The notes under the pieces were generated by a model. The model saw only the letters and a list, made by a program, of their open reading frames with translations, did no database searches and had not been told where the DNA came from. 64,000 nucleotides of DNA. Source: Agromyces larvae. Lineage in GTDB: Bacteria > Actinomycetota > Actinomycetes > Actinomycetales > Microbacteriaceae. The stretch is taken from the NCBI RefSeq assembly GCF_022811705.1, contig NZ_CP094528.1, positions 1,612,001 through 1,676,000 of the forward strand, written 5' to 3'. Of this stretch, positions 1 to 64,000 are shown piece by piece (the stretch's first letter is position 1; every line of letters begins with the position of its first letter). The position numbers were made by a program, and so were the translations under genes.

Positions 1-176
1 TTCAGCACCACCTCGGCTCCGTCGGCCAGACGCACGCGGTAGGCGACGTTGAACCAGCCGTGTCCGAGTTCGTCGGCGATGTCGTCGCCGACCGGCACCC
101 GGCCGGGGCCGTACGCCCGCTCGATCATCGACTTCAGCGCGTCCAGCGACTGGCGGTTCTTGGTGATGCTCTCCAA
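1..176 (-). CDS. Phosphotransferase (APH-like) family protein, N-terminal part
   Basis: Only the first 58 codons lie in the window; the gene runs off the left edge. It starts with TTG at 176, behind a GA-rich ribosome binding site (GAGGATGAGGA). The translated start reads LESITKNRQSLDALKSMIERAYG, followed by a GWFNVAYRVRLADGAEVVLK stretch. That pattern resembles the nucleotide-binding N-lobe of aminoglycoside/choline-kinase-type phosphotransferases, where a glycine-rich turn is followed by the ATP-binding lysine in a VVLK-like strand. The substrate cannot be told from this fragment. The family call is an inference from the N-lobe alone. Confidence 0.6.
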   Translation of the reverse strand, partial: MESITKNRQSLDALKSMIERAYGPGRVPVGDDIADELGHGWFNVAYRVRLADGAEVVL

Positions 177-297
177 CGCCGGTCCTCATCCTCGAGCGAC
201 GTGCACGCGCGGGCGCGCGGCGGCGTCGAGCAACGTATCACGAAAACCGGCAGGGGTGTCGGTATTCGGAACGCGATCGATGGACTCGGCCGCCGGC

Positions 298-1080
298 TCA
301 GGCGCGGTCGTCGGCAGGCGGTGCCGCCTCGGTCTGCTCGGACGAACCGGATGCATCCGATGCTTCTGACGACCCGGATGCCCCGTCCTCCGCACCGGGG
401 GCGTACTCGCCGTACTGCGGCCTCGCGGGGCGCGTCGCCGCGGCGTCGGCTTCGGCCCGGGCGCGCTTGGCGGCATCCGTGGCCTCACCGTACGTGCGGG
501 GCGCCGGCGAGGCATCCGATGCGCCCTGGCCCCCGACCGCCGAAGCCGACGGCGCGGGCGACGCCGGCGCAGCCGGAGCCGCCGCGACCGGCGCGCCGAC
601 CCCGAGCACGGTGCGCGCCCGCTCGACGTGCGCGGCACCCGCGATGATCGCGTACTTCGTCGCGATGACCTGCATGGTCGAGGTGAAGTCGCGGCGGCGG
701 CGGTTGATCGAGTACGAGACGAGCCCGAAGATCATGCCGAAGCCGGCGCCGATGAGGATGGCCGAGCCGAGCAGGCCCAGCCCGGCGCCCGTCGGCGAGA
801 AGATGAAGAACAGCAAGCCGAGGAACGTGCCGAACCACGCACCCGACAGGGCACCGCCCCCGGCGACCCGACCCCAGGTGAGCTTGCCGGTGATGCGCTC
901 GACGCTGGTCAGATCGGTGCCGACGATGGAGAGCTCGGCGACGGGGAACTCCGCCTTCGCGAGCCGGTCGACCGCCGCCTGCGCCTCGGGGTAGGTGTCG
1001 TAGCTCGCGACGGTCTCTCCCTTCGGCAGCGAAGGGAACTGCTGCGCCGCACGGGCGCGGAACGGCGACGGGCTGCTCAT
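298..1080 (-). CDS. General stress protein (YflT/17M-like domain) with two membrane segments
   Basis: 260 aa. Residues 20-65 (GETVASYDTYPEAQAAVDRLAKA...) match the general stress protein 17M-like fold (YflT family), a small alpha/beta domain often found in stress-induced proteins. Two hydrophobic segments follow at about residues 76-95 and 98-122, then an RRRR stop-transfer patch at 127-130. The C-terminal 100 residues are Ala/Pro/Ser/Glu-rich and look disordered. Its role is not established beyond the family name. It is divergent from the MgtE-N/CBS gene, and the two starts are only 40 bp apart. Confidence 0.8.
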   Translation of the reverse strand: MSSPSPFRARAAQQFPSLPKGETVASYDTYPEAQAAVDRLAKAEFPVAELSIVGTDLTSVERITGKLTWGRVAGGGALSGAWFGTFLGLLFFIFSPTGAGLGLLGSAILIGAGFGMIFGLVSYSINRRRRDFTSTMQVIATKYAIIAGAAHVERARTVLGVGAPVAAAPAAPASPAPSASAVGGQGASDASPAPRTYGEATDAAKRARAEADAAATRPARPQYGEYAPGAEDGASGSSEASDASGSSEQTEAAPPADDRA

Positions 1081-1108
1081 CGGCTCATTGTCGCACGCCC
1101 GCCCGCAC

Positions 1109-1114
1109 TAGAGT
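1109..1114 (+). promoter_or_regulatory. -10 box of a leaderless-type promoter
   Basis: TAGAGT lies six bases before the GTG at 1121, so the predicted transcript starts at or next to the start codon. No ribosome binding site is visible in front of this GTG. The same arrangement recurs at several other genes in the window. Confidence 0.55.
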
Positions 1115-1120
1115 CGGTAT

Positions 1121-2452
1121 GTGAGCGCCACGAGAGTCTTCGTCGCCCGACTCGCCGGATGCGCGGTCTTCGATCCCGCCGGCGATCGGGTCGGACGAGT
1201 GCGCGATGTGCTCGTCGTGTACCGCAAGAACCACCCGCCCCGGGTGGTCGGACTCATCGTCGAGATCCCGGGCAAACGCCGGGTGTTCCTCTCGATCGGG
1301 CGGGTCACCTCGATCGCGGGCGGTCAGATCATCACGACCGGTCTCATCAACCTGCGCCGGTTCGAGCAGCGCGGCGGCGAGGTGCGCGTCATCGCCGAGA
1401 TGCTCGGCCGCAAAGTCGTCTTCAACGACGGCTCGGGCGAGGCGACCATCGAGGACGTCGCGATCGGCGAGCAGGAGCAGGGCGAGTGGGAGGTCGAGCA
1501 GCTCTTCGTGCGCCGGCCCAAGGGGGCGTCGCCGTTCTCGAAGGGCCAGTCGGCGTACGTCACGTGGCGCGAGGTGCGCGAGCTCAACGCGCCCGGCGAG
1601 GCGCAGTCCGCCGAGCACCTCATCGCGACCTACTCCGAGCTGAAGCCGGCCGACCTCGCGAACACGCTCCTCGACCTGCCGCCGCAGCGCCGGCACGAGG
1701 TCGCCGAGGAGCTGCCCGACGACCGGCTCGCCGACGTGCTCGAAGAGATGCCCGAGTCCGACCAGGTCGACATCATCGCGCAGCTCGACGACGACCGCGT
1801 CGCCGACGTGCTCGACCAGATGCAGCCCGACGACGCGGCCGACCTCATCGCGCAGCTTCCCGACGACCGGCAGGAGCACCTGCTCGAGCTCATGGAGCCC
1901 GAAGAGGCCGAAGACGTCCGCATGCTGCTGAGCTACGCGCCCGAATCGGCCGGCGGGCTCATGACGACCGAGCCGATCATCCTCTCGGCCGACGCGACCG
2001 TGGCCGAGGGGCTCGCGATGATCCGCCGACATGACCTGGCGCCCGCGCTCGGCGCGGCGGTGTGCGTCACCCTGCCTCCGTACGAGCCGCCCACCGGGCG
2101 GTTCCTCGGCATGGTGCATTTCCAGCGGATGCTCCGCTACCCGCCGCACGAGCGGCTGGGCTCCCTCATCGACCAGGGGCTCGAACCCGTGCGCGCCGAC
2201 ACGTCGGCCGCCGAGGTGAGCCGCATCCTCGCCAGCTACGACCTGGTCTCGGTGCCGGTCGTCGACGAGAAGCATCGACTCGTCGGGGTGGTGACCATCG
2301 ACGACGTGCTCGACTACCTGTTGCCCGAAGACTGGCGAAGTCATCCCGACGACCAGGACGATCTGGCGCGCCGCGCGACCGCGCGGGCGCAGCTGACCAC
2401 GGGGAGCATCCCCATCCCAGGCGGAAGGAGGGCAGGAGATGGCACGCGCTGA
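1121..2452 (+). CDS. MgtE intracellular N-domain / CBS-domain protein without transporter domain
   Basis: 443 aa. Residues 3-60 look like a PRC-barrel. Residues about 166-280 are the acidic helical MgtE N-domain, with repeats such as LPDDRLADVLEEMPESDQ. Two CBS domains follow at about 282-400 (LMTTEPIILSADATVAEGL and SVPVVDEKHRLVGVVTIDD). MgtE Mg2+ channels continue with a five-helix membrane domain, which is absent here, so this is a soluble sensor-like protein rather than a channel. It overlaps the DUF1003 membrane gene by 14 bp. This pairing is common in actinobacteria and suggests the two proteins act together, but partner and ligand are inference. The GTG start at 1121 fits the -10 box at 1109. 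Confidence 0.85.
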   Translation: MSATRVFVARLAGCAVFDPAGDRVGRVRDVLVVYRKNHPPRVVGLIVEIPGKRRVFLSIGRVTSIAGGQIITTGLINLRRFEQRGGEVRVIAEMLGRKVVFNDGSGEATIEDVAIGEQEQGEWEVEQLFVRRPKGASPFSKGQSAYVTWREVRELNAPGEAQSAEHLIATYSELKPADLANTLLDLPPQRRHEVAEELPDDRLADVLEEMPESDQVDIIAQLDDDRVADVLDQMQPDDAADLIAQLPDDRQEHLLELMEPEEAEDVRMLLSYAPESAGGLMTTEPIILSADATVAEGLAMIRRHDLAPALGAAVCVTLPPYEPPTGRFLGMVHFQRMLRYPPHERLGSLIDQGLEPVRADTSAAEVSRILASYDLVSVPVVDEKHRLVGVVTIDDVLDYLLPEDWRSHPDDQDDLARRATARAQLTTGSIPIPGGRRAGDGTR

Positions 2453-2969
2453 CGTCGACGACCGCCGGTTCGAGACCCCGAAGGGCACGCGCCGATCCGT
2501 GCCCTTCCGCGGCAGCAGCGACAGCGACCGGTTCGGCCGGGCGACCGAGGTGATCGCCCGCGGCATGGGCACGCCGTGGTTCCTGCTCGGGCTCTCGCTG
2601 TTCGTCGCGCTGTGGATGCTGTGGAACACGCTCGCACCCGCCGAGTGGCAGTTCGACCGCGCCGACTACGGATTCATCGCCCTGACGCTGGTGCTCTCGC
2701 TCCAGGCGTCGTACGCGGCCCCGCTCATCCTGCTCGCGCAGAACCGGCAGGACGACCGCGACCGGGTGCAGATCGAACAGGACCGCCAGCGCGCCGAGCG
2801 CAACCTCGCCGACACCGAGTACCTCGCCCGCGAAGTGGTCGCGCTGCGACTCGCGGTGAAGGACCTCGCGTCGAAGGAGTTCATCCGGCAGGAGCTGCGG
2901 CAGGTGCTCGACGAGCTCGATCGGCGCGACGACGAGCAGCAGGAGGCCGCCGAGCATGCCCGATCCTGA
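2439..2969 (+). CDS. DUF1003 membrane protein
   Basis: 176 aa. Two membrane helices at about 46-64 (PWFLLGLSLFVALWMLWNT) and 76-100 match the DUF1003 core, followed by a charged, likely coiled-coil tail (QNRQDDRDRVQIEQDRQRAERNLADTEY). The start overlaps the end of the MgtE-N/CBS gene, behind an AGGCGGAAGGAGG-type ribosome binding site inside that gene. Its own 3' end overlaps mrp, so all three are translationally coupled. The biochemical function of DUF1003 is unknown. Confidence 0.88.
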   Translation: MARADVDDRRFETPKGTRRSVPFRGSSDSDRFGRATEVIARGMGTPWFLLGLSLFVALWMLWNTLAPAEWQFDRADYGFIALTLVLSLQASYAAPLILLAQNRQDDRDRVQIEQDRQRAERNLADTEYLAREVVALRLAVKDLASKEFIRQELRQVLDELDRRDDEQQEAAEHARS

Positions 2970-4161
2970 CCCGGCCGAGGACGCGACCGAGTCGGCTCGC
3001 GTCGGCGATCTGGAGCGCGGCGTCCTCGCCGCGCTCGGCTCGGTGATCGACCCCGAGATCCGCAAACCCATCACCGAACTCGACATGGTCGCGGGCGTTG
3101 CGGCGGGCGCGGACGGCCGGGTGCGCGTCGACGTGCGGTTGACGATCGTCGGATGCCCCGCCAGCGACCGCATCGAACGCGACGTGCGGGCGGCCGCCGA
3201 ACAAGTAGTCGGCGCGGGCAACGCCGACGTCGAGCTGTCGGTGATGACACCCGCGCAGCGACAGGCGCTGACCGAGAAGTTGCGCGGCGGACGGGCGGCG
3301 CGCACGAACCCGTTCGGGCCGGGCACGCTCACCCGGGTGATCGCGGTCACGAGCGGCAAGGGCGGGGTCGGCAAGTCGACGCTCACGGCGAACCTCGCGG
3401 TCGCGCTCGCCGCGCGCGGGCTCGCCGTGGGGGTCATCGACGCCGACGTACACGGGTACTCGATCCCGGGCCTGCTCGGCCTGGTCGACGACCGCGGCGA
3501 CGCGGTGAAGCCGACTCAGGTCGACGACATGATCCTGCCGCCCGTCGCGCACGGGGTGAAGGTCATCTCGATCGGCATGTTCGTCGAGGCGCCCGAGGGC
3601 GGCCGCGCGTCGTCCGTCGCGGTCGCCTGGCGCGGGCCGATGCTGCACCGCACGCTGTCGCAGTTCCTCACCGACGTGTACTTCGGCGACCTGGACGTGC
3701 TGCTCGTCGACCTGCCGCCCGGCACCGGCGACATCGCGATCTCGCTCGGACAGCTGCTGCCCAACGCCGAAGTGGTGGTCGTGACGACCCCGCAGCCCGC
3801 GGCCGCCGACGTGGCGGAGCGGTCGGGCGTCGTCGCCCGCCAGACCGGCCAGCAGGTCGTCGGCGTGGTGGAGAACATGGCCGGCCTGCCCGGGCCCGAC
3901 GGCACCGTGCTCGACCTGTTCGGCGCGGGTGGCGGGGCCGAAGTCGCCCGTCGGTTGTCCGAGGGGCAGCCGGGGCCGGTGCCGCTGCTGGCGAGCGTGC
4001 CGCTCAGCATCGCGTTGCGTCGCGGCGGCGACGAGGGCGTGCCGGTGGTCGTGGCCGAGCCCGACGACCCCGCGGCGCGCGCGATCGAACGGGTCGCCGC
4101 GGCGTTGGCCGCACGGCCCCGGTCGCTGCAGGGTCGTCGGCTCGACGTGTCGGTTCGGTGA
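2956..4161 (+). CDS. mrp: Mrp/NBP35-type P-loop ATPase, Fe-S cluster carrier family
   Basis: 401 aa. An N-terminal MIP18/DUF59 domain (about 19-95, with VIDPEIRKPITELDMV) precedes a deviant Walker A, VTSGKGGVGKST, at about 131-142. A Walker B-like LLVDLPPGTGD lies near 249-259. Members bind and transfer Fe-S clusters in the cytosol as dimers. The classical CxxC cluster-binding motif after the ENM sequence is replaced by LPGPDG here, so the usual ligands are missing. Loss of CxxC is seen in other actinobacterial homologues, as far as I recall. It is the third gene of a coupled operon, followed four bases later by a lipoprotein gene. Confidence 0.9.
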   Translation: MPDPDPAEDATESARVGDLERGVLAALGSVIDPEIRKPITELDMVAGVAAGADGRVRVDVRLTIVGCPASDRIERDVRAAAEQVVGAGNADVELSVMTPAQRQALTEKLRGGRAARTNPFGPGTLTRVIAVTSGKGGVGKSTLTANLAVALAARGLAVGVIDADVHGYSIPGLLGLVDDRGDAVKPTQVDDMILPPVAHGVKVISIGMFVEAPEGGRASSVAVAWRGPMLHRTLSQFLTDVYFGDLDVLLVDLPPGTGDIAISLGQLLPNAEVVVVTTPQPAAADVAERSGVVARQTGQQVVGVVENMAGLPGPDGTVLDLFGAGGGAEVARRLSEGQPGPVPLLASVPLSIALRRGGDEGVPVVVAEPDDPAARAIERVAAALAARPRSLQGRRLDVSVR

Positions 4162-4165
4162 GCGG

Positions 4166-5125
4166 ATGCGCCGGCTACCTGCCCTGCGCATCCGCGCGGC
4201 GCGGGTCGCGCTTGCGGGCGCGCTGATCATGTCCCTGGCCGGATGCGCCGAGTCTGGCGGCGAGCGGATCGACCCCGCCGGACTCGACGGCCTCTCGGCG
4301 TCGGTCGGGCAGGGCCGCGTGGATGTCTCGGGCGGTCGCGTGTTCGTCCTCGTCTCGAACGGCCGCGACGACGACGTGACGGTCGAGTCGGTCGAGGTGC
4401 GCTCGCCCGGTTTCGCGCCGGGTATGGCGAAACGGGATGCCACGGAGTTCGCGGCCGGCCAGGCGATCGCGATCCGGCTCATGCCGACCGAGGCGGTGTG
4501 CACCGAGGCGGTCGCACCCGTCTCCGTCGTGCTCGACATCGTCACGTCCGACGGGGCAGCGCATGGCGTGCTGCCCGCCGACGACGCCTACGGCGCGCTG
4601 CAGCGCGTGCACGACCAGGCCTGTCTCGGCGAGGCGGTCGCGGCGATCGCGGCGATCGAACTGCCCGAGCACCTGCGCACCACCGGGTCGGGCGCAGATG
4701 CACGGGCGGTGATCGACGTGGCGGTGACGCCGATCGGCGGCGACGGCTCGCTGCGTCTCACCGGCGTGAGCGGCACGACGCTGCTGAATGCCGAGGACGC
4801 ACCCGACTGGACGCTCGACGTCACGATCGCCGGCACCGACCAGCCCTCGACGATCGAGTTGCCGGTGAAGCCGAACCGCTGCGACGCCCATGCCGTCGCG
4901 GAGGACAAGCTCGGCACCATTCTGCCGTTCGAGATCGCGGTCTTGGACGGACCCGCCGGGCAACTCGGCCTGAAGTCGGGCGATTCCCTGCGCGCCGACC
5001 TCTACGCCTACTACGCCGAACGCTGCGGCCTCCCGAGCGGCTCATCCGTCCCGCGGTTCCCCGCACATCGCGCATTCCAGGCACCGTGTTCAGACCGAGC
5101 CACGACTCGCGATGCCTCGGACTGA
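4166..5125 (+). CDS. Lipoprotein of unknown function
   Basis: 319 aa from the ATG at 4166, four bases after the mrp stop. The N-terminus is basic (MRRLPALRIRAAR), followed by a hydrophobic stretch and a lipobox LAGC with the modified cysteine at residue 27. This predicts a type II signal peptide and anchoring to the outer face of the cytoplasmic membrane. The body is a mixed beta-rich sequence with several cysteines (EAVCTEAVAPV, KPNRCDAHAV, YAERCGLP). I recognise no named domain. The stop codon falls inside the hairpin at 5083-5132. Confidence 0.8.
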   Translation: MRRLPALRIRAARVALAGALIMSLAGCAESGGERIDPAGLDGLSASVGQGRVDVSGGRVFVLVSNGRDDDVTVESVEVRSPGFAPGMAKRDATEFAAGQAIAIRLMPTEAVCTEAVAPVSVVLDIVTSDGAAHGVLPADDAYGALQRVHDQACLGEAVAAIAAIELPEHLRTTGSGADARAVIDVAVTPIGGDGSLRLTGVSGTTLLNAEDAPDWTLDVTIAGTDQPSTIELPVKPNRCDAHAVAEDKLGTILPFEIAVLDGPAGQLGLKSGDSLRADLYAYYAERCGLPSGSSVPRFPAHRAFQAPCSDRATTRDASD

Positions 5126-5132
5126 ACACGGT
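5083..5132. terminator. Inverted repeat at the convergent end of the lipoprotein and decarboxylase genes
   Basis: Arms at 5083-5099 and 5116-5132 (ACCGTGTTCAGACCGAG against CTCGGACTGAACACGGT) pair over 17 bases with one mismatch and a 16-base loop. It overlaps the last codons and stop of the lipoprotein gene. It lacks a T-run, so the terminator role is inferred from its position between converging genes. Confidence 0.5.
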
Positions 5133-5133
5133 A

Positions 5134-5196
5134 CCTGCGGCGCGTGCGGGTCAGCCTGCGGCGCGTGCGGGTCAGCCTGCGGCGCGTGCGGGTCAG
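5134..5196. repeat. Three tandem 21-bp direct repeats
   Basis: Three exact copies of a 21-bp unit (CCTGCGGCGCGTGCGGGTCA plus G) at 5134-5154, 5155-5175 and 5176-5196, followed by a partial copy. The stop codon (TGA) of the minus-strand decarboxylase lies in the third copy. Because 21 is a multiple of three, an extra copy would not shift a frame. The block abuts the hairpin at 5083-5132. Confidence 0.9.
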
Positions 5197-6692
5197 CCTG
5201 CGGCCGGCTCCACCACCCGCGCCAGCAACTCGATCAGCAAGCGCTCGGTGAGTGGCGCCGGCAACGCCTCGACGAGCGCCAGCACCGGCGCCATCCGCTC
5301 GGGCAGCGCTCCCCCGCCGCCGAGCAACCCGAACGAGCCGAGCAGTGCGGCAGCCCCATCGGCGTCGAGCCCGCTCTCCAGCAGCCCCGAGAGGTCGAGC
5401 CCGCCGAGCCCGGCAAGCACGTCCCGCCCGTCGACGGGCGCGACCCCGCGCACCGCGTCCGCCGCGCCGATGAGCGCCTGCACGAGCTCGCCGAGCACCC
5501 CCTCGGTCACCGGCGTCACGGTGAGGTGCGTGGTGCGCGGCAGCACGGTGCCGTCGGCCTGCACGAGCGCGGGCTGCAACTGCAGGTGCCAGCCCGCCGC
5601 GCGCGCCGCGTCGGCCCAGTGGTGCGGGTCGACTCGGCGGTCGGCGCGCACCGAGGCATCCGTTCGCACCGCGATGAGCGGACCGACCGGGTCGCCGACG
5701 ACCTGCAATCCCTCGATGCTGTCGACCGCGGCCCGCAGCGCGGCCGTCGCGCGCAGCGCCCGCGCGGTGAGCGACGCGAACCCCTCGCGGCCGAGCGCCT
5801 CGATGATCGCCCACGCTGCCGCGAGCGGCCCGGCGGGCTTCGAGCCGGTGAGCGTCGGGTTCACGACCGGATACCCCGGCCACTCGGTCGTCGCGAAGTA
5901 CTGGAACCGTTGCCGGTCGCGCCCGCGCGTGAGCAGCACCGACACGCCCTTGGGCGCGTAGCCGTACTTGTGCAGGTCGGCCGACAGGCTGGTCACGCCC
6001 GGCACGGCGAAGTCCCACGCGGGCAGGTCGCCGCCGGGCATCGAGGCGTCGGCGAATCCGAGCGCGAAGCCCCCGATGCACGCATCCACGTGCACGGGCA
6101 CCCCTCGCGCGGCAGCGAGCGCGGCGACCTCGGCGATCGGGTCGAGCGTGGCGAACGGGTACGACGGCGCGCTCACCACGACGAGCGCGACGTCGGGCGC
6201 GAGCCGGTCGGCGATCGCCTCGGGCGCGGGTCGCCCGGTCGCCGGGTCGACGGGCACGGTGTCGTACGCGACATCCAGCAGGTGGCACGCCTTGCGGAAC
6301 GCGGCGTGGGCGGTGACCGGCGCGACGAGGCGCGCGCGGCCCTGCCCGCCGGCCGCGCGCCACGCGTCGCGCGCGGTCTTCACCGCGAGGATGCAGCTCT
6401 CGGTGCCGCCCGAGGTCACCGACCCGACCACCTCGTCGCCGCCGTGGAACACCTCGCGCGCGAACCCGACGACCCCGCGCTCCATCGCGGCGACCGACGT
6501 GAACGTGGTCGGGTCGAGCCCGTTGACCGGCTGCACGTGCCTCGCCGCGGCCGCCGCGAGCTCGTCGAGTTCGGCGAGCCCCGAGTCGTACACGTACGAG
6601 AGCACGCGCCCACCGTGGGTGGGCGCGTCCCGCCCGCGCAGCGCCTCGAGCTCGGCCAGGATCTCGGATGCCTCGCGGCGGAACCCGCTCAT
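5193..6692 (-). CDS. PLP-dependent decarboxylase/lyase (fold type I)
   Basis: 499 aa from the ATG at 6692. The pyridoxal phosphate lysine is K242 in SADLHKYGYAPKG. A phosphate-binding SVTSGGTES stretch and an active-site VHVDACIGGF segment fit the group II amino acid decarboxylase / sphingosine-phosphate-lyase-like family. The substrate (glutamate, an aromatic amino acid, or a phosphorylated amino alcohol) cannot be decided from sequence alone. The SADLHKYGY signature leans toward the sphingosine-1-phosphate lyase-like branch. It overlaps the transporter gene by four bases (ATGA), so substrate import and decarboxylation are probably coupled. Confidence 0.85.
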   Translation of the reverse strand: MSGFRREASEILAELEALRGRDAPTHGGRVLSYVYDSGLAELDELAAAAARHVQPVNGLDPTTFTSVAAMERGVVGFAREVFHGGDEVVGSVTSGGTESCILAVKTARDAWRAAGGQGRARLVAPVTAHAAFRKACHLLDVAYDTVPVDPATGRPAPEAIADRLAPDVALVVVSAPSYPFATLDPIAEVAALAAARGVPVHVDACIGGFALGFADASMPGGDLPAWDFAVPGVTSLSADLHKYGYAPKGVSVLLTRGRDRQRFQYFATTEWPGYPVVNPTLTGSKPAGPLAAAWAIIEALGREGFASLTARALRATAALRAAVDSIEGLQVVGDPVGPLIAVRTDASVRADRRVDPHHWADAARAAGWHLQLQPALVQADGTVLPRTTHLTVTPVTEGVLGELVQALIGAADAVRGVAPVDGRDVLAGLGGLDLSGLLESGLDADGAAALLGSFGLLGGGGALPERMAPVLALVEALPAPLTERLLIELLARVVEPAAG

Positions 6693-8128
6693 CGCACTGC
6701 TCCTTCGACCGCGGTCGCGGGTTCGATGTCGGCCCGGCCCAGCGGATACCGGCGGATGCCGACGAGGCTCGACGCGACGAGCGTCGCCGGGATGACGCTG
6801 AACGCGAGCACGATGCCGAGCACGGCGGCCGGGCCCTGGTCGACCGCCTGACCGGCGACCGATTCGACGTACCCGGTGAGCGCCAGCACGATCGACAGCA
6901 CCGTCGCGCCGAGCGCCATCCCGGCGGTCTCGCCCGCCGTCCACACCCCGCTGAAGCTGCCGGCGCGCTCGTCACCGTGCATGCGCGCGTCGTGCGAAAT
7001 CACATCGGGCAGCATCGCCATCGGCAGCGACTGCATGCCCGCGTAGGCGGCCCCGGCGAGCGCGACGGGCGCGTACACCCACGGCCCCGGCGCGAACGCG
7101 AGCCCCACGAGGGCGAGCGCCGCGACCGCGAAGATCGCGCTCGCCCACCCGAATCCGCGCTCCTTGCCGATGCGGCGCGCGATGACGCCCCAGACCGGCG
7201 CGCACAGCACCGCCGGCGCGATGAGCGCGACGAACAGCAACGTCACCGCGCTCTCGTCGTGCAGCACCCAGGTCGCGACGAACTGGGCTCCGGCGAGCAT
7301 GAGCCCCGTCGCGAGGCCCTGCAGCACGAACACGCTCAGCAGCACCCGGAACGCGCGGCTGCGACGGAGCACGGCGATGCCGTCGCGGTACGCGCCGCGG
7401 ATGCCGCCGCCCGGGCCGGCCGCGATCTCGGGTGTCGGCGTCGCCGGCGAGGCATCCGGCGCTCTCGATGCATCCGAGACATCCGCCCCGCTCGCCCCGC
7501 CCGCCCGACGCGGCGCGACCGTCGCGGCCACCAGCATGCCCAGCCCGATCGCGACGCCCGCGACGATCGCCATGACCAGATACCCGACGTGCTCGTCGTC
7601 GAACGCGGCGCGCACCTCTGGGCCTCCCGCGCCGAACAGCAGGATCGCGATGGTGAGCACCACGACCCGCCAGGTGAGCAGCCGGGTGCGCGCGTCGTAG
7701 CCGGGCGTGAGCTCGGCGGGCAGGGCGATGTACGGCACCTGGAACAGGCTGAACGAGGTCGCGGTCGCGAGGAAGGCGACCGCGACCCAGACCCCGGATG
7801 CCACGGGCCCGATGCCCGGCGGCACCGCGAACGTGAGCGCGAAGAAGACGGGCAGGGTGACCGCGCCCACGATCATGCGCGTGCGTCGCGTGCCGTGCCG
7901 GGCGAGTGCGCGGTCGCTGCGGTCGCCGATCCAGGGATCGATCACGACGTCCCACACCTTCGCCGCGGTGACGACGGCGCCGGCCGCGAGCGCGGCCACG
8001 CCGAGCGTGTCGGTGAGGTAGTACACGAGGACGAGTCCGGGCAGCGTCGCGAACCCGCCGGTGCCGATCGAACCGATCGCGTAGCGGGCGACGACGCCGC
8101 GCGGCAGGGGGCGCTGCGCTGCGGTCAT
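6689..8128 (-). CDS. MFS/GPH-type cation symporter
   Basis: 479 aa, about 12 predicted membrane helices. The start MTAAQRPLPRGVVARYAIGSIGTGGF, the KVWDVVIDPWIGDRSDR loop and the central cytoplasmic loop resemble the glycoside-pentoside-hexuronide:cation symporter (MFS_2) group. An Ala/Asp/Ser-rich insert (about residues 210-235) sits in the central loop. It is the first gene of a two-gene minus-strand operon and overlaps the decarboxylase by four bases. The transported compound is unknown; the partner enzyme suggests an amino compound, whereas the family usually carries sugars. Confidence 0.82.
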   Translation of the reverse strand: MTAAQRPLPRGVVARYAIGSIGTGGFATLPGLVLVYYLTDTLGVAALAAGAVVTAAKVWDVVIDPWIGDRSDRALARHGTRRTRMIVGAVTLPVFFALTFAVPPGIGPVASGVWVAVAFLATATSFSLFQVPYIALPAELTPGYDARTRLLTWRVVVLTIAILLFGAGGPEVRAAFDDEHVGYLVMAIVAGVAIGLGMLVAATVAPRRAGGASGADVSDASRAPDASPATPTPEIAAGPGGGIRGAYRDGIAVLRRSRAFRVLLSVFVLQGLATGLMLAGAQFVATWVLHDESAVTLLFVALIAPAVLCAPVWGVIARRIGKERGFGWASAIFAVAALALVGLAFAPGPWVYAPVALAGAAYAGMQSLPMAMLPDVISHDARMHGDERAGSFSGVWTAGETAGMALGATVLSIVLALTGYVESVAGQAVDQGPAAVLGIVLAFSVIPATLVASSLVGIRRYPLGRADIEPATAVEGAVR

Positions 8129-8187
8129 GGGCGGCAAGTGTAGCCGCCTGTCGGCCGACCCCGGGCGAAGAAGTGGGACACCTGACC

Positions 8188-8193
8188 TAGACT
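8188..8193 (+). promoter_or_regulatory. -10 box of a leaderless-type promoter for the aldehyde dehydrogenase
   Basis: TAGACT followed by seven bases and the ATG at 8201. The 72-bp gap to the divergent transporter start must also hold that operon's promoter. Confidence 0.55.
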
Positions 8194-8200
8194 GTGCGAC

Positions 8201-9751
8201 ATGCGCGCCACGACGGCCTCCCCCGCCCTGTTCGCGAGCCTCGCCGACGACGTCGTCGCCTCGGGCTCCGAGACCATCGCCGTGTCGGTGCCGGCCACCG
8301 GCGAACCGCACCACGACCTGCCCCGCTCGAGCGCCGACGACGTGCGCGACGCGGTGTCGCGCGCCCGCCTCGCGCAGCTGGCGTGGGCCAGGGCCGGCTT
8401 CGCGCACCGCCGCCGCGTGCTGCTGCGCGCCCACGACCTCATCCTCGACCGCGGTGACCTGCTGCTCGACCTCGCCCAGATCGAGAGCGGCAAGACCCGC
8501 GGGCAGGCGCTCGAAGAGCTCTACCAGGCCGCGTCCGTCACCCGGTTCAATGCCCTCGAGGCGCCGCGGGTGCTGAAAGGTCGTCACGTGCGGGCCGGAG
8601 TCCCGGTCGCGACGGCCACGCGCGTGCGGTACAGCCCCAAGGGCGTCGTCGGCGTCATCACCCCCTGGAACTACGCACTCAGCCTCGCCGCGATGGACGT
8701 CGTGCCCGCGCTGGCCGCCGGCTGCGGCGTCGTGCAGAAAGCCGACGACCACGGTGCGCTGACGATCCTCGCGCTGCGCCGCGCGTTCATCGACGCCGGC
8801 GTGCCCGAGGCGCTGTGGGCGGTCGTGACCGGCTCGCCCGACGAGGCCGGCGAGGCGCTCACCGACGAGGTCGACTACATCTGCTTCACCGGCTCGACCG
8901 CGACCGGGCGGAAGATCGCCGAGAAGGCCGGCCGCCGGCTGGTCGGCTGCTCGCTCGAGCTCGGCGGCAAGAACGCGATGCTCGTGCTCGACGACGTCGA
9001 CCCCGAGCAGGCGGCCGCGGATGCCGCGTATGCCTGCTTCTCGGCGATGGGCCAGCTCTGCGTGTCGATCGAACGCATCTACGTCGACCGGCGCGTCGCC
9101 GAGCCGTTCACCCGCGCGCTCGTCGACCGCCTCTCGTCGGCGAAGATCGGCACCGGGCTCGAGTTCGACGCCGACTACGGGTCGCTCGCGAGCGCCGCGC
9201 AGCTCGAGCGGGTCACCGGCCACCTCGACGACGCCGTGTCGAAGGGCGCGACCGTGCTCGTGGGCGGCAAGCCGCGCCCCGACGCCGGCGCCTGGTGCTT
9301 CGAGCCGACCGTGCTCACGGACGTGACCCCCGACATGCGCGCCTACGCCGAGGAGACCTTCGGTGCGGTCGCCTCGCTCTACGTCGTCGACGGCGACGCC
9401 GAGGCGATCGTCGCGGCGAACCACAGCGAGTACGGCCTGAACGCCTCGGTGCTCACCCGTTCGCCGCGTCGCGCGCAACGCATCGCCGACGCGCTGGCCG
9501 CCGGCAGCGTGAACATCAACGAGGGCTACCGCGGGTCGTTCGGCTCGGTCGCCGCGCCGATGGGCGGTGTGAAGGCATCGGGGCTCGGCCGCCGCAACGG
9601 CCGCGAGGGACTGCTCCGGTTCGTAGACCCCGTCACCGTGTCGCGCGCGACCGGCCTGCTGCAGCTGCCGCGCACCGGTGCGGAGTTCCGGGTGCTCTCA
9701 GGCCCGTTCCTGCTGCTCGCGCGCGTGCTGCGGGCACTGCGCATCAGCTGA
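8201..9751 (+). CDS. Aldehyde dehydrogenase, succinate-semialdehyde dehydrogenase type
   Basis: 516 aa, full length for the NAD(P)-dependent aldehyde dehydrogenase superfamily. The catalytic cysteine is C287 in AMGQLCVSIERIY and the general base is E253 in LELGGKN. The cofactor-loop sequence GVVGVITPWNYALSL is also present. The sequence resembles actinobacterial succinate-semialdehyde dehydrogenases (GabD2-like), which oxidise an omega-oxo acid to the dicarboxylic acid. It is divergent from the decarboxylase/transporter pair. A decarboxylation-then-oxidation route is plausible but an aminotransferase would be needed and none is present here. Confidence 0.85.
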   Translation: MRATTASPALFASLADDVVASGSETIAVSVPATGEPHHDLPRSSADDVRDAVSRARLAQLAWARAGFAHRRRVLLRAHDLILDRGDLLLDLAQIESGKTRGQALEELYQAASVTRFNALEAPRVLKGRHVRAGVPVATATRVRYSPKGVVGVITPWNYALSLAAMDVVPALAAGCGVVQKADDHGALTILALRRAFIDAGVPEALWAVVTGSPDEAGEALTDEVDYICFTGSTATGRKIAEKAGRRLVGCSLELGGKNAMLVLDDVDPEQAAADAAYACFSAMGQLCVSIERIYVDRRVAEPFTRALVDRLSSAKIGTGLEFDADYGSLASAAQLERVTGHLDDAVSKGATVLVGGKPRPDAGAWCFEPTVLTDVTPDMRAYAEETFGAVASLYVVDGDAEAIVAANHSEYGLNASVLTRSPRRAQRIADALAAGSVNINEGYRGSFGSVAAPMGGVKASGLGRRNGREGLLRFVDPVTVSRATGLLQLPRTGAEFRVLSGPFLLLARVLRALRIS

Positions 9752-9760
9752 GCTGCCGCC

Positions 9761-9857
9761 CCGCTCCCTGAGCCCGTCGAAGGGAGCCCGCCCCGCTCCC
9801 TGAGCCCGTCGAAGGAAGCCCACCCCGCTCCCTGAGCCCGTCGAAGGGAGCCCACCC
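9761..9857. repeat. Three palindromic 32-bp repeat units between convergent genes
   Basis: GCTCCCTGAGCCCGTCGAAG recurs at 9763, 9795 and 9827, a period of 32 bp. Each unit can fold, pairing GCTCCCT with AGGGAGC around a GAGCCCGTCGA loop; the middle copy has one mismatch. The block lies between the converging aldehyde dehydrogenase and tatB genes and could end transcription in both directions. The same core occurs in gcvP and gcvH. Confidence 0.9.
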
Positions 9858-9869
9858 CGGACGAAACCC

Positions 9870-10259
9870 TCAGGTGGCCTCGGAGTCGAACGGCGCCGGT
9901 TCACCCGCGGCGAGCTGCTGCTTGCGCTTGCGCTGCAGGTAGGCCGAGTTCTCGTTGACCGCCGCGCGGGCCACGACCGGCTTCGCGGCGGGCTCGGTGA
10001 ACGGGTCGGCGTCGCTCAGCGCCTCGCGGATGATGCGTCGGGGGTCGTACTGGCGCGGGTCGAGCTGCTTCCAGTCGACGTCGTCGAAGTCGGGGCCCAT
10101 TTCTTCGCGCACACGATCTTTGGCCCCGTTCGCGAAGTCGCGCATCGACCGGACGAACTGGCCGAGCTTCGCGGCGTAGTGCGGCAGCCGTTCGGGCCCG
10201 AGCAGGAAGACGGCGATCACCCCGATGATCAGGAGCTTCTCGAACGTCAGGCCGAACAT
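9870..10259 (-). CDS. tatB: Sec-independent protein translocase subunit TatB
   Basis: 129 aa. One N-terminal membrane helix (about residues 6-20, FEKLLIIGVIAVFLLGPE) is followed by the GPERLP hinge and an amphipathic helix (HYAAKLGQFVRSMRDFANG), the TatA/B layout. The long tail and position favour TatB. TatB helps TatC receive folded proteins with twin-arginine signals at the cytoplasmic membrane. It is divergent from the O-methyltransferase gene, as in the sigE-tatB neighbourhood of other actinobacteria, although no sigE/rseA/htrA genes lie between them here. Confidence 0.9.
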   Translation of the reverse strand: MFGLTFEKLLIIGVIAVFLLGPERLPHYAAKLGQFVRSMRDFANGAKDRVREEMGPDFDDVDWKQLDPRQYDPRRIIREALSDADPFTEPAAKPVVARAAVNENSAYLQRKRKQQLAAGEPAPFDSEAT

Positions 10260-10349
10260 GCCTCAAGGATAGTCGGCGGCGAGGCGCGCTCACGCCCACC
10301 GCGCGCCCCGGTATTCTCGAGGGTTGAGTCACTCACCGGGAGCCGCCAC

Positions 10350-10982
10350 GTGTCCGAACACGACCTGAACTGGAAGTACGTCGACGAGTCGGTCGCCGAA
10401 AGCGACGCCGTCGCCCGAGCCAGACAGCAGTCGCTGGAGCTCGGCATCGATGCGGTCTCGCCGGCCACCGCCGCGCAGCTCGCGGTACTCGCCGCGGCGA
10501 GTCGGGCCGAATCGATCATCGAGGTCGGCACGGGGGTCGGGGTGTCGGGGCTGTCCATGCTGCTCGCGGCACGAGCGTCGCTGCTCACCTCGATCGATTC
10601 CGAGACCGAGTACCAGCAGCATGCCCGCACCCACTTCGCCGACGCGGGCATCCCGCCGGCCCGCATCCGTCTCATCACGGGCCGGGCGAGCGAGGTGCTG
10701 CCGCGCATGAACGAGTCCTCGTACGACATCGTGTTCCTCGACGCCGACCCGGCATCGGTGATCGAGTACGTGGAGCACGGGCTGCGTCTCGCGAAGCCCG
10801 GCGGCATGGTGCTCGTGGCGCGAACCCTGTGGAAGGGGCGCGTGGCCGACCCGGCCAGGCGCGACGACACCACGGTCGCGTTCCGCACGCTCATCACCGA
10901 GCTTGCGGCCTCGCCGGCCGTGGTCACGGCCATCTCCCCCGCCGGAGACGGCCTGTTGCAGATCGTGAAGCTGGGCGCCTGA
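10350..10982 (+). CDS. O-methyltransferase, class I SAM-dependent
   Basis: 210 aa from the GTG at 10350, chosen because GGGAG lies at 10338-10342 and a TATTCT -10 box at 10312. IIEVGTGVGVSGLSML (about residues 53-68) is the SAM-binding loop and YDIVFLDAD the acidic motif of the family 3 O-methyltransferases. The methyl acceptor is unknown. A longer in-frame reading back to 10179 would overlap the tatB region and is rejected. Confidence 0.85.
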   Translation: MSEHDLNWKYVDESVAESDAVARARQQSLELGIDAVSPATAAQLAVLAAASRAESIIEVGTGVGVSGLSMLLAARASLLTSIDSETEYQQHARTHFADAGIPPARIRLITGRASEVLPRMNESSYDIVFLDADPASVIEYVEHGLRLAKPGGMVLVARTLWKGRVADPARRDDTTVAFRTLITELAASPAVVTAISPAGDGLLQIVKLGA

Positions 10983-11011
10983 GCCGACCACCCCGCAGGG
11001 GAACCGGCTCA
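10980..11011. terminator. Hairpin between the convergent O-methyltransferase and DUF3117 genes
   Basis: TGAGCCG (10980-10986) pairs with CGGCTCA (11005-11011), with an inner CCCC/GGGG stem. It starts on the O-methyltransferase stop codon. No T-run follows. Confidence 0.45.
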
Positions 11012-11029
11012 GACGCCCAGTCGCTGGGA

Positions 11030-11203
11030 TCAGGCGGGATTCACGACGCCGCCGAGGACGTCGTAGAGCTCCTTGGCCTCAGCATCGTTCACCGAGACGA
11101 CGAGACGGCCGCCTCCTTCGAGCGGAACCCGCACGATGATGAGTCGACCCTCCTTCACAGCCTCCATCGGCCCGTCTCCGGTGCGTGGCTTCATGGCCGC
11201 CAT
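11030..11203 (-). CDS. DUF3117 small protein
   Basis: 57 aa, read directly from the minus strand: MAAMKPRTGDGPMEAVKEGR, then LIIVRVPLEGGGRLVVSVND and AEAKELYDVLGGVVNPA. This matches the highly conserved actinobacterial DUF3117 family (about 55 aa). Its function is unknown; conservation suggests a basic cellular role. The start has a good AAAGGGGAAG ribosome binding site, and a GATAAT -10 candidate lies at 11233-11238. Confidence 0.93.
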   Translation of the reverse strand: MAAMKPRTGDGPMEAVKEGRLIIVRVPLEGGGRLVVSVNDAEAKELYDVLGGVVNPA

Positions 11204-11303
11204 TGAGCTTCCCCTTTCGTGGCTGAGCTTCCATTATCCCCCGCATCACCGACCGCCGGGAAATCGTTGTCTGACCTGTGGACGACGAACGGTGTCGCGA
11301 GGC

Positions 11304-12542
11304 TCACGGCGGGGTCCAATCGCGCCCCTGGATCGACCAGGCGATGAACAGCCAGCCGTACTGCAGGGCGAGCAGCACGACGACCAGCGACCACCGGTAC
11401 CAGCGGGCGCGCGGCACGGCCAGCGCGCCGGCGAGCGGGAACATCGGCGCGAGGATGCGGAACGTGCTCGACTGCGGGAAGAACACCGCGAGCAGGTAGA
11501 GCGCATAGCTCACGAGCCACAGCCGCAGGTCGATGCCCAGCCGTCGGACGGCCGGCAGCAGCATGACCATCGCGAACGCCACGATGAGACCGACGACCAC
11601 GATCGTGCCCCACGGCTGCCCCAGCCACCAGTCGCCGCTCGCGAACCACGCGGTGAACGGCACGAGGTCGACGGGCCCGAGGTACGCCGAGCGCCACGCC
11701 AGCTCGGTGTCGGTGTACGCGTGCAGGTCGCCGGTGACGACCCACGCAGCGACGAGCCATCCGACCCCGGCCGCCGCCGTGAACACGGCGGCCGCGGCCG
11801 CAAGCCATCGCTCGCCGACCGGGAACGGGTCGTCGGCGCGGCGCAGCCAGCGCACGATCCAGTGCAGCCCGAGGGTGAGCGCGAACGCGAGCGCTCCGGG
11901 GCGCGTGAACGACCAGACGAGCACGATCGGGAACAGCCAGGCGTACTGGCGTTTCACGAGCAGCAGCAGCGCCGTGGCCAGCAGCAGAAACCCGAGTGAC
12001 TCCGCGTAGCCGAGCTGCATGATCGGCGCCACCGGGGCGACGCAGAAGATCACGACCGCGAACATCGCCCGGTCGGGTTCGAGGAACCGGATCATCAGCC
12101 GGTGGAACACGAGCGCTGCGCCCAGCCCGGCCGCGAGGGCGACGAGCACCGCCGCCGCATCCCAGCCGAGCCCGATCGACGCGAACACCCGCACGATGAG
12201 CGGGTAGACCGGCATGAACGCCCAGGCGTTCTCGGCGACCTGCCCGGTGTCGGTGCGGGGCAGCTCGCTCGGGTAGCCCCAGCCGGCGATGAGCTCGTAC
12301 CAGCGCGAGTCCCAGAGGTTGGAGTACTCGAACAGGCCGGGATGCGCACCCGTCCACGCGTTCGGCCCCTGCCCGCTCGCGAGGACGAGCAGGAACACGG
12401 TCGTCACTGCGCGCGCGGCGACGAAGACGAGGATGACCCGCGCCCACCACGGCAGCAGCCGCCACCGCACCCGCGGCGACCATCTGGTCACGCGGAACGG
12501 GTCGGGCTCGCGCTCGTGCTTCGTCGGGCTCGCGGCGCTCAT
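11304..12542 (-). CDS. PIG-V-like integral membrane mannosyltransferase family protein
   Basis: 412 aa with many hydrophobic segments. The NLWDSRWYELIAGWGYP motif near residue 75 in the first extracytoplasmic loop is typical of GT-C mannosyltransferases related to eukaryotic PIG-V. In that fold the aspartate acts with a polyprenyl-phosphate sugar donor. Likely role: adding mannose to a cell-envelope glycan or protein outside the membrane. It starts 10 bp downstream of the dapE stop on the same strand, so co-transcription is likely. The acceptor is unknown. Confidence 0.78.
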   Translation of the reverse strand: MSAASPTKHEREPDPFRVTRWSPRVRWRLLPWWARVILVFVAARAVTTVFLLVLASGQGPNAWTGAHPGLFEYSNLWDSRWYELIAGWGYPSELPRTDTGQVAENAWAFMPVYPLIVRVFASIGLGWDAAAVLVALAAGLGAALVFHRLMIRFLEPDRAMFAVVIFCVAPVAPIMQLGYAESLGFLLLATALLLLVKRQYAWLFPIVLVWSFTRPGALAFALTLGLHWIVRWLRRADDPFPVGERWLAAAAAVFTAAAGVGWLVAAWVVTGDLHAYTDTELAWRSAYLGPVDLVPFTAWFASGDWWLGQPWGTIVVVGLIVAFAMVMLLPAVRRLGIDLRLWLVSYALYLLAVFFPQSSTFRILAPMFPLAGALAVPRARWYRWSLVVVLLALQYGWLFIAWSIQGRDWTPP

Positions 12543-12552
12543 CGCGGTCTGG

Positions 12553-13656
12553 TCAGGCTGCGCCGGTCAGCCAGGCGCGCAGCGCCCGCTCGCCGTCGAC
12601 GATCTGGTGCACCGCGACGCGTTCGTCGTCGGCGTGCGCCTTCAGCGGGTCGCCGGGGCCGAAGTTCACGGCCGGCACCCCGAGGGCGCTGAAGCGCGCG
12701 ACATCCGTCCAGCCGTATTTCGGGCGCGGCTCCGCGCCTACCGCGCGCACGAACTCCTGCGCCAGCGGGTCGTCGAGGCCGGGCCGAGCACCGTCGGCGC
12801 TGTCGACGACGGTCACCTCGTACCCGTCGAAGAACGAGGTGACGAACTCGGCGGCCTCGGCGGCCGACTTCGACGGCGCGAACCGGTAGTTGACCTCGAG
12901 CACCGCTTCGTCGGGGATGACGTTGCCGGCGATGCCGCCCCGCACGATCACCGCGTTCAGGCCCTCACGGTACGCGAGGCCGTCGACCTCGACCGTTTCG
13001 GCCTCGTACGCGGCAAGCTTCGCGAGCGCGGGCGAGAGCTTGTGGATGGCGTTCTCGCCCACCCAGCTGCGCGCCGAGTGCGCCCGCAGGCCGGTGGCGC
13101 GCACCTCGGCGCGCAGGGTGCCGTTGCAACCGCCCTCGACCTGCCCGTTCGAGGGTTCGCCGAGGATGGCGAAGTCGCCCTCGAACAGGTCGGGTCGGTT
13201 CGCGGCGAGTCGGCCGAGCCCGTTCAGCGCCGCCGACACCTCTTCGTGGTCGTACCACATCCAGGTCAGATCGACGATGGGTTCGGCGAGCTCGAGCGCG
13301 AGCTTCAGCTGCACCGCGACGCCGGCCTTCATGTCGACGGTGCCACGCCCCCACAGGTATTCGGTGCCGTCAGGGTCGGTCTCGAAGCGGGTCGGCACGT
13401 TGCCGTTGATGGGCACCGTGTCGATATGCCCGGCGATCACCACCCGACGGGCGCGCCCGAGATTCGTGCGCGCCACGATCGCGTCACCGTCGCGGACGAC
13501 CTCGAGATGGGATGCCCCGGCGAGCGCCTGCTCGATCAGGTCGGCCAGCACCCGCTCCTCGCCCGACTCGCTCGGAATGTCGCAAATCGCCCGCGTGATC
13601 GCGACCGGATCGGCGGTGAGGTCGAGGGACGCAGGGGCGGGGGTTTCGGCGGGCAC
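12553..13656 (-). CDS. dapE: Succinyl-diaminopimelate desuccinylase DapE
   Basis: 367 aa M20-family metallopeptidase. Zinc ligands are visible in VVIAGHIDTVPING (His, with the following Asp) and in WGRGTVDMKAG; the WYDHEEV segment carries the catalytic glutamate pair. It hydrolyses N-succinyl-LL-2,6-diaminopimelate in the lysine/peptidoglycan precursor pathway. In many actinobacteria dapE and dapD are adjacent and divergent; here about 2.8 kb of accessory DNA separates dapE from dapD. Confidence 0.93.
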   Translation of the reverse strand: MPAETPAPASLDLTADPVAITRAICDIPSESGEERVLADLIEQALAGASHLEVVRDGDAIVARTNLGRARRVVIAGHIDTVPINGNVPTRFETDPDGTEYLWGRGTVDMKAGVAVQLKLALELAEPIVDLTWMWYDHEEVSAALNGLGRLAANRPDLFEGDFAILGEPSNGQVEGGCNGTLRAEVRATGLRAHSARSWVGENAIHKLSPALAKLAAYEAETVEVDGLAYREGLNAVIVRGGIAGNVIPDEAVLEVNYRFAPSKSAAEAAEFVTSFFDGYEVTVVDSADGARPGLDDPLAQEFVRAVGAEPRPKYGWTDVARFSALGVPAVNFGPGDPLKAHADDERVAVHQIVDGERALRAWLTGAA

Positions 13657-13665
13657 CCGACGAGT

Positions 13666-14103
13666 CTATTCGGAGGGCGCTCCATCGTCGTCGGCCGCAG
13701 ACGGCGTCGCGATCGCGCGTTGCAGTCGGGTGACCACAACGGGCAGTTCACGGGTCGACGTCGTCCAGAAGCTCTCGTCGTTCATCCTCGCGTCGCCACC
13801 GTGGGCGACGATGTTCCGCATCGTTCGAAGGGCGGCGATCTCGTCCTCGGTCAGCGTCGCTCGCAGGTCGCCGGAATCGGCACGCTCGAGCAGCCCGTAC
13901 AACCGCACCACTACCATCGACGCGGCATCGTACGAGGGGGAACCGTCGAAGAACGCTTCGCGCGCCGTGCCGAGCACCCGTTCGGTCAGGCGTCGGGCGA
14001 TGCGAGCCAACTCATCGACGAGGTTCTGCCGATCGAACGCACCCCGTACTGCGCCACCGGCGCGCGGTCGCGGCGTGAAACCCGGCGCCGGATCCTGCGT
14101 CAC
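13666..14103 (-). CDS. HEPN-domain protein, probable toxin of an HEPN/MNT pair
   Basis: 145 aa, mostly helical. Residues 96-101 (RNIVAH) give the R-x4-H motif that forms the RNase site in HEPN toxins. The tyrosine that follows in the RX4HXY form, which is the AMPylation target in HepT, is absent: the sequence continues H-G-G. The start overlaps the antitoxin gene by four bases (ATGA), so translation is coupled. The call as a toxin rests on the motif and the partner gene. Whether the protein is still active is unknown. Confidence 0.75.
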   Translation of the reverse strand: MTQDPAPGFTPRPRAGGAVRGAFDRQNLVDELARIARRLTERVLGTAREAFFDGSPSYDAASMVVVRLYGLLERADSGDLRATLTEDEIAALRTMRNIVAHGGDARMNDESFWTTSTRELPVVVTRLQRAIATPSAADDDGAPSE

Positions 14104-14576
14104 AGCGGAACCGCCGTTGCCAGGAGCGTCGAACCCAACGAAGTCTTCGCCGCGCTCTCCTCGGCGATCACGTCGACGGGGAACCCGGTCAATCGTTCGA
14201 CCGCGGCGGCGAACGCACCCGCTGACATGAGGCCGGCTCCCGCCCCGCCGTTGACGAACAGGTCGATGTCGCTGTCGAAGTGGTCGTCACCCCGCACCAT
14301 CGATCCGAAGACCCGCACGTCGGTCAGCCCACGCGACGTGGCGGCCGCGCGAACGTCTTCGCGGTGCAACACCAGAGCGACCGAGGGGCGATAATCAGCG
14401 GCCTCGAGCACACGTTCGAGCATTGCGGTCGACGGAATGCGAGACCCACGCTCCATCGCGGCGAGGTTCGGCTGACTGATGCCCACCCGCTCGGCCAGCG
14501 CGGCCTGCGTCAGCCCCGCATCGGCGCGCGCGGCCGCGATGAGCACCGAGGCCTCAGCCGGATCGAATCGCGCCAT
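14100..14576 (-). CDS. XRE HTH-MNT nucleotidyltransferase fusion, probable antitoxin
   Basis: 158 aa. Residues about 10-62 are an XRE helix-turn-helix (GLTQAALAERVGISQPNLAAMERG). Residues 91-105 (GSMVRGDDHFDSDID) match the minimal nucleotidyltransferase motif GSX10DXD exactly. MNT antitoxins AMPylate or bind their HEPN partners; the fused HTH likely also represses the operon. A TATGAT box six bases before the ATG suggests a leaderless transcript. The gene precedes the toxin, the reverse of the common hepT-mntA order. Confidence 0.82.
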   Translation of the reverse strand: MARFDPAEASVLIAAARADAGLTQAALAERVGISQPNLAAMERGSRIPSTAMLERVLEAADYRPSVALVLHREDVRAAATSRGLTDVRVFGSMVRGDDHFDSDIDLFVNGGAGAGLMSAGAFAAAVERLTGFPVDVIAEESAAKTSLGSTLLATAVPL

Positions 14577-14582
14577 GGATCG

Positions 14583-14588
14583 ATCATA
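14583..14588 (-). promoter_or_regulatory. -10 box of the HEPN/MNT operon
   Basis: TATGAT on the minus strand, six bases before the antitoxin ATG. It implies a leaderless mRNA. No clear -35 box was seen. Confidence 0.45.
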
Positions 14589-14721
14589 TCCGCGATGAAA
14601 TAAACCGCGCCGCTACGAAGAGTTGCAGCGGGGTGCCCGGTCGTGCAACGCGGGATCGATCTTCTTCGGCGCATCATTGAACCGAAGAGTGGACTGGTGC
14701 AGCGATTGGTGACAGTCACGG

Positions 14722-14797
14722 TTAGGCCGCGAGGGCCTGGTTCTGGTTCATGATGGCCTCGAACTCGATCGGGGTCAAACGGCCGAGGCGGTCAGAG
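14722..14797 (-). pseudogene. C-terminal remnant of an IS3-family-like transposase
   Basis: The minus strand reads DRLGRLTPIEFEAIMNQNQ and then ALAA with a TAA stop at 14722-14724. The RLGRLTPIEFE sequence is the conserved C-terminus of IS3-type integrase-fold transposases. Only about 24 codons remain; a stop codon lies just upstream in frame. The bases below the stop (GACTGTCACCAATCGCTGCA on the minus strand) look like the terminal repeat side of such an element. No other part of the element was found. Confidence 0.75.
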
Positions 14798-14878
14798 TCT
14801 TACGCGCGGCATGATCAACCTCGATTCACGCACAACGTCCTGGACATCACACCCAACCATCCCGTGCGCAATCTCGAC
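14798..14878. other. Unassigned junction DNA in the toxin island
   Basis: Between the transposase remnant and the G-tract I can assign no gene. It lies where the truncated immunity gene runs into foreign sequence, so it is probably rearrangement debris. Confidence 0.4.
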
Positions 14879-15150
14879 GGGGGGGGGGGGTCACAATCCT
14901 TGCCAGCACAAAACCCCGGCAACGGACGATTCAGAGCGACCGCGAGCGGCGCGATCACGGGCAATGAAGCTTCGAACAGTTGCCCTTGAACGACGACCCT
15001 GTTGTCGAGTTGCCGGTAGGCAAGATCAGCGGCCGCCGGTGATTCGGCAGAGAGCAGTGACGAGATCGCAGCTGGCACAGAATCCGACGACCCGAGCAAT
15101 GAGCGAACTCCGTTCCATGCGACTGAATCGATCAACGTTTGCTCAATCAC
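14815..15150 (-). pseudogene. Truncated immunity protein gene (HEAT-repeat-like), partner of the deaminase-type toxin
   Basis: A GTG start at 15150 overlaps the toxin stop by four bases (GTGA) and has a strong GGGGAGG ribosome binding site. The first 75 residues are well formed (MIEQTLIDSVAWNGVRSLLG, then LAYRQLDNRVVVQGQLFEAS and LPVIAPLAVAL). The QLDNRVVVQGQLFEAS stretch resembles HEAT-like helical immunity proteins. After about residue 75 the sequence turns into low-complexity proline and unrelated residues through the G-tract, ending at 14815. I therefore call it cut short by the rearrangement that left the IS remnant. Confidence 0.6.
14879..14890. repeat. 12-base poly-G tract
   Basis: Twelve consecutive G on the plus strand, the longest homopolymer I noticed in the window. 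On the minus strand it falls in the tail of the truncated immunity gene, where it encodes prolines. Length change here would shift the reading frame; it may also be a sequencing-length artefact. Confidence 0.9.
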
Positions 15151-15446
15151 GGAGCACCTCCCCAAGGGCCAAGCGGATCCCAAAGCGTTCCCTCAGGGAA
15201 CTGCTCCGGGCTGAATTTTCCCTGGCATCGGACACAGATCGGAACCTCCGCGCCAGTTCGCGGCCGAATCGCTTCGGTGAACATCACCTCGCTTGGATCG
15301 ATGTCAAGTTGACGAACGACATGGTCTTCAGCGCAACCATTCGGAGTGCTGCTGCAGCCGCTGACGACTCTGCCGGATCTGGGGTCGTAGCCACCAGTCA
15401 CGTCGCACCACCGATCAGCAGGCTCATCAACCTGCCTGGACACCAC
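15147..15446 (-). CDS. Orphan deaminase-type toxin domain (YwqJ-like)
   Basis: 99 aa from a GTG at 15446, three bases after the preceding immunity gene. C38-A-E40 (STPNGCAEDHVV) and C71-V-R-C74 (VPICVRCQGKF) match the zinc-binding CxE and CxxC pattern of the cytidine-deaminase superfamily, as used by bacterial polymorphic-toxin deaminases. The protein has no secretion or N-terminal module, so it looks like a displaced C-terminal toxin cassette. It would act on a nucleic acid or nucleotide in a target cell if fused to a delivery domain. Family assignment is by motif only. Confidence 0.65.
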   Translation of the reverse strand: MVSRQVDEPADRWCDVTGGYDPRSGRVVSGCSSTPNGCAEDHVVRQLDIDPSEVMFTEAIRPRTGAEVPICVRCQGKFSPEQFPEGTLWDPLGPWGGAP

Positions 15447-15448
15447 GA

Positions 15449-15781
15449 TTAGCTATCAAGGCCGTCGAATGTGACCTCGATCAGATCGGGCATGGGACTC
15501 CAACACTGTGCAACGTTCCGTGCAGCAGCCGCGCTCCGACGTACTCGCGACTCCCAATCGCCTGAAATGTCACTGAAATCTGCTATGTGATTGCCGGACG
15601 GGACAACTCTTGTCTCTTCGAGATCTAGACCGTCCATCCCTAGCACAACGAGACTCTCTGACTCTGCTAAGTGAATCAGCCCTAGCAGCGATTCGCCGTC
15701 CGTCACAATGACGTCCAGGTCCGGCAGAATGTGAACTCCACATGCATCTGCAAGTGCGCCGAAGTATGCGCGGGTCACCAT
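15449..15781 (-). CDS. Probable immunity protein to the colicin-E5-like RNase
   Basis: 110 aa, acidic. The ATG overlaps the toxin stop by seven bases (ATGGTGA), the usual arrangement for a toxin and its immunity gene. I recognise no named domain. Function as an immunity protein is inferred from size, acidity and coupling. Codon choice is visibly less GC-rich than in flanking genes. Confidence 0.6.
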   Translation of the reverse strand: MVTRAYFGALADACGVHILPDLDVIVTDGESLLGLIHLAESESLVVLGMDGLDLEETRVVPSGNHIADFSDISGDWESRVRRSAAAARNVAQCWSPMPDLIEVTFDGLDS

Positions 15782-16490
15782 GGCGATTTCCAGTTGGGAT
15801 CATTGAGGTTTGAAACCTGGACGATATCGCCAGTCTCGTCGTTCCTGACGACATAACCACCTCGCGAGTTGAGGTAGGCAGTCGCGGGGGCGTCGTTGCG
15901 TTCGACACCATTCGACAACCACCGGGTGTCGCGTGTCGCTACTGTTCGACTCGGGTTTTCGATCAGATCCTCAACCATATCTCTCGTCCAACCTCGCCCG
16001 CTCATCTGCCGCTCGATCTTCGGTCCGATCTGGGTTTCCAGACGAGCACTAGTCTTTGCGGCGAGGGCGGCTTCGTCGGAGACCTTGGCGCCTTTGCTGA
16101 ATAGTGCGGTGATTTTGCCGAGTTTTCCGAGGTTGAAGATCGGCGGAAGGGGCGCCATAGCCATGCCGACATCGACGTATGTTTCGATCGCCTCCTCGCG
16201 TTGGGATTCGCTTAGCGCGCAGCCCGACGCCAGTGCCCGCGTCGACATACCGCATCGGTCGATCCGTTGCTTGACCTCCATCGATTCGGTGATCGCTGCG
16301 ATCTGCTCTGCGCTGATGATCGGGAACACGATCTTGTCGGTCTTCGCGACGGTTCCTGTACCGCCCGTCTTGTCGACGCACGCTTTGGTTGCGCAGTGCG
16401 ACGCGTACAGGCCGGACGGATCCCAACAGGGGACATCGCCCCGCAACGCTTTCGGAGTCGCTGTCGCGCGGGCGTCACACGCCCCGCCCG
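15775..16490 (-). pseudogene. 5'-truncated polymorphic toxin with C-terminal colicin E5-type ribonuclease domain
   Basis: An open frame ends at 15775. Its last 84 residues contain RGWTRDMVEDLIENPSRT, RNDAPATAYLN, GGYVVRNDETGDIVQVSN and NDPNWKSPW, the conserved core of the colicin E5 RNase domain, which cleaves tRNAs carrying queuosine at the anticodon. Upstream is about 150 residues of linker/pretoxin sequence with cysteines. No secretion module and no good start codon are present: the open frame would run into dapD at 16509, and the dapD promoter sits at 16474-16502. The gene is therefore a 3' remnant. GC content and codon use differ from the flanks. Confidence 0.75.
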
Positions 16491-16496
16491 CCTCGC

Positions 16497-16502
16497 TAGC
16501 CT
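16497..16502 (+). promoter_or_regulatory. -10 box of the dapD promoter
   Basis: TAGCCT, six bases before the ATG at 16509, with GTCACA (16474-16479) as a -35 candidate 17 bp upstream. This predicts a leaderless dapD mRNA and fixes the edge of the toxin remnant. Confidence 0.55.
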
Positions 16503-16508
16503 TGATGC

Positions 16509-17495
16509 ATGCCTGAGAACGACGCCACCCCGCCCGCCCGCCTCGCCTCCGGCGCCGGGGTCGCGACCATCGCACTGGCCGACGGCACGGTACTCGATAC
16601 GTGGTTCCCCTCCCCCGGTCTCGGTGCGCTCGCTGCGCAGCCCGCGGTGACTTTGGCCGAGTTCTCGGGCGACGACGCGGTCTTCGGCGAGCCGGTCGAG
16701 CATGTCGACGAGCGCCGCGCCGTCCGCACCGAGATCGTCTCGCTCGAGATCGACCTCGACGCGCCGCCCGCCGGCACGTCCGATGCCTACCTGCGGCTGC
16801 ACGTGCTCTCGCACCTGCTCGCCGCGCCGAACACGGTGAACCTCGACGGCATCTTCGCCCACCTGCCGAACGTGCTGTGGACGAACGCCGGCCCGATGCG
16901 GCCCGACGACTTCGCGAGCCGGCGCATCGCGCTGCAGCGCGCGGGCATCCAGATCACGGGCCTCGACAAGTTCCCGCGCCTCACCGACTACGTCGTGCCC
17001 GCCGAGCGGGTGCGCATCGCGGATGCCTCGCGCGTCCGTCTCGGCGCGCACCTGGCGCCCGGCACCACAGTCATGCACGAGGGATTCGTCAACTTCAACG
17101 CCGGCACCCTCGGTGCGTCGATGGTCGAGGGGCGCATCTCGCAGGGCGTGGTGGTCGGCGACGGTTCCGACATCGGCGGCGGGGCATCCGTCATGGGCAC
17201 CCTGTCGGGCGGCGGCACCGAACGCGTGGTCATCGGCGAGCGTGCGCTGCTCGGCGCGAACTCGGGCATCGGCATCTCGATCGGCGACGACTCGGTCGTC
17301 GAGGCCGGGCTCTACGTCACGGCCGGCACGAAGGTGTCGGTGCTCGACGCCGGCGGCACGACACGCACGGTGAAGGCGGTCGAACTGTCGGGCGTGCCGA
17401 ACCTGCTGTTCCGCCGCAACTCGCAATCGGGCCGGGTCGAGGTGCTGTCCCGCGAGGGCGGTTCCGTGGCGCTCAACGCCGCGTTGCACGCCTGA
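16509..17495 (+). CDS. dapD: Tetrahydrodipicolinate N-succinyltransferase DapD
   Basis: 328 aa, the length of actinobacterial DapD. The C-terminal half is a left-handed beta-helix of hexapeptide repeats ([20 protein letters not shown] and [20 protein letters not shown]). It uses succinyl-CoA to acylate tetrahydrodipicolinate, the step before DapC and DapE, both also in this window. The start has no ribosome binding site but fits the leaderless promoter. Confidence 0.94.
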
Positions 17496-17571
17496 CGGCG
17501 ACCGCTCTAGTACCCTGAGAGCCCCGAGGGGCGCACCCGAGCGGCCCTCCCCGTGATCACGAAGGAGTGTC

Positions 17572-20166
17572 GTGGGCACCGACGCGCCTCGAACGCACCG
17601 ACGACGTCTCGTTCCGTTCCTCGTCGGCCTCCTCGTCGCGGTGCTGGTGCTGGTGGTGGTCGCCGCCGGTGCGGGCTGGTGGACGGTCTCGCGATCGTTC
17701 CCCACGACGAGCGGCCGCATCGACGCCGCCGGCCTCATCGCGCCGGTCACCGTGGTGCGAGACGACGCCGGCATCCCCCACCTCACCGCCGATACCGATC
17801 ACGACCTGTTCTTCGCGCAGGGCTACGTGCACGCACAGGACCGGTTCTGGGAGATGGACTTCCGCCGGCACGTCACGGCCGGCCGGCTCGCCGAACTGTT
17901 CGGCGAGTCGCAGGTGGGCACCGACGCGTTCATCCGCACGCTGAACTGGCGCGGCGTCGCCGAGGTCGAGTACGAGCAACTCGACGAGCCGACCCGGGCG
18001 ATCTACGACGCGTACGCCGAGGGCGTGAACGCCTACCTCGCCGAGCACTCGGGAGCCGACCTCTCGCTCGAGTACGCGGTGCTGGCGCTGCAGAACCCCG
18101 GCTACGCGCCCGAACCGTGGAGCCCGGTCGACTCGATCGCCTGGCTGAAGGCGATGGCCTGGGACCTGCGGTCGAACCTCGAGGACGAGATCGACCGGGC
18201 GCTGCTGGCCACGGCCCTGCCGGCCGAGGAGGTGCAGCGCCTGCACCCCGGGTACTCCTGGGGTGAGATGCCCACGATCGTGGGCGGCGCACCCGCCGCG
18301 GCCCCGGCCACGGTCGGCGAGGTCGAGCCGGTCGCCACGGGCGGTACGGAAGGGGCGGATGTTTCGGATGCCTCCGGCTCCGCCGACGATGCGGATGCCG
18401 CCGGCGCCGCCGACGCGCTCGCCGCACTGCAGGCAACGCTCCACGGCCTGCCCGAGCTGCTCGGGCCCGCCGGCCACGGCATCGGCTCGAACTCCTGGGT
18501 CGTGTCGGGGGCACTGACCGACACGGGCCAGCCGCTGCTCGCCAACGACCCGCACCTCGGGCCCGCGATGCCGTCGATCTGGACCCAGATGGGCCTGTCG
18601 TGCTCGACCGTCGGCGACGCCTGCGGGTACCGGGTCTCGGGGTACACGTTCTCGGGGCTGCCGGGCGTGATCATCGGCCACAACGAGCAGGTCGCCTGGG
18701 GGTTCACCAACCTCGGCCCCGACGTCGCCGACCTCTACGTCGAGCGCATCGCCGACGACACCTACGAACTCGACGGTGCGCAGGTGCCGCTCGAGCTCCG
18801 GGAGGAGACGATCGACGTCGCGGGCGGCGACTCCGTGACGATCACCGTGCGGTCGACCGGGCGCGGCCCCATCGTCACCGACCTCACCGAGAGCTTCACG
18901 CGAACGGCCGACGGCTACCCCGAAGCATCCGGCCTGCCCGACGGCGACTACGGGCTCTCGCTGCAGTGGACCGCGCTCACCCCCGGCACCACTGCGTCGG
19001 CGATCTTCGCGCTCAACCGCGCGCAGAACTGGGGTCAGTTCCAGGCCGCGGCAGCGCTCTTCGACGTCCCGAGCCAGAACCTCGTCTACGCCGACGTCGA
19101 GGGCAACATCGGGTACCAGGCGCCCGGCAACGTGCCGATCCGCGCGGCCGGCGACGGCACGCTGCCGCTGCCCGGCTGGACGAGCGAGAACGGCTGGGTC
19201 GGCCAGGTGCCGTTCGCCCAGCTGCCGAGCGTGTTCAACCCCGAACGCGGCTACATCGTGACGGCGAACAACGCGGTGAGCGCCGACGGACCGTTCCTCA
19301 CCGCCGACTGGGACCTCGGCTACCGCGCGCGCAGCATCGAACAGCGCCTGCGCGCCCACATCGACGCCGGCGAGCCGATCACGGCCGACATGATGGCCGA
19401 CATCCAACTCGAGACCGGCGATGCGAACGCCGCGACGTTCCTCGAGCTGCTGCCGACGCTCGAACTCGACGGCGACGCGGCGAGCGGCGCGAAGCTGCTC
19501 GCCTCCTGGGATGCGCACGCCGACGCCGACAGCGCCGGCGCCGCCTACTTCGCGATCTTCTGGAAGACCCTGCTCGAGCGCATGTTCCACGACCTGCCCG
19601 ACGGCACCCGGCCGGTCGGCGGCGACCGCTGGTTCACGGTGGTCGACACCCTGCTGCAGGAACCCGACTCGCCGTGGTGGACCGACCCCGAGACCGGCGT
19701 CACCGGCCGCGACGCCGTGATCGCCGCCTCGCTCGCCGCCGCGTGGCAGGAGGCGGGCGACCGGCTCGGCAGCGACCCGAGTCGCTGGCGCTGGGGGCGC
19801 CTGCACACCCTGACCTTGCGCAACCAGAGCTTCGGCGAGTCGGGCATCGGCCCGATCGAATGGCTGTTCAACCGCGGTCCGTACGAGCTCGGCGGCGGGT
19901 CGGCGATCCCGAACGCGATCGCGTGGGACGCATCGGTCGGCTACGAGGTCAACTGGGTTCCGTCGATGCGCATGATCGTGGATGTCTCGGACTGGGACGC
20001 GTCACGGTGGATCAACCTCACCGGCTCCTCGGGGCACGCGTTCTCGACCCACTACGACGACCAGACCAAGCTCTGGCAGGCCGGCCGGACGCGACCGTGG
20101 GCCTTCACGGCCGACGCGGTGACCGCCGCACGCGCCGACACGCTCGTGCTGCTGCCGGCCGGCTGA
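17572..20166 (+). CDS. Penicillin acylase family N-terminal nucleophile hydrolase
   Basis: 864 aa from a GTG preceded by GAAGGAGTG; a TACCCT -10 candidate lies at 17511. One membrane anchor spans residues about 15-38. The alpha chain is followed by a low-complexity Ala/Gly/Asp spacer (about 241-290), then GIGSNSWVVSG, where S306 is the expected nucleophile released by self-cleavage of the precursor. The substrate may be an acyl amide such as an acyl-homoserine lactone or a beta-lactam side chain; the family is broad. It would act at the outer face of the membrane. Confidence 0.88.
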   Translation: MGTDAPRTHRRRLVPFLVGLLVAVLVLVVVAAGAGWWTVSRSFPTTSGRIDAAGLIAPVTVVRDDAGIPHLTADTDHDLFFAQGYVHAQDRFWEMDFRRHVTAGRLAELFGESQVGTDAFIRTLNWRGVAEVEYEQLDEPTRAIYDAYAEGVNAYLAEHSGADLSLEYAVLALQNPGYAPEPWSPVDSIAWLKAMAWDLRSNLEDEIDRALLATALPAEEVQRLHPGYSWGEMPTIVGGAPAAAPATVGEVEPVATGGTEGADVSDASGSADDADAAGAADALAALQATLHGLPELLGPAGHGIGSNSWVVSGALTDTGQPLLANDPHLGPAMPSIWTQMGLSCSTVGDACGYRVSGYTFSGLPGVIIGHNEQVAWGFTNLGPDVADLYVERIADDTYELDGAQVPLELREETIDVAGGDSVTITVRSTGRGPIVTDLTESFTRTADGYPEASGLPDGDYGLSLQWTALTPGTTASAIFALNRAQNWGQFQAAAALFDVPSQNLVYADVEGNIGYQAPGNVPIRAAGDGTLPLPGWTSENGWVGQVPFAQLPSVFNPERGYIVTANNAVSADGPFLTADWDLGYRARSIEQRLRAHIDAGEPITADMMADIQLETGDANAATFLELLPTLELDGDAASGAKLLASWDAHADADSAGAAYFAIFWKTLLERMFHDLPDGTRPVGGDRWFTVVDTLLQEPDSPWWTDPETGVTGRDAVIAASLAAAWQEAGDRLGSDPSRWRWGRLHTLTLRNQSFGESGIGPIEWLFNRGPYELGGGSAIPNAIAWDASVGYEVNWVPSMRMIVDVSDWDASRWINLTGSSGHAFSTHYDDQTKLWQAGRTRPWAFTADAVTAARADTLVLLPAG

Positions 20167-20193
20167 CCCGAGTCCACTCTCGTCGGCGGGACG

Positions 20194-20229
20194 GACGAGG
20201 CCCCGATCCTCCTGGATCGGGGCCTCGTC
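20194..20229. terminator. Strong hairpin between convergent acylase and gltA genes
   Basis: GACGAGGCCCCGATCC (20194-20209) pairs perfectly with GGATCGGGGCCTCGTC (20214-20229) around a four-base TCCT loop. It lies between the acylase stop at 20166 and the gltA stop at 20239 and probably ends transcription from both sides. Confidence 0.8.
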
Positions 20230-20238
20230 GCGTCGAGC

Positions 20239-21570
20239 TCAGCGCGGGTAGTGCCGCTCGGCCTCGCCCGTGTACAGCTGCTGCGGGCGGCCGATCTTCG
20301 TCTGCGGGTCGAGGTTCATCTCGCGCCAGTGCGCGATCCAGCCGGGCAGACGGCCGATCGCGAACAGCACGGTGAACATGCGGGTCGGGAAGCCCATCGC
20401 CTTGTAGATGACGCCGGTGTAGAAGTCGACGTTCGGGTAGAGCCGGCGCTCTTTGAAGTACTCGTCTTCGAGGGCGAACTGCTCGAGCTCCTTCGCGATG
20501 TCGAGCAGCGGGTCGTTCACGCCGAGCGCCTCGAGCACCGCGTCGGCCGACTGCTTGACGATCTTCGCGCGCGGGTCGTAGTTCTTGTAGACCCGGTGAC
20601 CGAAGCCCATCAGCTTCACGCCGTCTTCTTTTCGCTTCACGCGCTCGACGAACCGGCCGACGCCCTCGCCCGAGTCGCGGATCTTCGCGAGCATCTGCAG
20701 CACGGCCTCGTTGGCCCCGCCGTGCAGCGGGCCCGAGAGCGCCTGGATGCCGGCCGAGATCGAGGAGTACAGGTTGGCGCCGGTCGAGCCGACGAGCCGC
20801 ACGGTCGACGTCGACGCGTTCTGCTCGTGGTCTTCGTGCAGGATGAGCAGCCGGTCGAGCGCCTTCGCGAGGGTCGGGTCGACGACGTACGGCTCCGCCA
20901 TGTTGCCGAAGTTCAGCCGCAGGAAGTTCGACACGAAGTCGAGCGAGTTGTCGGGGTACAGGAACGCCTGCCCGATGCTCTTCTTGTGCGCGTAGGCGGC
21001 GATGACGGGCAGCTTCGCGAGCAGCCGGATGGTCGTGAGCTCGACGTCGTCCGGGTCCTGCGGGTCGGACGAGTCCTCGTAGTACGTCGAGAGCGCCGCG
21101 ACCGCGCTGGAGAGCACCGCCATCGGGTGGGCGGTGTGCGGCAGCGCCGAGAAGAAGCGCTTCAGGTCTTCGTGCAGCAGCGTGTGCCGGCGGATCTTCT
21201 CGTCGAACTCGCCGAGCTGGTCGGCGGTGGGCAGTTCGCCGTAGATGAGCAGCCACGCGACCTCGAGGAACGTCGAGTGCTCGGCGAGCTCTTCGATGGG
21301 GTACCCGCGGTACCGCAGGATGCCCTGACCGCCGTCGATGTACGTGATCGCCGACCGCGTCGATGCGGTGTTGACGAAGCCGTAGTCGAGGCCTGTGAAG
21401 CCGGTCTGGCGGGTCAGGGTCGACAGGTCGAGGCTCGAAGCGCCGTCGACTGCGGGCAGGATCGGGAACTCGGCCGACCCGCCGGGGTACGACAGGCTCG
21501 CGGTCGCAGCACCCTGCGATCGGTCTCGTGGGTTCACGACGTCGCTCACGGCGCCTCCTGTGATCGTCAC
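20239..21570 (-). CDS. gltA: Citrate synthase
   Basis: 443 aa, typical of the hexameric bacterial type II enzyme. Catalytic regions are visible: LSGPLHGGANEAV with the active-site histidine, MGFGHRVYKNYDPRAK with the second histidine, and the LEDEYF aspartate region. It condenses oxaloacetate with acetyl-CoA at the entry of the citric acid cycle. It starts with ATG at 21570; a TAGGCT box on the minus strand (21619-21624) gives a leader of about 40 bases. Confidence 0.95.
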   Translation of the reverse strand: MTITGGAVSDVVNPRDRSQGAATASLSYPGGSAEFPILPAVDGASSLDLSTLTRQTGFTGLDYGFVNTASTRSAITYIDGGQGILRYRGYPIEELAEHSTFLEVAWLLIYGELPTADQLGEFDEKIRRHTLLHEDLKRFFSALPHTAHPMAVLSSAVAALSTYYEDSSDPQDPDDVELTTIRLLAKLPVIAAYAHKKSIGQAFLYPDNSLDFVSNFLRLNFGNMAEPYVVDPTLAKALDRLLILHEDHEQNASTSTVRLVGSTGANLYSSISAGIQALSGPLHGGANEAVLQMLAKIRDSGEGVGRFVERVKRKEDGVKLMGFGHRVYKNYDPRAKIVKQSADAVLEALGVNDPLLDIAKELEQFALEDEYFKERRLYPNVDFYTGVIYKAMGFPTRMFTVLFAIGRLPGWIAHWREMNLDPQTKIGRPQQLYTGEAERHYPR

Positions 21571-21618
21571 TGCACGGTACCTCTCCGGCCAGGCGCGATC
21601 GCGCCGCAGTCCGAATAC

Positions 21619-21624
21619 AGCCTA
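21619..21624 (-). promoter_or_regulatory. -10 box of the gltA promoter
   Basis: TAGGCT on the minus strand, about 49 bases before the gltA ATG. A GAGGCGCC-type ribosome binding site lies near the start. Confidence 0.45.
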
Positions 21625-21701
21625 GACGGGTCGGCGGCCTACTGTGGCATCCGTCAATGGATCCCGCCTCCGGTTGGCGATCACCCCAGTCGAACCGGTG
21701 G

Positions 21702-22817
21702 TCACCCCTGCGGCGCGGACCTGAGCCGCTCGGCGGCGGCCGCGATCCGCTCGTCGGGCGCGGTGAGCGAGAGCCGCACGTGCTCGGGGAAGTGCACCCC
21801 GTAGAAGTGGCCCGGGCCCGCGACGATGCCGAGATCGGCCAGCCGGCCGATCGACTCCCAGGCGTCGCGCCCCTCGGTCGCCCAGAGGTACAGGCCCGCC
21901 TCGCTGCGGTCGATGCGGTACCCCGCCGATTCGAGCGCCGGCTTCAACAGGTCGCGCCGGGCGCGGTAGCGCCGCTTCTGGTCGGCGACGTGCGCGTCGT
22001 CGCCGAGCGCGGCGACCATCGCGTGCTGCAGCGGCGCCGGCAGCATCAGCCCGGCGTGCTTGCGCACGTTCGTGAGCCTGGCGATGAGCGCTGCGTCGCC
22101 TGCGACGAACGCAGCACGGTACCCCGCCATGTTCGACTGCTTCGAGAGCGAGTAGATGGCCAGCGTGTCACGCGGGTCGCCGTCCGTCACCCGAGGATCG
22201 AGCAGGCTCGGCACCGGAGCATCCGACCACTCCCCCTCCCAGCCGAGCTCGGCGTAGCACTCGTCGCCGACGATCACGGCGCCGAGTTCGCGCGCGCGAG
22301 CGCGCGCCGCCCGCAGTTCGTCGATGCCGAGCACGCGGCCGTCGGGGTTGCCCGGGCTGTTCAGCCAGACCAGCCGCGTCGCCGCCGGCCACTCGGCCGG
22401 GTCGTCGGAGGCGAGCGCGGTCGCCCCGCACAGCACGGCGCCCATCTCGTACGTGGGGTACGCGGCGCGCGGATGCACCACCACATCGCCTGCGCCCACG
22501 CCGATCATGAAGGGCAGCAGGGCGACCAGCTCTTTCGAGCCGATGGTCGGCAGCACGGATGCCGCGTCGAGCCCGGTGACGCCGCGCCGGCGTTCGAACC
22601 AGTCGACGATCGCCGCGCGCAGCGCGGGCGTGCCCACGGTCGTGGGGTAGGCGTGCGCATCCGTGGCCTCGGCGAGCGCCGCGCGCACCACCTCGGGCGT
22701 CGGGTCGACCGGCGAGCCGATCGACAGGTCGACCACGCCGTCGGGGTGCGCCTCGGCACGCGCCCGGTACGGACCCATCAGGTCCCAGGGGTAGTCGGGG
22801 AGCGCCCCGAGCCCCAC
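21702..22817 (-). CDS. dapC: Succinyldiaminopimelate transaminase DapC
   Basis: 371 aa fold-type I aminotransferase. The PLP lysine is in YSLSKQSNMAGYRAAF, and the VWLNSPGNPDGRVL and VIVGDECYAELGW segments hold the cofactor-binding Asn and Asp. Actinobacterial DapC converts N-succinyl-2-amino-6-oxopimelate to succinyl-DAP, between DapD and DapE. The GTG at 22817 lies just after the ferredoxin stop, so the two genes are co-translated, a conserved fdx-dapC pairing. The exact start is uncertain, since the ribosome binding site is weak. Confidence 0.9.
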   Translation of the reverse strand: MGLGALPDYPWDLMGPYRARAEAHPDGVVDLSIGSPVDPTPEVVRAALAEATDAHAYPTTVGTPALRAAIVDWFERRRGVTGLDAASVLPTIGSKELVALLPFMIGVGAGDVVVHPRAAYPTYEMGAVLCGATALASDDPAEWPAATRLVWLNSPGNPDGRVLGIDELRAARARARELGAVIVGDECYAELGWEGEWSDAPVPSLLDPRVTDGDPRDTLAIYSLSKQSNMAGYRAAFVAGDAALIARLTNVRKHAGLMLPAPLQHAMVAALGDDAHVADQKRRYRARRDLLKPALESAGYRIDRSEAGLYLWATEGRDAWESIGRLADLGIVAGPGHFYGVHFPEHVRLSLTAPDERIAAAAERLRSAPQG

Positions 22818-22819
22818 CG

Positions 22820-23140
22820 TCAGTGCCCCTGCGGAGGCAGCGCCGCGACGATGGGGTGGTCGTACGACAGCACGCCGACCTTCGCAGCCCCGCCCGGCGA
22901 CCCGATCTCGTCGAAGAACTCGACGTTCGCCTTGTAGTAGTCGGCCCACTCCTCGGGCAGGTCGTCTTCGTAGTAGATCGCCTCGACGGGGCACACCGGC
23001 TCGCACGCGCCGCAGTCGACGCACTCGTCGGGGTGGATGTACAGCGAGCGTTCGCCCTCGTAGATGCAGTCGACCGGACACTCGTCGACGCAGGCGCGGT
23101 CTTTGACATCGACGCAGGGGAGAGCGATGACGTAGGTCAC
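22820..23140 (-). CDS. fdxA: 7Fe ferredoxin (FdxA/FdxC type)
   Basis: 106 aa from the GTG at 23140, behind GAAGGGAA. The N-terminal half has the cysteine clusters [20 protein letters not shown] and [20 protein letters not shown] that hold a [3Fe-4S] and a [4Fe-4S] cluster. It carries electrons in the cytosol. The upstream TAGACT at 23175-23180 on the minus strand is a fitting -10 box. The partner redox enzyme is not evident. Confidence 0.93.
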
Positions 23141-23177
23141 AGTGGGCGCGTTCCCTTCAGGTGGCTGGACGGCCAGT

Positions 23178-23600
23178 CTACGCGTCGGCGCCGCCCGTGA
23201 CGGCGTGCTGCGCACCTGCGCCGACGCCGCGGTCGCGTCGGGGCGGCAGACTCGGCCAGGCCACCACCAGCACGCCCACGACCGCCGGCGTCACCGCCCA
23301 GACGGTGCCGCGGATGTCGCCGGCGATGAGGATCGTGCCCCCGACGCCCGGCAGGGTGAGCAGGGCGACCACCGCGATGACGCCCGCTGCGGCCGCTGCC
23401 GACGACCAGCGGTCGATGACCAGGCGCATGCCGACGAGGAGGGCGGCGACGCCCACGATCGCCACCGCGAGCCCCCACGGGACGACCGCGTCGCCGATGC
23501 GCAGTTCGTGCCGGTGCCCGATCGTCGCGACCGCGCCGTACACGATGCCGATGACCGCGCCCACCACGACGGTGACGACGCGATTGCCCGCCGCGCTCAT
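23178..23600 (-). CDS. Small membrane protein, DUF6113-like
   Basis: 140 aa with four predicted membrane helices ([77 protein letters not shown]) and a short charged tail. It resembles DUF6113 proteins of actinobacteria, though I hold this loosely. It overlaps the preceding lipoprotein gene by four bases and lies in the same operon, upstream of the ferredoxin. No function is known. Confidence 0.65.
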
Positions 23601-24061
23601 TCGGCGCGCGCCACGGTGTACGCCACGCCGTCGGTGTCTCCGCCGACCCAGACCGTCCAGGTGCCGTTCGTGCGAAGTGCCATGCCCTGCAGGTCGACGC
23701 CGTCGAGATTCGGGTCGGCGGTGAACCCGGCTGCCTCGAGCTCTGCGATGGCCTCGGCCAGCGGGTCGGCGGCTGTGGACTTGATCGTGACGAGCCAGCC
23801 CTCTTCGCCCTCGCTCGGGGCGCCTGCGGCGAACACGATCTCGCCGTCGATGAGCGGGATCTCGGATTCGGGGAACCCCTCGGGCAGTTCGCCCAGCGCC
23901 ACGTCACCGCCGGTCGCACCTTCGACGGCGCCCTCGACCGCGTCTTCGACGCCCTGCTGCATCATGCGCTCGAACGGGTTGACGCACCCGGTGAGCCCGA
24001 CGGCGAGCACCGCGGCGACCGCGGTCGCGGCGAACGCCCGATGGATGCGCGCGATGGACAT
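23597..24061 (-). CDS. Small lipoprotein of unknown function
   Basis: 154 aa from the ATG at 24061, with a GAGGAGG ribosome binding site. The lipobox is VGLTGCVNP, cysteine at residue 26, so the protein should be anchored outside the membrane. The mature part contains a repeated EDAVEGAVEGATGG stretch, then a compact domain with PLAEAIAELEAAGFTADP. I recognise no domain. The stop overlaps the next gene by four bases. The long upstream open frame over the crotonase gene is not used. Confidence 0.8.
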   Translation of the reverse strand: MSIARIHRAFAATAVAAVLAVGLTGCVNPFERMMQQGVEDAVEGAVEGATGGDVALGELPEGFPESEIPLIDGEIVFAAGAPSEGEEGWLVTIKSTAADPLAEAIAELEAAGFTADPNLDGVDLQGMALRTNGTWTVWVGGDTDGVAYTVARAE

Positions 24062-24194
24062 GGTCGGCCTCCTCGAGCGGAACGATGGGATGAGCCGGAG
24101 TCTACCCGCCGTGATCGCAGGCGGCCACGCCGTGCTCGGCCATGCCGTACCGTGGAGCGCAGCGGAGGTGCGGCGATCGCCGCGGAGAGGATCG

Positions 24195-25031
24195 ATGCTG
24201 ATGCCCGAGCAGCCCGGAGCCCCGGTCGAGACCCGGCCCGAGCCCCAGCCCGACGCGGTGCGCATCGAACGCGACGGCGCGATCGCCACGATCGTCATCG
24301 ACCGGCCCGCATCCCTGAACGCCCTCTCCCCCGAGGTGCTCGACGCCCTCGCGGCAGCCGTCGCCGAACTCGCCGAAGCCGGCCCGTCGCTGCGCGGGGT
24401 GCTGCTGGTCGGCGCGGGCGGCCGGGCGTTCGTCGCCGGAGCCGACATCCGCGCGATGCGCGAGTTCACGCCCGACGAGGGCGCTGCGGTCGCCGCCAAG
24501 GGCCACGCGGTCGCGGCGGCGCTCGAGGCGCTGCCGGTGCCGGTGATCGCGTGCGTCGACGGGTTCGCGCTCGGCGGCGGGCTCGAGCTCGCCCTCGCCT
24601 GCGACCTCATCTACGCGACGGATGCCTCGAGCTTCGGCCAGCCCGAGGTCGCCTTGGGGCTCATCCCGGGATTCGGCGGCACCGTGCGCCTGCCGCGCGC
24701 GGTCGGCGCCGCCCGCGCGAAGGAGCTCATCTACACGGGTCGGCGCATCGGCATCGACGAGGCGGTCGACGCGGGGCTGGTCGTGCGCCGCTTCGCCGAC
24801 CGCGAGGCCCTGCTCGCCGGCGCCCGCGAGACGATCGAGCTCGCCGCGAAGCAGGCGTGGACGGCGGTCGGCATCGCCAAGCGCGTCCTCGTCGAAGCGG
24901 CCGGCACGCCGACCGCGACCGCGGTCGACCTCGAGATCGCCGGGTTCCGCGACGCGTTCTCGACGGCCGACCACGACGAGGGCATCGCCGCCTTCCTCGA
25001 GAAGCGCGCTCCCGAGTTCCCGGGGCGCTGA
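24195..25031 (+). CDS. Enoyl-CoA hydratase/isomerase (crotonase) family protein
   Basis: 278 aa from the ATG at 24195; GGAGAGG lies at 24184-24190. The oxyanion-hole sequences are FVAGADIRAM and GFALGGGLELALACDLIYA. Glutamates lie in GQPEVALGLIPGFGGT and AKELIYTGR, at the positions used for hydration in enoyl-CoA hydratases. It probably acts on trans-2-enoyl-CoA in fatty acid degradation. No other beta-oxidation genes are adjacent, so the exact acyl substrate is open. Confidence 0.9.
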   Translation: MLMPEQPGAPVETRPEPQPDAVRIERDGAIATIVIDRPASLNALSPEVLDALAAAVAELAEAGPSLRGVLLVGAGGRAFVAGADIRAMREFTPDEGAAVAAKGHAVAAALEALPVPVIACVDGFALGGGLELALACDLIYATDASSFGQPEVALGLIPGFGGTVRLPRAVGAARAKELIYTGRRIGIDEAVDAGLVVRRFADREALLAGARETIELAAKQAWTAVGIAKRVLVEAAGTPTATAVDLEIAGFRDAFSTADHDEGIAAFLEKRAPEFPGR

Positions 25032-25043
25032 GCGCGGGCGCGC

Positions 25044-25059
25044 CGGGGCCGCAGCCCCG
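25044..25059. terminator. Short GC hairpin between convergent crotonase and M23 peptidase genes
   Basis: CGGGGC pairs with GCCCCG around a CGCA loop. It is short and lacks a T-run, but sits in the 34-bp gap between two converging stops. Confidence 0.35.
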
Positions 25060-25065
25060 AGCCGA

Positions 25066-25884
25066 TCAGCCCAGTCGCGACTTCAGCCAGGCCATGCCGT
25101 CGAAGCGCACCCCGTCGGCGCCGAACATCTCCAGGTGCAGGTGCGGGCCGGTCGACTGACCGGTCGTGCCGACGAGGCCGAGCTGCTGGCCGGCGCTGAC
25201 CTGCTGGCCCACCGCGACCGCGATCGAGCCGTACTGCATGTGCGCGTACGAGCTGGTGATGAGCTGGCCGTCGATGTTGTGCTGCACCTCGACGTTGACG
25301 CCGAGGCCGCCGCCGTTCTCGGTCGCGAGCACGACGACGCCGTCGGCGATCGACATCACCGGCGTGCCGTTGCCCGGCGTGAAGTCGATGCCGTCGTGGT
25401 TCGTGGAGCAGCCGGCGCAGGGGGCCTCGCGCGGCCCGAAGCCCGAGCTCGTCCGGCTCGGGTCGACCACCGGCCACACGACGGCCGTGCTCTTGACGAG
25501 CGACACGGCGCCGAGGCCGGCGACCTGCGAGGTGATGGGCGGCGGGGCGAGCTCGACGACGTAGGACTCGTCGGGCACCGTCTCGATCGCGGCGTGCGAG
25601 TCCACGGTCTGCGCCGCGGCGAGGATCGTGTCCTCGACGACGGGTTCGTAGACGCTGGCGACCGGGTGGTCTGCGGGGGCGGTCGCGGTCAGCGCGAGGG
25701 CCGGAATGCTCGTGGCGGCGAACAGGCCCGCCGCGAACGTCATGCCGACGGCGGCGAGCAGCGAGCGGCGGTTGCCCGCGCGACGGGCGCCGCCGGCCGA
25801 ACGGGTCAGGCGGGTCAGGCGGGTGCGCAGGCGGGCGTGCAGGGGCGAAGCGGCCGCGCGGCGGCCGTGCGAGGGCAGAGTCAT
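25066..25884 (-). CDS. M23 family (LytM-type) metallopeptidase
   Basis: 272 aa. The N-terminus is basic and followed by a hydrophobic signal/anchor (RSLLAAVGMTFAAGLFAATSIPALA, about residues 40-65). The C-terminal LytM domain (about 150-265) has the zinc ligands in NHDGIDFTPG and GPHLHLEMF. Such enzymes cut peptide bridges in peptidoglycan or activate cell-wall hydrolases, outside the membrane. An in-domain CAGC motif (APCAGCSTNHDG) may form a disulfide. Confidence 0.9.
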   Translation of the reverse strand: MTLPSHGRRAAASPLHARLRTRLTRLTRSAGGARRAGNRRSLLAAVGMTFAAGLFAATSIPALALTATAPADHPVASVYEPVVEDTILAAAQTVDSHAAIETVPDESYVVELAPPPITSQVAGLGAVSLVKSTAVVWPVVDPSRTSSGFGPREAPCAGCSTNHDGIDFTPGNGTPVMSIADGVVVLATENGGGLGVNVEVQHNIDGQLITSSYAHMQYGSIAVAVGQQVSAGQQLGLVGTTGQSTGPHLHLEMFGADGVRFDGMAWLKSRLG

Positions 25885-26040
25885 ACGGGGGCGTTCGGGT
25901 TTCGTATCGGGGGCGAATCAGTCACGAGTACACGGCTGAGAAAACTTCAGCTACCGTACGAGTCGTTTCTGAGAGGCCCCTGCCCGGAACATCCATGAAT
26001 CGTCAAAGCCCTGGTCGCGCTCTCATCCGCGCAACGCCCG

Positions 26041-26090
26041 CGAACGACGGATGCCCCGGAGCACGCGGCTCCGAGGCATCCGTTCGTTCG
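26041..26090. terminator. Hairpin downstream of typA
   Basis: CGAACGACGGATGCC (26041-26055) pairs with GGCATCCGTTCGTTCG near 26075-26090, with an inner CGGAGC/GGCTCCG stem. It lies 12 bases beyond the typA stop. The arms contain the GGATGC/GCATCC motif. Confidence 0.7.
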
Positions 26091-26101
26091 ACGACGCCGG
26101 C

Positions 26102-28006
26102 TCAGCCCTGCTTCTTCAAGCGCGACGCGGCCCGCGCGCGCTCGGTCTGGTCGAGGATCACCTTGCGGATGCGCACCTTCTCGGGCGTGACCTCGACGCA
26201 CTCGTCCTCGCGGGCGAACTCCAGGCACTCCTCGAGCGTGAGCTGACGCGACGGCGTCATCGACTCGAACGTGTCGGCCGTCGACGACCGCATGTTCGTC
26301 AGCTTCTTCTCCTTCGTGATGTTCACGTCCATGTCGTCGGTGCGCGAGTTCTCACCGATCACCATGCCCTCGTAGACCTCCTCGGTGGGGTTCACGAAGA
26401 ACGTCATGCGCTCCTGCAGGGCGATGATCGCGAACGGCGTCACGACCCCGGCGCGGTCGGCGACGATCGAGCCGTTGCTGCGCGTCGTGATCACGCCCGC
26501 CCACTCGTCGTAGCCGTGCGAGATCGCGTTCGCGATGCCCGTGCCGCGCGTGATCGTGAGGAACTCGGTGCGGAACCCGATGAGCCCGCGGCTCGGCACG
26601 ATGAACTCCATCCGAACCCAGCCGGTGCCGTGGTTCGCCATGTTGTCCATCCGGCCCTTGCGGGCGGCCAGCAGCTGGGTGATCGCACCGAGGTACTCCT
26701 CGGGCGCGTCGATCGTGAGGTGCTCGTACGGCTCGTGCACCTTGCCGTTCACCTGCTTGGTGACCACCTGCGGCTTGCCGACGGTGAGCTCGAAACCCTC
26801 GCGGCGCATCTGCTCGACGAGGATGGCGAGCGCCAGCTCGCCGCGGCCCTGCACCTCCCACGCGTCGGGCCGGCCGATCTCGACCACCTTCAGCGACACG
26901 TTGCCGACGAGCTCGCGGTCGAGGCGGTCCTTCACCATGCGCGCGGTGAGCTTGTGCCCCTTCACCTTGCCGACGATCGGCGACGTGTTGGTGCCGATGG
27001 TCATCGAGATCGCGGGGTCGTCGACGTGGATCGCGGGCAGCGGGCGCACGTCATCGGGGTCGGCGAGCGTCTCGCCGATCGTGATCTCCTCGATGCCGGC
27101 GACCGCGATGATGTCGCCGGGGCCGGCCTCCTCGGCCGGGAACCGGTCGAGTGCCTTCGTCTTCAACAGCTCGGTGATGCGCACGTTCGAGTGCGAGCCG
27201 TCGTGGCGCACCCACGCGACCGTCTGACCCTTGCGGATCCGGCCGTTGAAGACGCGCAGCAGCGCGAGACGGCCGAGGAACGGCGACGCGTCGAGGTTCG
27301 TGACCCACGCCTGCAGCGGCGCCTCGTCGTCGTACGTCGGGGCAGGCACGTGCTCGAGGATTGCGCCGAACAGCGGCTCGAGGTCGTCGCTGTCGGGCAG
27401 TTCGCCGTTCGCGGGCCGGTTCAGCGACGCACGACCGGCCTTGCCCGACGCGTAGACCACGGGAACGTCGAGGATCGCGTCGACGTCGAGGTCGGGCACG
27501 TCGTCGGCGAGGTCGCTCGCGAGGCCGAGCAGCAGGTCGTGGCTCTCCTCCTCGACCTCTTCGATGCGGGCGTCGGGGCGGTCGGTCTTGTTCACCAGCA
27601 GGATGACCGGCAGCTTCGCCTCGAGCGCCTTGCGCAGCACGAATCGGGTCTGCGGCAGCGGCCCCTCGCTCGCGTCGACCAGGAGCACCACGCCGTCGAC
27701 CATCGACAGACCGCGCTCGACCTCGCCGCCGAAATCGGCGTGACCCGGGGTGTCGATCACGTTGATCGTCACCGAACCGCCGTTCGCGTGCGCACCGCGG
27801 TATTCGACCGCGGTGTTCTTCGCGAGGATCGTGATGCCCTTCTCGCGCTCGAGCTCGTTCGAGTCCATGGCGCGCTCGTCGACGTGCGCGTGCTCGGCGA
27901 ACGAATGGGTCTGCTTGAGCATCGCGTCGACGAGCGTCGTCTTGCCGTGGTCGACGTGCGCGACGATCGCGACGTTGCGCAGGTCGGAGCGGGTGGCCTT
28001 CGCCAT
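26102..28006 (-). CDS. typA: Translational GTPase TypA/BipA
   Basis: 634 aa. The GTPase motifs are present: AHVDHGKTTLVDAML (G1), DTPGHADFGGEVERGL (G3) and VNKTDRPDARI (G4). The domain II-V region and the C-terminal TypA-specific part (PTEEVYEGMVIGENSR) follow. TypA binds 70S ribosomes, with a role in ribosome assembly and stress growth. The gene stands alone between two hairpins, and starts with ATG at 28006. Confidence 0.95.
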   Translation of the reverse strand: MAKATRSDLRNVAIVAHVDHGKTTLVDAMLKQTHSFAEHAHVDERAMDSNELEREKGITILAKNTAVEYRGAHANGGSVTINVIDTPGHADFGGEVERGLSMVDGVVLLVDASEGPLPQTRFVLRKALEAKLPVILLVNKTDRPDARIEEVEEESHDLLLGLASDLADDVPDLDVDAILDVPVVYASGKAGRASLNRPANGELPDSDDLEPLFGAILEHVPAPTYDDEAPLQAWVTNLDASPFLGRLALLRVFNGRIRKGQTVAWVRHDGSHSNVRITELLKTKALDRFPAEEAGPGDIIAVAGIEEITIGETLADPDDVRPLPAIHVDDPAISMTIGTNTSPIVGKVKGHKLTARMVKDRLDRELVGNVSLKVVEIGRPDAWEVQGRGELALAILVEQMRREGFELTVGKPQVVTKQVNGKVHEPYEHLTIDAPEEYLGAITQLLAARKGRMDNMANHGTGWVRMEFIVPSRGLIGFRTEFLTITRGTGIANAISHGYDEWAGVITTRSNGSIVADRAGVVTPFAIIALQERMTFFVNPTEEVYEGMVIGENSRTDDMDVNITKEKKLTNMRSSTADTFESMTPSRQLTLEECLEFAREDECVEVTPEKVRIRKVILDQTERARAASRLKKQG

Positions 28007-28158
28007 GTGTGGAGTCCTCGCCGTGGGGCATCCGCCGCCCGCTGCGCACGGTCGCGCGCCGGCAGCGCGGATGCGCTGATGGAAGTCGTGGGAGCGCCGT
28101 CGGCCGCGGAAACGGCGGGCGCGACGTCCAGCCTACCGCGCGGAACCCGAGTGGACGC

Positions 28159-28193
28159 CGAACGCCCGGTCGCACGAAGCGGCCGGGCGTTCG
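28159..28193. terminator. Hairpin downstream of the peptide ABC operon
   Basis: CGAACGCCCGG (28159-28169) pairs with CCGGGCGTTCG (28183-28193) around a 13-base loop, 14 bases past the stop of the ATPase gene. Confidence 0.65.
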
Positions 28194-28206
28194 GGATGCT
28201 GGGCGC

Positions 28207-29964
28207 TTACGCGCCGAGCGTCAGGTTCGCGCCCGGGATCGCGGCGAGCAGGTCGCGCGTGTACTGCTCCTTCGGGTCGTCGAAGACCTCGTCGGTCGTC
28301 GCCGCCTCGACGATGCGCCCGCGCTGCATCACGCACACGTTGTCGGCGATGACGCGCACGACCGCGAGGTCGTGCGTGATGAAGAGGTACGTCAGCCCCA
28401 GCTCGGCCTGCAGATCGGCGAGCAGGCGCAGGATCTGCGCCTGCACGAGCACGTCGAGCGCCGAGACCGCCTCGTCGAGCACGATGATCTCGGGCTTCAG
28501 CGCGAGGGCCCGCGCGATCGCGATGCGCTGGCGCTGACCGCCCGACAGCTCGTTCGGGTACCGGCCGACGAGCGTGCGCGGCAGCGACACCTGGTCGAGC
28601 AGCTCGTACACGCGCTCGCGGCGCGACGCACGGTCGCCCACCTTGTGCGTGTACAGCGGTTCGCTGATGGTGTTGCCGATGTTGCGCAGCGGGTTCAGCG
28701 AACCGTACGGGTCCTGGAAGACCGGCTGCATGCGGCTGCGCAGCGAGAACAGCTCGCCGCCGCTCGTGGACGCCAGATCTCTGCCGCCCACGAGGATGCG
28801 ACCCTTCGTCGCATCCTCGAGCTTCAGGATCATCTTCGCCACGGTCGACTTGCCCGACCCCGACTCGCCGACGAGCGCCGTCGTGGTGCCCTTCGCGATC
28901 TGGAAGGACACGTCGTCGACCGCGGTGAAGTCGCCCGACCCGCGGATCTTGAACACCTTGGTCAGGTTCTCGACCACGATCGCCGGCGGCTGCGCGGCCG
29001 CGGCCTCGAGCGCCTCGGCCCGTGCCTCGGCGGTCGCGATGAGGTCGATCTCGTCGCCCGCGACGGTCGAAGCATCCGCCTCGATCGCCTGTTCGGCCGC
29101 CTGGATGCTGCCCGACGCCTGGATGCGGCGCGAGGCGAGGCTGGGCGCGGCGGCGACGAGCCGCTGCGTGTACGGGTGCTGCGGGTTCTGCAGGATCTGC
29201 AGCGACGGCCCCGACTCGACGATCTTGCCCTTGTACATCACGACCAGCTGCTCGGCGCGCTCGGCCGCGAGACCGAGATCGTGCGTGATGAACAGCAGGG
29301 TGGTGCCGAGCTCGCGGGTGAGCGATTCGAGGTGGTCGAGGATGACCCGCTGCACCGTCACGTCGAGGGCCGAGGTCGGCTCGTCGGCGATGAGCAGCTG
29401 CGGGTCCGCCGCCAGGCCCATGCCGATCAGCACACGCTGGCGCATGCCGCCCGAGAACTGGTGCGGGAACTGCTTCAGCCGCCGGTCGGCGTCCTGCAGC
29501 CCGGCCTGCTTCAGCACCTCGATGGCGCGCGCCTTCACGGCCTTCTTGCCGGTGGCGATGCCGTTCGCGCGGATCGCCTCCTCGACCTGGAAGCCGATCG
29601 ACCACACCGGGTTGAGGTTCGACATCGGGTCCTGGGGGACGAACCCGATCTTCCGACCGCGGATCTGCTCCATCTCGCGCTTGGAGACCTTCGTCAAGTC
29701 CTGCCCGTCGAGCAGGATCTGGCCGCCGGTGACGCGACCGCTGCCGGGCAGCAGGTTGATGATGGCGTGCGCCGTCGTGGACTTCCCCGACCCCGACTCG
29801 CCCACGATGGCGAGGCTCTGACCCCGGTAGAGGCTGAAGCTCACGCCGTCGACGGCGGTCACCATGCCCTCCTGGGTCTTGAAGCCGACCTCGAGGTTCT
29901 TGATCTGCAGGAGCGGCTGCTCCTCGCCGTGCTGCACGTTGGCTCCGTTCAGGATGTCGCTCAT
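28207..29964 (-). CDS. Peptide ABC transporter, fused double ATPase (DppD-DppF type)
   Basis: 585 aa. Two ABC domains are joined by a linker rich in Ala/Glu. Walker A GESGSGKS occurs twice (near residues 54 and 366); signatures LSGGQRQR and SGGMRQR follow, with Walker B regions LLIADEPTSALD and IIVLDEAVSALD. It powers import of peptides or similar solutes, facing the cytosol. It overlaps the permease gene by four bases at its start. Fused DppDF ATPases are common in actinobacteria. Confidence 0.92.
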   Translation of the reverse strand: MSDILNGANVQHGEEQPLLQIKNLEVGFKTQEGMVTAVDGVSFSLYRGQSLAIVGESGSGKSTTAHAIINLLPGSGRVTGGQILLDGQDLTKVSKREMEQIRGRKIGFVPQDPMSNLNPVWSIGFQVEEAIRANGIATGKKAVKARAIEVLKQAGLQDADRRLKQFPHQFSGGMRQRVLIGMGLAADPQLLIADEPTSALDVTVQRVILDHLESLTRELGTTLLFITHDLGLAAERAEQLVVMYKGKIVESGPSLQILQNPQHPYTQRLVAAAPSLASRRIQASGSIQAAEQAIEADASTVAGDEIDLIATAEARAEALEAAAAQPPAIVVENLTKVFKIRGSGDFTAVDDVSFQIAKGTTTALVGESGSGKSTVAKMILKLEDATKGRILVGGRDLASTSGGELFSLRSRMQPVFQDPYGSLNPLRNIGNTISEPLYTHKVGDRASRRERVYELLDQVSLPRTLVGRYPNELSGGQRQRIAIARALALKPEIIVLDEAVSALDVLVQAQILRLLADLQAELGLTYLFITHDLAVVRVIADNVCVMQRGRIVEAATTDEVFDDPKEQYTRDLLAAIPGANLTLGA

Positions 29965-30917
29965 CGACGTGCCCTCGCCTTCGGGTCGAGCGCGTCGCGG
30001 ACGACCTCGCCGAGCATGATGAACGCGAGCACCGTCACCGACAGGGCGATCGACGGCAGGATCAGCGTCTGCGGCGCGGTGCGCAGGCTGGTCTGCGCCG
30101 CCGAGATGTCATTGCCCCACGACATCGTCGACGGCGGCAGGCCGACGCCGAGGAACGACAGGGTCGCCTCGGCGACGATCGCGCCGGCGAGGCCGATCGT
30201 CGTGATGACGATCACGGGTGCGATCGAGTTGGGCAGCACGTGCCGGATGAGGATGCGCAGGCGCGAGACGCCCAGCGCGGTGGACGCCATCACGAAGTCG
30301 GCGTTCTTCACCCTCAGGATCTCGGCTCGGAGCACACGCGCGGTCGCCGGCCACGCGAAGATGCCGATCGCGAGCGAGATCACCCACACGTTCGCGTACT
30401 GCGAGAACACCGACATGATGACCACGGCCGCGAGGATGTAGGGGATCGAGAAGAAGATGTCGCCGAGACGCGAGAGCACCGAGTCGACCCAGCCGCCGTA
30501 GAAACCGGCCAGGGCGCCGAAGACGATGCCGAGCACCGCGATCAGGAACGTCACGATGAGCCCCACCGAGAGGGAGGTCGACGTGCCGTGGATGATGCGC
30601 GAGTAGATGTCGCAGCCCTGGCGCGTGAACCCGAGCGGGTGACCGGGCGCGGGCCCGCCGTTGCTGTTCGCGAGCTGGCAGTCGTTGTTCGGCGGCGTCT
30701 GGGTGAACAGCCCGGGGAACAGCGCGACGATCACGACGACGACGATGATCACGGCCGAGATCCAGAACATCGGCCGGCGGCGGATGTCCATCCAGGCGTC
30801 GCGCCAGAGGTTCGACGGCTTGCCGTCGGCCCGGACCGCGTCGATCGCCGCGACCGGAGTCTCGTCGACGGGCGCGACGAAGTGCTGCTGATCGGGTCGG
30901 GTGGTGTCACTTCGCAT
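29961..30917 (-). CDS. Peptide ABC transporter permease, DppC type
   Basis: 318 aa. An N-terminal tail and first helix (MFWISAVIIVVVVIVALFPGLFT) precede five more membrane helices. The EAA-type loop (ALGVSRLRILIRHVLPNSIAPV) contacts the ATPase. It overlaps both dppB and the ATPase gene. Part of the four-gene minus-strand operon 33641-28207. Confidence 0.92.
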   Translation of the reverse strand: MRSDTTRPDQQHFVAPVDETPVAAIDAVRADGKPSNLWRDAWMDIRRRPMFWISAVIIVVVVIVALFPGLFTQTPPNNDCQLANSNGGPAPGHPLGFTRQGCDIYSRIIHGTSTSLSVGLIVTFLIAVLGIVFGALAGFYGGWVDSVLSRLGDIFFSIPYILAAVVIMSVFSQYANVWVISLAIGIFAWPATARVLRAEILRVKNADFVMASTALGVSRLRILIRHVLPNSIAPVIVITTIGLAGAIVAEATLSFLGVGLPPSTMSWGNDISAAQTSLRTAPQTLILPSIALSVTVLAFIMLGEVVRDALDPKARARR

Positions 30918-31836
30918 AGCGGATCCTCGGGTCGAGCACGGCGTACAGCAGATCCACCAGCAGGTTCACAACCAGGTAGATCAGCACCATGACGGTCACG
31001 AAGGAGACGACGGTCGGCCCCTCTCCTCGGATGATCGCCTGGTAGAGGGTGTTGCCGACACCGGGCACGTTGAAGATGCCCTCGGTGACGGTCGCGCCGA
31101 CCATCAGCACGCCGAAGTCCACGGCGAGGTAGGTGACGACGGGAATGAGCGAGTTGCGCAGGATGTGCACCGGCACGATGCGGCTCCGCGAGAGGCCCTT
31201 CGACGCGGCGGTGCGCACGAAGTCCTGGCCGTCGGTGTCGATGACCGACGCGCGCGTGAGGCGCACGATCTGCGCGAAGCTGATCGTCGCGAGCACGATC
31301 GCCGGGAGTATCAGGTCTTGGAGCGGAGCCCCGGCTCCGACGGTCGCTCTGAACCACCCGAGTTGGATGCCGAACAGCCACTGGCAGACGAAGGCGATGA
31401 CGAAGATCGGCAGCGAGATGAGGATCAGGCTCACCACGAGCGCGCTGGCGTCGAAGATGCCGCCCTTGCGCAGGCCCGAGACGAGGCCGACCGTGATGCC
31501 CGCGACCATCTCGAAGAACACCGCGATCACGGCGAGCTGGAGCGTCACCGGGAAGGTGCGGGCCAGGATCTCGGAGACCGGCTCACCCGAGAACGAGGTG
31601 CCGAAGTCGCCGCGGAAGATGCCGCCGAGGAAGAGGAAGTACTGGACGATGAAGGGCTGATCGAGGTGGTACTTCTCGCGCAGGGCTTCGATGACCTGCG
31701 GCGGCGGCGTCTTGTCGCCGAAAAGGGCGACGATCGGGTCGCCCGGCATGGCGAACACCATGAAATAGATGAGGAAAGTGGTGCCGAGGAGGACAGGGAT
31801 TGCCTGCAGCAGTCGGCGCACGATGTAGCCGGTCAT
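30907..31836 (-). CDS. Peptide ABC transporter permease, DppB type
   Basis: 309 aa with six membrane helices, beginning MTGYIVRRLLQAIPVLLGTTFLIYF, typical of DppB/OppB. The EAA-type loop is TAASKGLSRSRIVPVHILRNSLIPV. It overlaps dppC by 11 bp. A hairpin lies between it and the upstream binding-protein gene. Confidence 0.92.
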   Translation of the reverse strand: MTGYIVRRLLQAIPVLLGTTFLIYFMVFAMPGDPIVALFGDKTPPPQVIEALREKYHLDQPFIVQYFLFLGGIFRGDFGTSFSGEPVSEILARTFPVTLQLAVIAVFFEMVAGITVGLVSGLRKGGIFDASALVVSLILISLPIFVIAFVCQWLFGIQLGWFRATVGAGAPLQDLILPAIVLATISFAQIVRLTRASVIDTDGQDFVRTAASKGLSRSRIVPVHILRNSLIPVVTYLAVDFGVLMVGATVTEGIFNVPGVGNTLYQAIIRGEGPTVVSFVTVMVLIYLVVNLLVDLLYAVLDPRIRYAK

Positions 31837-31947
31837 GGATCAGACCCGCCGTTCCGTGGAAGTTGGCATGCGAAGGAACCTCACGTAAGTGGGAGTGCTC
31901 CCCACGATGCTACGCCGGATCACGTGTGCACCGGGGGAAACGTGGGT

Positions 31948-31979
31948 GTGGGGCGGCGGCCGGATGGCCGCCGCCCCAC
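31948..31979. terminator. Hairpin between the binding-protein gene and the permease genes
   Basis: GTGGGGCGGCGGCC (31948-31961) pairs perfectly with GGCCGCCGCCCCAC (31966-31979) around GGAT. Its position after the binding-protein gene fits a partial terminator or mRNA 3' stabiliser. That would let the binding protein be made in excess over the membrane parts. Confidence 0.75.
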
Positions 31980-32021
31980 GGGCGCCTCAGAGTCTAACCC
32001 CGAGGGCGGATGGAACGAGAA

Positions 32022-33641
32022 TTACTCGCCCTTGGTGATCTCGTAGTAGAGCGGGACCGAGTTCCAGCCGAACTGGACGTTCTCGACCTGGGTGCTCCAC
32101 GCGCCGTTCACGTTCGAGTACCAGAGCGGGATCGCGGGGAGGTCCTGGAAGAGGATCTCCTGCGCGGCCTGGAACTTCTCGTTCGCGGCGTCGAGGTCGG
32201 TCTCAGCGAGGCCCTGGGAGAGGAGCTGGTCGACCTCGGGGTTCGAGTAGTCACCGTCGTTCGAACCGGCGCCGGTGCCGTACAGCGGGCCGAGGAAGTT
32301 GAACAGCGCCGGGTAGTCGGCCTGCCAACCGCTGCGGAACGCGGTCTGGATGGTGCGGTTCGTGATGAGGGTGCGCGCCTCGGCGAAGGTCGGGTACGGA
32401 GCGCCCGACGAGTCGATGCCGAGGTTGTTCTTCAGCTGGTTGGTGACCGCGTCGACCCAGCTCGCGTGACCGCCGTCGGCGTTGTACGCGATCTGGAACG
32501 TGCCGTCCCACGGCGAGATGGCGTCGGCCTGAGCCCACAGCTCCTTCGCCTTCTCGGGGTCGAAGTCGAGCACCTCGCTGCCGGGGATGCTGTCCGAGAA
32601 GCCGTCGATGACCGGCGAGGTGAAGTCGCTGGCCGGGGTGCGGGTGCCGTTGAAGATGACCTCGGTGACCTCGTCACGGTCGATCGCCAGCGACAGCGCC
32701 TGGCGGCGCAGCTTGCCCTCTTCGCCGTCGAAGTGCGGAAGACGGCCCGGGATGGTGAAGGACTGGAAGATGGCCGCGGGCTGGTTGACCGCGCGGTCGC
32801 CGAACTCGTCCTCGTAGGTCTCCAGCGCCGAGTCGGGGATGGCGTCGAGCACGTCGAGGTTGTCGGCCTGCAGGTCCGCGTACGCGGCGTCCTGCGAGGC
32901 GTAGAAGATGATCGAGAGACCGTCGTTCTTCGGCGCGCGAGGCCCGTCGTAGTCGGGGTTCACGGCGAGGTCGATGCGCTCGTTGTGCTTCCACGCGCCT
33001 TCACCGTCGAGCATGTACGGACCGTTGCCGACGGGGTTGTTGCCGAACGCCTCGAGGTCGTCGAACGCCGACTCGGGCAGCGGGTAGAAGGCCGAGTAGC
33101 CGAGTCGCAGCGGGAAGTCCGACTCGGGCTGGTTCAGCTCGACCGTGAACGTGGTGTCGTCGACGACCACGAGGCCCGGAAGCTCGGGAACCGACTCGTC
33201 GTAGCTGAAGCCCTTGATCGACTCGAAGAAGTACTGCGAGAGCTGCGGGCCGTTCGCGGTGTCGGCGCCGTAGTTCCACGCGTCGACGAACGAGTGCGCG
33301 GTGACGGGCTCGCCGTTCGTGAACGTCAGGCCGTCGCGGATCTTGATCGTGTAGTTCTGCGCGTCCTCGGTCTCGATCGACTCGGCGACGTCGTTGTGCG
33401 GAGCACCCTCGGCGTCGTAGTAGACGAGGCCCGCGAAGATGGCGTCGAGGATCTTGCCGCCGCCGGTTTCGTTGGTGTTGGTCGGCACCAGCGGGTTCTG
33501 GGGCTCCGAGCCGTTCGTGGTGATGATCCCGCCACCGGCCGCGCCGGTGGACTCGGGCGCGCTGCTCGAGCAGCCGGCGAGCGTCAGCGCGCCCGCGGCA
33601 GCAAGAGCAATGGCTGCGACGCCGATTCTCTTGATCTTCAA
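32022..33641 (-). CDS. Peptide ABC transporter substrate-binding protein, lipoprotein
   Basis: 539 aa, SBP_bac_5 family. The signal peptide MKIKRIGVAAIALAAAGAL ends in lipobox LAGC, with the modified cysteine at residue 24, so it is tethered outside the membrane. It captures peptides and delivers them to the permeases. The TTG start at 33641 is chosen because AGGAGGAACA precedes it directly. First gene of the importer operon; the -10 TAGTCT lies at 33707-33712. Confidence 0.93.
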   Translation of the reverse strand: MKIKRIGVAAIALAAAGALTLAGCSSSAPESTGAAGGGIITTNGSEPQNPLVPTNTNETGGGKILDAIFAGLVYYDAEGAPHNDVAESIETEDAQNYTIKIRDGLTFTNGEPVTAHSFVDAWNYGADTANGPQLSQYFFESIKGFSYDESVPELPGLVVVDDTTFTVELNQPESDFPLRLGYSAFYPLPESAFDDLEAFGNNPVGNGPYMLDGEGAWKHNERIDLAVNPDYDGPRAPKNDGLSIIFYASQDAAYADLQADNLDVLDAIPDSALETYEDEFGDRAVNQPAAIFQSFTIPGRLPHFDGEEGKLRRQALSLAIDRDEVTEVIFNGTRTPASDFTSPVIDGFSDSIPGSEVLDFDPEKAKELWAQADAISPWDGTFQIAYNADGGHASWVDAVTNQLKNNLGIDSSGAPYPTFAEARTLITNRTIQTAFRSGWQADYPALFNFLGPLYGTGAGSNDGDYSNPEVDQLLSQGLAETDLDAANEKFQAAQEILFQDLPAIPLWYSNVNGAWSTQVENVQFGWNSVPLYYEITKGE

Positions 33642-33706
33642 TGTTCCTCCTGTGAGATGTGCACAACGGATGGCGGCTCGTGGCCGTTCCGCGCGCGGAT
33701 GGAATC

Positions 33707-33712
33707 AGACTA
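33707..33712 (-). promoter_or_regulatory. -10 box of the peptide ABC operon
   Basis: TAGTCT on the minus strand, giving a leader of about 60 bases before the TTG start. Confidence 0.4.
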
Positions 33713-33847
33713 GGTATGCCCCGCGGCAGACGCCAAATACATCCGGAAACCGTTATCGACGCGCAACCTGCACCACATTCGGGGGGCACGAAGCGTGCAC
33801 GGGACGCACGATCGTTGCGTTCAGGCGCCCCATGCGAGGATTCAGCC

Positions 33848-34609
33848 ATGTCGAACGCTGCTCGGTTGCGCCTCGAGACGGCCATCGTCCTCGGGCTCTC
33901 GCTCGGGGCATCCGCCGTGTACTCGATCGTCGCGATCATCGCGCGCGTGACGGCCGAGACGCCGCTCGCCGACCAGTCCGCCGCGATCAACCAGTCGCGG
34001 TCGCCGCGCGAATGGCTCGACTTCACGTACCAGTTCCTCGACGTGTTCTTCGGGCTGTTCGTGGTCGCGCTCGCGCTGTATCTGCTGTGGCAGCCGGGCG
34101 TCTCGCCGTTCCGGCGCATCGGCTTCGACCTGACGCGCCCGTGGCGCGACCTCGGCGCCGGCGTCGCGCTGGTGGCGGTCATCGGCGTTCCCGGCCTCGC
34201 GCTCTACGCGGCGGGGCGGGCGCTCGGGTTCACGGTGGCGGTCGTGCCCGCACCGCTCGACGCGCACTGGTGGACCATCCCGATCCTCGTGCTCGCGGCG
34301 CTGAAGGCCGCGCTCACCGAAGAGGTGATCGTGGTCGGGTACCTCTTCACGCGGCTGCGCGAGCTCGGCCTCGGACCGTGGGCGACGATCGTGTCCAGCG
34401 CGCTGCTGCGCGGCACCTACCACCTCTACCAGGGGTTCGGTCCGTTCATCGGCAACGCCCTGATGGGCGTCGTGTTCGGGTGGGCCTACACCAGGTGGGG
34501 TCGCACGATGCCGCTCGTCATCGCGCACTGGATCATCGACATCGTGTCGTTCGTCGGCTACCCGCTCGCGCTGTCGTGGTGGCCGGGGCTGTTCGCCCCG
34601 ACGGGCTGA
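33848..34609 (+). CDS. CPBP-family intramembrane metalloprotease
   Basis: 253 aa from the ATG at 33848; GAGGA lies at 33836-33840. Six or more membrane helices. The CPBP (Rce1-like) motifs are ALTEEVIVVGYLFTRL (the EE pair) and LLRGTYHLYQG, followed by VIAHWIIDIVSF with a further histidine, the set used for zinc and catalysis. Substrates in bacteria are mostly unknown; some members give bacteriocin self-immunity. The 3' end overlaps the opposing gene by 52 bp. Confidence 0.88.
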   Translation: MSNAARLRLETAIVLGLSLGASAVYSIVAIIARVTAETPLADQSAAINQSRSPREWLDFTYQFLDVFFGLFVVALALYLLWQPGVSPFRRIGFDLTRPWRDLGAGVALVAVIGVPGLALYAAGRALGFTVAVVPAPLDAHWWTIPILVLAALKAALTEEVIVVGYLFTRLRELGLGPWATIVSSALLRGTYHLYQGFGPFIGNALMGVVFGWAYTRWGRTMPLVIAHWIIDIVSFVGYPLALSWWPGLFAPTG

Positions 34610-35004
34610 GGAACGGACCGCGGCGGTTGCGGCATCCGTCGCTGGTTGGCGAGGTGGTCACCCGAGGCGAGCGCGACGACGGTCGCGGGCATCGGCGGCA
34701 GGGCCTCCTCGGATGCCTCGAATCGCGGGTCGAGGTCGGATCCGCGGGCGCGGGCGACGTCGAACCACGCGCGTCGGCTCGGGCTGCACACCGCACCGAA
34801 CGCCTCGTCGCCGAACACCCCGCCGTAGGAGAAGTCGCTGAGCGCCTGCGCGCGGCGAAGCGCCGCCGCGGTACCCGGGTCCCGACGCTCGATCTGGCGC
34901 GCGCGCCGGTCGAGCGCGAGGCCGTCGGAGGCGAGCAGCGTCGAGCCCACGAACAGGCCCGCGAACGCCAGACCCGCCACGACGCTGATGAGATCACCGG
35001 ACAT
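34558..35004 (-). CDS. Hypothetical membrane-anchored protein
   Basis: 148 aa from the ATG at 35004, behind GGGGGTG. A single N-terminal helix (LISVVAGLAFAGLFVGSTLLA) is followed by a charged region (DRRARQIERRDPGTAAALRRAQ) and a basic C-terminus. I recognise no domain. Its last 17 codons overlap the end of the CPBP gene on the other strand, so the true end could be earlier than annotated in relatives. Confidence 0.6.
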   Translation of the reverse strand: MSGDLISVVAGLAFAGLFVGSTLLASDGLALDRRARQIERRDPGTAAALRRAQALSDFSYGGVFGDEAFGAVCSPSRRAWFDVARARGSDLDPRFEASEEALPPMPATVVALASGDHLANQRRMPQPPRSVPQPVGANSPGHHDSASG

Positions 35005-35088
35005 GAGCACCCCCGATCCGAGTGATCCTCAGTGTACGCCGATGCGCCCCGCCCGTCCCCGTTGCGTGCGAACGTGCGGCGAGCGCGA

Positions 35089-38000
35089 CTACGCGAACGC
35101 CTCCACCGGCGGGCAGGCGCAGACGAGGTTGCGGTCGCCGAACGCCTGGTCGATGCGGCGCACGGGTGCCCAGTACTTGTTCCGCACCAGCGAGCGCACC
35201 GGGTAGACCGCCTGCTCGCGGGTGTAAGGGTGCGTCCACTCCCCCACCACGACCGACTCGGCGGTGTGCGGGGCGTTGTGCAGCGGGTTGTCGTCGGCCG
35301 GCCACTCGCCGCGGCCCACCGCGTCGGCCTCCGCCTTGATCGCGATCATCGCCTCGACGAACCGGTCGAGTTCGGCCAGGTCCTCCGACTCGGTCGGCTC
35401 GACCATGAGCGTGCCCGCCACCGGGAACGACATCGTCGGCGCGTGGAACCCGTAGTCGACGAGACGCTTGGCCACGTCGTCGACGGTCACCCCGGTCGCC
35501 GCGGTCAGCGGCCGCAGATCGAGGATGCACTCGTGCGCGACGAGCCCGTTCTCGCCCGTGTACAGCACCGGGTAGTGCGCGCGCAGCCGCGCCGCGACGT
35601 AGTTCGCCGCGAGCACCGCCGCGGCCGTGGCATCCCGCAGCCCGTCGGCGCCCATCATGCGCACGTACGCCCACGAGATCGGCAGGATCGACGGCGACCC
35701 GTAGGGCGCCGCCGAGACCGGCCCGCCGTCGTGGGTGACGCCGCCCGCATGGTCGGCGCGCTGCGCCAGCGGGTGGCCGGGCAGGTACGGCGCGAGATGC
35801 GCCTTCGCCGCGACCGGGCCGACGCCCGGCCCGCCGCCGCCGTGCGGGATGCAGAACGTCTTGTGCAGGTTCAGGTGCGAGACATCCCCGCCGAAGTCGC
35901 CGAACCGGGCGAAGCCGAGCAGCGCGTTGAGGTTCGCACCGTCGACGTACACCTGGCCGCCCGCATCGTGCACGGCCTGCGTGACCTCGGCCACATCGTG
36001 TTCGTACACGCCGTGCGTCGACGGGTAGGTGATCATGAGCGCGGCGAGCTTGTCGGCGTGCTCGGCGACCTTCGCCCGAAGGTCGGCGAGGTCGACGTTG
36101 CCGAGCTCGTCGGTCGCGACCACCACGACCCGCATGCCGGCCAGCACCGCCGACGCGGCGTTCGTGCCGTGCGCGCTCGACGGAATGAGGCACACGTCGC
36201 GCTCGGCCTCGCCGTTCGCGCGGTGGTAGCCGCGGATCGCGAGCAGGCCCGCGAGCTCGCCCTGCGAGCCCGCGTTCGGCTGCAGCGACACCGTGTCGTA
36301 CCCGGTGACCTCGGCGAGCCACGACTCGAGCTGCTCGATCATGCCGAGCGAGCCGACCACGTCGGCCTCGGGCGCGAACGGGTGCAGGTCGGCGAACGCG
36401 GGCCAGGTGACGGCCTGCATCTCGGTCGCCGCGTTCAGCTTCATGGTGCACGAGCCGAGCGGGATCATGCCTCGGTCGAGCGCGTAGTCGCGGTCGGCGA
36501 GGGTCTTCAGATACCGCATCATCTGCGTTTCGGAGTGGTGGCTGTTGAACACCGGGTGCTGCAGATACGACGAGGTGCGGCGGAGCCCCGCGGGCAGCGC
36601 GTTCGCGTCGAGGGCGACGGCAGCCCAGGCCCCTGAGCCGGTCGAAGGGTGCTCCTCGGGCCCGCCGAACGCGCGCACGACGGCGTGCAGGTCGTCGAGC
36701 GTCGTCGTCTCGTCGACCGAGACCTGCACGGTCGCGTCGTCGGCCGCCCACAGGTGCACGCCGAGGTCGCGCGCCCGCTCCACGACGTGCGACGCGAGGC
36801 CGGGCACCACCACGCGCAGCGTGTCGAAGTACGCGTCGTGCACGACGGACTGGCCGAGCTCGGTCAGCCAGCCGGCCAGCAGGGTCGCCTTCGCAGCGAC
36901 CTCGGTCGCGATGAACCGGATGCCTCGCGGCCCGTGGTACACCGCGTACATCGACGCCATCACGGCGAGCAGGACCTGCGCGGTGCAGATGTTCGACGTC
37001 GCCTTCTCACGGCGGATGTGCTGTTCGCGGGCCTGCAGGCTGAGCCGGTACGCGGGGGCGCCCGAGGCATCCACCGAGACCCCGACCAACCGGCCCGGAA
37101 GCTGACGCTCCAGCCCCTTGCGCACCGCCATGTACCCGGCGTGCGGCCCGCCGAAGCCCATCGGCACCCCGAACCGCTGCGAGGTCCCGACCGCGACGTC
37201 GGCACCGAGCTCGCCGGGCGACGTGATGAGCGCGAGCGCGAGCAGGTCGGCGGCGACGACGGCCAGCGCGCCCTGCGCCTTCGAGGCGGCGATGAGCGCG
37301 GACGGGTCCCACACGCGACCGGACGCCCCGGGGTACTGCACGAACACGCCGAAGTGCTCGCCGAGAACGCTCCCCGAGCCCGTCGACGGGAGCCCACCCG
37401 CTTCGACAAGCTCAGCGGGCTCGAGGACGCTCCCTGAGCCCGTCGAAGGGAGCCCACCCGCTTCGACAAGCTCAGCGGGCTCGACAAGCTCAGCGGGCTC
37501 GACAAGCTCAGCGGGCTCGACAGGCTCAGCGCGCCGTGCCGCGATCTCCGCGAGCGGCGCCTCGACGAGCTCGATGCCGACCGCCTCGGCGCGCGAGCGC
37601 AGCAGCGCGAGGGTCTGCGGCAGCGCGTCGGCGTCGACGATGAACCGGTTCGACGCCGACTTCGAGGCACGGCGGGCCAGCAGCATGCCTTCGACGACGG
37701 CGGTGCCCTCGTCGAGCATCGACGCGTTGGCGATGTCGAGGCCGGTGAGGTCTTCGACCATGGTCTGGAAGTTGATCAGCGCCTCGAGCCGGCCCTGCGA
37801 GATCTCGGGCTGGTACGGCGTGTACGCGGTGTACCAGCTGGGGTTCTCGAGCACGTTCCGCTGGATGACCGCGGGGGTCACGGTGCCGTAGTAGCCGAGC
37901 CCGATCATCGAGGTGCGCACGGTGTTCTGCGCGGCGAGGTCGCGCAGTTCGGCGAGCGCCTCGCGCTCGGTCGCGGCGGCGGGGATGGCGCTGGAGAGCA

Positions 38001-38151
38001 CTTCGCCCATGCGGATCGAGGTCGGCACGGCGGCGGCCATGAGCGCGTCGACCGTGTCGTGGCCGACGACCTCGAGCATGCGCGCGTGGTCGTCGGGGGT
38101 GGTGCCGAGGTGGCGGCGCCCGAAGGCGTCCTGCGCGAAGGTGGTGCCCAT
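35089..38151 (-). CDS. gcvP: Glycine dehydrogenase (decarboxylating), P-protein, with an extra insert
   Basis: 1020 aa; the usual length is about 950-965. Homodimeric-type P-protein with N- and C-terminal PLP-fold halves; the PLP lysine is in [18 protein letters not shown]. It decarboxylates glycine and passes the aminomethyl group to the lipoyl arm of GcvH. Residues about 207-262 consist of EPAELV repeats and two [12 protein letters not shown] units, encoded by the repeat block at 37366-37533. A further PSTGSG lies near residue 502, from the repeat at 36630. Both look like in-frame insertions in surface loops; reading frame is kept. Last gene of gcvT-gcvH-gcvP, with only three bases between its start and the gcvH stop. 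Confidence 0.95.
36630..36649. repeat. Palindromic-repeat core inside gcvP (single copy)
   Basis: CCCCTGAGCCGGTCGAAGGG, the same core as at 9763-9850, lies in the gcvP coding region and encodes PSTGSG on the minus strand. It sits in a loop segment [14 protein letters not shown]. Confidence 0.85.
37366..37533. repeat. Repeat block inside gcvP (two 60-bp units plus four 18-bp units)
   Basis: GCTCCC[CT]GAGCCCGTCGA occurs at 37369 and 37429, exactly 60 bp apart, each joined to a CTTCGACAAGCTCAGCGGGC arm that is nearly its reverse complement. Then TCGACAAGCTCAGCGGGC (18 bp) repeats four times from 37462 to 37533, the last copy diverged. All periods are multiples of three, so gcvP stays open. It encodes PSTGSG on one arm and EPAELV on the other. 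Confidence 0.92.
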
Positions 38152-38154
38152 CGA

Positions 38155-38544
38155 CTACTCGCCGACCAGGGCGCGGTACTCGTCGTGGCTGAGCAGCTGC
38201 GGCAGGGATGCGGCGGCGACCTTGATCAGCCAGCCCTCGCCGAACGGGTCGCTGTTGACCAGCTCGGGAGCGTCGACGACGGCCTGGTTCGACTCGACGA
38301 TCTCGCCGTCGACCGGCGAGAACAGTTCGCCGACCGACTTGGTCGACTCGATCTCGCCGACCACGGTGCCGGCGGTCACGGCGGTGCCGGCGGCGGGCAG
38401 GTCGACGTAGACGACGTCGCCGAGCTTCTCGGCGGCGTAGTCGGTGATGCCGATGGTCACCACGCCGGTCCCTGAGCCTGTCGAAGGGCCGACCAGCACC
38501 CATTCGTGCTCGGGGGTGTACCGCAGGCTGGTCACGTCGGTCAT
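38155..38544 (-). CDS. gcvH: Glycine cleavage system H protein
   Basis: 129 aa from the ATG at 38544. The lipoyl-bearing lysine is in [20 protein letters not shown]. GcvH shuttles the aminomethyl group from GcvP to GcvT. After EHEWVLV it reads [14 protein letters not shown], where family members usually have a short acidic turn; the extra residues come from the repeat core at 38470-38488. The insertion lies in a beta-hairpin away from the lipoyl site, so the protein is probably functional. Confidence 0.94.
38470..38488. repeat. Palindromic-repeat core inside gcvH
   Basis: CCCTGAGCCTGTCGAAGGG matches the core seen at 9763 and 36630, with T for C in the loop. It encodes PSTGSG in the N-terminal hairpin of GcvH. 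Confidence 0.85.
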
Positions 38545-38609
38545 GTGGGTCTCCTCGTTCGGTGGGTTCGTTCGCGGATTCGCGGGTCGGTGGATGCCGG
38601 ACGGGCCGG

Positions 38610-39791
38610 TCAGGCCGGGCGGCGGTAGAAGGGCAGCGGCACGACGGATGCCTCGATGCGCGTGCCGCGCACGTCGAGGTGCAGCGTGGTGCCGGGTTCG
38701 GCGTGGGCGGGGTCGACGAACGCCATCGCGATGGGGTGGCCGAGCGTCGGCGACAGAGCACCCGAGGTCACGACGCCGACCTTCGCGGCATCCGCCCCTG
38801 CCCCGTCGAACACCTCGTAGCCGTGGCGGGCCGCGCGGCGGCCCGAGGCTGCGAGACCGACCAGCACCGGGGCATCCGCGGGCCGGCCGTCCTCGGTGGC
38901 GGCGCGTCCGACGAAGTCGCCCTCCTTCGAGAGCGCGACGACCCGCCCGAGACCGGCCTGGTCGGGGCGGATGTCGCGCCCGAGCTCCTGCCCGTAGAGC
39001 GGCATGCCCGCCTCGAGTCGCAGGGTGTCGCGGCTCGCGAGCCCGCACGGGACGACCCGCGAACCCCCGGTTTCGCGGAACGCCTCCCATAGCGCGGGGG
39101 CGCGTCCGGGCGCGAGGTAGAACTCGAAGCCGTCTTCACCGGTGTAGCCGGTGCGGGCGACGAGCACGGGCTCGCCCTGGTATTCGGCGGCGACCGCGCG
39201 GTAGTACTTCAGCCCCTGGATCGCGGCGACGAAGTCGTCGTGGTCGTTGCCGGGGCCCTGCAGGCCGAATCCCTCGGTCTCGAGCAGCACGTCGACCGCG
39301 TCGGGTCCCTGCAGCGCGATGAGCGCCACGTCGTCGCTCTCGTCGAACACCTCGGCGTCGAAGGGCGCGGTGCGGTCGCGCAGCTCGTCGGCGACGACCT
39401 CGCGGTTCGCGGCGTTCGCGACGACGAGGTAGCGGTCGTCGCCGGTGCGGTACACCACGAGGTCGTCGATGACCCCGCCGTCGCGGCCGAGCAGCAGCGT
39501 GTACTTCGCCTGTCCGAGCTCGATCGCGCTCAGCTTGCCGGCCAGTGCGTAGTCGAGGGCGACGGATGCCTCGGGGCCGACGACGAGGATCTCGCCCATG
39601 TGCGAGAGGTCGAAGAGCCCGGCGTGCCGGCGCACCGCGTGGTGCTCGGCGAGGTCGGACGCGTACCGCACCGGCATCTGCCAGCCGGCGAAGTCGGTGA
39701 AGCTCGCGCCCGCGGCGCGGTGCACGGCGTCGAGCGGGCTGAGGCGTTCTTGCGCCTGGCTTGCTTCGGGGGTGGTACCGAGATCGGTCAT
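38610..39791 (-). CDS. gcvT: Aminomethyltransferase, glycine cleavage T protein
   Basis: 393 aa, full length. Conserved folate-binding residues occur in [13 protein letters not shown] and in the [14 protein letters not shown] segment with the catalytic region. It moves the methylene group to tetrahydrofolate and releases ammonia. It starts with ATG at 39791 behind GGAGAA. First gene of the operon, 47 bp after the glycine riboswitch, with gcvH 65 bp downstream. Confidence 0.95.
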
Positions 39792-39837
39792 GAGTTCTCC
39801 GGATCGCGCGGATCACGCGGCGGACGCCGCGCTGGGA

Positions 39838-40035
39838 ACTCCCCCTCTGTCATGGGCCTGAGAGTTTCACACCCGATCGTTCGGGGGCTTTCACCGTGGG
39901 CGGGGCGACGCGATGCGTCGCCCGCTTTTCAGAGCGGCCTCGTCGTCGCGGTGATACGACCTGAGAGATTGGCGGGGAGGCTTGCTCCTTCGGTGCCGGC
40001 TGGGCCGCTGGTGCTGGCTGCCGGCTCTCCCGCGA
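39838..40035 (-). promoter_or_regulatory. Glycine riboswitch, tandem aptamers
   Basis: Read on the minus strand: GGGAGAGCC opens the first aptamer, followed by GCACCGAAGGAGCAAGCC and CTCTCAGGTCGTATCACCG. The second carries ACGGTGAAAGCCCCCG, GTGAAACTCTCAGGCCC and closes with ATGACAGAGGGGGAG. These are the conserved strings of the glycine class. In bacteria this element usually switches gcvTHP on when glycine is high. The distance of 47 bases to gcvT leaves space for translational or transcriptional control, which I cannot tell apart. Confidence 0.9.
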
Positions 40036-40069
40036 CGCGTCGATGGCCCGGTATTCGGTTCTCGGGTCG

Positions 40070-40075
40070 ATCCTA
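40070..40075 (-). promoter_or_regulatory. -10 box of the gcv operon
   Basis: TAGGAT on the minus strand, placing the transcript start near 40063, about 30 bases before the first aptamer. Confidence 0.5.
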
Positions 40076-40110
40076 GCCGACGGGTCGCCGCGCGTCCCGC
40101 GATTCGCGTT

Positions 40111-40162
40111 CTGGTCAAACTGACTGTAAGCTGGTTCCCGCACTTCGAGTCAATTTGACCAG
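40111..40162 (+). promoter_or_regulatory. Putative NrtR operator pair upstream of the nad operon
   Basis: CTGGTCAAACTGACTG (40111-40126) and the inverted CTGGTCAAATTGACTC (plus strand GAGTCAATTTGACCAG, 40147-40162). Each is centred on an 11-bp GTCAAnnTGAC-type palindrome; the centres are 35 bp apart. A TAAGCT -10 candidate lies between them. Next to an NrtR-family gene these are likely the binding sites; assignment is by position. Confidence 0.6.
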
Positions 40163-40193
40163 AAGGCCAGGACCGACGAGGAAGGACGCACGG

Positions 40194-40937
40194 ATGTCAC
40201 GACCGCCCGGTTCCGACGCACGGCTCGCCGTGTCGACCGTGATCTTCGCGCTCGAGCCGGGGGTCACGCCCGACGGCGTCGAGCACGAGGCATCCGGGCC
40301 CCGGTCGCTGTGGATCCCCCTCGTGCGCCGCCTGCGCGGGCCCGGCAAGGACCGCTGGGCGCTTCCCGGCGGATGGCTCGGCGCCGGCGAAGCCCTCGAG
40401 ACCGCCGCCGCCCGAACCCTCGAAGAGACGACCGGCGTCACGCCGGCGTACCTCGAACAGCTCTACACCTTCGGGTCCCCCGACCGCTCCCCCGGCGAAC
40501 GCGTCGTGTCGGTCGTGTACTGGGCGCTCGTGCGGCCCGAAGAGACGACCGGCGCGATCGACGACCCGAACGTGCGCTGGTTCGACCCCGACTCCCTGCC
40601 CCCGCTCGCCTTCGACCACAACCTGATCGTCGAGTACGCGCTCGCGCGGCTGCGCACGAAGCTCGGGTACTCGCAGATCGCGCACGCGTTCCTCGACGAG
40701 ACGTTCACGCTCGCCGAACTGCGCGAGGTGTACGAGACCGTGCTGCGCCGCCCGCTCGACCCCGCGAACTTCCGTCGCACCGTCGAAGCATCCGGCGCCC
40801 TCGTCGAGACCGGCGAAGTGCGCACCGGCACCCCCCACCGCCCGCCCAAGCTGTACCGCCCCGCCGAGCCGGCCGACGCCGGCGCCAACGGGTTGTTCCG
40901 AGTCCCCATCGCACCGCACCTGAGGAAGCAGTCATGA
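40194..40937 (+). CDS. nrtR: NrtR-type Nudix-fold transcriptional regulator of NAD synthesis
   Basis: 247 aa from the ATG at 40194 with a GAGGAAGGA ribosome binding site. The N-terminal Nudix domain holds GGWLGAGEALETAAARTLEE, a box in which the REUXEE catalytic part is RTLEET, so two of its acidic positions are lost. A C-terminal winged helix (about 165-230, FTLAELREVYETVLRRPLDP) would bind DNA. NrtR proteins bind ADP-ribose in the Nudix fold and repress NAD genes. It is first in the operon and overlaps nadA by four bases. Confidence 0.88.
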   Translation: MSRPPGSDARLAVSTVIFALEPGVTPDGVEHEASGPRSLWIPLVRRLRGPGKDRWALPGGWLGAGEALETAAARTLEETTGVTPAYLEQLYTFGSPDRSPGERVVSVVYWALVRPEETTGAIDDPNVRWFDPDSLPPLAFDHNLIVEYALARLRTKLGYSQIAHAFLDETFTLAELREVYETVLRRPLDPANFRRTVEASGALVETGEVRTGTPHRPPKLYRPAEPADAGANGLFRVPIAPHLRKQS

Positions 40938-42412
40938 CGCTCACCGATCCCGCCACCGCCGGCCCCGCCGCCGATCACGCCGACGGCCGCGCCGCCGCCG
41001 ACGTGCGCCTCGGAGCATCCGTCGACCGGAGCATCCGGCTCATCTCCACCGGGAAGCAGACCGGCTCGACCTGCGCGCCCGAGCTCGCCGACGGGCCGTG
41101 GACCTTCGATCTCGGCCCGTCCGGGTACGGCCCCGGCGCCTCGATGGGCGACGTCATCCCCGCGGGCGCCCCGCGCCAGGGCGCCCTGCCCGCCGAGTAC
41201 CGCACCGCGACGAACGACGAACTGCACGAGCGCATCCGCGCCGCGAAGGCGACGCTCGGCGACCGCGTCGTCGTGCTCGGCCACTTCTACCAGCGCGACG
41301 AAGTCGTCCAGCACGCCGACTTCGTGGGCGACTCGTTCCAGCTCGCGAACGCGGCCCTCACCCGGCCCGACGCCGAGGCGATCGTGTTCTGCGGCGTGCA
41401 CTTCATGGCCGAGACCGCCGACCTGCTGTCGCGGCCCGAGCAGGCCGTCATCCTGCCGAACCTCGCCGCCGGATGCTCCATGGCCGACATGGCCGACGAG
41501 TCCAGCGTCGAAGAGTGCTGGGAGCAGCTCGCCGAGGTGTACGGCGACCTCGACGCCGTCGACGCCGACGGGCGAGTGCCGGTCATCCCGGTCACGTACA
41601 TGAACTCGTCGGCCGCGCTCAAGGGCTTCGTCGGCCGGCACGGCGGCATCGTGTGCACCTCGTCGAACGCGCGCACGGTGCTCGAGCGAGCGTTCGAGCA
41701 GGGGCAGCGGGTGCTGTTCTTCCCCGACCAGCATCTCGGGCGCAACACCGCGAAGGCGATGGGCGTGCCGCTGGAGCTGATGCCGATGTGGAACCCGCGC
41801 AAGCCGCTCGGCGGGTCCTCGGCCGCCGAGCTCGCCGATGCCCGGGTCATCCTCTGGCACGGGTTCTGCTCGGTGCACAAGCGGTTCACCGTCGAGCAGA
41901 TCGAGGCGGCTCGGCGCGACCACCCCGGCGTGCAGGTGATCGTGCACCCCGAGTGCCCGATGCCCGTCGTCGACGCGGCCGACGCCGCCGGCTCGACCGA
42001 CTTCATCGTGAAGGCGATCGCCGCCGCGCCCGCCGGAACGACCTTCGCGATCGGCACCGAGATCAACCTGGTGCAGCGGCTCGCCGCCGAGCACCCCGAG
42101 CACACGATCTTCTGCCTCGACCCGGTGGTCTGCCCCTGCTCGACGATGTACCGCATCCACCCCGGGTACCTCGCGTGGGTGCTCGAAGAGCTCGTCGCCG
42201 GGCGCATCGTGAACCGCATCCAGGTGGCCGACTCGGTCGCCGAGCCCGCGCGCCTCGCACTCGAGCGGATGCTCGCGGCGAAGCCGCCCGCCTCCGTCGG
42301 GCCCGCACCCGTGCCGTCCACCCGTCGATCGGACGCGATTCGGCGTCCGGTCGAGCCGGCGACCGCCGAATCGCGTCCGAACGACGCCGGCGCAACCGGT
42401 ACCGGAGCCTGA
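40934..42412 (+). CDS. nadA: Quinolinate synthase A
   Basis: 492 aa. Residues that hold the [4Fe-4S] cluster lie in ILPNLAAGCSMADM, IVHPECPMPV and LDPVVCPCSTMYRI. NadA condenses iminoaspartate (from NadB) with dihydroxyacetone phosphate to quinolinate, in the cytosol. The N-terminal 80 residues are low complexity and longer than in many homologues, and the C-terminal tail (after PASVGPAPVPSTRRS) is unstructured. The ATG at 40934 overlaps the nrtR stop. Confidence 0.95.
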   Translation: MTLTDPATAGPAADHADGRAAADVRLGASVDRSIRLISTGKQTGSTCAPELADGPWTFDLGPSGYGPGASMGDVIPAGAPRQGALPAEYRTATNDELHERIRAAKATLGDRVVVLGHFYQRDEVVQHADFVGDSFQLANAALTRPDAEAIVFCGVHFMAETADLLSRPEQAVILPNLAAGCSMADMADESSVEECWEQLAEVYGDLDAVDADGRVPVIPVTYMNSSAALKGFVGRHGGIVCTSSNARTVLERAFEQGQRVLFFPDQHLGRNTAKAMGVPLELMPMWNPRKPLGGSSAAELADARVILWHGFCSVHKRFTVEQIEAARRDHPGVQVIVHPECPMPVVDAADAAGSTDFIVKAIAAAPAGTTFAIGTEINLVQRLAAEHPEHTIFCLDPVVCPCSTMYRIHPGYLAWVLEELVAGRIVNRIQVADSVAEPARLALERMLAAKPPASVGPAPVPSTRRSDAIRRPVEPATAESRPNDAGATGTGA

Positions 42413-42413
42413 C

Positions 42414-43934
42414 ATGACGCGGGTCCTCGTCGTCGGCGGCGGCATCGCGGGTCTGTGGACGGCGGTGCGCGCGGCCGACGCCGGCTGCGAGGTCGAGCTC
42501 GTCACGAAGGCCGAGCTCGCCGAGGGCTCGACGAGATATGCCCAGGGCGGCATCGCCGCGGCGCTGTTCCCCGACGACTCGACCGACCGGCACTTCGCCG
42601 ACACGATCGAGGCCGGCGCCGGCCTGGCCGACCCCGCCGCCGTGCGGGTGCTCGTCGACGAGGGCGCGGCCCGGGTGCGCGACCTGATCCGGTTCGGCGT
42701 CGGGTTCGACCGCGGCGACGACGGGCTCGCCCGCGGGCTCGAAGCGGCGCACTCGCGGGCCCGCATCGTGCACGCCGGCGGCGACGCGACCGGCGCGGCG
42801 ATCGAGACGGCGCTGGTCGCCACGGTGCGCCGTCGTGCGGTCGCGATCGTCGAGGGCGCGATGCTCGTCGACCTCGTCATCGACGCGGGCCGAGTCGTCG
42901 GGGCCACGATCCTCGAGCGCGACGGCTCGCTCGTCGAACGGCGTGCCGACGCCGTCGTGCTCGCCACCGGCGGCAGTGGATGCCTCTACCGGCATACGAC
43001 GAACCCGGTGGTCGCGACGGGCGACGGCGTGGCGGCCGCGTGGCGCGCCGGCGCGGAGGTCGCCGACCTCGAGTTCACCCAGTTCCACCCCACCGCGCTG
43101 GCCGCCCCCGGCACGCCGCTCATCTCCGAGGCGGTGCGCGGCGAGGGCGCGGTGCTGCGCGACGCCCGTGGCATCCGGTTCATGACCGGGCTCGATCCGC
43201 GAGCCGAGCTCGCGCCCCGCGACGTGGTCGCCCGCGGGGTGTGGGCGGCGATGGCCGCCCAGGGCGGGCAGCCGGTCTTCCTCGATGCGACCGCGCTCGG
43301 GCGCGAGTTCCTCGCACGGCGGTTCCCGGGCATCGACGCGTCGGTGCGCGCGGCCGGGTACGACTGGTCGGATGCCCCGGTGCCGATCACGCCCGCAGCG
43401 CACTACGCGATGGGCGGCATCGCGACCGACCTGCACGGCCGCTCGAGCCTGCCCGGGCTGTATGCCGTGGGCGAGTGCGCCCGCACCGGCGTGCACGGAG
43501 CGAACCGGCTCGCGTCGAACTCGCTGCTCGAGGCGGCGGTCTTCGCCGAGCGGGCGGCCGCGGCGATCACCCGTGGGGGCCCGTGGGCGGCGGACGCCGG
43601 CGTAGGAACGTCATCGCGACACGCCGGGTACACCCCCACCGCGGACGGCGTGTCGCGCCGGATCTCCTACGTCGCGAACGACGAGTTCCACCGCGGCGAG
43701 CTGCAGCAGCTCATGTGGGAGCGGGTCGGGCTCGTGCGCGACGCCGACGGTCTCGCCGAGGCATCCGGCCGGCTCGCGGCCTGGCACGCGCCCGAGCCGG
43801 TCGACCGACGCACCGCGGAAGACCGCAACCTGCTCGACCTCGCCCGGCTCACCGTGGCCGCCGCGATCGCACGGCGCGAGAGCGTGGGCGCGCACTTCCG
43901 TTCCGACACCCTGCCCGCCGAGGAGGCCGCCTGA
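42414..43934 (+). CDS. nadB: L-aspartate oxidase
   Basis: 506 aa flavoenzyme. FAD-binding VLVVGGGIAGLWTAV starts near residue 3; STRYAQGGIAAAL and DLEFTQFHPTAL are conserved catalytic regions of the succinate dehydrogenase/fumarate reductase fold. It oxidises L-aspartate to iminoaspartate for NadA. It starts one base after the nadA stop. Its TGA overlaps the start of a 14-codon mini-ORF. Confidence 0.95.
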   Translation: MTRVLVVGGGIAGLWTAVRAADAGCEVELVTKAELAEGSTRYAQGGIAAALFPDDSTDRHFADTIEAGAGLADPAAVRVLVDEGAARVRDLIRFGVGFDRGDDGLARGLEAAHSRARIVHAGGDATGAAIETALVATVRRRAVAIVEGAMLVDLVIDAGRVVGATILERDGSLVERRADAVVLATGGSGCLYRHTTNPVVATGDGVAAAWRAGAEVADLEFTQFHPTALAAPGTPLISEAVRGEGAVLRDARGIRFMTGLDPRAELAPRDVVARGVWAAMAAQGGQPVFLDATALGREFLARRFPGIDASVRAAGYDWSDAPVPITPAAHYAMGGIATDLHGRSSLPGLYAVGECARTGVHGANRLASNSLLEAAVFAERAAAAITRGGPWAADAGVGTSSRHAGYTPTADGVSRRISYVANDEFHRGELQQLMWERVGLVRDADGLAEASGRLAAWHAPEPVDRRTAEDRNLLDLARLTVAAAIARRESVGAHFRSDTLPAEEAA

Positions 43935-43978
43935 TGACCGATACCCCAGCACCCGATCGACCGGAGCACCCAGCATGA
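43934..43978 (+). other. 14-codon mini-ORF between nadB and nadC
   Basis: ATG overlaps the nadB stop (TGATG). It encodes MTDTPAPDRPEHPA and ends in TGA overlapping the next ATG. Its sequence is the original leader of the nadC region. It may keep ribosomes coupled from nadB towards nadC. Confidence 0.4.
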
Positions 43979-44130
43979 CCGACACCCGCGACATCGACCG
44001 CATCGTCACCGCCGCGCTCGACGATGATGCGCCCTCGAGCACGACCGCCGATCGACCGGAGCACCCAGCATGACCGACACCCGCGACATCGACCGCATCG
44101 TCACCGCCGCGCTCGATGAGGATGCGCCCT
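43953..44130. repeat. Tandem duplication of the nadC start region
   Basis: About 83 bp at 43953-44035 recur at 44048-44130, offset 95 bp, with three or so mismatches (CTCGACGATGATGCGCCCTC against CTCGATGAGGATGCGCCCTG). Both copies contain the ATG and the first codons of nadC. The 95-bp offset is not a multiple of three, so the first copy cannot read into nadC. Confidence 0.92.
43975..44073 (+). other. 32-codon mini-ORF: fragment of duplicated nadC 5' end
   Basis: Reads MTDTRDIDRIVTAALDDDA, then a frameshifted tail STTADRPEHPA and TGA overlapping the real nadC ATG. Residues 1-19 equal the NadC N-terminus, apart from one E/D change. It is the broken first copy of the duplication described for 43953-44130. 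Confidence 0.5.
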
Positions 44131-44933
44131 GGGGCGATCTCACCGGCGAGACGCTGATCCCGGTCGACGCGACCGCGACGGCCGACCTCGTCGCCCGTGA
44201 GGCGGGGGTGCTGAGCGGCATCGAGGTGTTCGCGGCCGCGTTCCGGCTGGTCGACCCGCGCATCGAGGTCGCCGCACTGGCGGCCGACGGCGACCGGTTC
44301 GAGGCGGGGCAGGTGCTGGCCCGCGTGGCGGGGCCGGCCCGGGGCATTCTGCGCGCCGAGCGCGTGGGGCTCAACCTGCTGCAGCGGATGAGCGGCATCG
44401 CGACGCTCACGGCCCGGTACGTCGCCGCGGTAGAGGGCACGCGCGCGCGCATCGTCGACACCCGGAAGACCACGCCGGGGCTGCGCAGCCTCGAGCGGCA
44501 GGCGGTGCGCGACGGCGGCGGGCGCAACCACCGTCGCAGCCTGTCGGACGCGGTGATGGCGAAGGACAATCACCTCGCGATCCTGACGGCGGGCGGCGCC
44601 GACCTGGCGACCGCGCTGCGCGCGGCGCGCGACCGGATGCCCCACACCGCGCACCTCGAGGTCGAGGTCGACCGGGTCGATCAGATCGAGCCGGTGCTCG
44701 CGGGCGGTGCGCAGACCGTGATGCTCGACAACTTCTCGCTCGACGACCTGCGCACGGGCGTCGCCCTGATCGGCGGGCGCGCGGTCGTCGAGGCGTCGGG
44801 CGGGGTGAACCTCGACACGGTCGCCGACATCGCTGCGACCGGGGTGGACGTGATCTCGGTCGGTGCGCTCACGCACTCGGTGCGTTCGCTCGACCTCGGG
44901 CTCGATGTCGTCGTGGAGACGGCCGCGCCATGA
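44070..44933 (+). CDS. nadC: Quinolinate phosphoribosyltransferase (carboxylating)
   Basis: 287 aa. The active-site run RIVDTRKTTPGLRSLERQAV, HRRSLSDAVMAKDNH and the SGGVNLDTV and ISVGALTHS phosphate-binding stretches are intact. It converts quinolinate and PRPP to nicotinate mononucleotide and CO2. The true start is the second of two duplicated ATGs. Its stop overlaps the cysteine desulfurase start by four bases. Confidence 0.95.
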   Translation: MTDTRDIDRIVTAALDEDAPWGDLTGETLIPVDATATADLVAREAGVLSGIEVFAAAFRLVDPRIEVAALAADGDRFEAGQVLARVAGPARGILRAERVGLNLLQRMSGIATLTARYVAAVEGTRARIVDTRKTTPGLRSLERQAVRDGGGRNHRRSLSDAVMAKDNHLAILTAGGADLATALRAARDRMPHTAHLEVEVDRVDQIEPVLAGGAQTVMLDNFSLDDLRTGVALIGGRAVVEASGGVNLDTVADIAATGVDVISVGALTHSVRSLDLGLDVVVETAAP

Positions 44934-46156
44934 GCGCGCAGGCTCCCGGTGGCCGCGAGCGCGTCGTCTTCCTCGACCACGCGGCGACCACCCCGGTGCG
45001 CCGCGAGGCGCTGGAGGCGATGTGGCCGTACCTCGCCGGCTCGTTCGACGGGGCGTTCGGCAATCCGTCGAGCCGGCACCGCCTCGGCGACGAAGCGGCT
45101 CGGGCGCTCGCGTGGGCTCGCGAGCGGGTCGCGGCGGTCGCGGGCGTGCGCCCGGGCGACGTGGTGTTCACGAGCGGCGGCACCGAGGCCGACAATCTCG
45201 CGGTGAAGGGGCTCGCGCTCGCGTCGCCGCGCGGCCGGCACGTGGTCGTCTCGCCGATCGAGCATGAGGCGGTGCTCGAGGCCGCCGACGCGCTCGCGCG
45301 GCTGCACGGCTTCGAGGTGTCGTTCGTCGAGGTCGACGAGCGTGGTCGGGTGACGCCCGAGGCGCTGCGGCGGGTCGTCCGCCCCGACACGACGCTGGTG
45401 TCGGTGCAGCTGGCGAACAACGAGGTGGGCACGGTGCAGCCGGTCGCCGACCTGGCCCGCATCGCCCACGAGTCGGGCACGCTGCTGCACACCGACGCGG
45501 TGCAGGCCGCCGGGTGGCTGCCGCTGTCGCTCGACGAGCTGGGCGCGGACGCGCTGTCGCTCGCCGGGCACAAGGTCGGCGCGCCGAAGGGCACGGGTGC
45601 GCTCATCGTGCGGGGGCGGCTGCCGCTCGAGCCCGTGCTGCACGGCGGCGGGCAGGAGCGCGGGCGTCGCTCGGGTACGGAGAACGTGGCCGGCGCGGTC
45701 GGGTTCGCCACCGCGCTCGGGCTCGCCGAGGCCGAGCGGTCGGATGTCTCGCCCCGCGCCGCGGCGCTCGCGGCGCGGCTCGTCGCCCGGGTGACCGACG
45801 AGGTGCCCGGGGCCGTGCTGACCGGTGCGGCGCCGGAACCCGGCGGCGCGACCACCGACAGCGTCGGCGCGACGCGCCTGCCGGGCAGCGTGTCGTTCGT
45901 CTTCCCCGGCACCGCGGGCGAGGCGGTGCTGCTCGAGCTCGAACGCGAGGGCGTGATCTGCTCGAGCGGGTCGGCGTGCGCCGCGGGCAGCGACGAGCCG
46001 TCGCACGTGCTCACCGCGATGGGCGTCGCACCCGAGGTCGCGCAGACGGCGGTGCGGTTCACGCTGGGCGCCGACACCACGGCCGACGACATCGAGGATG
46101 CCGCGGACGCGGTCGCCCGCGCCGTCGCCGCCGTGCGGGGCATCGCGGCCGGCTGA
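44930..46156 (+). CDS. Cysteine desulfurase (NifS/IscS-like)
   Basis: 408 aa, class V aminotransferase fold. The PLP lysine is in LAGHKVGAPKGTGAL and the catalytic cysteine in VICSSGSACAAGSDEPSHVL. It releases sulfur from cysteine as a persulfide. In the nad operon it probably supplies sulfur for the NadA Fe-S cluster, as known for operon-linked NifS proteins in other bacteria. Last gene of the operon. Confidence 0.93.
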   Translation: MSAQAPGGRERVVFLDHAATTPVRREALEAMWPYLAGSFDGAFGNPSSRHRLGDEAARALAWARERVAAVAGVRPGDVVFTSGGTEADNLAVKGLALASPRGRHVVVSPIEHEAVLEAADALARLHGFEVSFVEVDERGRVTPEALRRVVRPDTTLVSVQLANNEVGTVQPVADLARIAHESGTLLHTDAVQAAGWLPLSLDELGADALSLAGHKVGAPKGTGALIVRGRLPLEPVLHGGGQERGRRSGTENVAGAVGFATALGLAEAERSDVSPRAAALAARLVARVTDEVPGAVLTGAAPEPGGATTDSVGATRLPGSVSFVFPGTAGEAVLLELEREGVICSSGSACAAGSDEPSHVLTAMGVAPEVAQTAVRFTLGADTTADDIEDAADAVARAVAAVRGIAAG

Positions 46157-46243
46157 CGCCGCTTCCGGTGCGCAACTCGATGCGTTCCGATGCATCCGAC
46201 GAATCGGGAATAGCGCTCCCCCGCGCCCGGCTTGACCTTGTTC

Positions 46244-47758
46244 GTGACCGAACGCGCCTTCCCTGAGATCGACACGTCCGCCGCTTCCCCGACCCCGGCC
46301 GCGGAGGACGCGGCCGTCCGCGCCCAGCAGCCCGCGCACGGTGCGTCGAACACGCGCGTCATCTGGTTGCTGCTCGCCGCGACCTTCGTGGTGTTCCTGA
46401 ACGAGACCATCATGGGCGTCGCCATCCCGTCGCTCGTCGTCGACCTCGGCATCTCGCTCACCGCCGGGCAATGGCTGACCACGGGCTTCATGCTGACGAT
46501 GGCCATCGTGATCCCGATCACGGGGTTCCTGCTGCAGCGGTTCCCGACCCGGCCGATCTTCATCACCGCGATGGGGCTGTTCTCGGCGGGCACCCTGCTG
46601 GCCGCGCTCGCGCCGGGCTTCGAGGTGCTGCTCGGCGGGCGCATCGTGCAGGCCGCCGGCACCGCGATCATGATGCCGCTGCTCATGACCACCCTGATGA
46701 CGGTCGTCGCCCCCGCCGACCGCGGCCGGTTCATGGGTCGCGTGTCGATCGTGATGTCGGTCGCCCCCGCCATCGGTCCGACCATCTCGGGGCTCATCCT
46801 GAACTACCTCTCGTGGCGGTTCATGTTCTGGCTCGTGCTGCCGATCGCCGTCGCCATGCTCGTGATCGGTGCGCGTCGCGTCGAGAACGTGAGCGAGACG
46901 CGCCGCACGCCGATCGACGTGTTCTCGGTCGTGCTGTCGGCGTTCGGCTTCGGCGGACTCGTCTACGGCCTCAGCCTCGTCGGCGGCGAGGCCGCGGTCG
47001 GCGGGTCGAACCTGCCGCTGTGGATCTCGTTCGGCGTCGGCGCGGTGGGCATCGCCGCGTTCATCGTGCGACAGCTCGTGCTGCAGCGCCGCGACCGGGC
47101 GCTGCTGGATCTGCGCACCTTCCGTTCGGGCAACTTCGCGGTGTCGGTGTCGCTCATGGTCGTGATGATGGGCGCGCTGTTCGGCACGATCATCGTGCTG
47201 CCGATCTACCTTCGCAACGTGCTCCAGCTCGAGCCGCTCGCGACCGGCCTGATGCTGCTGCCCGGCGGGCTGGCGATGGGTCTGCTCGGTCCGACGGTCG
47301 GGCGACTGTACGACCGCGTCGGACCGCGCCCGCTGCTGCTGCCCGGCGCGATCGGGGTGAGCGCGGTGCTCTGGGCGCTCACGCTGGTGGGCACGCAGAC
47401 GCAGCCGTGGATCGTGCTCCTCCTCCACGTGGCGCTCTCGGTGTCGCTGGCGTTCATGTTCACGCCGCTGTTCACGACCGCGCTCGGCTCGGTCGAGCCC
47501 CGCTTCTACTCGCACGCGTCGGCGATCGTGGGCACCGTGCAGCAGGTCGCGGGTGCCGCGGGCACGGCGGTGTTCATCACCGTGCTGACCGCGCATCAGG
47601 TCGCGGCCGCGGCGGGCGGTGCGAGCGGCGTCGAGGCCGAGGCATCCGGTGTTCGCGGTGCGTTCCTGATCGGTGCGATCGTCTCGCTCGCAGCCATCGC
47701 GGGTGCGGCGTTCGTGCGACGCCCGGCGGATGTCCCGGAGGGTGTGCCGGCGCACTGA
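46244..47758 (+). CDS. MFS drug-exporter-type transporter (DHA2, 14 helices)
   Basis: 504 aa from GTG at 46244. The first helix LLLAATFVVFLNETIMGVAI and the second-loop GQWLTTGFMLTMAIVIPITG fit the EmrB/QacA (DHA2) group. It exports compounds using the proton gradient. Starts: TTG at 46232 or GTG at 46244 are both possible, because no ribosome binding site is visible at either. It is 75 bp after the desulfurase and probably has its own promoter. Confidence 0.85.
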   Translation: MTERAFPEIDTSAASPTPAAEDAAVRAQQPAHGASNTRVIWLLLAATFVVFLNETIMGVAIPSLVVDLGISLTAGQWLTTGFMLTMAIVIPITGFLLQRFPTRPIFITAMGLFSAGTLLAALAPGFEVLLGGRIVQAAGTAIMMPLLMTTLMTVVAPADRGRFMGRVSIVMSVAPAIGPTISGLILNYLSWRFMFWLVLPIAVAMLVIGARRVENVSETRRTPIDVFSVVLSAFGFGGLVYGLSLVGGEAAVGGSNLPLWISFGVGAVGIAAFIVRQLVLQRRDRALLDLRTFRSGNFAVSVSLMVVMMGALFGTIIVLPIYLRNVLQLEPLATGLMLLPGGLAMGLLGPTVGRLYDRVGPRPLLLPGAIGVSAVLWALTLVGTQTQPWIVLLLHVALSVSLAFMFTPLFTTALGSVEPRFYSHASAIVGTVQQVAGAAGTAVFITVLTAHQVAAAAGGASGVEAEASGVRGAFLIGAIVSLAAIAGAAFVRRPADVPEGVPAH

Positions 47759-47776
47759 CCCGTCTCACGAACGATG

Positions 47777-47819
47777 AGAGGCCCGCCGGGTCGACCGAAT
47801 GGTCGCCCGGCGGGCCTCT
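47777..47819. terminator. Bidirectional terminator hairpin
   Basis: AGAGGCCCGCCGGG (47777-47790) pairs with CCCGGCGGGCCTCT (47806-47819) around 15 bases, followed by TCTCC. It lies between the MFS stop and the converging VWA gene. Confidence 0.75.
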
Positions 47820-47835
47820 TCTCCGCTCCTGACGA

Positions 47836-49497
47836 TCAGCAGTTCGGGCGGCAGCTGCGCTGCGACAGCGCGTCGACCAGCACGATGCCGAGGTCTTCGG
47901 GGTGGAACGCCGAGTAGGCGGCCCCGCCCGTCGACTTGGCGATGCGGTTCATCGCGTCCATGTCGGTGTCGGGACCGAACCCGATCATGATGACCGGCAC
48001 CGGCTGCTTCTCGTCGGCGATCTTCGCGAGCTCGGCCAGCAGGGTGTCGAGATCGATGCCGTTCTCGTCTTCGTTGCGGCCGTCGGTGATGATGAGCACC
48101 GAGTTGATCTTGTCGGGGTCGTACGTGTCGCGCACGCGCTGCACGGCGGCGAGCGTGGTGTCGTACAGGCCGGTCGCTCCGCCGAGACGCTCGGGCAGCG
48201 ATGCGATCACGCCCGCGATCTGCTGGGTGTGGTCGGCGTCGGCGAGGGGGCCGATGGGCACGACGTCTTCGTAGTCGAGGTCGCCGTTGCGCTGGGTGGA
48301 GAACAGCCAGACGCCCATCTCGACCTCGCCCGAGAACTTCTGCATCGCGCCGACCGCCGCCTGCTGGAACACGTCGATGCGCCGCAGCCCGTTGTCGGCC
48401 GGTTCTTCCATCGAACCCGAGACGTCGATGACGGTGAGGATGCGCGAGCGCAGCGTGAGCACGCCCCACTGCCGCAGGATCTCGACCTGCGCGGCGCCGT
48501 CGAGACCGGCCGCCGGCGTCGGCGGGGTCGCCGACAGGCCGGCGATCGTGAGCTCGCCCGTGCCGTCCAGGGCGCGGAACCCGGCCGATCGGAACGCCTT
48601 CGGGTTGTGCCGCAGCGTGCCCTCGAACGCGCCGATGAGCTTCGCGCGGGTGCCCTTCAGCTCGCCGAGCGCGATGTACGGGTAGTCGAGCGCGACGCTC
48701 CCGTCGACGGGGTAGGCGGCCGACAGCGGTTCGCCGGCGTTCTTCAGGTTGTACTCGGCCACGAGCCGCTCGCTCGAGATGACGACGGTGGGCTCGGAGC
48801 TCGACGACAGCGAGCTGAACGCGGCGCCGGTCGACGCGGGGATCGTCTTGCCCAGCGCGATCATCGCGCCGGCGAACTGGCGCGGGTCGTCGGGCGAGCT
48901 CTTCGACTTGAGCGCGAGCAGCCCGGCGAGGCTGGCCGCCGACGCTTCGGGGTCGGGCAGCAGCGCCTGCAGGCTGCCGCCGAGCACGCGCGCCCACGTG
49001 ACCGGCTCGGACGCGATCTGCTCGGTCTGGGAGGCCGCCGCCGCGAAGACGATCGGCGAGGTCGCGATCGACCCCTTCGACTTCATCGGCGGGGCGTTGC
49101 GGCCGAGCGACTGCGCGGTGGCCGCGGCGCGGTCGAGCCAGACACTGGAGTCGGGGATCCAGATGTCGGCATCGAGGCCGCCGCCGGCGACGAGCGCTGC
49201 CGTGTCGGCCGCCTCCTGTGCGCGCACCTCGGTCTCCACGCAGCCGTCGCGGGAGGCGTCGAACACCTCGGCGAGGTCTTTCACCACGGGCGCGACGGAG
49301 ATGTCGGCGACGACGACGAGGGTTTCGGACTCGCCGCACCCGTCTTCGGCCGAGGCGAACAGGGGGTTGAGGTGGCCGCCGGCCCACAGGAAGGCACCGG
49401 TGGAGACCACGCCGATGACGGCGACCGCCGCGACGGCGGAGACGACAAGGGGACGTACCGGCTTCTTCGCCAACGCTTCGACGCTATGCCGACCCAC
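47836..49497 (-). CDS. Exported protein with substrate-binding-like and VWA domains
   Basis: 553 aa from GTG at 49497, behind AGGGAGTG. One signal/anchor helix at about residues 15-38 (RPLVVSAVAAVAVIGVVSTGAFLW). Residues about 50-330 resemble a periplasmic-binding-protein fold (ETLVVVADISVAPVVKDLAEV and DADIWIPDSSVW). The C-terminal VWA domain begins near residue 350 with the metal site DVSGSM. A CRPNC pair ends the protein. VWA domains mediate protein contacts; the ligand and target are unknown. The long reading upstream of 49497 is antisense to the phosphoribosyltransferase and rejected. Confidence 0.85.
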   Translation of the reverse strand: MGRHSVEALAKKPVRPLVVSAVAAVAVIGVVSTGAFLWAGGHLNPLFASAEDGCGESETLVVVADISVAPVVKDLAEVFDASRDGCVETEVRAQEAADTAALVAGGGLDADIWIPDSSVWLDRAAATAQSLGRNAPPMKSKGSIATSPIVFAAAASQTEQIASEPVTWARVLGGSLQALLPDPEASAASLAGLLALKSKSSPDDPRQFAGAMIALGKTIPASTGAAFSSLSSSSEPTVVISSERLVAEYNLKNAGEPLSAAYPVDGSVALDYPYIALGELKGTRAKLIGAFEGTLRHNPKAFRSAGFRALDGTGELTIAGLSATPPTPAAGLDGAAQVEILRQWGVLTLRSRILTVIDVSGSMEEPADNGLRRIDVFQQAAVGAMQKFSGEVEMGVWLFSTQRNGDLDYEDVVPIGPLADADHTQQIAGVIASLPERLGGATGLYDTTLAAVQRVRDTYDPDKINSVLIITDGRNEDENGIDLDTLLAELAKIADEKQPVPVIMIGFGPDTDMDAMNRIAKSTGGAAYSAFHPEDLGIVLVDALSQRSCRPNC

Positions 49498-49720
49498 AGA
49501 GCACTCCCTACTGTGCGGCCCAAGGGGGGAGGGGCGGGCCGGCACCTGAACGGGTTCCCCCGTCCAGGGGGAGGGTGCAGTCAGTGTACGCGAAACCGCC
49601 TCGACTTTCCCACCCGCGGCGTCATACACTCCGAGACGGGTGCCTCTCGCGTCCGCCCGCCGCCGCCATGTCATGCGTTCCGCAGTGGTCGTGCATCGCC
49701 CGTCGAGACGGACGACGCCG

Positions 49721-50398
49721 ATGAACCGTGCCCAGGTGCGGCCCGGCGACGGGCACCGGCGGGGCGACCGATTCCGCGATCGGCGCGAGGCGGGCCGGCA
49801 GCTCGCCGACGCGTTGCGGGGCTTCGCCCCGAGGCATCCGGTCGTGCTCGGCCTGCCCCGCGGCGGTGTGCCGGTCGCCGACGAGGTCGCCGCGGCGCTG
49901 GATGCCCCGCTCGACGTGCTGGTGGTGCGCAAACTCGGCCTGCCGCGGCAGCCCGAGGTGGCGATGGGCGCGGTCGGCGAGGGCGACGCGGTCGTCTGGA
50001 ACGACGACGTGGTGCGCTCGTCGGGGGTGGGCGCGAGCGAACGGCGCCGTATCGAGGTGCGCGAGCGCGCCGAGGTCGAGGCCCGCGTGGGTCGGTTCCG
50101 CGGGGGCCGTCCGGCCGTCGATCTCGCGGGCCGCACCGCGATCGTGGTCGACGACGGGGTCGCGACGGGCGCGACGGCGCGGGTCGCGTGCCGTATCGCG
50201 CGTGAGCTCGGCGCGTCCGAGGTCGTGCTGGCGGTGCCGGTCGGGCCGCCCGAGGTGATCGCCGGGCTGCGCGAGGCCGACGAGGTCGTGTGCCTCGAAC
50301 AGCCCGACTCGTTCATGGCGGTCGGCATGCACTACGTCGACTTCGGGCAGACGCCGGACGACGAGGTCGTCGCCGTGCTGCGCGAACGCGCTACTTGA
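49721..50398 (+). CDS. Phosphoribosyltransferase family protein
   Basis: 225 aa. The PRPP-binding loop is TAIVVDDGVATGATAR near residue 147, and LGLPRGGVPVADEVA the glycine-rich first loop. The type I fold occurs in enzymes and regulators of nucleotide metabolism; here the substrate is unknown. ATG at 49721 is used because the FRDRREAGRQLADAL core starts soon after. In-frame GTG at 49640 and ATG at 49673 are alternatives; the TACACT box at 49625-49630 would suit a GTG-proximal start. The end overlaps the converging glycosylase gene by eight bases. Confidence 0.8.
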   Translation: MNRAQVRPGDGHRRGDRFRDRREAGRQLADALRGFAPRHPVVLGLPRGGVPVADEVAAALDAPLDVLVVRKLGLPRQPEVAMGAVGEGDAVVWNDDVVRSSGVGASERRRIEVRERAEVEARVGRFRGGRPAVDLAGRTAIVVDDGVATGATARVACRIARELGASEVVLAVPVGPPEVIAGLREADEVVCLEQPDSFMAVGMHYVDFGQTPDDEVVAVLRERAT

Positions 50399-51251
50399 CC
50401 AACCGCGAGAGCACCCGGTCGGCGAGCGGCTTGCCGCCGGTCTGACACGTCGGGCAGTACTGGAAGGTCGAGTCGGCGAAGATCACCTGGCGCACCGTGT
50501 CACCGCAGACCGGGCAGGCCTCACCGGTGCGCCCGTGCACCTGCATGCCCCGCCGCTTCGCGTCCTTCAGGTCGGCGGGCGGGCGACCGGCGGCCGCGGC
50601 CCGCGCTTCGGCGAGCGTGTCGCGCATCGCGCGGTAGAGCACGTCGACCTGTTCGGGCGCGAGCTTCGCGGCGAGCGCGTAGGGCGACATGCGCGCCGCG
50701 TGCAGGATCTCGTCGGAGTACGCGTTGCCGATGCCGGCGAAGACCGACTGGTCGCGCAGCAGCCCCTTCACCTGGGTGCGCCGGCCGGCGAGGATCGCGG
50801 CGAAGTCGTCGAGGGTGAAGTCGGGCGCGGTCGGGTCGGGTCCGAGCCGGGCGATGCCGGGCACCTCGGATGCTTCGCGCACGACGTACACCGCGAGCGA
50901 CTTCTTCGTGCCGGCCTCGGTGAGGTCGAACCCGGTGCCGTCGTCGAACCGCAGCCGCATCGCGAGCGGCGAGCGGCCCGGCTTCACCGGCGCGGTCGGC
51001 ACCTGGTCGTACCAGCGCAGCCATCCGGCGCGAGCGAGGTGGAAGACGAGATGACCGGCCGGCGTCGCCAGGTCGAGGAACTTGCCGTGCCGCTGCACGC
51101 GCTCGACGGCCGCCCCCTCGAGCGATGAGACCGGCGGGTCGAAGGTCTTCAGCGCCGAGATCGACGCGAACCGCACCGACGCGATGGCGCGTCCGACGGC
51201 GTGCTCGCCGAGGAAGTCGACGAGCGCCTGGACCTCGGGCATCTCGGGCAC
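50391..51251 (-). CDS. Fpg/Nei-family DNA glycosylase (copy 1)
   Basis: 286 aa from GTG at 51251, giving MPEMPEVQAL, where Pro2 and Glu3 are the usual nucleophile and acid of the family. RHGKFLDL carries the beta-hairpin lysine; FAGIGNAYSDEILHAA is the helix-two-turn-helix. The C-terminal zinc finger has four cysteines (CPVCGDTV...QYCPTCQTGG). It removes oxidised bases and cuts the abasic site. ATG at 51242 would remove the conserved MPE and is not used. Confidence 0.9.
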   Translation of the reverse strand: MPEMPEVQALVDFLGEHAVGRAIASVRFASISALKTFDPPVSSLEGAAVERVQRHGKFLDLATPAGHLVFHLARAGWLRWYDQVPTAPVKPGRSPLAMRLRFDDGTGFDLTEAGTKKSLAVYVVREASEVPGIARLGPDPTAPDFTLDDFAAILAGRRTQVKGLLRDQSVFAGIGNAYSDEILHAARMSPYALAAKLAPEQVDVLYRAMRDTLAEARAAAAGRPPADLKDAKRRGMQVHGRTGEACPVCGDTVRQVIFADSTFQYCPTCQTGGKPLADRVLSRLVK

Positions 51252-51304
51252 GATTCCATCGTGGCATCCGGCGCCGGCATCGGCCAGCGTTCCCGAGCCG
51301 AGCG

Positions 51305-51844
51305 CTACGTCACCGCCGCTCCGAGGCTCGCGGCGAACGCGTCGAATCGTTCGAGGCCGGCCGACCAGTTCCCGAGATCGCTCGCGGCGTTGAGGTGGCC
51401 GTGCGGGCCGACCGCCCACAGCTCGGCCCCCCACCGGAGCGCGACCCGCTCGGCCGACGAGAACGACGCATACGGGTCGTCGCTGCTCGCGACGACGAGG
51501 GCCGGCACGCCGAGCGGGTCGCGGGGCTCCCCGAACTCGGCCGCGGCGGCCGGGTACGCGGGCCCGTCGGGGTCGGGCACGGCGACCAGGAACGCACCCG
51601 CCGCGGCGGACGGATGTCTCGTCAGCCACTCGGCGACCGCGAGGCATCCCATCGAGTGCGCGACGAAGACGGTCCCGGTGTGCGGCGACGTCGCGTCGAT
51701 CGCGCGCAGCCAGTCGTCGAGTCGCGGCTCGTCCCAGGAGCCGGGGCGGATGCGCACCCAGTCGCCGTGGAACGCCTGCCAGCGGGTCTGCCAATGGTCG
51801 GCGCCCGAACCGCCGATGCCGGGCACGATGACGACACGGGGCAT
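51305..51844 (-). CDS. RBBP9/YdeN-family serine hydrolase
   Basis: 179 aa from the ATG at 51844 behind CGGAGGAGACC. The small alpha/beta hydrolase has nucleophile Ser in VAHSMGCLA, Asp in SSDDPYAS and His in GPHGHLNA. RBBP9-like hydrolases act on esters or peptides; the substrate is unknown. The gene ends 54 bp before the glycosylase start. Confidence 0.88.
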   Translation of the reverse strand: MPRVVIVPGIGGSGADHWQTRWQAFHGDWVRIRPGSWDEPRLDDWLRAIDATSPHTGTVFVAHSMGCLAVAEWLTRHPSAAAGAFLVAVPDPDGPAYPAAAAEFGEPRDPLGVPALVVASSDDPYASFSSAERVALRWGAELWAVGPHGHLNAASDLGNWSAGLERFDAFAASLGAAVT

Positions 51845-51997
51845 CCGGTCTCCTCCGTCCTGTCGGGTGCGTTCCACCGTGCCACCGCGCGGAACGCGGC
51901 GCCTCGCCCGCGGCTGCCATCGGTCGTCGCGATCGCGCCAACCCGCGACGGCGTTGCCCGACCGGCGGCGGGCATGCGGGGCCGGCCGCCGGTGCGC

Positions 51998-52003
51998 TAG
52001 GCT
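51998..52003 (+). promoter_or_regulatory. -10 box of the anthranilate-synthase-type operon
   Basis: TAGGCT, seven bases before the leader-peptide ATG at 52011, so the transcript begins at or close to that ATG. Confidence 0.6.
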
Positions 52004-52010
52004 GCCCGGC

Positions 52011-52052
52011 ATGCACACTCCGTCGACCCGCTCCTGGTGGCCCGCCTCGTAG
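52011..52052 (+). CDS. trpL: Trp leader peptide
   Basis: 13 codons: MHTPSTRSWWPAS, with tandem tryptophan codons (TGGTGG) at positions 9-10 and a TAG stop. It precedes the fused anthranilate-synthase-type gene by 94 bp and is followed by a GC hairpin at 52077-52100. This is the classical layout of tryptophan attenuation: low tryptophan-tRNA stalls the ribosome at the Trp codons and prevents termination. The gene is below the usual size threshold for ORF calls. No ribosome binding site is present, in line with a leaderless start. Confidence 0.85.
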   Translation: MHTPSTRSWWPAS

Positions 52053-52076
52053 GCGGCCAGCGCGTTTCGACGAATC

Positions 52077-52100
52077 GACGACCGCCCGAGGGCGGTCGTC
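52077..52100 (+). terminator. Attenuator hairpin
   Basis: GACGACCGCCC (52077-52087) pairs with GGGCGGTCGTC (52090-52100), loop GA, followed by TCGCGTTTCC. It ends 46 bases before the structural gene. A competing antiterminator with the upstream leader is expected but I have not folded it. Confidence 0.75.
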
Positions 52101-52146
52101 TCGCGTTTCCGGGGCGAGGTCCGAGGGCACGACCCCGGAGGACCCC

Positions 52147-54042
52147 ATGACTCGACTGCTCCACCGACTCGTGACCGAGGCGGCGGGCGATCGGCCCGCG
52201 CCCGCGTTCGCGCTGCTGCACCGCGAAACCGACCCGCACCTCGACGTACTGCACGGCGACGTCGTCGACGTCGACCGGCTCGCCGACATCCCGCTCGACG
52301 GCGACGAGGTGCTCGCGCTCGTGCCGTTCCGCCAGGTGCGCGAGCGCGGCTTCGACGCCCACGACGACGACGCGCCGCTGCGCTGCCTCGTGGTGCGCGA
52401 ACGTGAGCGGGTGCCGATCGACCTGGCCGTCGCGCTGCTGCCGGCGACGCCGCCCGCGGTCGCCGACCTCGGGGTCGACGTCGCCGACGACGCCTACGCC
52501 GAGGTCGTGCGTCGCGTGATCGACGACGAGATCGGGCGCGGCGAGGGCGCGAACTTCGTGATCCGCCGCGAGTTCACCGGGTCGACGTCGACGCGACCCG
52601 CCCACGCGGTGCTCGCGTGGATGCGCGAACTGCTCGAGCACGAGCGCGGCGCGTACTGGACCTTCGCCGTCCACACGCCGGGCCTGTCGGCGGTCGGCGC
52701 GACGCCCGAGCGGCACGTGTCGTCGATCGGCGGCGTGGTCGCGATGAATCCGATCAGCGGCACCTTCCGGCACGCGGCGGGCGGAGCATCCGCCGATGAT
52801 CTGGTCGCGTTCCTCGGCGACGTGAAGGAGCGCGAGGAACTCGTCATGGTCGTCGACGAGGAGCTGAAGATGATGAGCGCGGTCTGCCCCGACGGCGGGC
52901 GGATGCGCGGGCCCTTTCTGAAGCGGATGTCTCGGCTCACGCACACCGAGTACCTGCTCGAGGGCACGACCGGCCTGGATCCGCGCGAGGTGCTGCGACG
53001 CACGATGTTCGCGCCGACCGTCACGGGCTCGCCGATGGGCAACGCGTGCACCGTCATCGCGCGCCACGAGCCAACCGGCCGCGGCTACTACGCGGGCGTA
53101 ATGGCCCGCTTCACGCCGGCCCCGGCCTCGCCGTCGGGGTACGACCTCGACGCGCCGATCCTGATCCGCACGGCGTACCTCGACGACGCCGGGCGGGTGC
53201 GGGTGCCGGTCGGCGCGACGCTCGTGCGCCACTCCGATCCCGACGGCGAGGTCGCCGAGACCCATGCGAAGGCGGCCGGCGTGCTCGGTGCGATCGGGGC
53301 GATCCCCCGGTCGGATGCCTCGGGCGCGCCCATCGGCGCCCTCGCCGCCGGGGCGACCGACGACCCGCGCGCGGCCGCCCTGCTCGCCGACCGCAATCGC
53401 ATGCTCGCTCCGTTCTGGAGCACCCCGCAGCACGCCCGCTCGCCGCGGGGGTGCTCGGCACTCGTGATCGACGCGGGCGACGACTTCACCACGATGCTCG
53501 CGCACCAGCTGCGGCACCTCGGCCTCGACGCCCGCGTGGTGCCGTGGCACGAGGCGCCCGTCGAGGCATCCGACGATCTCGTGGTCTTCGGCCCGGGTCC
53601 CGGCGACCCGCGCAATGCGGCCGATCCGCGGATCGCGCGTCTGCGCGAGCTCGTCGCCGCGCGCCTGGTGCAGCGGCGCCCGATGCTCGCCGTCTGCCTC
53701 AGCCATCAGCTGCTCGCCGACCTCGCCGGCCTGCCGCTCGAGCCGCTGCCCGCACCGCGCCAGGGGCTCCAGTTGCAGATCGACGTGTTCGGCGAACCGG
53801 CCGCCGTCGGCTTCTACAACACGTTCACCGCGGTCGCACCCGACCGGTCGATCACGCCCGAACTCGACCTCGAGGTCGCGGCCGACCCGTCGACGGGCGC
53901 GGTCGTCGCACTGCGCGGAACATCCGTCGCATCCGTCCAGGGCCACCTGGAATCGGTGCTGTCGCCCGACGGGCTCGACCTGCTCGAACGGCTCGTCGAC
54001 GGCGTGCTGGCGCCGGCGCCGCTCGCGCGGTCAGGCGGGTGA
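52147..54042 (+). CDS. Fused anthranilate synthase-type enzyme (PhzE/TrpEG-like)
   Basis: 631 aa. The N-terminal ~430 residues are a chorismate-binding synthase domain (ATPERHVSSIGGVVAMNPIS, DEELKMMSAVCPDGGRMRGP, VTGSPMGNACTVI). The C-terminal ~190 residues are a glutamine amidotransferase with FGPGPGDPRN, catalytic cysteine in LAVCLSHQLLA and a VQGHLESVLS histidine/glutamate pair. The layout resembles PhzE, which makes 2-amino-2-deoxyisochorismate, but also fused TrpEG anthranilate synthases. The Trp leader and attenuator upstream argue for a tryptophan-related role. No phenazine or further trp genes follow. Uncertain between the two products. Confidence 0.82.
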   Translation: MTRLLHRLVTEAAGDRPAPAFALLHRETDPHLDVLHGDVVDVDRLADIPLDGDEVLALVPFRQVRERGFDAHDDDAPLRCLVVRERERVPIDLAVALLPATPPAVADLGVDVADDAYAEVVRRVIDDEIGRGEGANFVIRREFTGSTSTRPAHAVLAWMRELLEHERGAYWTFAVHTPGLSAVGATPERHVSSIGGVVAMNPISGTFRHAAGGASADDLVAFLGDVKEREELVMVVDEELKMMSAVCPDGGRMRGPFLKRMSRLTHTEYLLEGTTGLDPREVLRRTMFAPTVTGSPMGNACTVIARHEPTGRGYYAGVMARFTPAPASPSGYDLDAPILIRTAYLDDAGRVRVPVGATLVRHSDPDGEVAETHAKAAGVLGAIGAIPRSDASGAPIGALAAGATDDPRAAALLADRNRMLAPFWSTPQHARSPRGCSALVIDAGDDFTTMLAHQLRHLGLDARVVPWHEAPVEASDDLVVFGPGPGDPRNAADPRIARLRELVAARLVQRRPMLAVCLSHQLLADLAGLPLEPLPAPRQGLQLQIDVFGEPAAVGFYNTFTAVAPDRSITPELDLEVAADPSTGAVVALRGTSVASVQGHLESVLSPDGLDLLERLVDGVLAPAPLARSGG

Positions 54043-54525
54043 GGTCGCCGCACGGCGCGCACCGGCCGAGGCCCGCTCGGTCAGGTGCAACCGCACCATC
54101 GGGATGACCGGATCCTGCACGCCGGTCGCCTCCGAGATCGAACGCCGCAGCATGCGCCACGCCTCGGGGTGTTCGGCGGCGTAGCGATCGAGCACCGCCC
54201 GGCTCTCGGCGGCGTCGAGCAGTTCGGCGCGCGCGGGAACCCTGGTGCGGAACCCGATGCTCACCGCGCACCGCGGTTCGGAGCGCAGGTTGCGGTACCA
54301 CGCCGCGTGCGGGCCGAACCCCGAGGCGATCAGGATGCGGTCGGGCGCCTCGCGGTCGACGGTCTCGAGCACCGCGTACCTCGGCTCGCCCGACACGCGC
54401 CCCCGGTGGACGAGCAGCAGCAGCCTGCCGCCGAAGAGGAACCCGAAGCCCGCCTTGAACAGCGGAATGGGCGCGCGCACCGCCCATCGGGTCGTGAGGA
54501 ACTTCGCACCGAGATCCATCGTCAC
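54031..54525 (-). CDS. Deazaflavin-dependent nitroreductase-fold protein
   Basis: 164 aa. The LLLVHRGRVSGEPRYAVLE and GFGPHAAWYRNLRSEPRCAVSIG stretches are those of F420-dependent (Ddn-like, DUF385) split-barrel reductases. The cofactor is probably F420, used to reduce small molecules in the cytosol; the substrate is unknown. It ends 12 bases inside the anthranilate-synthase-type gene on the opposite strand. Start is GTG at 54525 or ATG at 54519. Confidence 0.85.
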   Translation of the reverse strand: MTMDLGAKFLTTRWAVRAPIPLFKAGFGFLFGGRLLLLVHRGRVSGEPRYAVLETVDREAPDRILIASGFGPHAAWYRNLRSEPRCAVSIGFRTRVPARAELLDAAESRAVLDRYAAEHPEAWRMLRRSISEATGVQDPVIPMVRLHLTERASAGARRAATSPA

Positions 54526-54616
54526 CCCCGACGTCGAGGCTACCTTCCGTCAGCGCGGCCGAGCCCGGGCGCGGCAGCGTGATGCGGCCGCGTCGGCGGC
54601 CCGCTAGCGTTGCCGC

Positions 54617-54976
54617 ATGCCGATCGAACGCTCCGTCCGTGACCGAGTGCTCCACCTCGACCCCGACGGGCCGCTGATGTCGAGCTCCGACGACACGAAC
54701 GACCTCATCGGCGATGCCTGGGCGAACCGGTGCGACACGGTGGCGGTGCCCGTCGCGCGCCTCGATCCGCGGTTCTTCGATCTCGCGTCGGGTCTCGCCG
54801 GCACGGTCGCGCAGAAGTTCGTGAATTACCGGCTGCGCCTCGTCGTGGTGGGCGACATCACCGCGCACGAGGCCGCGAGCCGAGCCCTGCGCGACTGGGT
54901 GCGCGAGTCGAACCGGGGCGACCACATCTGGTTCCTGCCCGACGACGCGGCGCTCGCCGAGCGGCTGCGCGCCTGA
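54617..54976 (+). CDS. DUF4180 protein
   Basis: 119 aa. MSSSDDTNDLIGDAW and LASGLAGTVAQKFVNYRLRL match DUF4180, a small alpha/beta family of unknown function. TAGCGT at 54605-54610, six bases before the ATG, suggests a leaderless transcript. It converges with the histidine phosphatase gene. Confidence 0.85.
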   Translation: MPIERSVRDRVLHLDPDGPLMSSSDDTNDLIGDAWANRCDTVAVPVARLDPRFFDLASGLAGTVAQKFVNYRLRLVVVGDITAHEAASRALRDWVRESNRGDHIWFLPDDAALAERLRA

Positions 54977-54997
54977 CCGGGCCGGCCCGACCCGGCC

Positions 54998-55588
54998 TCA
55001 GGCGACCTGCTCGGATGCCTCGGGCGCGAGGTCGGCGGGCGCGGCGCGACGCAGCCCCTGGTCGGTGAGTTCGACGGCGTGCACGGACACGTTGCCCGCT
55101 CTGCCCGGGGAGTCGGCGGGCGTCGGCGACAGCACGAAGTTGATCGCGTTGACGACGCCGCCGTGCGTGACGACGACGGTCGTGGCGTCGGGTGCGACGC
55201 AGCGGCGCAGCGCTTGCGTCGTGCGCTCCACGACCTGGGGCCGGGTCTCGACGCCGGGAATGCCGTCGGGCCAGCGCGCGTGCGCATCGTCCCAGGTCAT
55301 GCCCTCGGCGATGCCGAACGCCTGCTCGCCGAGGTCGTCGTCGACGTCCACCTCGGCCAGCCCGAGGGCGTCGGCGATCGGTCGGGCCGTGTCGGCGGCC
55401 CGCGCGAACGGACTCGACACCACGCGCACGATGCGCGATGCCTCGGCCGACGCCGCGATGGTGCGTGCGACGGCGAGCGCCTGCGCGCGACCCGTCTCGT
55501 TCAGCGGCGTGTCGGTGCGGCCCTGGATGCGGCCCGCGACGTTCCAATCCGTTTCGGCGTGGCGGACGAGGAGGATGCGAGTGGTCAC
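54998..55588 (-). CDS. Histidine phosphatase family protein
   Basis: 196 aa. The N-terminal LLVRHAETDWNVAGRIQGRTD carries the catalytic RHx histidine and VVTHGGVVNAIN the second histidine of the phosphoglycerate-mutase-like superfamily. It hydrolyses phosphoesters or phosphoanhydrides in the cytosol; the substrate is not known. The start lies 36 bp downstream of the next glycosylase gene on the same strand, so the two are probably co-transcribed. Confidence 0.9.
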   Translation of the reverse strand: MTTRILLVRHAETDWNVAGRIQGRTDTPLNETGRAQALAVARTIAASAEASRIVRVVSSPFARAADTARPIADALGLAEVDVDDDLGEQAFGIAEGMTWDDAHARWPDGIPGVETRPQVVERTTQALRRCVAPDATTVVVTHGGVVNAINFVLSPTPADSPGRAGNVSVHAVELTDQGLRRAAPADLAPEASEQVA

Positions 55589-55624
55589 CGGTCGACCCTA
55601 CCGACCGTGCGGAGGCGCCGACGG

Positions 55625-56476
55625 TCAGCCCTTGAGCGGCAGGAGCTCGCCGCCGGTCTGGCACTGCGGGCAGTACTGCGCGGTCGTGCTCGCGAAGGAG
55701 AAGTCCTGCACCACGCCGCCGCATCCGGGGCACGGTTCGCCGGTGCGCCCGTGCACGAGCATCGCGTCGACTTTCGCCTGCTTCAGGCGGTCGATCGGGA
55801 TGCCGCGCCGCGCGTCGATCGCGCCGCGCACCACGTCGACCGTGGCCGCGAACAGCCGGTCGAGTTCGGCGTCGTCGAGGCTCGCCGCGTGCGCGACGGG
55901 CGACAGCCGGGCGACGAAGAGGATCTCGTCGGAGTACGCGTTGCCGATGCCGGCCAGCGACTCCTGTTCTTGCAGCACGGCCTTGACCTGCTTGCGTCGA
56001 CCGGCGAACGCCCGATCGAAGTCGGCACGTGAGAACGACGGGTCGGCGGGGTCGGGCCCGAGCTTGGCGATCGCCGGTACGTCGCGCGGCGCGTCGACCA
56101 CCCAGCACCCGAGCGAGACCCAGCCGCCGGCATCGGTCAGCTCGACCGCGCCGCCGTCGTCGAAGGCGAGCGAGGCGAGCATGGGCGGCTCGGCTGCGGC
56201 CGGAGCATCCGTCGAGGTGCTCGCGCCGTCGCCGAACCGCGCCCAGCCGTGCCGGCCGAGCGAGACGACCAGGTGCGCCCCGCTGCTGAAACCCAGATCG
56301 ACCAGCTTGCCGAAGCGCGAGACGCGCTCGATGTGCTGACCGACCAGCCCGTCGGGCGGGCGGGTGCGCGTCTTCACGACACGGAACTCGACGACGTCGA
56401 CCCCGGTGAGCGCACGACCCGCGAGCCGTTCGCCGAGCGCGTCGGCGAGTGCCTGCACCTCGGGCGACTCGGGCAT
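55625..56476 (-). CDS. Fpg/Nei-family DNA glycosylase (copy 2)
   Basis: 283 aa from ATG at 56476, with MPESPEVQALADAL (Pro2, Glu3). SRFGKLVDLG has the hairpin lysine; LAGIGNAYSDEILFVA is the helix-turn-helix; the zinc finger is CPGCGGVVQ...QYCPQCQTGG. It is a diverged paralogue of the gene at 50391-51251. Which oxidised base each prefers is not readable from sequence. Confidence 0.9.
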   Translation of the reverse strand: MPESPEVQALADALGERLAGRALTGVDVVEFRVVKTRTRPPDGLVGQHIERVSRFGKLVDLGFSSGAHLVVSLGRHGWARFGDGASTSTDAPAAAEPPMLASLAFDDGGAVELTDAGGWVSLGCWVVDAPRDVPAIAKLGPDPADPSFSRADFDRAFAGRRKQVKAVLQEQESLAGIGNAYSDEILFVARLSPVAHAASLDDAELDRLFAATVDVVRGAIDARRGIPIDRLKQAKVDAMLVHGRTGEPCPGCGGVVQDFSFASTTAQYCPQCQTGGELLPLKG

Positions 56477-56562
56477 GCCCCCAGCCTCGCACGGACCTCC
56501 GACGCGTGCCACCGGTGATCGATATGCCCACCCCGGCATGCCGTCTCGCGTACGGTTGCCGG

Positions 56563-57138
56563 ATGGTCACCCGGTTCCTGTCACGCGTCTACTGGGCGTG
56601 CAGCCGGTGGACCCTCGTCACCGAGCCCGGGCCGACCCGCCCGACGGTGCTGCTCGGTGCGCCGCACACGTCGAACTGGGACTTCGTGCTCATGCTGGGC
56701 ATCGCCTGGCGGCTCGGCATCGACATCCGCTGGCTCGGCAAGAAGAGCCTGTTCGCGGGCTGGCGGGGGCCGCTGATGCACCGGCTCGGCGGCATTCCGG
56801 TCGACCGCGCCGACCCGGGACGCGTCGTGGCCGAGGTGGTCGCGCGGATCCACGCGGGCGAGGTGTTCAGCCTCGTCGTCACGCCCGACGGCACCCGCGG
56901 CGCGAACGCGCACTGGAAGAGCGGCTTCTACCGCATCGCCCGTGAGACGGGCATGCCGGTCACCCTCGGCTACGTCGACCGCACCACGATGACGACCGGC
57001 CTCGGGCCGACGCTCGAGCTCACCGGCGACGTGCCGGCCGACATGGATGCGATCCGTGCGTTCTACGCCGACAAGGCCGGTCTCCGCCCGCAGTACCGCA
57101 CCGAGCCGCGCCTCGCGTCGGAGCTCGGCGACGCCTGA
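56563..57138 (+). CDS. 1-acylglycerol-3-phosphate acyltransferase-like (PlsC superfamily)
   Basis: 191 aa. The catalytic HX4D motif is HTSNWDF (about residue 37) and the substrate loop is VTPDGTRGAN. Members acylate lysophosphatidic acid or related lipids at the membrane. The compact size without an N-terminal helix fits the bacterial short form. TACGGT, six bases before the ATG at 56563, suggests a leaderless transcript. Acyl donor and acceptor are unknown. Confidence 0.85.
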   Translation: MVTRFLSRVYWACSRWTLVTEPGPTRPTVLLGAPHTSNWDFVLMLGIAWRLGIDIRWLGKKSLFAGWRGPLMHRLGGIPVDRADPGRVVAEVVARIHAGEVFSLVVTPDGTRGANAHWKSGFYRIARETGMPVTLGYVDRTTMTTGLGPTLELTGDVPADMDAIRAFYADKAGLRPQYRTEPRLASELGDA

Positions 57139-57178
57139 GCCCGGCCGTCGCCCCGGCGCCCGGGCCTGAGCCCGGCGC

Positions 57179-58534
57179 CTACTCCGTCGCGAAGTCGAGC
57201 GACGCGTCGGCGACCGCGATGACCGACCAGGTGCCGCCGTCGGCGTCGGTGAACGTGTAGGCGGGCACCACGAGCACGCTCCCGTCGGGTTGCCACTGCG
57301 TGGCGAACCCGAGCTGCGCCTCGACGATCTCGACCCGGTTCACCGGCCAGGACACGGCGACTCCGGCATCGGGCACGGCCGGGGGTTCGGTGGGCGGTTC
57401 CCAGGTCGCCGTGGCATCCGGGCTGACCTGGACGCCCACCGCGGCGTCGACTCGAGCGCCGGCGGCCAGCGGCATGATGCCCGCCTGCGCGCCGAACCGC
57501 GGGTCGCTCAACCGCTCGAACGCCTCCTGCTCGCTCACGATCGGGTAGTCGCCGAGCAGCACCAGCTCGGCCAGCGAGCCCGATGCGCTGTACACGCCCT
57601 CGTCGGTGAGTTCGAGCCACCACGCCTGGTCGAGCCGCTGTCCGTCGAGCAGCGGCCACGCCTGTGCGCTGCGGGTGACGGCGCCTTCGAAGGTCGGCGC
57701 TTCGTACCGGTAGGAGTCGGGGTCGGCTCCGGTCGCTGCGATGAGCGAGCGGAGCACGTCGATCGCCGCCTGCTCGGCGGGCACTTCGCCGGTCGGGGTG
57801 CACGGCACGTCGGGGGTGTCGTCGCACACCCAGGGATCCACGTTCGGGTTGTAGTAGGAGAAGTTCAGCGTGCCATCGAGCCCGACGGTCAGGGTCGGGC
57901 CGGTGCCGTCGTTCGGGCCGACCGCCCACGCGCCCGACGAGATCTCGGCGGTGCCGCCGAGCCCGAGCGCCGCGGCGAGCGCGCCCACGGTCTCCGCGTT
58001 CGACCTCGACCGGGCGTCGTAGCCGTAACCGGCCGCGGTGCCCGCGTCGGTCGACAGCCCCGACGCGTGGAAGCTGTTGCGACCCGACCAGCCGGGGTAC
58101 ATCATCGCGTCGCGCGGTGAGAGTTTTGCCCCGCCGATCGCGCTGTCGACGGGTGCGCCGCCCATCGACAGCTCCTGGGTGGCACCGCCCCCGAGGGTGA
58201 TCGGCGGTGCGGCGACCGGCGCCGGCTGCCCGCCGGTGGCGGCGCCGACGCCGTAGCTGACCGCGCCGACCACCGCGATCGCGGCGGCGACGCCGGCGAT
58301 CGCGACCCAGCGCGGGCGGCGTCGCGCGCGTTCGGTCGCGAGGTCTGCGACCGGGGGCGCGGCCTGGTCGGATGCCTCGGAAGAGTCGGATGCCCCGGAT
58401 GCCCGGTCACCGGCCGGAGCGGCGACCGATGCGACGACGTCGTCGACGAAGCCGTCACGGGGCTCGACGCCGGCCGCGGGGTCGGCGGCGCGGAGCCGCT
58501 CGACGGGGTCGAGGTCGTCGTGGTCGTCGCGCAT
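57179..58534 (-). CDS. Membrane-anchored protein downstream of an ECF sigma factor
   Basis: 451 aa from ATG at 58534, behind GGAAGGTG. The N-terminal cytoplasmic part (about 70 residues) is acidic and disordered, with SDSSEASD repeats; one membrane helix follows at about 75-97. The rest lies outside, with a beta-rich region (PTLTVGLDGTLNFSYYNPNVD) and two CDDTPDVPC cysteines. Next to the sigma factor gene, the layout fits an anti-sigma-like or sensor role. No zinc-binding anti-sigma motif (HxxxCxxC) is visible, so this is inference. Confidence 0.7.
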   Translation of the reverse strand: MRDDHDDLDPVERLRAADPAAGVEPRDGFVDDVVASVAAPAGDRASGASDSSEASDQAAPPVADLATERARRRPRWVAIAGVAAAIAVVGAVSYGVGAATGGQPAPVAAPPITLGGGATQELSMGGAPVDSAIGGAKLSPRDAMMYPGWSGRNSFHASGLSTDAGTAAGYGYDARSRSNAETVGALAAALGLGGTAEISSGAWAVGPNDGTGPTLTVGLDGTLNFSYYNPNVDPWVCDDTPDVPCTPTGEVPAEQAAIDVLRSLIAATGADPDSYRYEAPTFEGAVTRSAQAWPLLDGQRLDQAWWLELTDEGVYSASGSLAELVLLGDYPIVSEQEAFERLSDPRFGAQAGIMPLAAGARVDAAVGVQVSPDATATWEPPTEPPAVPDAGVAVSWPVNRVEIVEAQLGFATQWQPDGSVLVVPAYTFTDADGGTWSVIAVADASLDFATE

Positions 58535-58619
58535 GGTGATCACCTTCCGTGGTGGGCTGCCGGATGCGGGTTCACTCTCGGATATGTGCCGGGCGGCGCG
58601 AACCTTGCACCGGCGGCCG

Positions 58620-59147
58620 TCAGAACGTCAGCCGCTCGCCCCACGCCTCGCGGAGGCGCTTGCGGGCGCGTGAGAGCGCGGCATCCGCCCCGGAGCGCGA
58701 GATGCCGAGCACCTGCGCGAGCTCCTCGCCGTCGAGGCCCTCCCACGCGTGCAGCAGCAGGATGCGACGGTCGCGCTCGCCGACGCTCGCGAGCGCGCCG
58801 CGCAGTTCGGCGTCGAACAGCGCGCTGAGCTCGGGGTCGCCCTCGACGCGGTGCGCGGATGCCTCGGGCACGTCGCCGACCGGCAGGTCGACGAGCTTGC
58901 GGCGGTGGTTCGCGAGGGTGAACCCGGCGGTGCGGTAGAGCCAGGGCAGCACGGCGTCGCGCGGCACGTCGTCGCGCCGGCGCCAGGCGGTCGCGAACAC
59001 GTCGGCCGCGAGGTCGTCGGCGTCCTGCCGCGGACCGCGCCGCGCGAAGTAGCGCACCAGCGCGGTCGAGTGCTCGCGGACGACCGCGGTGAACCACGAG
59101 AGGTCGTCGCCGGCGGCGGCGCCCGGCCGGGCGGGCTCCTCGGGCAT
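58620..59147 (-). CDS. ECF-type RNA polymerase sigma factor
   Basis: 175 aa from ATG at 59147; the GAGGGGG ribosome binding site decides this start over a GTG at 59198 and a longer frame to 59234. Region 2 is in VRYFARRGPRQDADDLAADVFATAW..RRRDDVP, region 4 in RDRRILLLHAWEGLDGEELAQVLG and ISRSGADAALSRARKRL. It directs RNA polymerase to a set of promoters under envelope or other stress. The downstream membrane protein is the likely partner, separated by 85 bp. Confidence 0.9.
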   Translation of the reverse strand: MPEEPARPGAAAGDDLSWFTAVVREHSTALVRYFARRGPRQDADDLAADVFATAWRRRDDVPRDAVLPWLYRTAGFTLANHRRKLVDLPVGDVPEASAHRVEGDPELSALFDAELRGALASVGERDRRILLLHAWEGLDGEELAQVLGISRSGADAALSRARKRLREAWGERLTF

Positions 59148-59269
59148 CCGGGCCCCCTCGGTCATGTCGGCATCTGCTGCGGTGCTCGCGGTCGTCACAC
59201 CCTGCTTGTGTCGCGAGTTCCGTGAGTCTTGCACGGGCGCGGACGATGGCGCACGCCTAGGATCCGAGC

Positions 59270-59785
59270 ATGACGGATGCCTCGGGCCCGATCGTCCTCG
59301 TCGAGGGTGACAGCGACCGCATCGCCGTCGAGATGCTGGCGGCCCGGCTCGGCGTCGATCTGCCGCCGGTCGTGGCGATCGGCGGCTCGAAGAACGCGCG
59401 GCGTGCGATCGCGGCGCACCCCGGTGCGCGCCTCATCGGACTCGTCGACGCCGGCGAGCGCCGTGATTTCGAATCGGTGATCGACCCGGTGTTCGTGTGC
59501 GATCCCGACCTCGAGGCGGAGTTCGTGCGGGCGCTCGGCGTCGACGGCACGCTCGCGGTGGTCCGCGAGCAGGGCGAGCTCGACTCGTTCCGCACGCTGC
59601 AGCGCCAGCCCGCGCTGCGCGAGCGGTCGATCGAGGTGCAGCTCGCCCGCTTCTTCGGCGGGCGCAGCGGCAACAAGCTGCGGTACGCCCGGCTGCTCGC
59701 CGAGGCGGTGCCGCTCGACCGGGTCCCGCCGCCGCTGGCGGCGCTGTTCGCAGCCGTGGCGTCGGCCGGTCGCGACGACGTCTGA
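59270..59785 (+). CDS. Stand-alone Toprim-type domain protein
   Basis: 171 aa. VLVEGDSDRIAVEMLAARL carries the Toprim glutamate and LIGLVDAGERRDFE the acidic pair used for metal binding. The rest (VFVCDPDLEAEFVRALG) resembles the Toprim of OLD-family nucleases, but the ATPase domain that normally accompanies it is missing. TAGGAT lies six bases before the ATG. It may be a nuclease or a regulator; activity cannot be inferred. Confidence 0.7.
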   Translation: MTDASGPIVLVEGDSDRIAVEMLAARLGVDLPPVVAIGGSKNARRAIAAHPGARLIGLVDAGERRDFESVIDPVFVCDPDLEAEFVRALGVDGTLAVVREQGELDSFRTLQRQPALRERSIEVQLARFFGGRSGNKLRYARLLAEAVPLDRVPPPLAALFAAVASAGRDDV

Positions 59786-59829
59786 GCGGTGCGGGCTCCC
59801 CTGGGGCGCGACACCTCACGAACCCGGCA

Positions 59830-59859
59830 TTTACTGTACCGCACGTGCGGTACAGTAAA
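59830..59859. promoter_or_regulatory. Perfect 30-bp palindrome, probable TetR operator
   Basis: Left arm TTTACTGTACCGCAC (59830-59844) and right arm GTGCGGTACAGTAAA (59845-59859) are exact reverse complements. It ends three bases before the regulator ATG. TetR-family proteins bind such palindromes as dimers, so autorepression is likely. It is A/T-richer than its surroundings. Confidence 0.85.
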
Positions 59860-59862
59860 CCC

Positions 59863-60402
59863 ATGCATCAGCGATCACCGGCGGTGCGCGCCGGCATCCT
59901 CGAGGCGGCCGCACGAGTCATCCTGCGAGAGGGAGCCGAGCACTTCACCATCAGTCGCGTCGCCCGAGAGGCGGGGCTCAGCGTGGGCGGCCTGCGGTAC
60001 CACTTCGCCTCGAAACACGACCTGCTGGTCGGCCTCGTCGACCACGCGGTGGCCGGATTCGACGCCGCGCTCGCCGCGGCGGGCGACGCACCCGGCTCCA
60101 GGACGCGCGCGTACATCGACGCGACGCTCAGCGACACGGGCTCGCGTGAACTCGCCGCAGCGCTCGTCGCGACCGTCGCCGTCGACTCGCGACTGCTCGC
60201 CGTGCTGCGGGCGCACTTCGCCCGCTGGCAGGCGATGCTCGACGACGACGGCATCGACGACACGACCGCGGTGCTCGTCCGACTGGCCATGGACGGCTGG
60301 TGGCTCGCCGCGTTCGTCGATCTCGCGCCGCCGCGCGGCCGGGCGGCGACCGAGCTCCGAACCCGACTGAACGCGCTGGTGACGGAGGCGACCGGTGACT
60401 GA
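59863..60402 (+). CDS. TetR-family transcriptional regulator
   Basis: 179 aa from ATG at 59863. The N-terminal helix-turn-helix spans residues about 8-55 (GAEHFTISRVAREAGLSVGG, YHFASKHDLL). The C-terminal part is an all-helical ligand domain with no recognised ligand. Its start overlaps no other gene, and its end overlaps the next membrane-protein gene by eight bases. The palindrome just upstream is its probable operator; the co-transcribed membrane protein may be part of the response. Confidence 0.92.
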   Translation: MHQRSPAVRAGILEAAARVILREGAEHFTISRVAREAGLSVGGLRYHFASKHDLLVGLVDHAVAGFDAALAAAGDAPGSRTRAYIDATLSDTGSRELAAALVATVAVDSRLLAVLRAHFARWQAMLDDDGIDDTTAVLVRLAMDGWWLAAFVDLAPPRGRAATELRTRLNALVTEATGD

Positions 60403-60829
60403 TCTCGACCGCGGCACCCGCCTGAGCCGACGGGTGAAGTCGATCATGCTCTGGACCGACCTCGGCTTCGCCGCCTACTGGGTCGCGACCGCGGCCGGCC
60501 TGCTCTCGGTCGGCGGCGGGCGCATGATGAGCGACTGGAACTGGTCGTTCCTCGGGCTCGACCTGATCGCCATCACCACCGGTCTCGCCAGCATCGCCTT
60601 GGCGCGGGCGGCCCGCCCGGCGGCGCGCGACCTGATGATCGTCTCGCTCGCGCTCACCTCGGCCGCGGGCCTCATGGCCGTGAACTTCTGGGCGATCCGA
60701 GCGGAATTCGACCCGGTCTGGTGGATCCCGAACCTCTGGCTGCTGCTGTTTCCCGCGGTCGCCCTCACGCTGCTGTTCCGAACGACCTCTGCGTCGGGGC
60801 CCGCGTCCGCAGTGGCGCGGCCCGACTGA
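60395..60829 (+). CDS. Membrane protein, DUF5360/YvaD-like
   Basis: 144 aa with four predicted membrane helices (IMLWTDLGFAAYWVATAAGL, FLGLDLIAITTGLASIALA, LMIVSLALTSAAGLMAVNFW, LWLLLFPAVALTLLF). It resembles the YvaD family (DUF5360), which has no known function. It overlaps the TetR gene and is probably repressed by it. Confidence 0.7.
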   Translation: MTDLDRGTRLSRRVKSIMLWTDLGFAAYWVATAAGLLSVGGGRMMSDWNWSFLGLDLIAITTGLASIALARAARPAARDLMIVSLALTSAAGLMAVNFWAIRAEFDPVWWIPNLWLLLFPAVALTLLFRTTSASGPASAVARPD

Positions 60830-60844
60830 GCCGCACGCTCGGGC

Positions 60845-62665
60845 TCAGAACTCGGCGCGGGTGCACGCCTCGCCGACCGGTTCGCCCGCGAAGCGGGCGG
60901 CGGTCCACTCGAACAGCTGCGGCACGAGCGGGGAGTCCGCCTCGACCAGCGGCACGTGGCCGCGGTCGGCGTAGACGCGGAAGTCGACGCTCGCTCCGGC
61001 CGCGCACAGCGCGTCGAGGATCGGCTCCTGCGCGTCGGCGACGATGAGCCCGTCGGCACCGCCCTGGCCGAACAGGACGGGCGCCGAGATCGTCGCGGGC
61101 GGGATGTTCTCGGCGAGCCGCGCCCCGAACGCACCGGTCGTCGGGTCTTCGGCGAGGAGTTCGGGATCCTCCGCGAGCCCGAGCAGGGTGAGCACCGACG
61201 CCGCGGTGCCCGGCTCCGACAGGCATCGGCTCGCGAGGCGCCGCACCGTGACCTCGGCGCCGGGGCGCACGTACTCGCGGGTCGTCACGTCGTCGTAGAT
61301 CGCGGCGTACGCGAACACCGCGAATGCGCCGAAGATGCTGCCGCCCGTCACGTCGGGCAGATGATCGACGAGCGCAGGCAGGTTCGCAGCGGGCGCCAGT
61401 GCGGCGACGCCGTCGAGCTCGACCTCGGGTGCGTACTCGGCCGCGAGCGCGCCCGTCCAGAGCGCGGCACCCCCGCCCTGCGAGTGCCCCCAGACGACGG
61501 TGCGCTCGCCCAGGCGGGCGCCGTCGAGTTCGGCGGCGGCGCGCCGGGCGTCGAGCACGGCGGTGGCGCTCGGCGGGCCGATCAGATACGGATGCTGCGT
61601 CGGCGTGCCGAGGCCCAGGTAGTCGGTCGCGACGAACGCCCACCCCTGCTCGACGATCTGCGGCAGCACGAACATCGCCCCCGACTCGAACGGCTCGGCC
61701 AGCAGCGACGGCGCGCACTGCTGGGCGACGCCCGTCGTGCCGTGCGCCCAGTCGACGACCGGCCAGTCGCCCGCACCCTCGGCGGGAACGACCACGAGCC
61801 CGCTGGCCACGGCGGCCTCGCCCGAGAGATCGGTCGTCGTGTAGAGGATGCGCCAGGCGAGCGCGCCGTCGGGGACCTGTCGCGTGAACGGTTCGGCGCG
61901 GATGAGCCGGCCGGGCTCGTCGGGGACGTCGCGCGGCGCCGCGTAGAACTCGTCGACGACGGGCGACCCGCCGCGCAGCGACGCGCTCACCGCCCCGGCT
62001 CCGACCGCGACGACCAACGCGAGCACGGCGGCGATCGTGCGAGCCCATCGGGCGAACATCGGCGGCGGAGCATCCGTCGGCGGCGGAGCATCCGCGGTGC
62101 TCGCTCGCGCCGTCCCGCGCACCGCGTGCCAGACCTCGAGCAGACCGACCACGATGAGCCGCGCGCCGAAGACGACCGCGACGATGATGAGCGTGATGTC
62201 GGCCCAGAGCAGGGCGAGCAGGCCGAACACGACGCCGGCCGTGCCGAGCAGGGCCGCCGCCACGCGGGCATCGGCCGTGCGGCTCGCGCGGAACGCCGAG
62301 ACCACCGACAGCACGCCGTTCACGATGAGTCCGATGCCCACGACCCACGCCAGCGCGCGGACCGTGAGACCCGGCCATGCGAGCACCCCGACGCCGAGCG
62401 CGATCCAGACGACCGCCATGAGGAGGCGCCACCGCGGCGTGCGCTCGCTGCTCTGCTCGGCCCGGTCGCGCTCACCGCCGCCCGCGGCTTCGAGGATGCC
62501 GGTGAGGATCAGTCCGGCGCCGATGAGGATCGCGAGCACCCCGAGCGCGGTCGTCGGTCGCACGACGATGACGGCGCCCAGCACGACCGCCGCGAGCCCC
62601 ACGACGGCGCGCACCCAGCGCGGCAGGGATCGGAACCACGCGCGGATCCGTCGCCCCACCGCCAT
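60845..62665 (-). CDS. DUF308 membrane domain fused to a secretory-lipase-type hydrolase
   Basis: 606 aa from ATG at 62665, behind GGGGGAG. Residues about 1-170 hold paired helices (VRAVVGLAAVVLGAVIVV, TRVALAWVVGIGLIVNGVLS) of the HdeD/DUF308 type. After a short linker and another helix at about 200-220, residues about 230-606 form an alpha/beta hydrolase of the secretory lipase (LIP) family. The nucleophile serine is in VVWGHSQGGGAALW; an aspartate lies in GGADGLIVAD and a histidine in DRGHVPLVEA. It probably acts outside the membrane on esters. The combination is unusual. Its 3' end is 16 bp from the opposing membrane-protein gene. Confidence 0.82.
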   Translation of the reverse strand: MAVGRRIRAWFRSLPRWVRAVVGLAAVVLGAVIVVRPTTALGVLAILIGAGLILTGILEAAGGGERDRAEQSSERTPRWRLLMAVVWIALGVGVLAWPGLTVRALAWVVGIGLIVNGVLSVVSAFRASRTADARVAAALLGTAGVVFGLLALLWADITLIIVAVVFGARLIVVGLLEVWHAVRGTARASTADAPPPTDAPPPMFARWARTIAAVLALVVAVGAGAVSASLRGGSPVVDEFYAAPRDVPDEPGRLIRAEPFTRQVPDGALAWRILYTTTDLSGEAAVASGLVVVPAEGAGDWPVVDWAHGTTGVAQQCAPSLLAEPFESGAMFVLPQIVEQGWAFVATDYLGLGTPTQHPYLIGPPSATAVLDARRAAAELDGARLGERTVVWGHSQGGGAALWTGALAAEYAPEVELDGVAALAPAANLPALVDHLPDVTGGSIFGAFAVFAYAAIYDDVTTREYVRPGAEVTVRRLASRCLSEPGTAASVLTLLGLAEDPELLAEDPTTGAFGARLAENIPPATISAPVLFGQGGADGLIVADAQEPILDALCAAGASVDFRVYADRGHVPLVEADSPLVPQLFEWTAARFAGEPVGEACTRAEF

Positions 62666-62751
62666 GCGCTCCCCCGTCGCCGCCGAACGATCCGATGCTA
62701 GTGCGCGCCGCATGCCGGGCGTCGGCGACGGGCGGCACGGCGCGGATCGGC

Positions 62752-63429
62752 TCAGGTCAGCAGCAGGTCGGCGACGAGGTGCGGCGCCTCCCGCATCGCG
62801 TCGTGGCCGGTGGGCAGGTCGTGGACCTGCCAGCCCGGATCCGCTCGGAGCCGGTCGCGGAGTCCGGTGAACGGCGTGCCGTCCGGCCATCCGGTGCAGA
62901 AGACGAACTCGCGCCGGGGCACTCGATCGATCGCACCGGTGAGCCGGATCGACTGCACGAGGGACGCCAGCGGGTGGGGCCGGCGGCGGGGGTCGCCGAC
63001 CCGCCCCGCACGAACCGGCGGGCGGACCGCGAAACCCGTGTCGGCCGCGCCGTCGACGAACGACCGCCGGTAGGCCTCCGTCGTCGACGACCAGCACGAG
63101 TCGCCGTGCTGCGGCACGTACGCGTCGAGATAGACCAGGCGTGAGATGCGATCGCCTGCGCGGTCGGCCGCGGCGGAGACCACCATGCCGCCGTAGCTGT
63201 GGCCGACGAGGGTCGCGTCGGCGATCTCGGCGCGGTCGAGCAGGCGCAGCACGTCCTCGGCGTGGGTGTCGAGGTTGGCGTTCGCCACGGTCGCGTCGTC
63301 GTCGCCCGGCCGCAGCCCCGTGAGGGTCAGGCCGTGGACGGCGTGCCCGGCGGCGTGCAGCAGCGAGGTCACGGCATCGAAAGCCCAGGCACCGTGCCAG
63401 GCGCCTGGCACGAGGACGAACGTCGACAT
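62752..63429 (-). CDS. Alpha/beta hydrolase
   Basis: 225 aa from ATG at 63429, behind GAAGGAGTTCCCC. STFVLVPGAWHGAWAFDAVTS opens the fold and VGHSYGGMVVSAAAD is the nucleophile elbow; the last histidine is in PTGHDAMREAPH. This resembles actinobacterial esterases of the HSL/EST type that act on small esters. The substrate is unknown. It is divergent from the AraC-type regulator and may be under its control. Confidence 0.88.
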   Translation of the reverse strand: MSTFVLVPGAWHGAWAFDAVTSLLHAAGHAVHGLTLTGLRPGDDDATVANANLDTHAEDVLRLLDRAEIADATLVGHSYGGMVVSAAADRAGDRISRLVYLDAYVPQHGDSCWSSTTEAYRRSFVDGAADTGFAVRPPVRAGRVGDPRRRPHPLASLVQSIRLTGAIDRVPRREFVFCTGWPDGTPFTGLRDRLRADPGWQVHDLPTGHDAMREAPHLVADLLLT

Positions 63430-63493
63430 GGGGAACTCCTTCACGAGATCGGATGCTTCAGACCACCATGTGCAGCGGACGGCGTGCCACCGG

Positions 63494-63499
63494 TACACT
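63494..63499 (+). promoter_or_regulatory. -10 box of the AraC-type regulator
   Basis: TACACT, eight bases before the ATG at 63508, again close to a leaderless layout. The 78-bp gap to the divergent hydrolase is short, so control is likely shared. Confidence 0.5.
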
Positions 63500-63507
63500 G
63501 CCTCGCG

Positions 63508-64000
63508 ATGCCGCTTCGCCGCCAGTCCTCGGATTCGGCCGCCGTCACGTCCTACGTGTGGGCGACCGGCGGTCGCCACCTCTGGGCCTCGGGCGGTTCC
63601 AGTTCACGGCAATCGCACGATCGCGGCCACCTGGTGTACGCGGCCAGCGGAGTCCTCACCGTGCACGTCGACCGCGGCACCTCCGTCGTTCCGTCCAACC
63701 GGATCGCGTGGACGCCCGCCGGAACCCCGCACCGGCATCGCGCGCACGGCGACACCGACATGCGCATCCTGTTCCTCCCGCCGTCCCTGGCGAGACGGAT
63801 CCCCGACCGACCGGCGGTGTTCCTCGCCACCGATCTCGCACGCGAGGTGTTCCGCGCCCTCACCGGGCCGCGCGACGACGTCGCGACCCCGGCCTACGGG
63901 CCGGCGGCCCGCATCCGGCTGCTGCGCGTGCTGGTCGACGAACTCAGCGAGGCCCACGAACAACCGCTGCACCTGCCGGAACCGCTGGACGATCGGTTGC
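63508..64000 (+). CDS. AraC-family transcriptional regulator, N-terminal part
   Basis: 164 codons are present; the gene continues past the right edge. The segment HDRGHLVYAASGVLTVHVD is a cupin-type AraC sensor domain, with APTP-like turn IAWTPAGTPHRHRAHG holding the usual His cluster. The AraC helix-turn-helix should follow off the window. The effector is unknown. The gene is divergent from the alpha/beta hydrolase, a likely target. Confidence 0.8.
   Translation, partial: MPLRRQSSDSAAVTSYVWATGGRHLWASGGSSSRQSHDRGHLVYAASGVLTVHVDRGTSVVPSNRIAWTPAGTPHRHRAHGDTDMRILFLPPSLARRIPDRPAVFLATDLAREVFRALTGPRDDVATPAYGPAARIRLLRVLVDELSEAHEQPLHLPEPLDDRL

Follow-up and report, generated by a model that had tools for sequence, protein, structure and literature searches.

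A REP-like hairpin family of Agromyces larvae has probably entered genes in frame and expanded by local duplication within gcvP

The gcvP gene of Agromyces larvae contains, in frame, an array of a short palindrome that is a REP-like mobile element and not a feature specific to the GcvP protein. We consider it likely that REP-like hairpins recently multiplied in this species, entered genes in frame and were locally duplicated at gcvP, where the resulting peptide is tolerated. The analysis covers a stretch of 64,000 nucleotides (the window, in whose coordinates the features are given), the A. larvae genome to which it belongs (G000; 4,005,264 bases in a single contig), further genomes of the genus and the phylum, and a viral contig collection. 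The features of the window that carry the argument are as follows.

35089..38151, minus strand: gcvP, glycine decarboxylase P-protein, 1020 aa
38155..38544, minus strand: gcvH, H-protein of the glycine cleavage system, 129 aa, named by operon position and sequence
37362..37531, no strand: palindrome array in frame in gcvP, delimited with Tandem Repeats Finder; empty in the congener G004 and in 80 of 80 named loci
37375+, 37403-, 37435+, 37463-, 37481-, 37499-, 37517-: cores in the gcvP array
36630..36649, plus strand: second, single palindrome copy in gcvP, in frame, reading PSTGSG near residue 508; core with one mismatch
38470..38488, plus strand: single palindrome copy in gcvH, in frame, reading PSTGSG
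9759..9859, plus strand: intergenic array of a 32-bp unit, 3.2 copies, with an exact 32-mer in common with the gcvP block

Tandem Repeats Finder resolved the gcvP array into a 60-bp period of 2.2 copies (37362-37491) and an 18-bp period of 3.8 copies (37463-37531), across which the gcvP frame stays open; an EPAELV-type peptide is among those encoded. The two 60-bp and four 18-bp in-frame units of the preliminary description are thereby confirmed, and the ends it gave for the block (37366..37533) prove to be 2-4 bases off. On the plus strand the 60-bp unit consists of two opposed hairpins, both formed around the core TGAGCYYGTCGA, with outer stems of CTCCC/GGGAG in one versus CCCGC/GCGGG in the other. 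Because the 60- and 18-bp units are 95-98% alike, the array looks like the product of later local tandem duplication of these units. The core had also been said to recur in an intergenic array at 9763-9850, here delimited as 9759-9859, and the longest exact match between the two arrays, which lie 28 kb apart, is indeed 32 nt. Two in-frame copies can be added to those listed before, one in gcvP (36630-36649) and one in gcvH (38470-38488). With up to one mismatch allowed, the window contains 20 occurrences of the 12-nt core, against a mean of 2.58 and a maximum of 5 in 100 shuffled versions. The window also holds a glycine riboswitch aptamer (RF00504, 59.2 bits) at 39939-40042 on the minus strand upstream of gcvT, where a glycine-cleavage operon would be expected to have one; a 95-bp tandem duplication at 43953-44130 (1.9 copies, 97% matches), which includes a start-codon-like stretch; and a perfect 21-bp tandem repeat at 5134-5204 (3.4 copies), whose period is again a multiple of three.

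The best named matches of the A. larvae GcvP are from Agromyces, and in protein alignments the block is absent from 80 of 80 named GcvP loci as well as from G004, so that it is not an ancestral loop. Compared with six relatives that have no palindrome in this loop, the A. larvae protein is longer by 49 residues from residue 212 in all six cases and shows a second excess near residues 506-508, amounting to 4 residues against five of the relatives and 6 against the remaining one. The block had been credited with the entire excess length of GcvP; this holds for the 49 residues, and the further 4 or 6 derive from the second palindrome copy at 36630-36649, so that the block accounts for most, not all, of the excess. 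The second copy is absent from G004, where it aligns as a 15-nt gap, and from the other congeners shown. The gcvH copy corresponds to an exact 18-nt gap in G004, and the gap is also present in the other congeners whose locus covers the site. Both parts of the history proposed earlier, the entry of a palindrome and its subsequent frame-keeping expansion, are thus seen in the comparison with relatives.

The length of this GcvP loop varies more widely, and in at least three loci from other genera (L040, L046 and L049) it is lengthened by unrelated repeats. Such variation, together with the tandem nature of the 18-bp array itself, is what one would look for if local slippage in an ancestral low-complexity loop had produced the block and no mobile element were involved. 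We accord that origin hardly any probability, since the exact 32-mer recurs in the intergenic array 28 kb off, the core is present at hundreds of loci and the hairpin is found in thirteen sampled genes. Slippage is therefore refuted as a full account, and it holds for copy number within the gcvP block. In a structure model, GcvP residues 210-260 have pLDDT below 50 and lie between a helix (200-207) and a strand (268-273). Most likely this additional peptide is baggage that a surface loop tolerates, not a new function.

By GcvP, the nearest congener is G004, which we infer to be Agromyces intestinalis; the GcvP loop of G004 is identical to that of this species (P0001). The genomes of A. larvae and G004 are largely collinear across 156 kb, with 81-96% DNA identity per long piece and one second match at 73%. 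In this comparison seven of nine core clusters, including the gcvP block and gcvH, have no counterpart in G004. A single core at 1589815 is common to both genomes as ordinary coding sequence, and for another at 1611207 there is no matching DNA in G004. Both metH sites are empty in G004. At the birA site G004 carries a different extension, so that this counts as a variable loop rather than as cleanly empty. The flanks of A. larvae and G004 are too diverged for exact target sites and duplications to be read. The G004 gap that matches window positions 9759-9859 holds a different palindrome, GGTCGAGTAGCG...CGTATCGAGACC; on small counts, GGTCGAGTAGCG has 3 copies in 180 kb of G004 versus 2 in 1.012 Mb of A. 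larvae.

Across the A. larvae genome the 12-nt core occurs 440 times (189 + 251) versus 15 times (5 + 10) for the reversed pattern, and it is thus not confined to gcvP. The 17-mer CCTGAGCYYGTCGAAGG is present in 196 copies in A. larvae, 90 in G003, 74 in G025, 27 in G036, 18 in G031, 17 in G021 and a single copy in G004, and it is absent from 32 of the 60 genomes of the genus. These bursts are lineage-specific. The A. larvae burst is separate from that of G003 and G025, because the GcvP proteins of the pairs A. larvae/A. intestinalis (94.0% alike) and G003/G025 (96.8%) are only about 85-86% alike across pairs. Along the A. larvae chromosome the copies seem unevenly spread; from 450001 to 1270000 (contig C1), nine even 20-kb samples hold no hairpin copies, bar one with five, and single copies are listed between them.

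The repeat unit is about 23 nt long, with the consensus GCTC(C/G)C-TGAGCYYGTCGA-AG(G/C)GA. With one copy taken from each of 42 clusters, positions -6 to +16 around the core carry high information content, which drops to near background beyond them, except for weak signals at +24 and +26. It is the hairpin that is conserved, because both positions of the second outer stem pair change together between C-G and G-C: among 157 A. larvae copies (a set that excludes TCG loops and stretch ends), 80 have C-G and 61 have G-C. The two positions are matched in a fraction of 0.90 versus 0.47 in shuffles, giving z 10.8, or z 5.3 with one copy for each of the 42 clusters. The same swap is found in G003 (z 6.0, 41 distinct copies) and G025 (z 3.0, 11 distinct copies). 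After 24 of 165 exact cores with fewer than three of four stem pairs were dropped, 141 hairpin-positive copies in 38 clusters were retained, whose left tetramer (-6 to -3) reads GCTC in 93, GCCC in 30, GTTC in 7, GTGC in 4, GCGC in 3, GGTC in 2, and GGTT and GGCC in one each. In G003 and G025 the left end is TGGTTC (8 and 7 clusters, respectively). The inner mismatches are a tandem G-A on one strand (5'-TGAG / 5'-CGAA). Tandem G-A pairs in the context 5'-PyGAPu are stable in DNA, and the GCGAAGC mini-hairpin is unusually stable. The folding program, in which the tandem G-A goes uncredited, predicted the outer stem alone, with nearly equal energies on both strands; the stems fold with modest energy, at z -1.8 to -2.2 for 23-25-mers and about 0 for bare 19-mers.

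Copies inside genes were counted in a non-random 1.012-Mb sample of A. larvae, made up of 39 of 40 even 20-kb stretches, stretches picked for known copies and the window, with a gene caller trained on GC3-biased frames that recovers gcvP, gcvH and gcvT. By this caller 89% of the sample is coding, and of the 38 clusters (141 copies) 15 lie in genes (39 copies), 20 are intergenic (83 copies) and 3 are partial (19 copies); genes are therefore avoided yet not spared. With all 165 exact cores (47 clusters) the corresponding numbers are 23, 21 and 3, and the 39 even stretches alone hold 75 hairpin copies in 22 clusters, of which 9 are in genes, 10 intergenic and 3 partial. The 13 genes with copies include gcvP, gcvH, topA, PEP carboxykinase, birA, metH (two sites), rimI, an FAH/RraA protein (two sites), an MMPL transporter, ABC transporter parts and an aminotransferase. 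Within genes, neighbours of the same orientation are spaced by multiples of three in 13 of 13 cases, versus 13 of 30 between genes (P 4e-4). The 39 in-gene copies use four frames; the TGA-reading frame holds no copy, and the same is true of a single one of the other five. In 400 kb each of G003 and G025, exact-core clusters are intergenic in 6 of 8 and 7 of 7 cases, and the sole G003 in-gene cluster is a single core; heavy in-gene invasion is therefore seen in A. larvae only.

In one of these relatives the repeat has reached the same place in GcvP. G025 carries the palindrome, with a single mismatch that falls in the hairpin loop, at the GcvP loop that is also filled in A. larvae; it reads PFDRLR there, versus PSTGSG, and hence lies in a different frame. 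Since the frame differs and the palindrome is absent from this loop in the close relative G003, the G025 loop represents an independent hit. A search for the 17-mer with up to one mismatch at 29 GcvP loci of the genus (L114-L142) found only L139, which is from G025. Peptides of a similar kind are present in the GcvP loop of P0023, P0039 and P0050, as read from the protein sequences and not from palindrome DNA. At the level of protein sequence only, P0023 additionally has LRRAQGA near the second GcvP site, and a more distant GcvP, P0044, has a similar peptide.

Repeated hits on one GcvP loop in more than one lineage, and the presence of copies in both gcvP and gcvH of one operon, could be taken to mean that the inserts are adaptive, with the peptide or the hairpin regulating GcvP or GcvH. 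We regard this as improbable: unrelated genes (topA, PEP carboxykinase, metH, birA, transporters) carry copies too, in different frames, and the sites, where seen, are loops or protein ends.

Beyond the genus, the YTG form of the 17-mer was found in 8 of 246 genomes of the phylum, A. larvae and G004 included. In the viral contig collection the 17-mer CCTGAGCYTGTCGAAGG is present in at least 120 stretches versus 6 for the reversed pattern, and many of the contigs that bear it may be cellular DNA. The outer pair covaries in these contigs as well (0.77 versus 0.45, z 8.4, 133 distinct copies). A variant of the stem with a GNA loop, CCTGAGCGNAGCGAAGG, is likewise present in at least 120 stretches of the collection, a count made without a reversed control, and covaries at two pairs (z 13.3 and 7.2, 119 copies). 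The stem counts took in 118 of 120 and 119 of 120 stretches, the rest having less than 20 nt of flank. The left flank of the CCTGAGCGNAGCGAAGG variant is TGTCAT in at least 28 of 119 copies; this flank resembles CGTC-type REPs, and through the variant the two families may be connected. Among 50,697 phage records none matches the gcvP block. The intergenic array (window 9750-9865) has weak matches of 79-80% in the Microbacterium plasmids NZ_CP012699.1 (31579-31666) and NZ_CP072877.1 (316330-316385).

Three protein families were searched as potential movers: Y1_Tnp (PF01797), RVT_1 (PF00078) and a TnpB-type domain (PF07282). Y1_Tnp has no match at E <= 0.01 in 60 of 60 genomes of the genus, those with bursts included, and the best match in A. 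larvae, with E 0.97, falls short of the cut-off. RVT_1 was rejected as the mover, being present in 3 of 60 genomes (G006, G033 and G047) and not in A. larvae, G003 or G025. The TnpB-type domain was also rejected; it has matches at E <= 0.001 in 3 of 60 genomes, none passing the cut-off, and one of these genomes is G036, which has 27 copies of the 17-mer. As no mover was found among these families, the word mobile rests here on the distribution of the repeats and not on an event that was seen.

It is conceivable, if doubtful, that the repeats spread as classical REPs through a Y1 transposase of RAYT or IS200 type, one that was active at the time of the bursts and later lost, or that acted from a plasmid outside the assemblies. 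The size, arrays, opposed pairs and position near gene ends are all REP-like, and an excerpt of PMC6006769 proposes the loss of TnpA-REP in genomes that keep REPs. A Y1 gene is also present in 4 of 6 core-bearing genomes outside the genus versus 81 of 246 in the phylum overall, a weak co-occurrence. Against a lost Y1 enzyme stand the negative search in the 60 genomes of the genus, the absence of the GTAG tag, and the several separate bursts, which would need several losses. Moreover, the exact core is found in 0 of 30 phylum Y1 loci, with a few one-mismatch matches in 5 of the 30. Nine larger Y1 stretches (five from G286, one from G243, two from G169 and one from G132) contain no core, exact or with one mismatch; they are part of 19 stretches from the six core-bearing genomes outside the genus and cover some, not all, Y1 genes.

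Alternatively, the hairpin might be copied through template switching by host replication or repair enzymes, without a dedicated mover, which we think possible but rather unlikely. This would agree with A. larvae, G003 and G025 having neither a Y1 nor a reverse transcriptase gene, with no TnpB passing the cut-off, and with the frequency of tandem and opposed arrays (28 of 38 clusters are multi-copy and 21 are of mixed orientation). However, the near fixation of the core in unrelated contigs (at least 120 versus 6 reversed) points to sequence-specific recognition, and template switching alone leaves dispersal to far loci and the species-limited bursts unexplained. Nor was any replication-strand bias seen, with 44 plus and 42 minus copies in the first half and 26 and 29 in the second (P 0.73), where the halves are not relative to a located origin or terminus. 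We favour a sequence-specific mover enzyme, given a core that hardly varies and the conservation of one end; host-enzyme copying and a lost or outside Y1 enzyme are its main rivals and are, together, about as likely.

On this view, non-autonomous hairpin units of about 23 nt multiplied recently in the A. larvae lineage, and their copies would enter new sites in the form of folded single-stranded DNA on which a putative resident sequence-specific enzyme acts. Insertions into genes would not be aimed, and those that keep the frame in floppy loops or at protein ends would survive selection. At gcvP an opposed hairpin pair would have entered first, and local duplication by replication slippage or unequal recombination would then have brought the 60-bp unit to about two copies and the 18-bp unit to about four.

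REPs in the broad sense are palindromes of 20-40 bp that occur in high copy number and mostly between genes; the Agromyces unit is about 23 nt long, with 440 cores and 20 of 38 clusters intergenic. In the portions of PMC3733652 on REPs, the GTAG-tagged ones (RAYT/TnpA-REP) are described as short imperfect palindromes in high copy, single, paired or arrayed and mostly intergenic near gene ends, with in-gene copies, sometimes in frame, in many species. Recognition by TnpA-REP requires both hairpin and tag, according to an excerpt of PMC8266576. The Agromyces unit is similarly a short palindrome of high copy number, single, paired or arrayed, lying mostly between genes and sometimes in frame. It differs in having a GTAG end in 0 of 141 A. 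larvae copies, with no outward conservation in this genome, and no Y1 gene in 60 genomes of the genus. For the CGTC repeats, which include Rickettsia RPE-4 and RPE-6, the same portions (PMC3733652, Di Nocera 2013) give no known dedicated transposase, hairpins often in opposed pairs and some copies in genes; how transposase-less REP-like repeats spread is left open there. The Agromyces family shares with them the opposed pairs, some in-gene copies and the lack of a Y1 transposase in our searches, and the TGTCAT left flank of the CCTGAGCGNAGCGAAGG variant recalls a TGTC tag followed by the AT start of a stem. However, a CGTC, TGTC or CCTC end is found in 0 of 141 A. larvae copies, which end in GCTC, GCCC or GTTC instead, and the loop and stem of the Agromyces unit differ from the CGTC description given in the text of that source, as distinct from its consensus figure.

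Two further classes invite comparison. The Rickettsia palindromic elements (RPE), reportedly described by Ogata in 2000 and 2002, resemble the Agromyces palindromes, which lie in frame in 13 genes (15 of 38 clusters) with the gcvP, gcvH and metH sites empty in G004. RPE are inserted in frame in many unrelated protein genes, and they differ in being about 150 bp long with a conserved encoded peptide, versus about 23 nt in four frames in Agromyces (excerpts of PMC10969869 and PMC3733652). With MITEs the Agromyces unit shares being non-autonomous, palindromic and near genes, whereas MITEs are 70-300 bp with terminal repeats (excerpt of PMC3733652), a further mark of theirs being target duplications, and no longer element was seen around the Agromyces unit, whose conservation ends at -6/+16. 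The Agromyces family thus resembles REPs in its behaviour and RPE in its position within genes, and it has neither the GTAG or CGTC tag nor a Y1 gene. In open-licence text, figures excluded, the core had no match at 14 letters, and the 12-letter matches were unrelated by title. Hairpin repeats inside genes are already known; the Agromyces family looks undescribed.

We tentatively entertain a bolder proposal, in which a hairpin family with a TGAG...CGAA stem, found in many unrelated contigs, bursting at the level of species and carried by a mover that is not of the Y1, RT or TnpB type, repeatedly writes loops into the same site of core enzymes. If true, this would be a third REP superfamily beside GTAG and CGTC. 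In two near pairs, A. larvae/G004 and G025/G003, one GcvP loop is occupied in one species but not in its partner, and the Agromyces bursts look recent enough for catching insertions in the act. They point to a simple route to enzyme loops, in which a mobile hairpin lands in frame and expands; judging by decayed-looking relatives, the loop may later fade into ordinary sequence.
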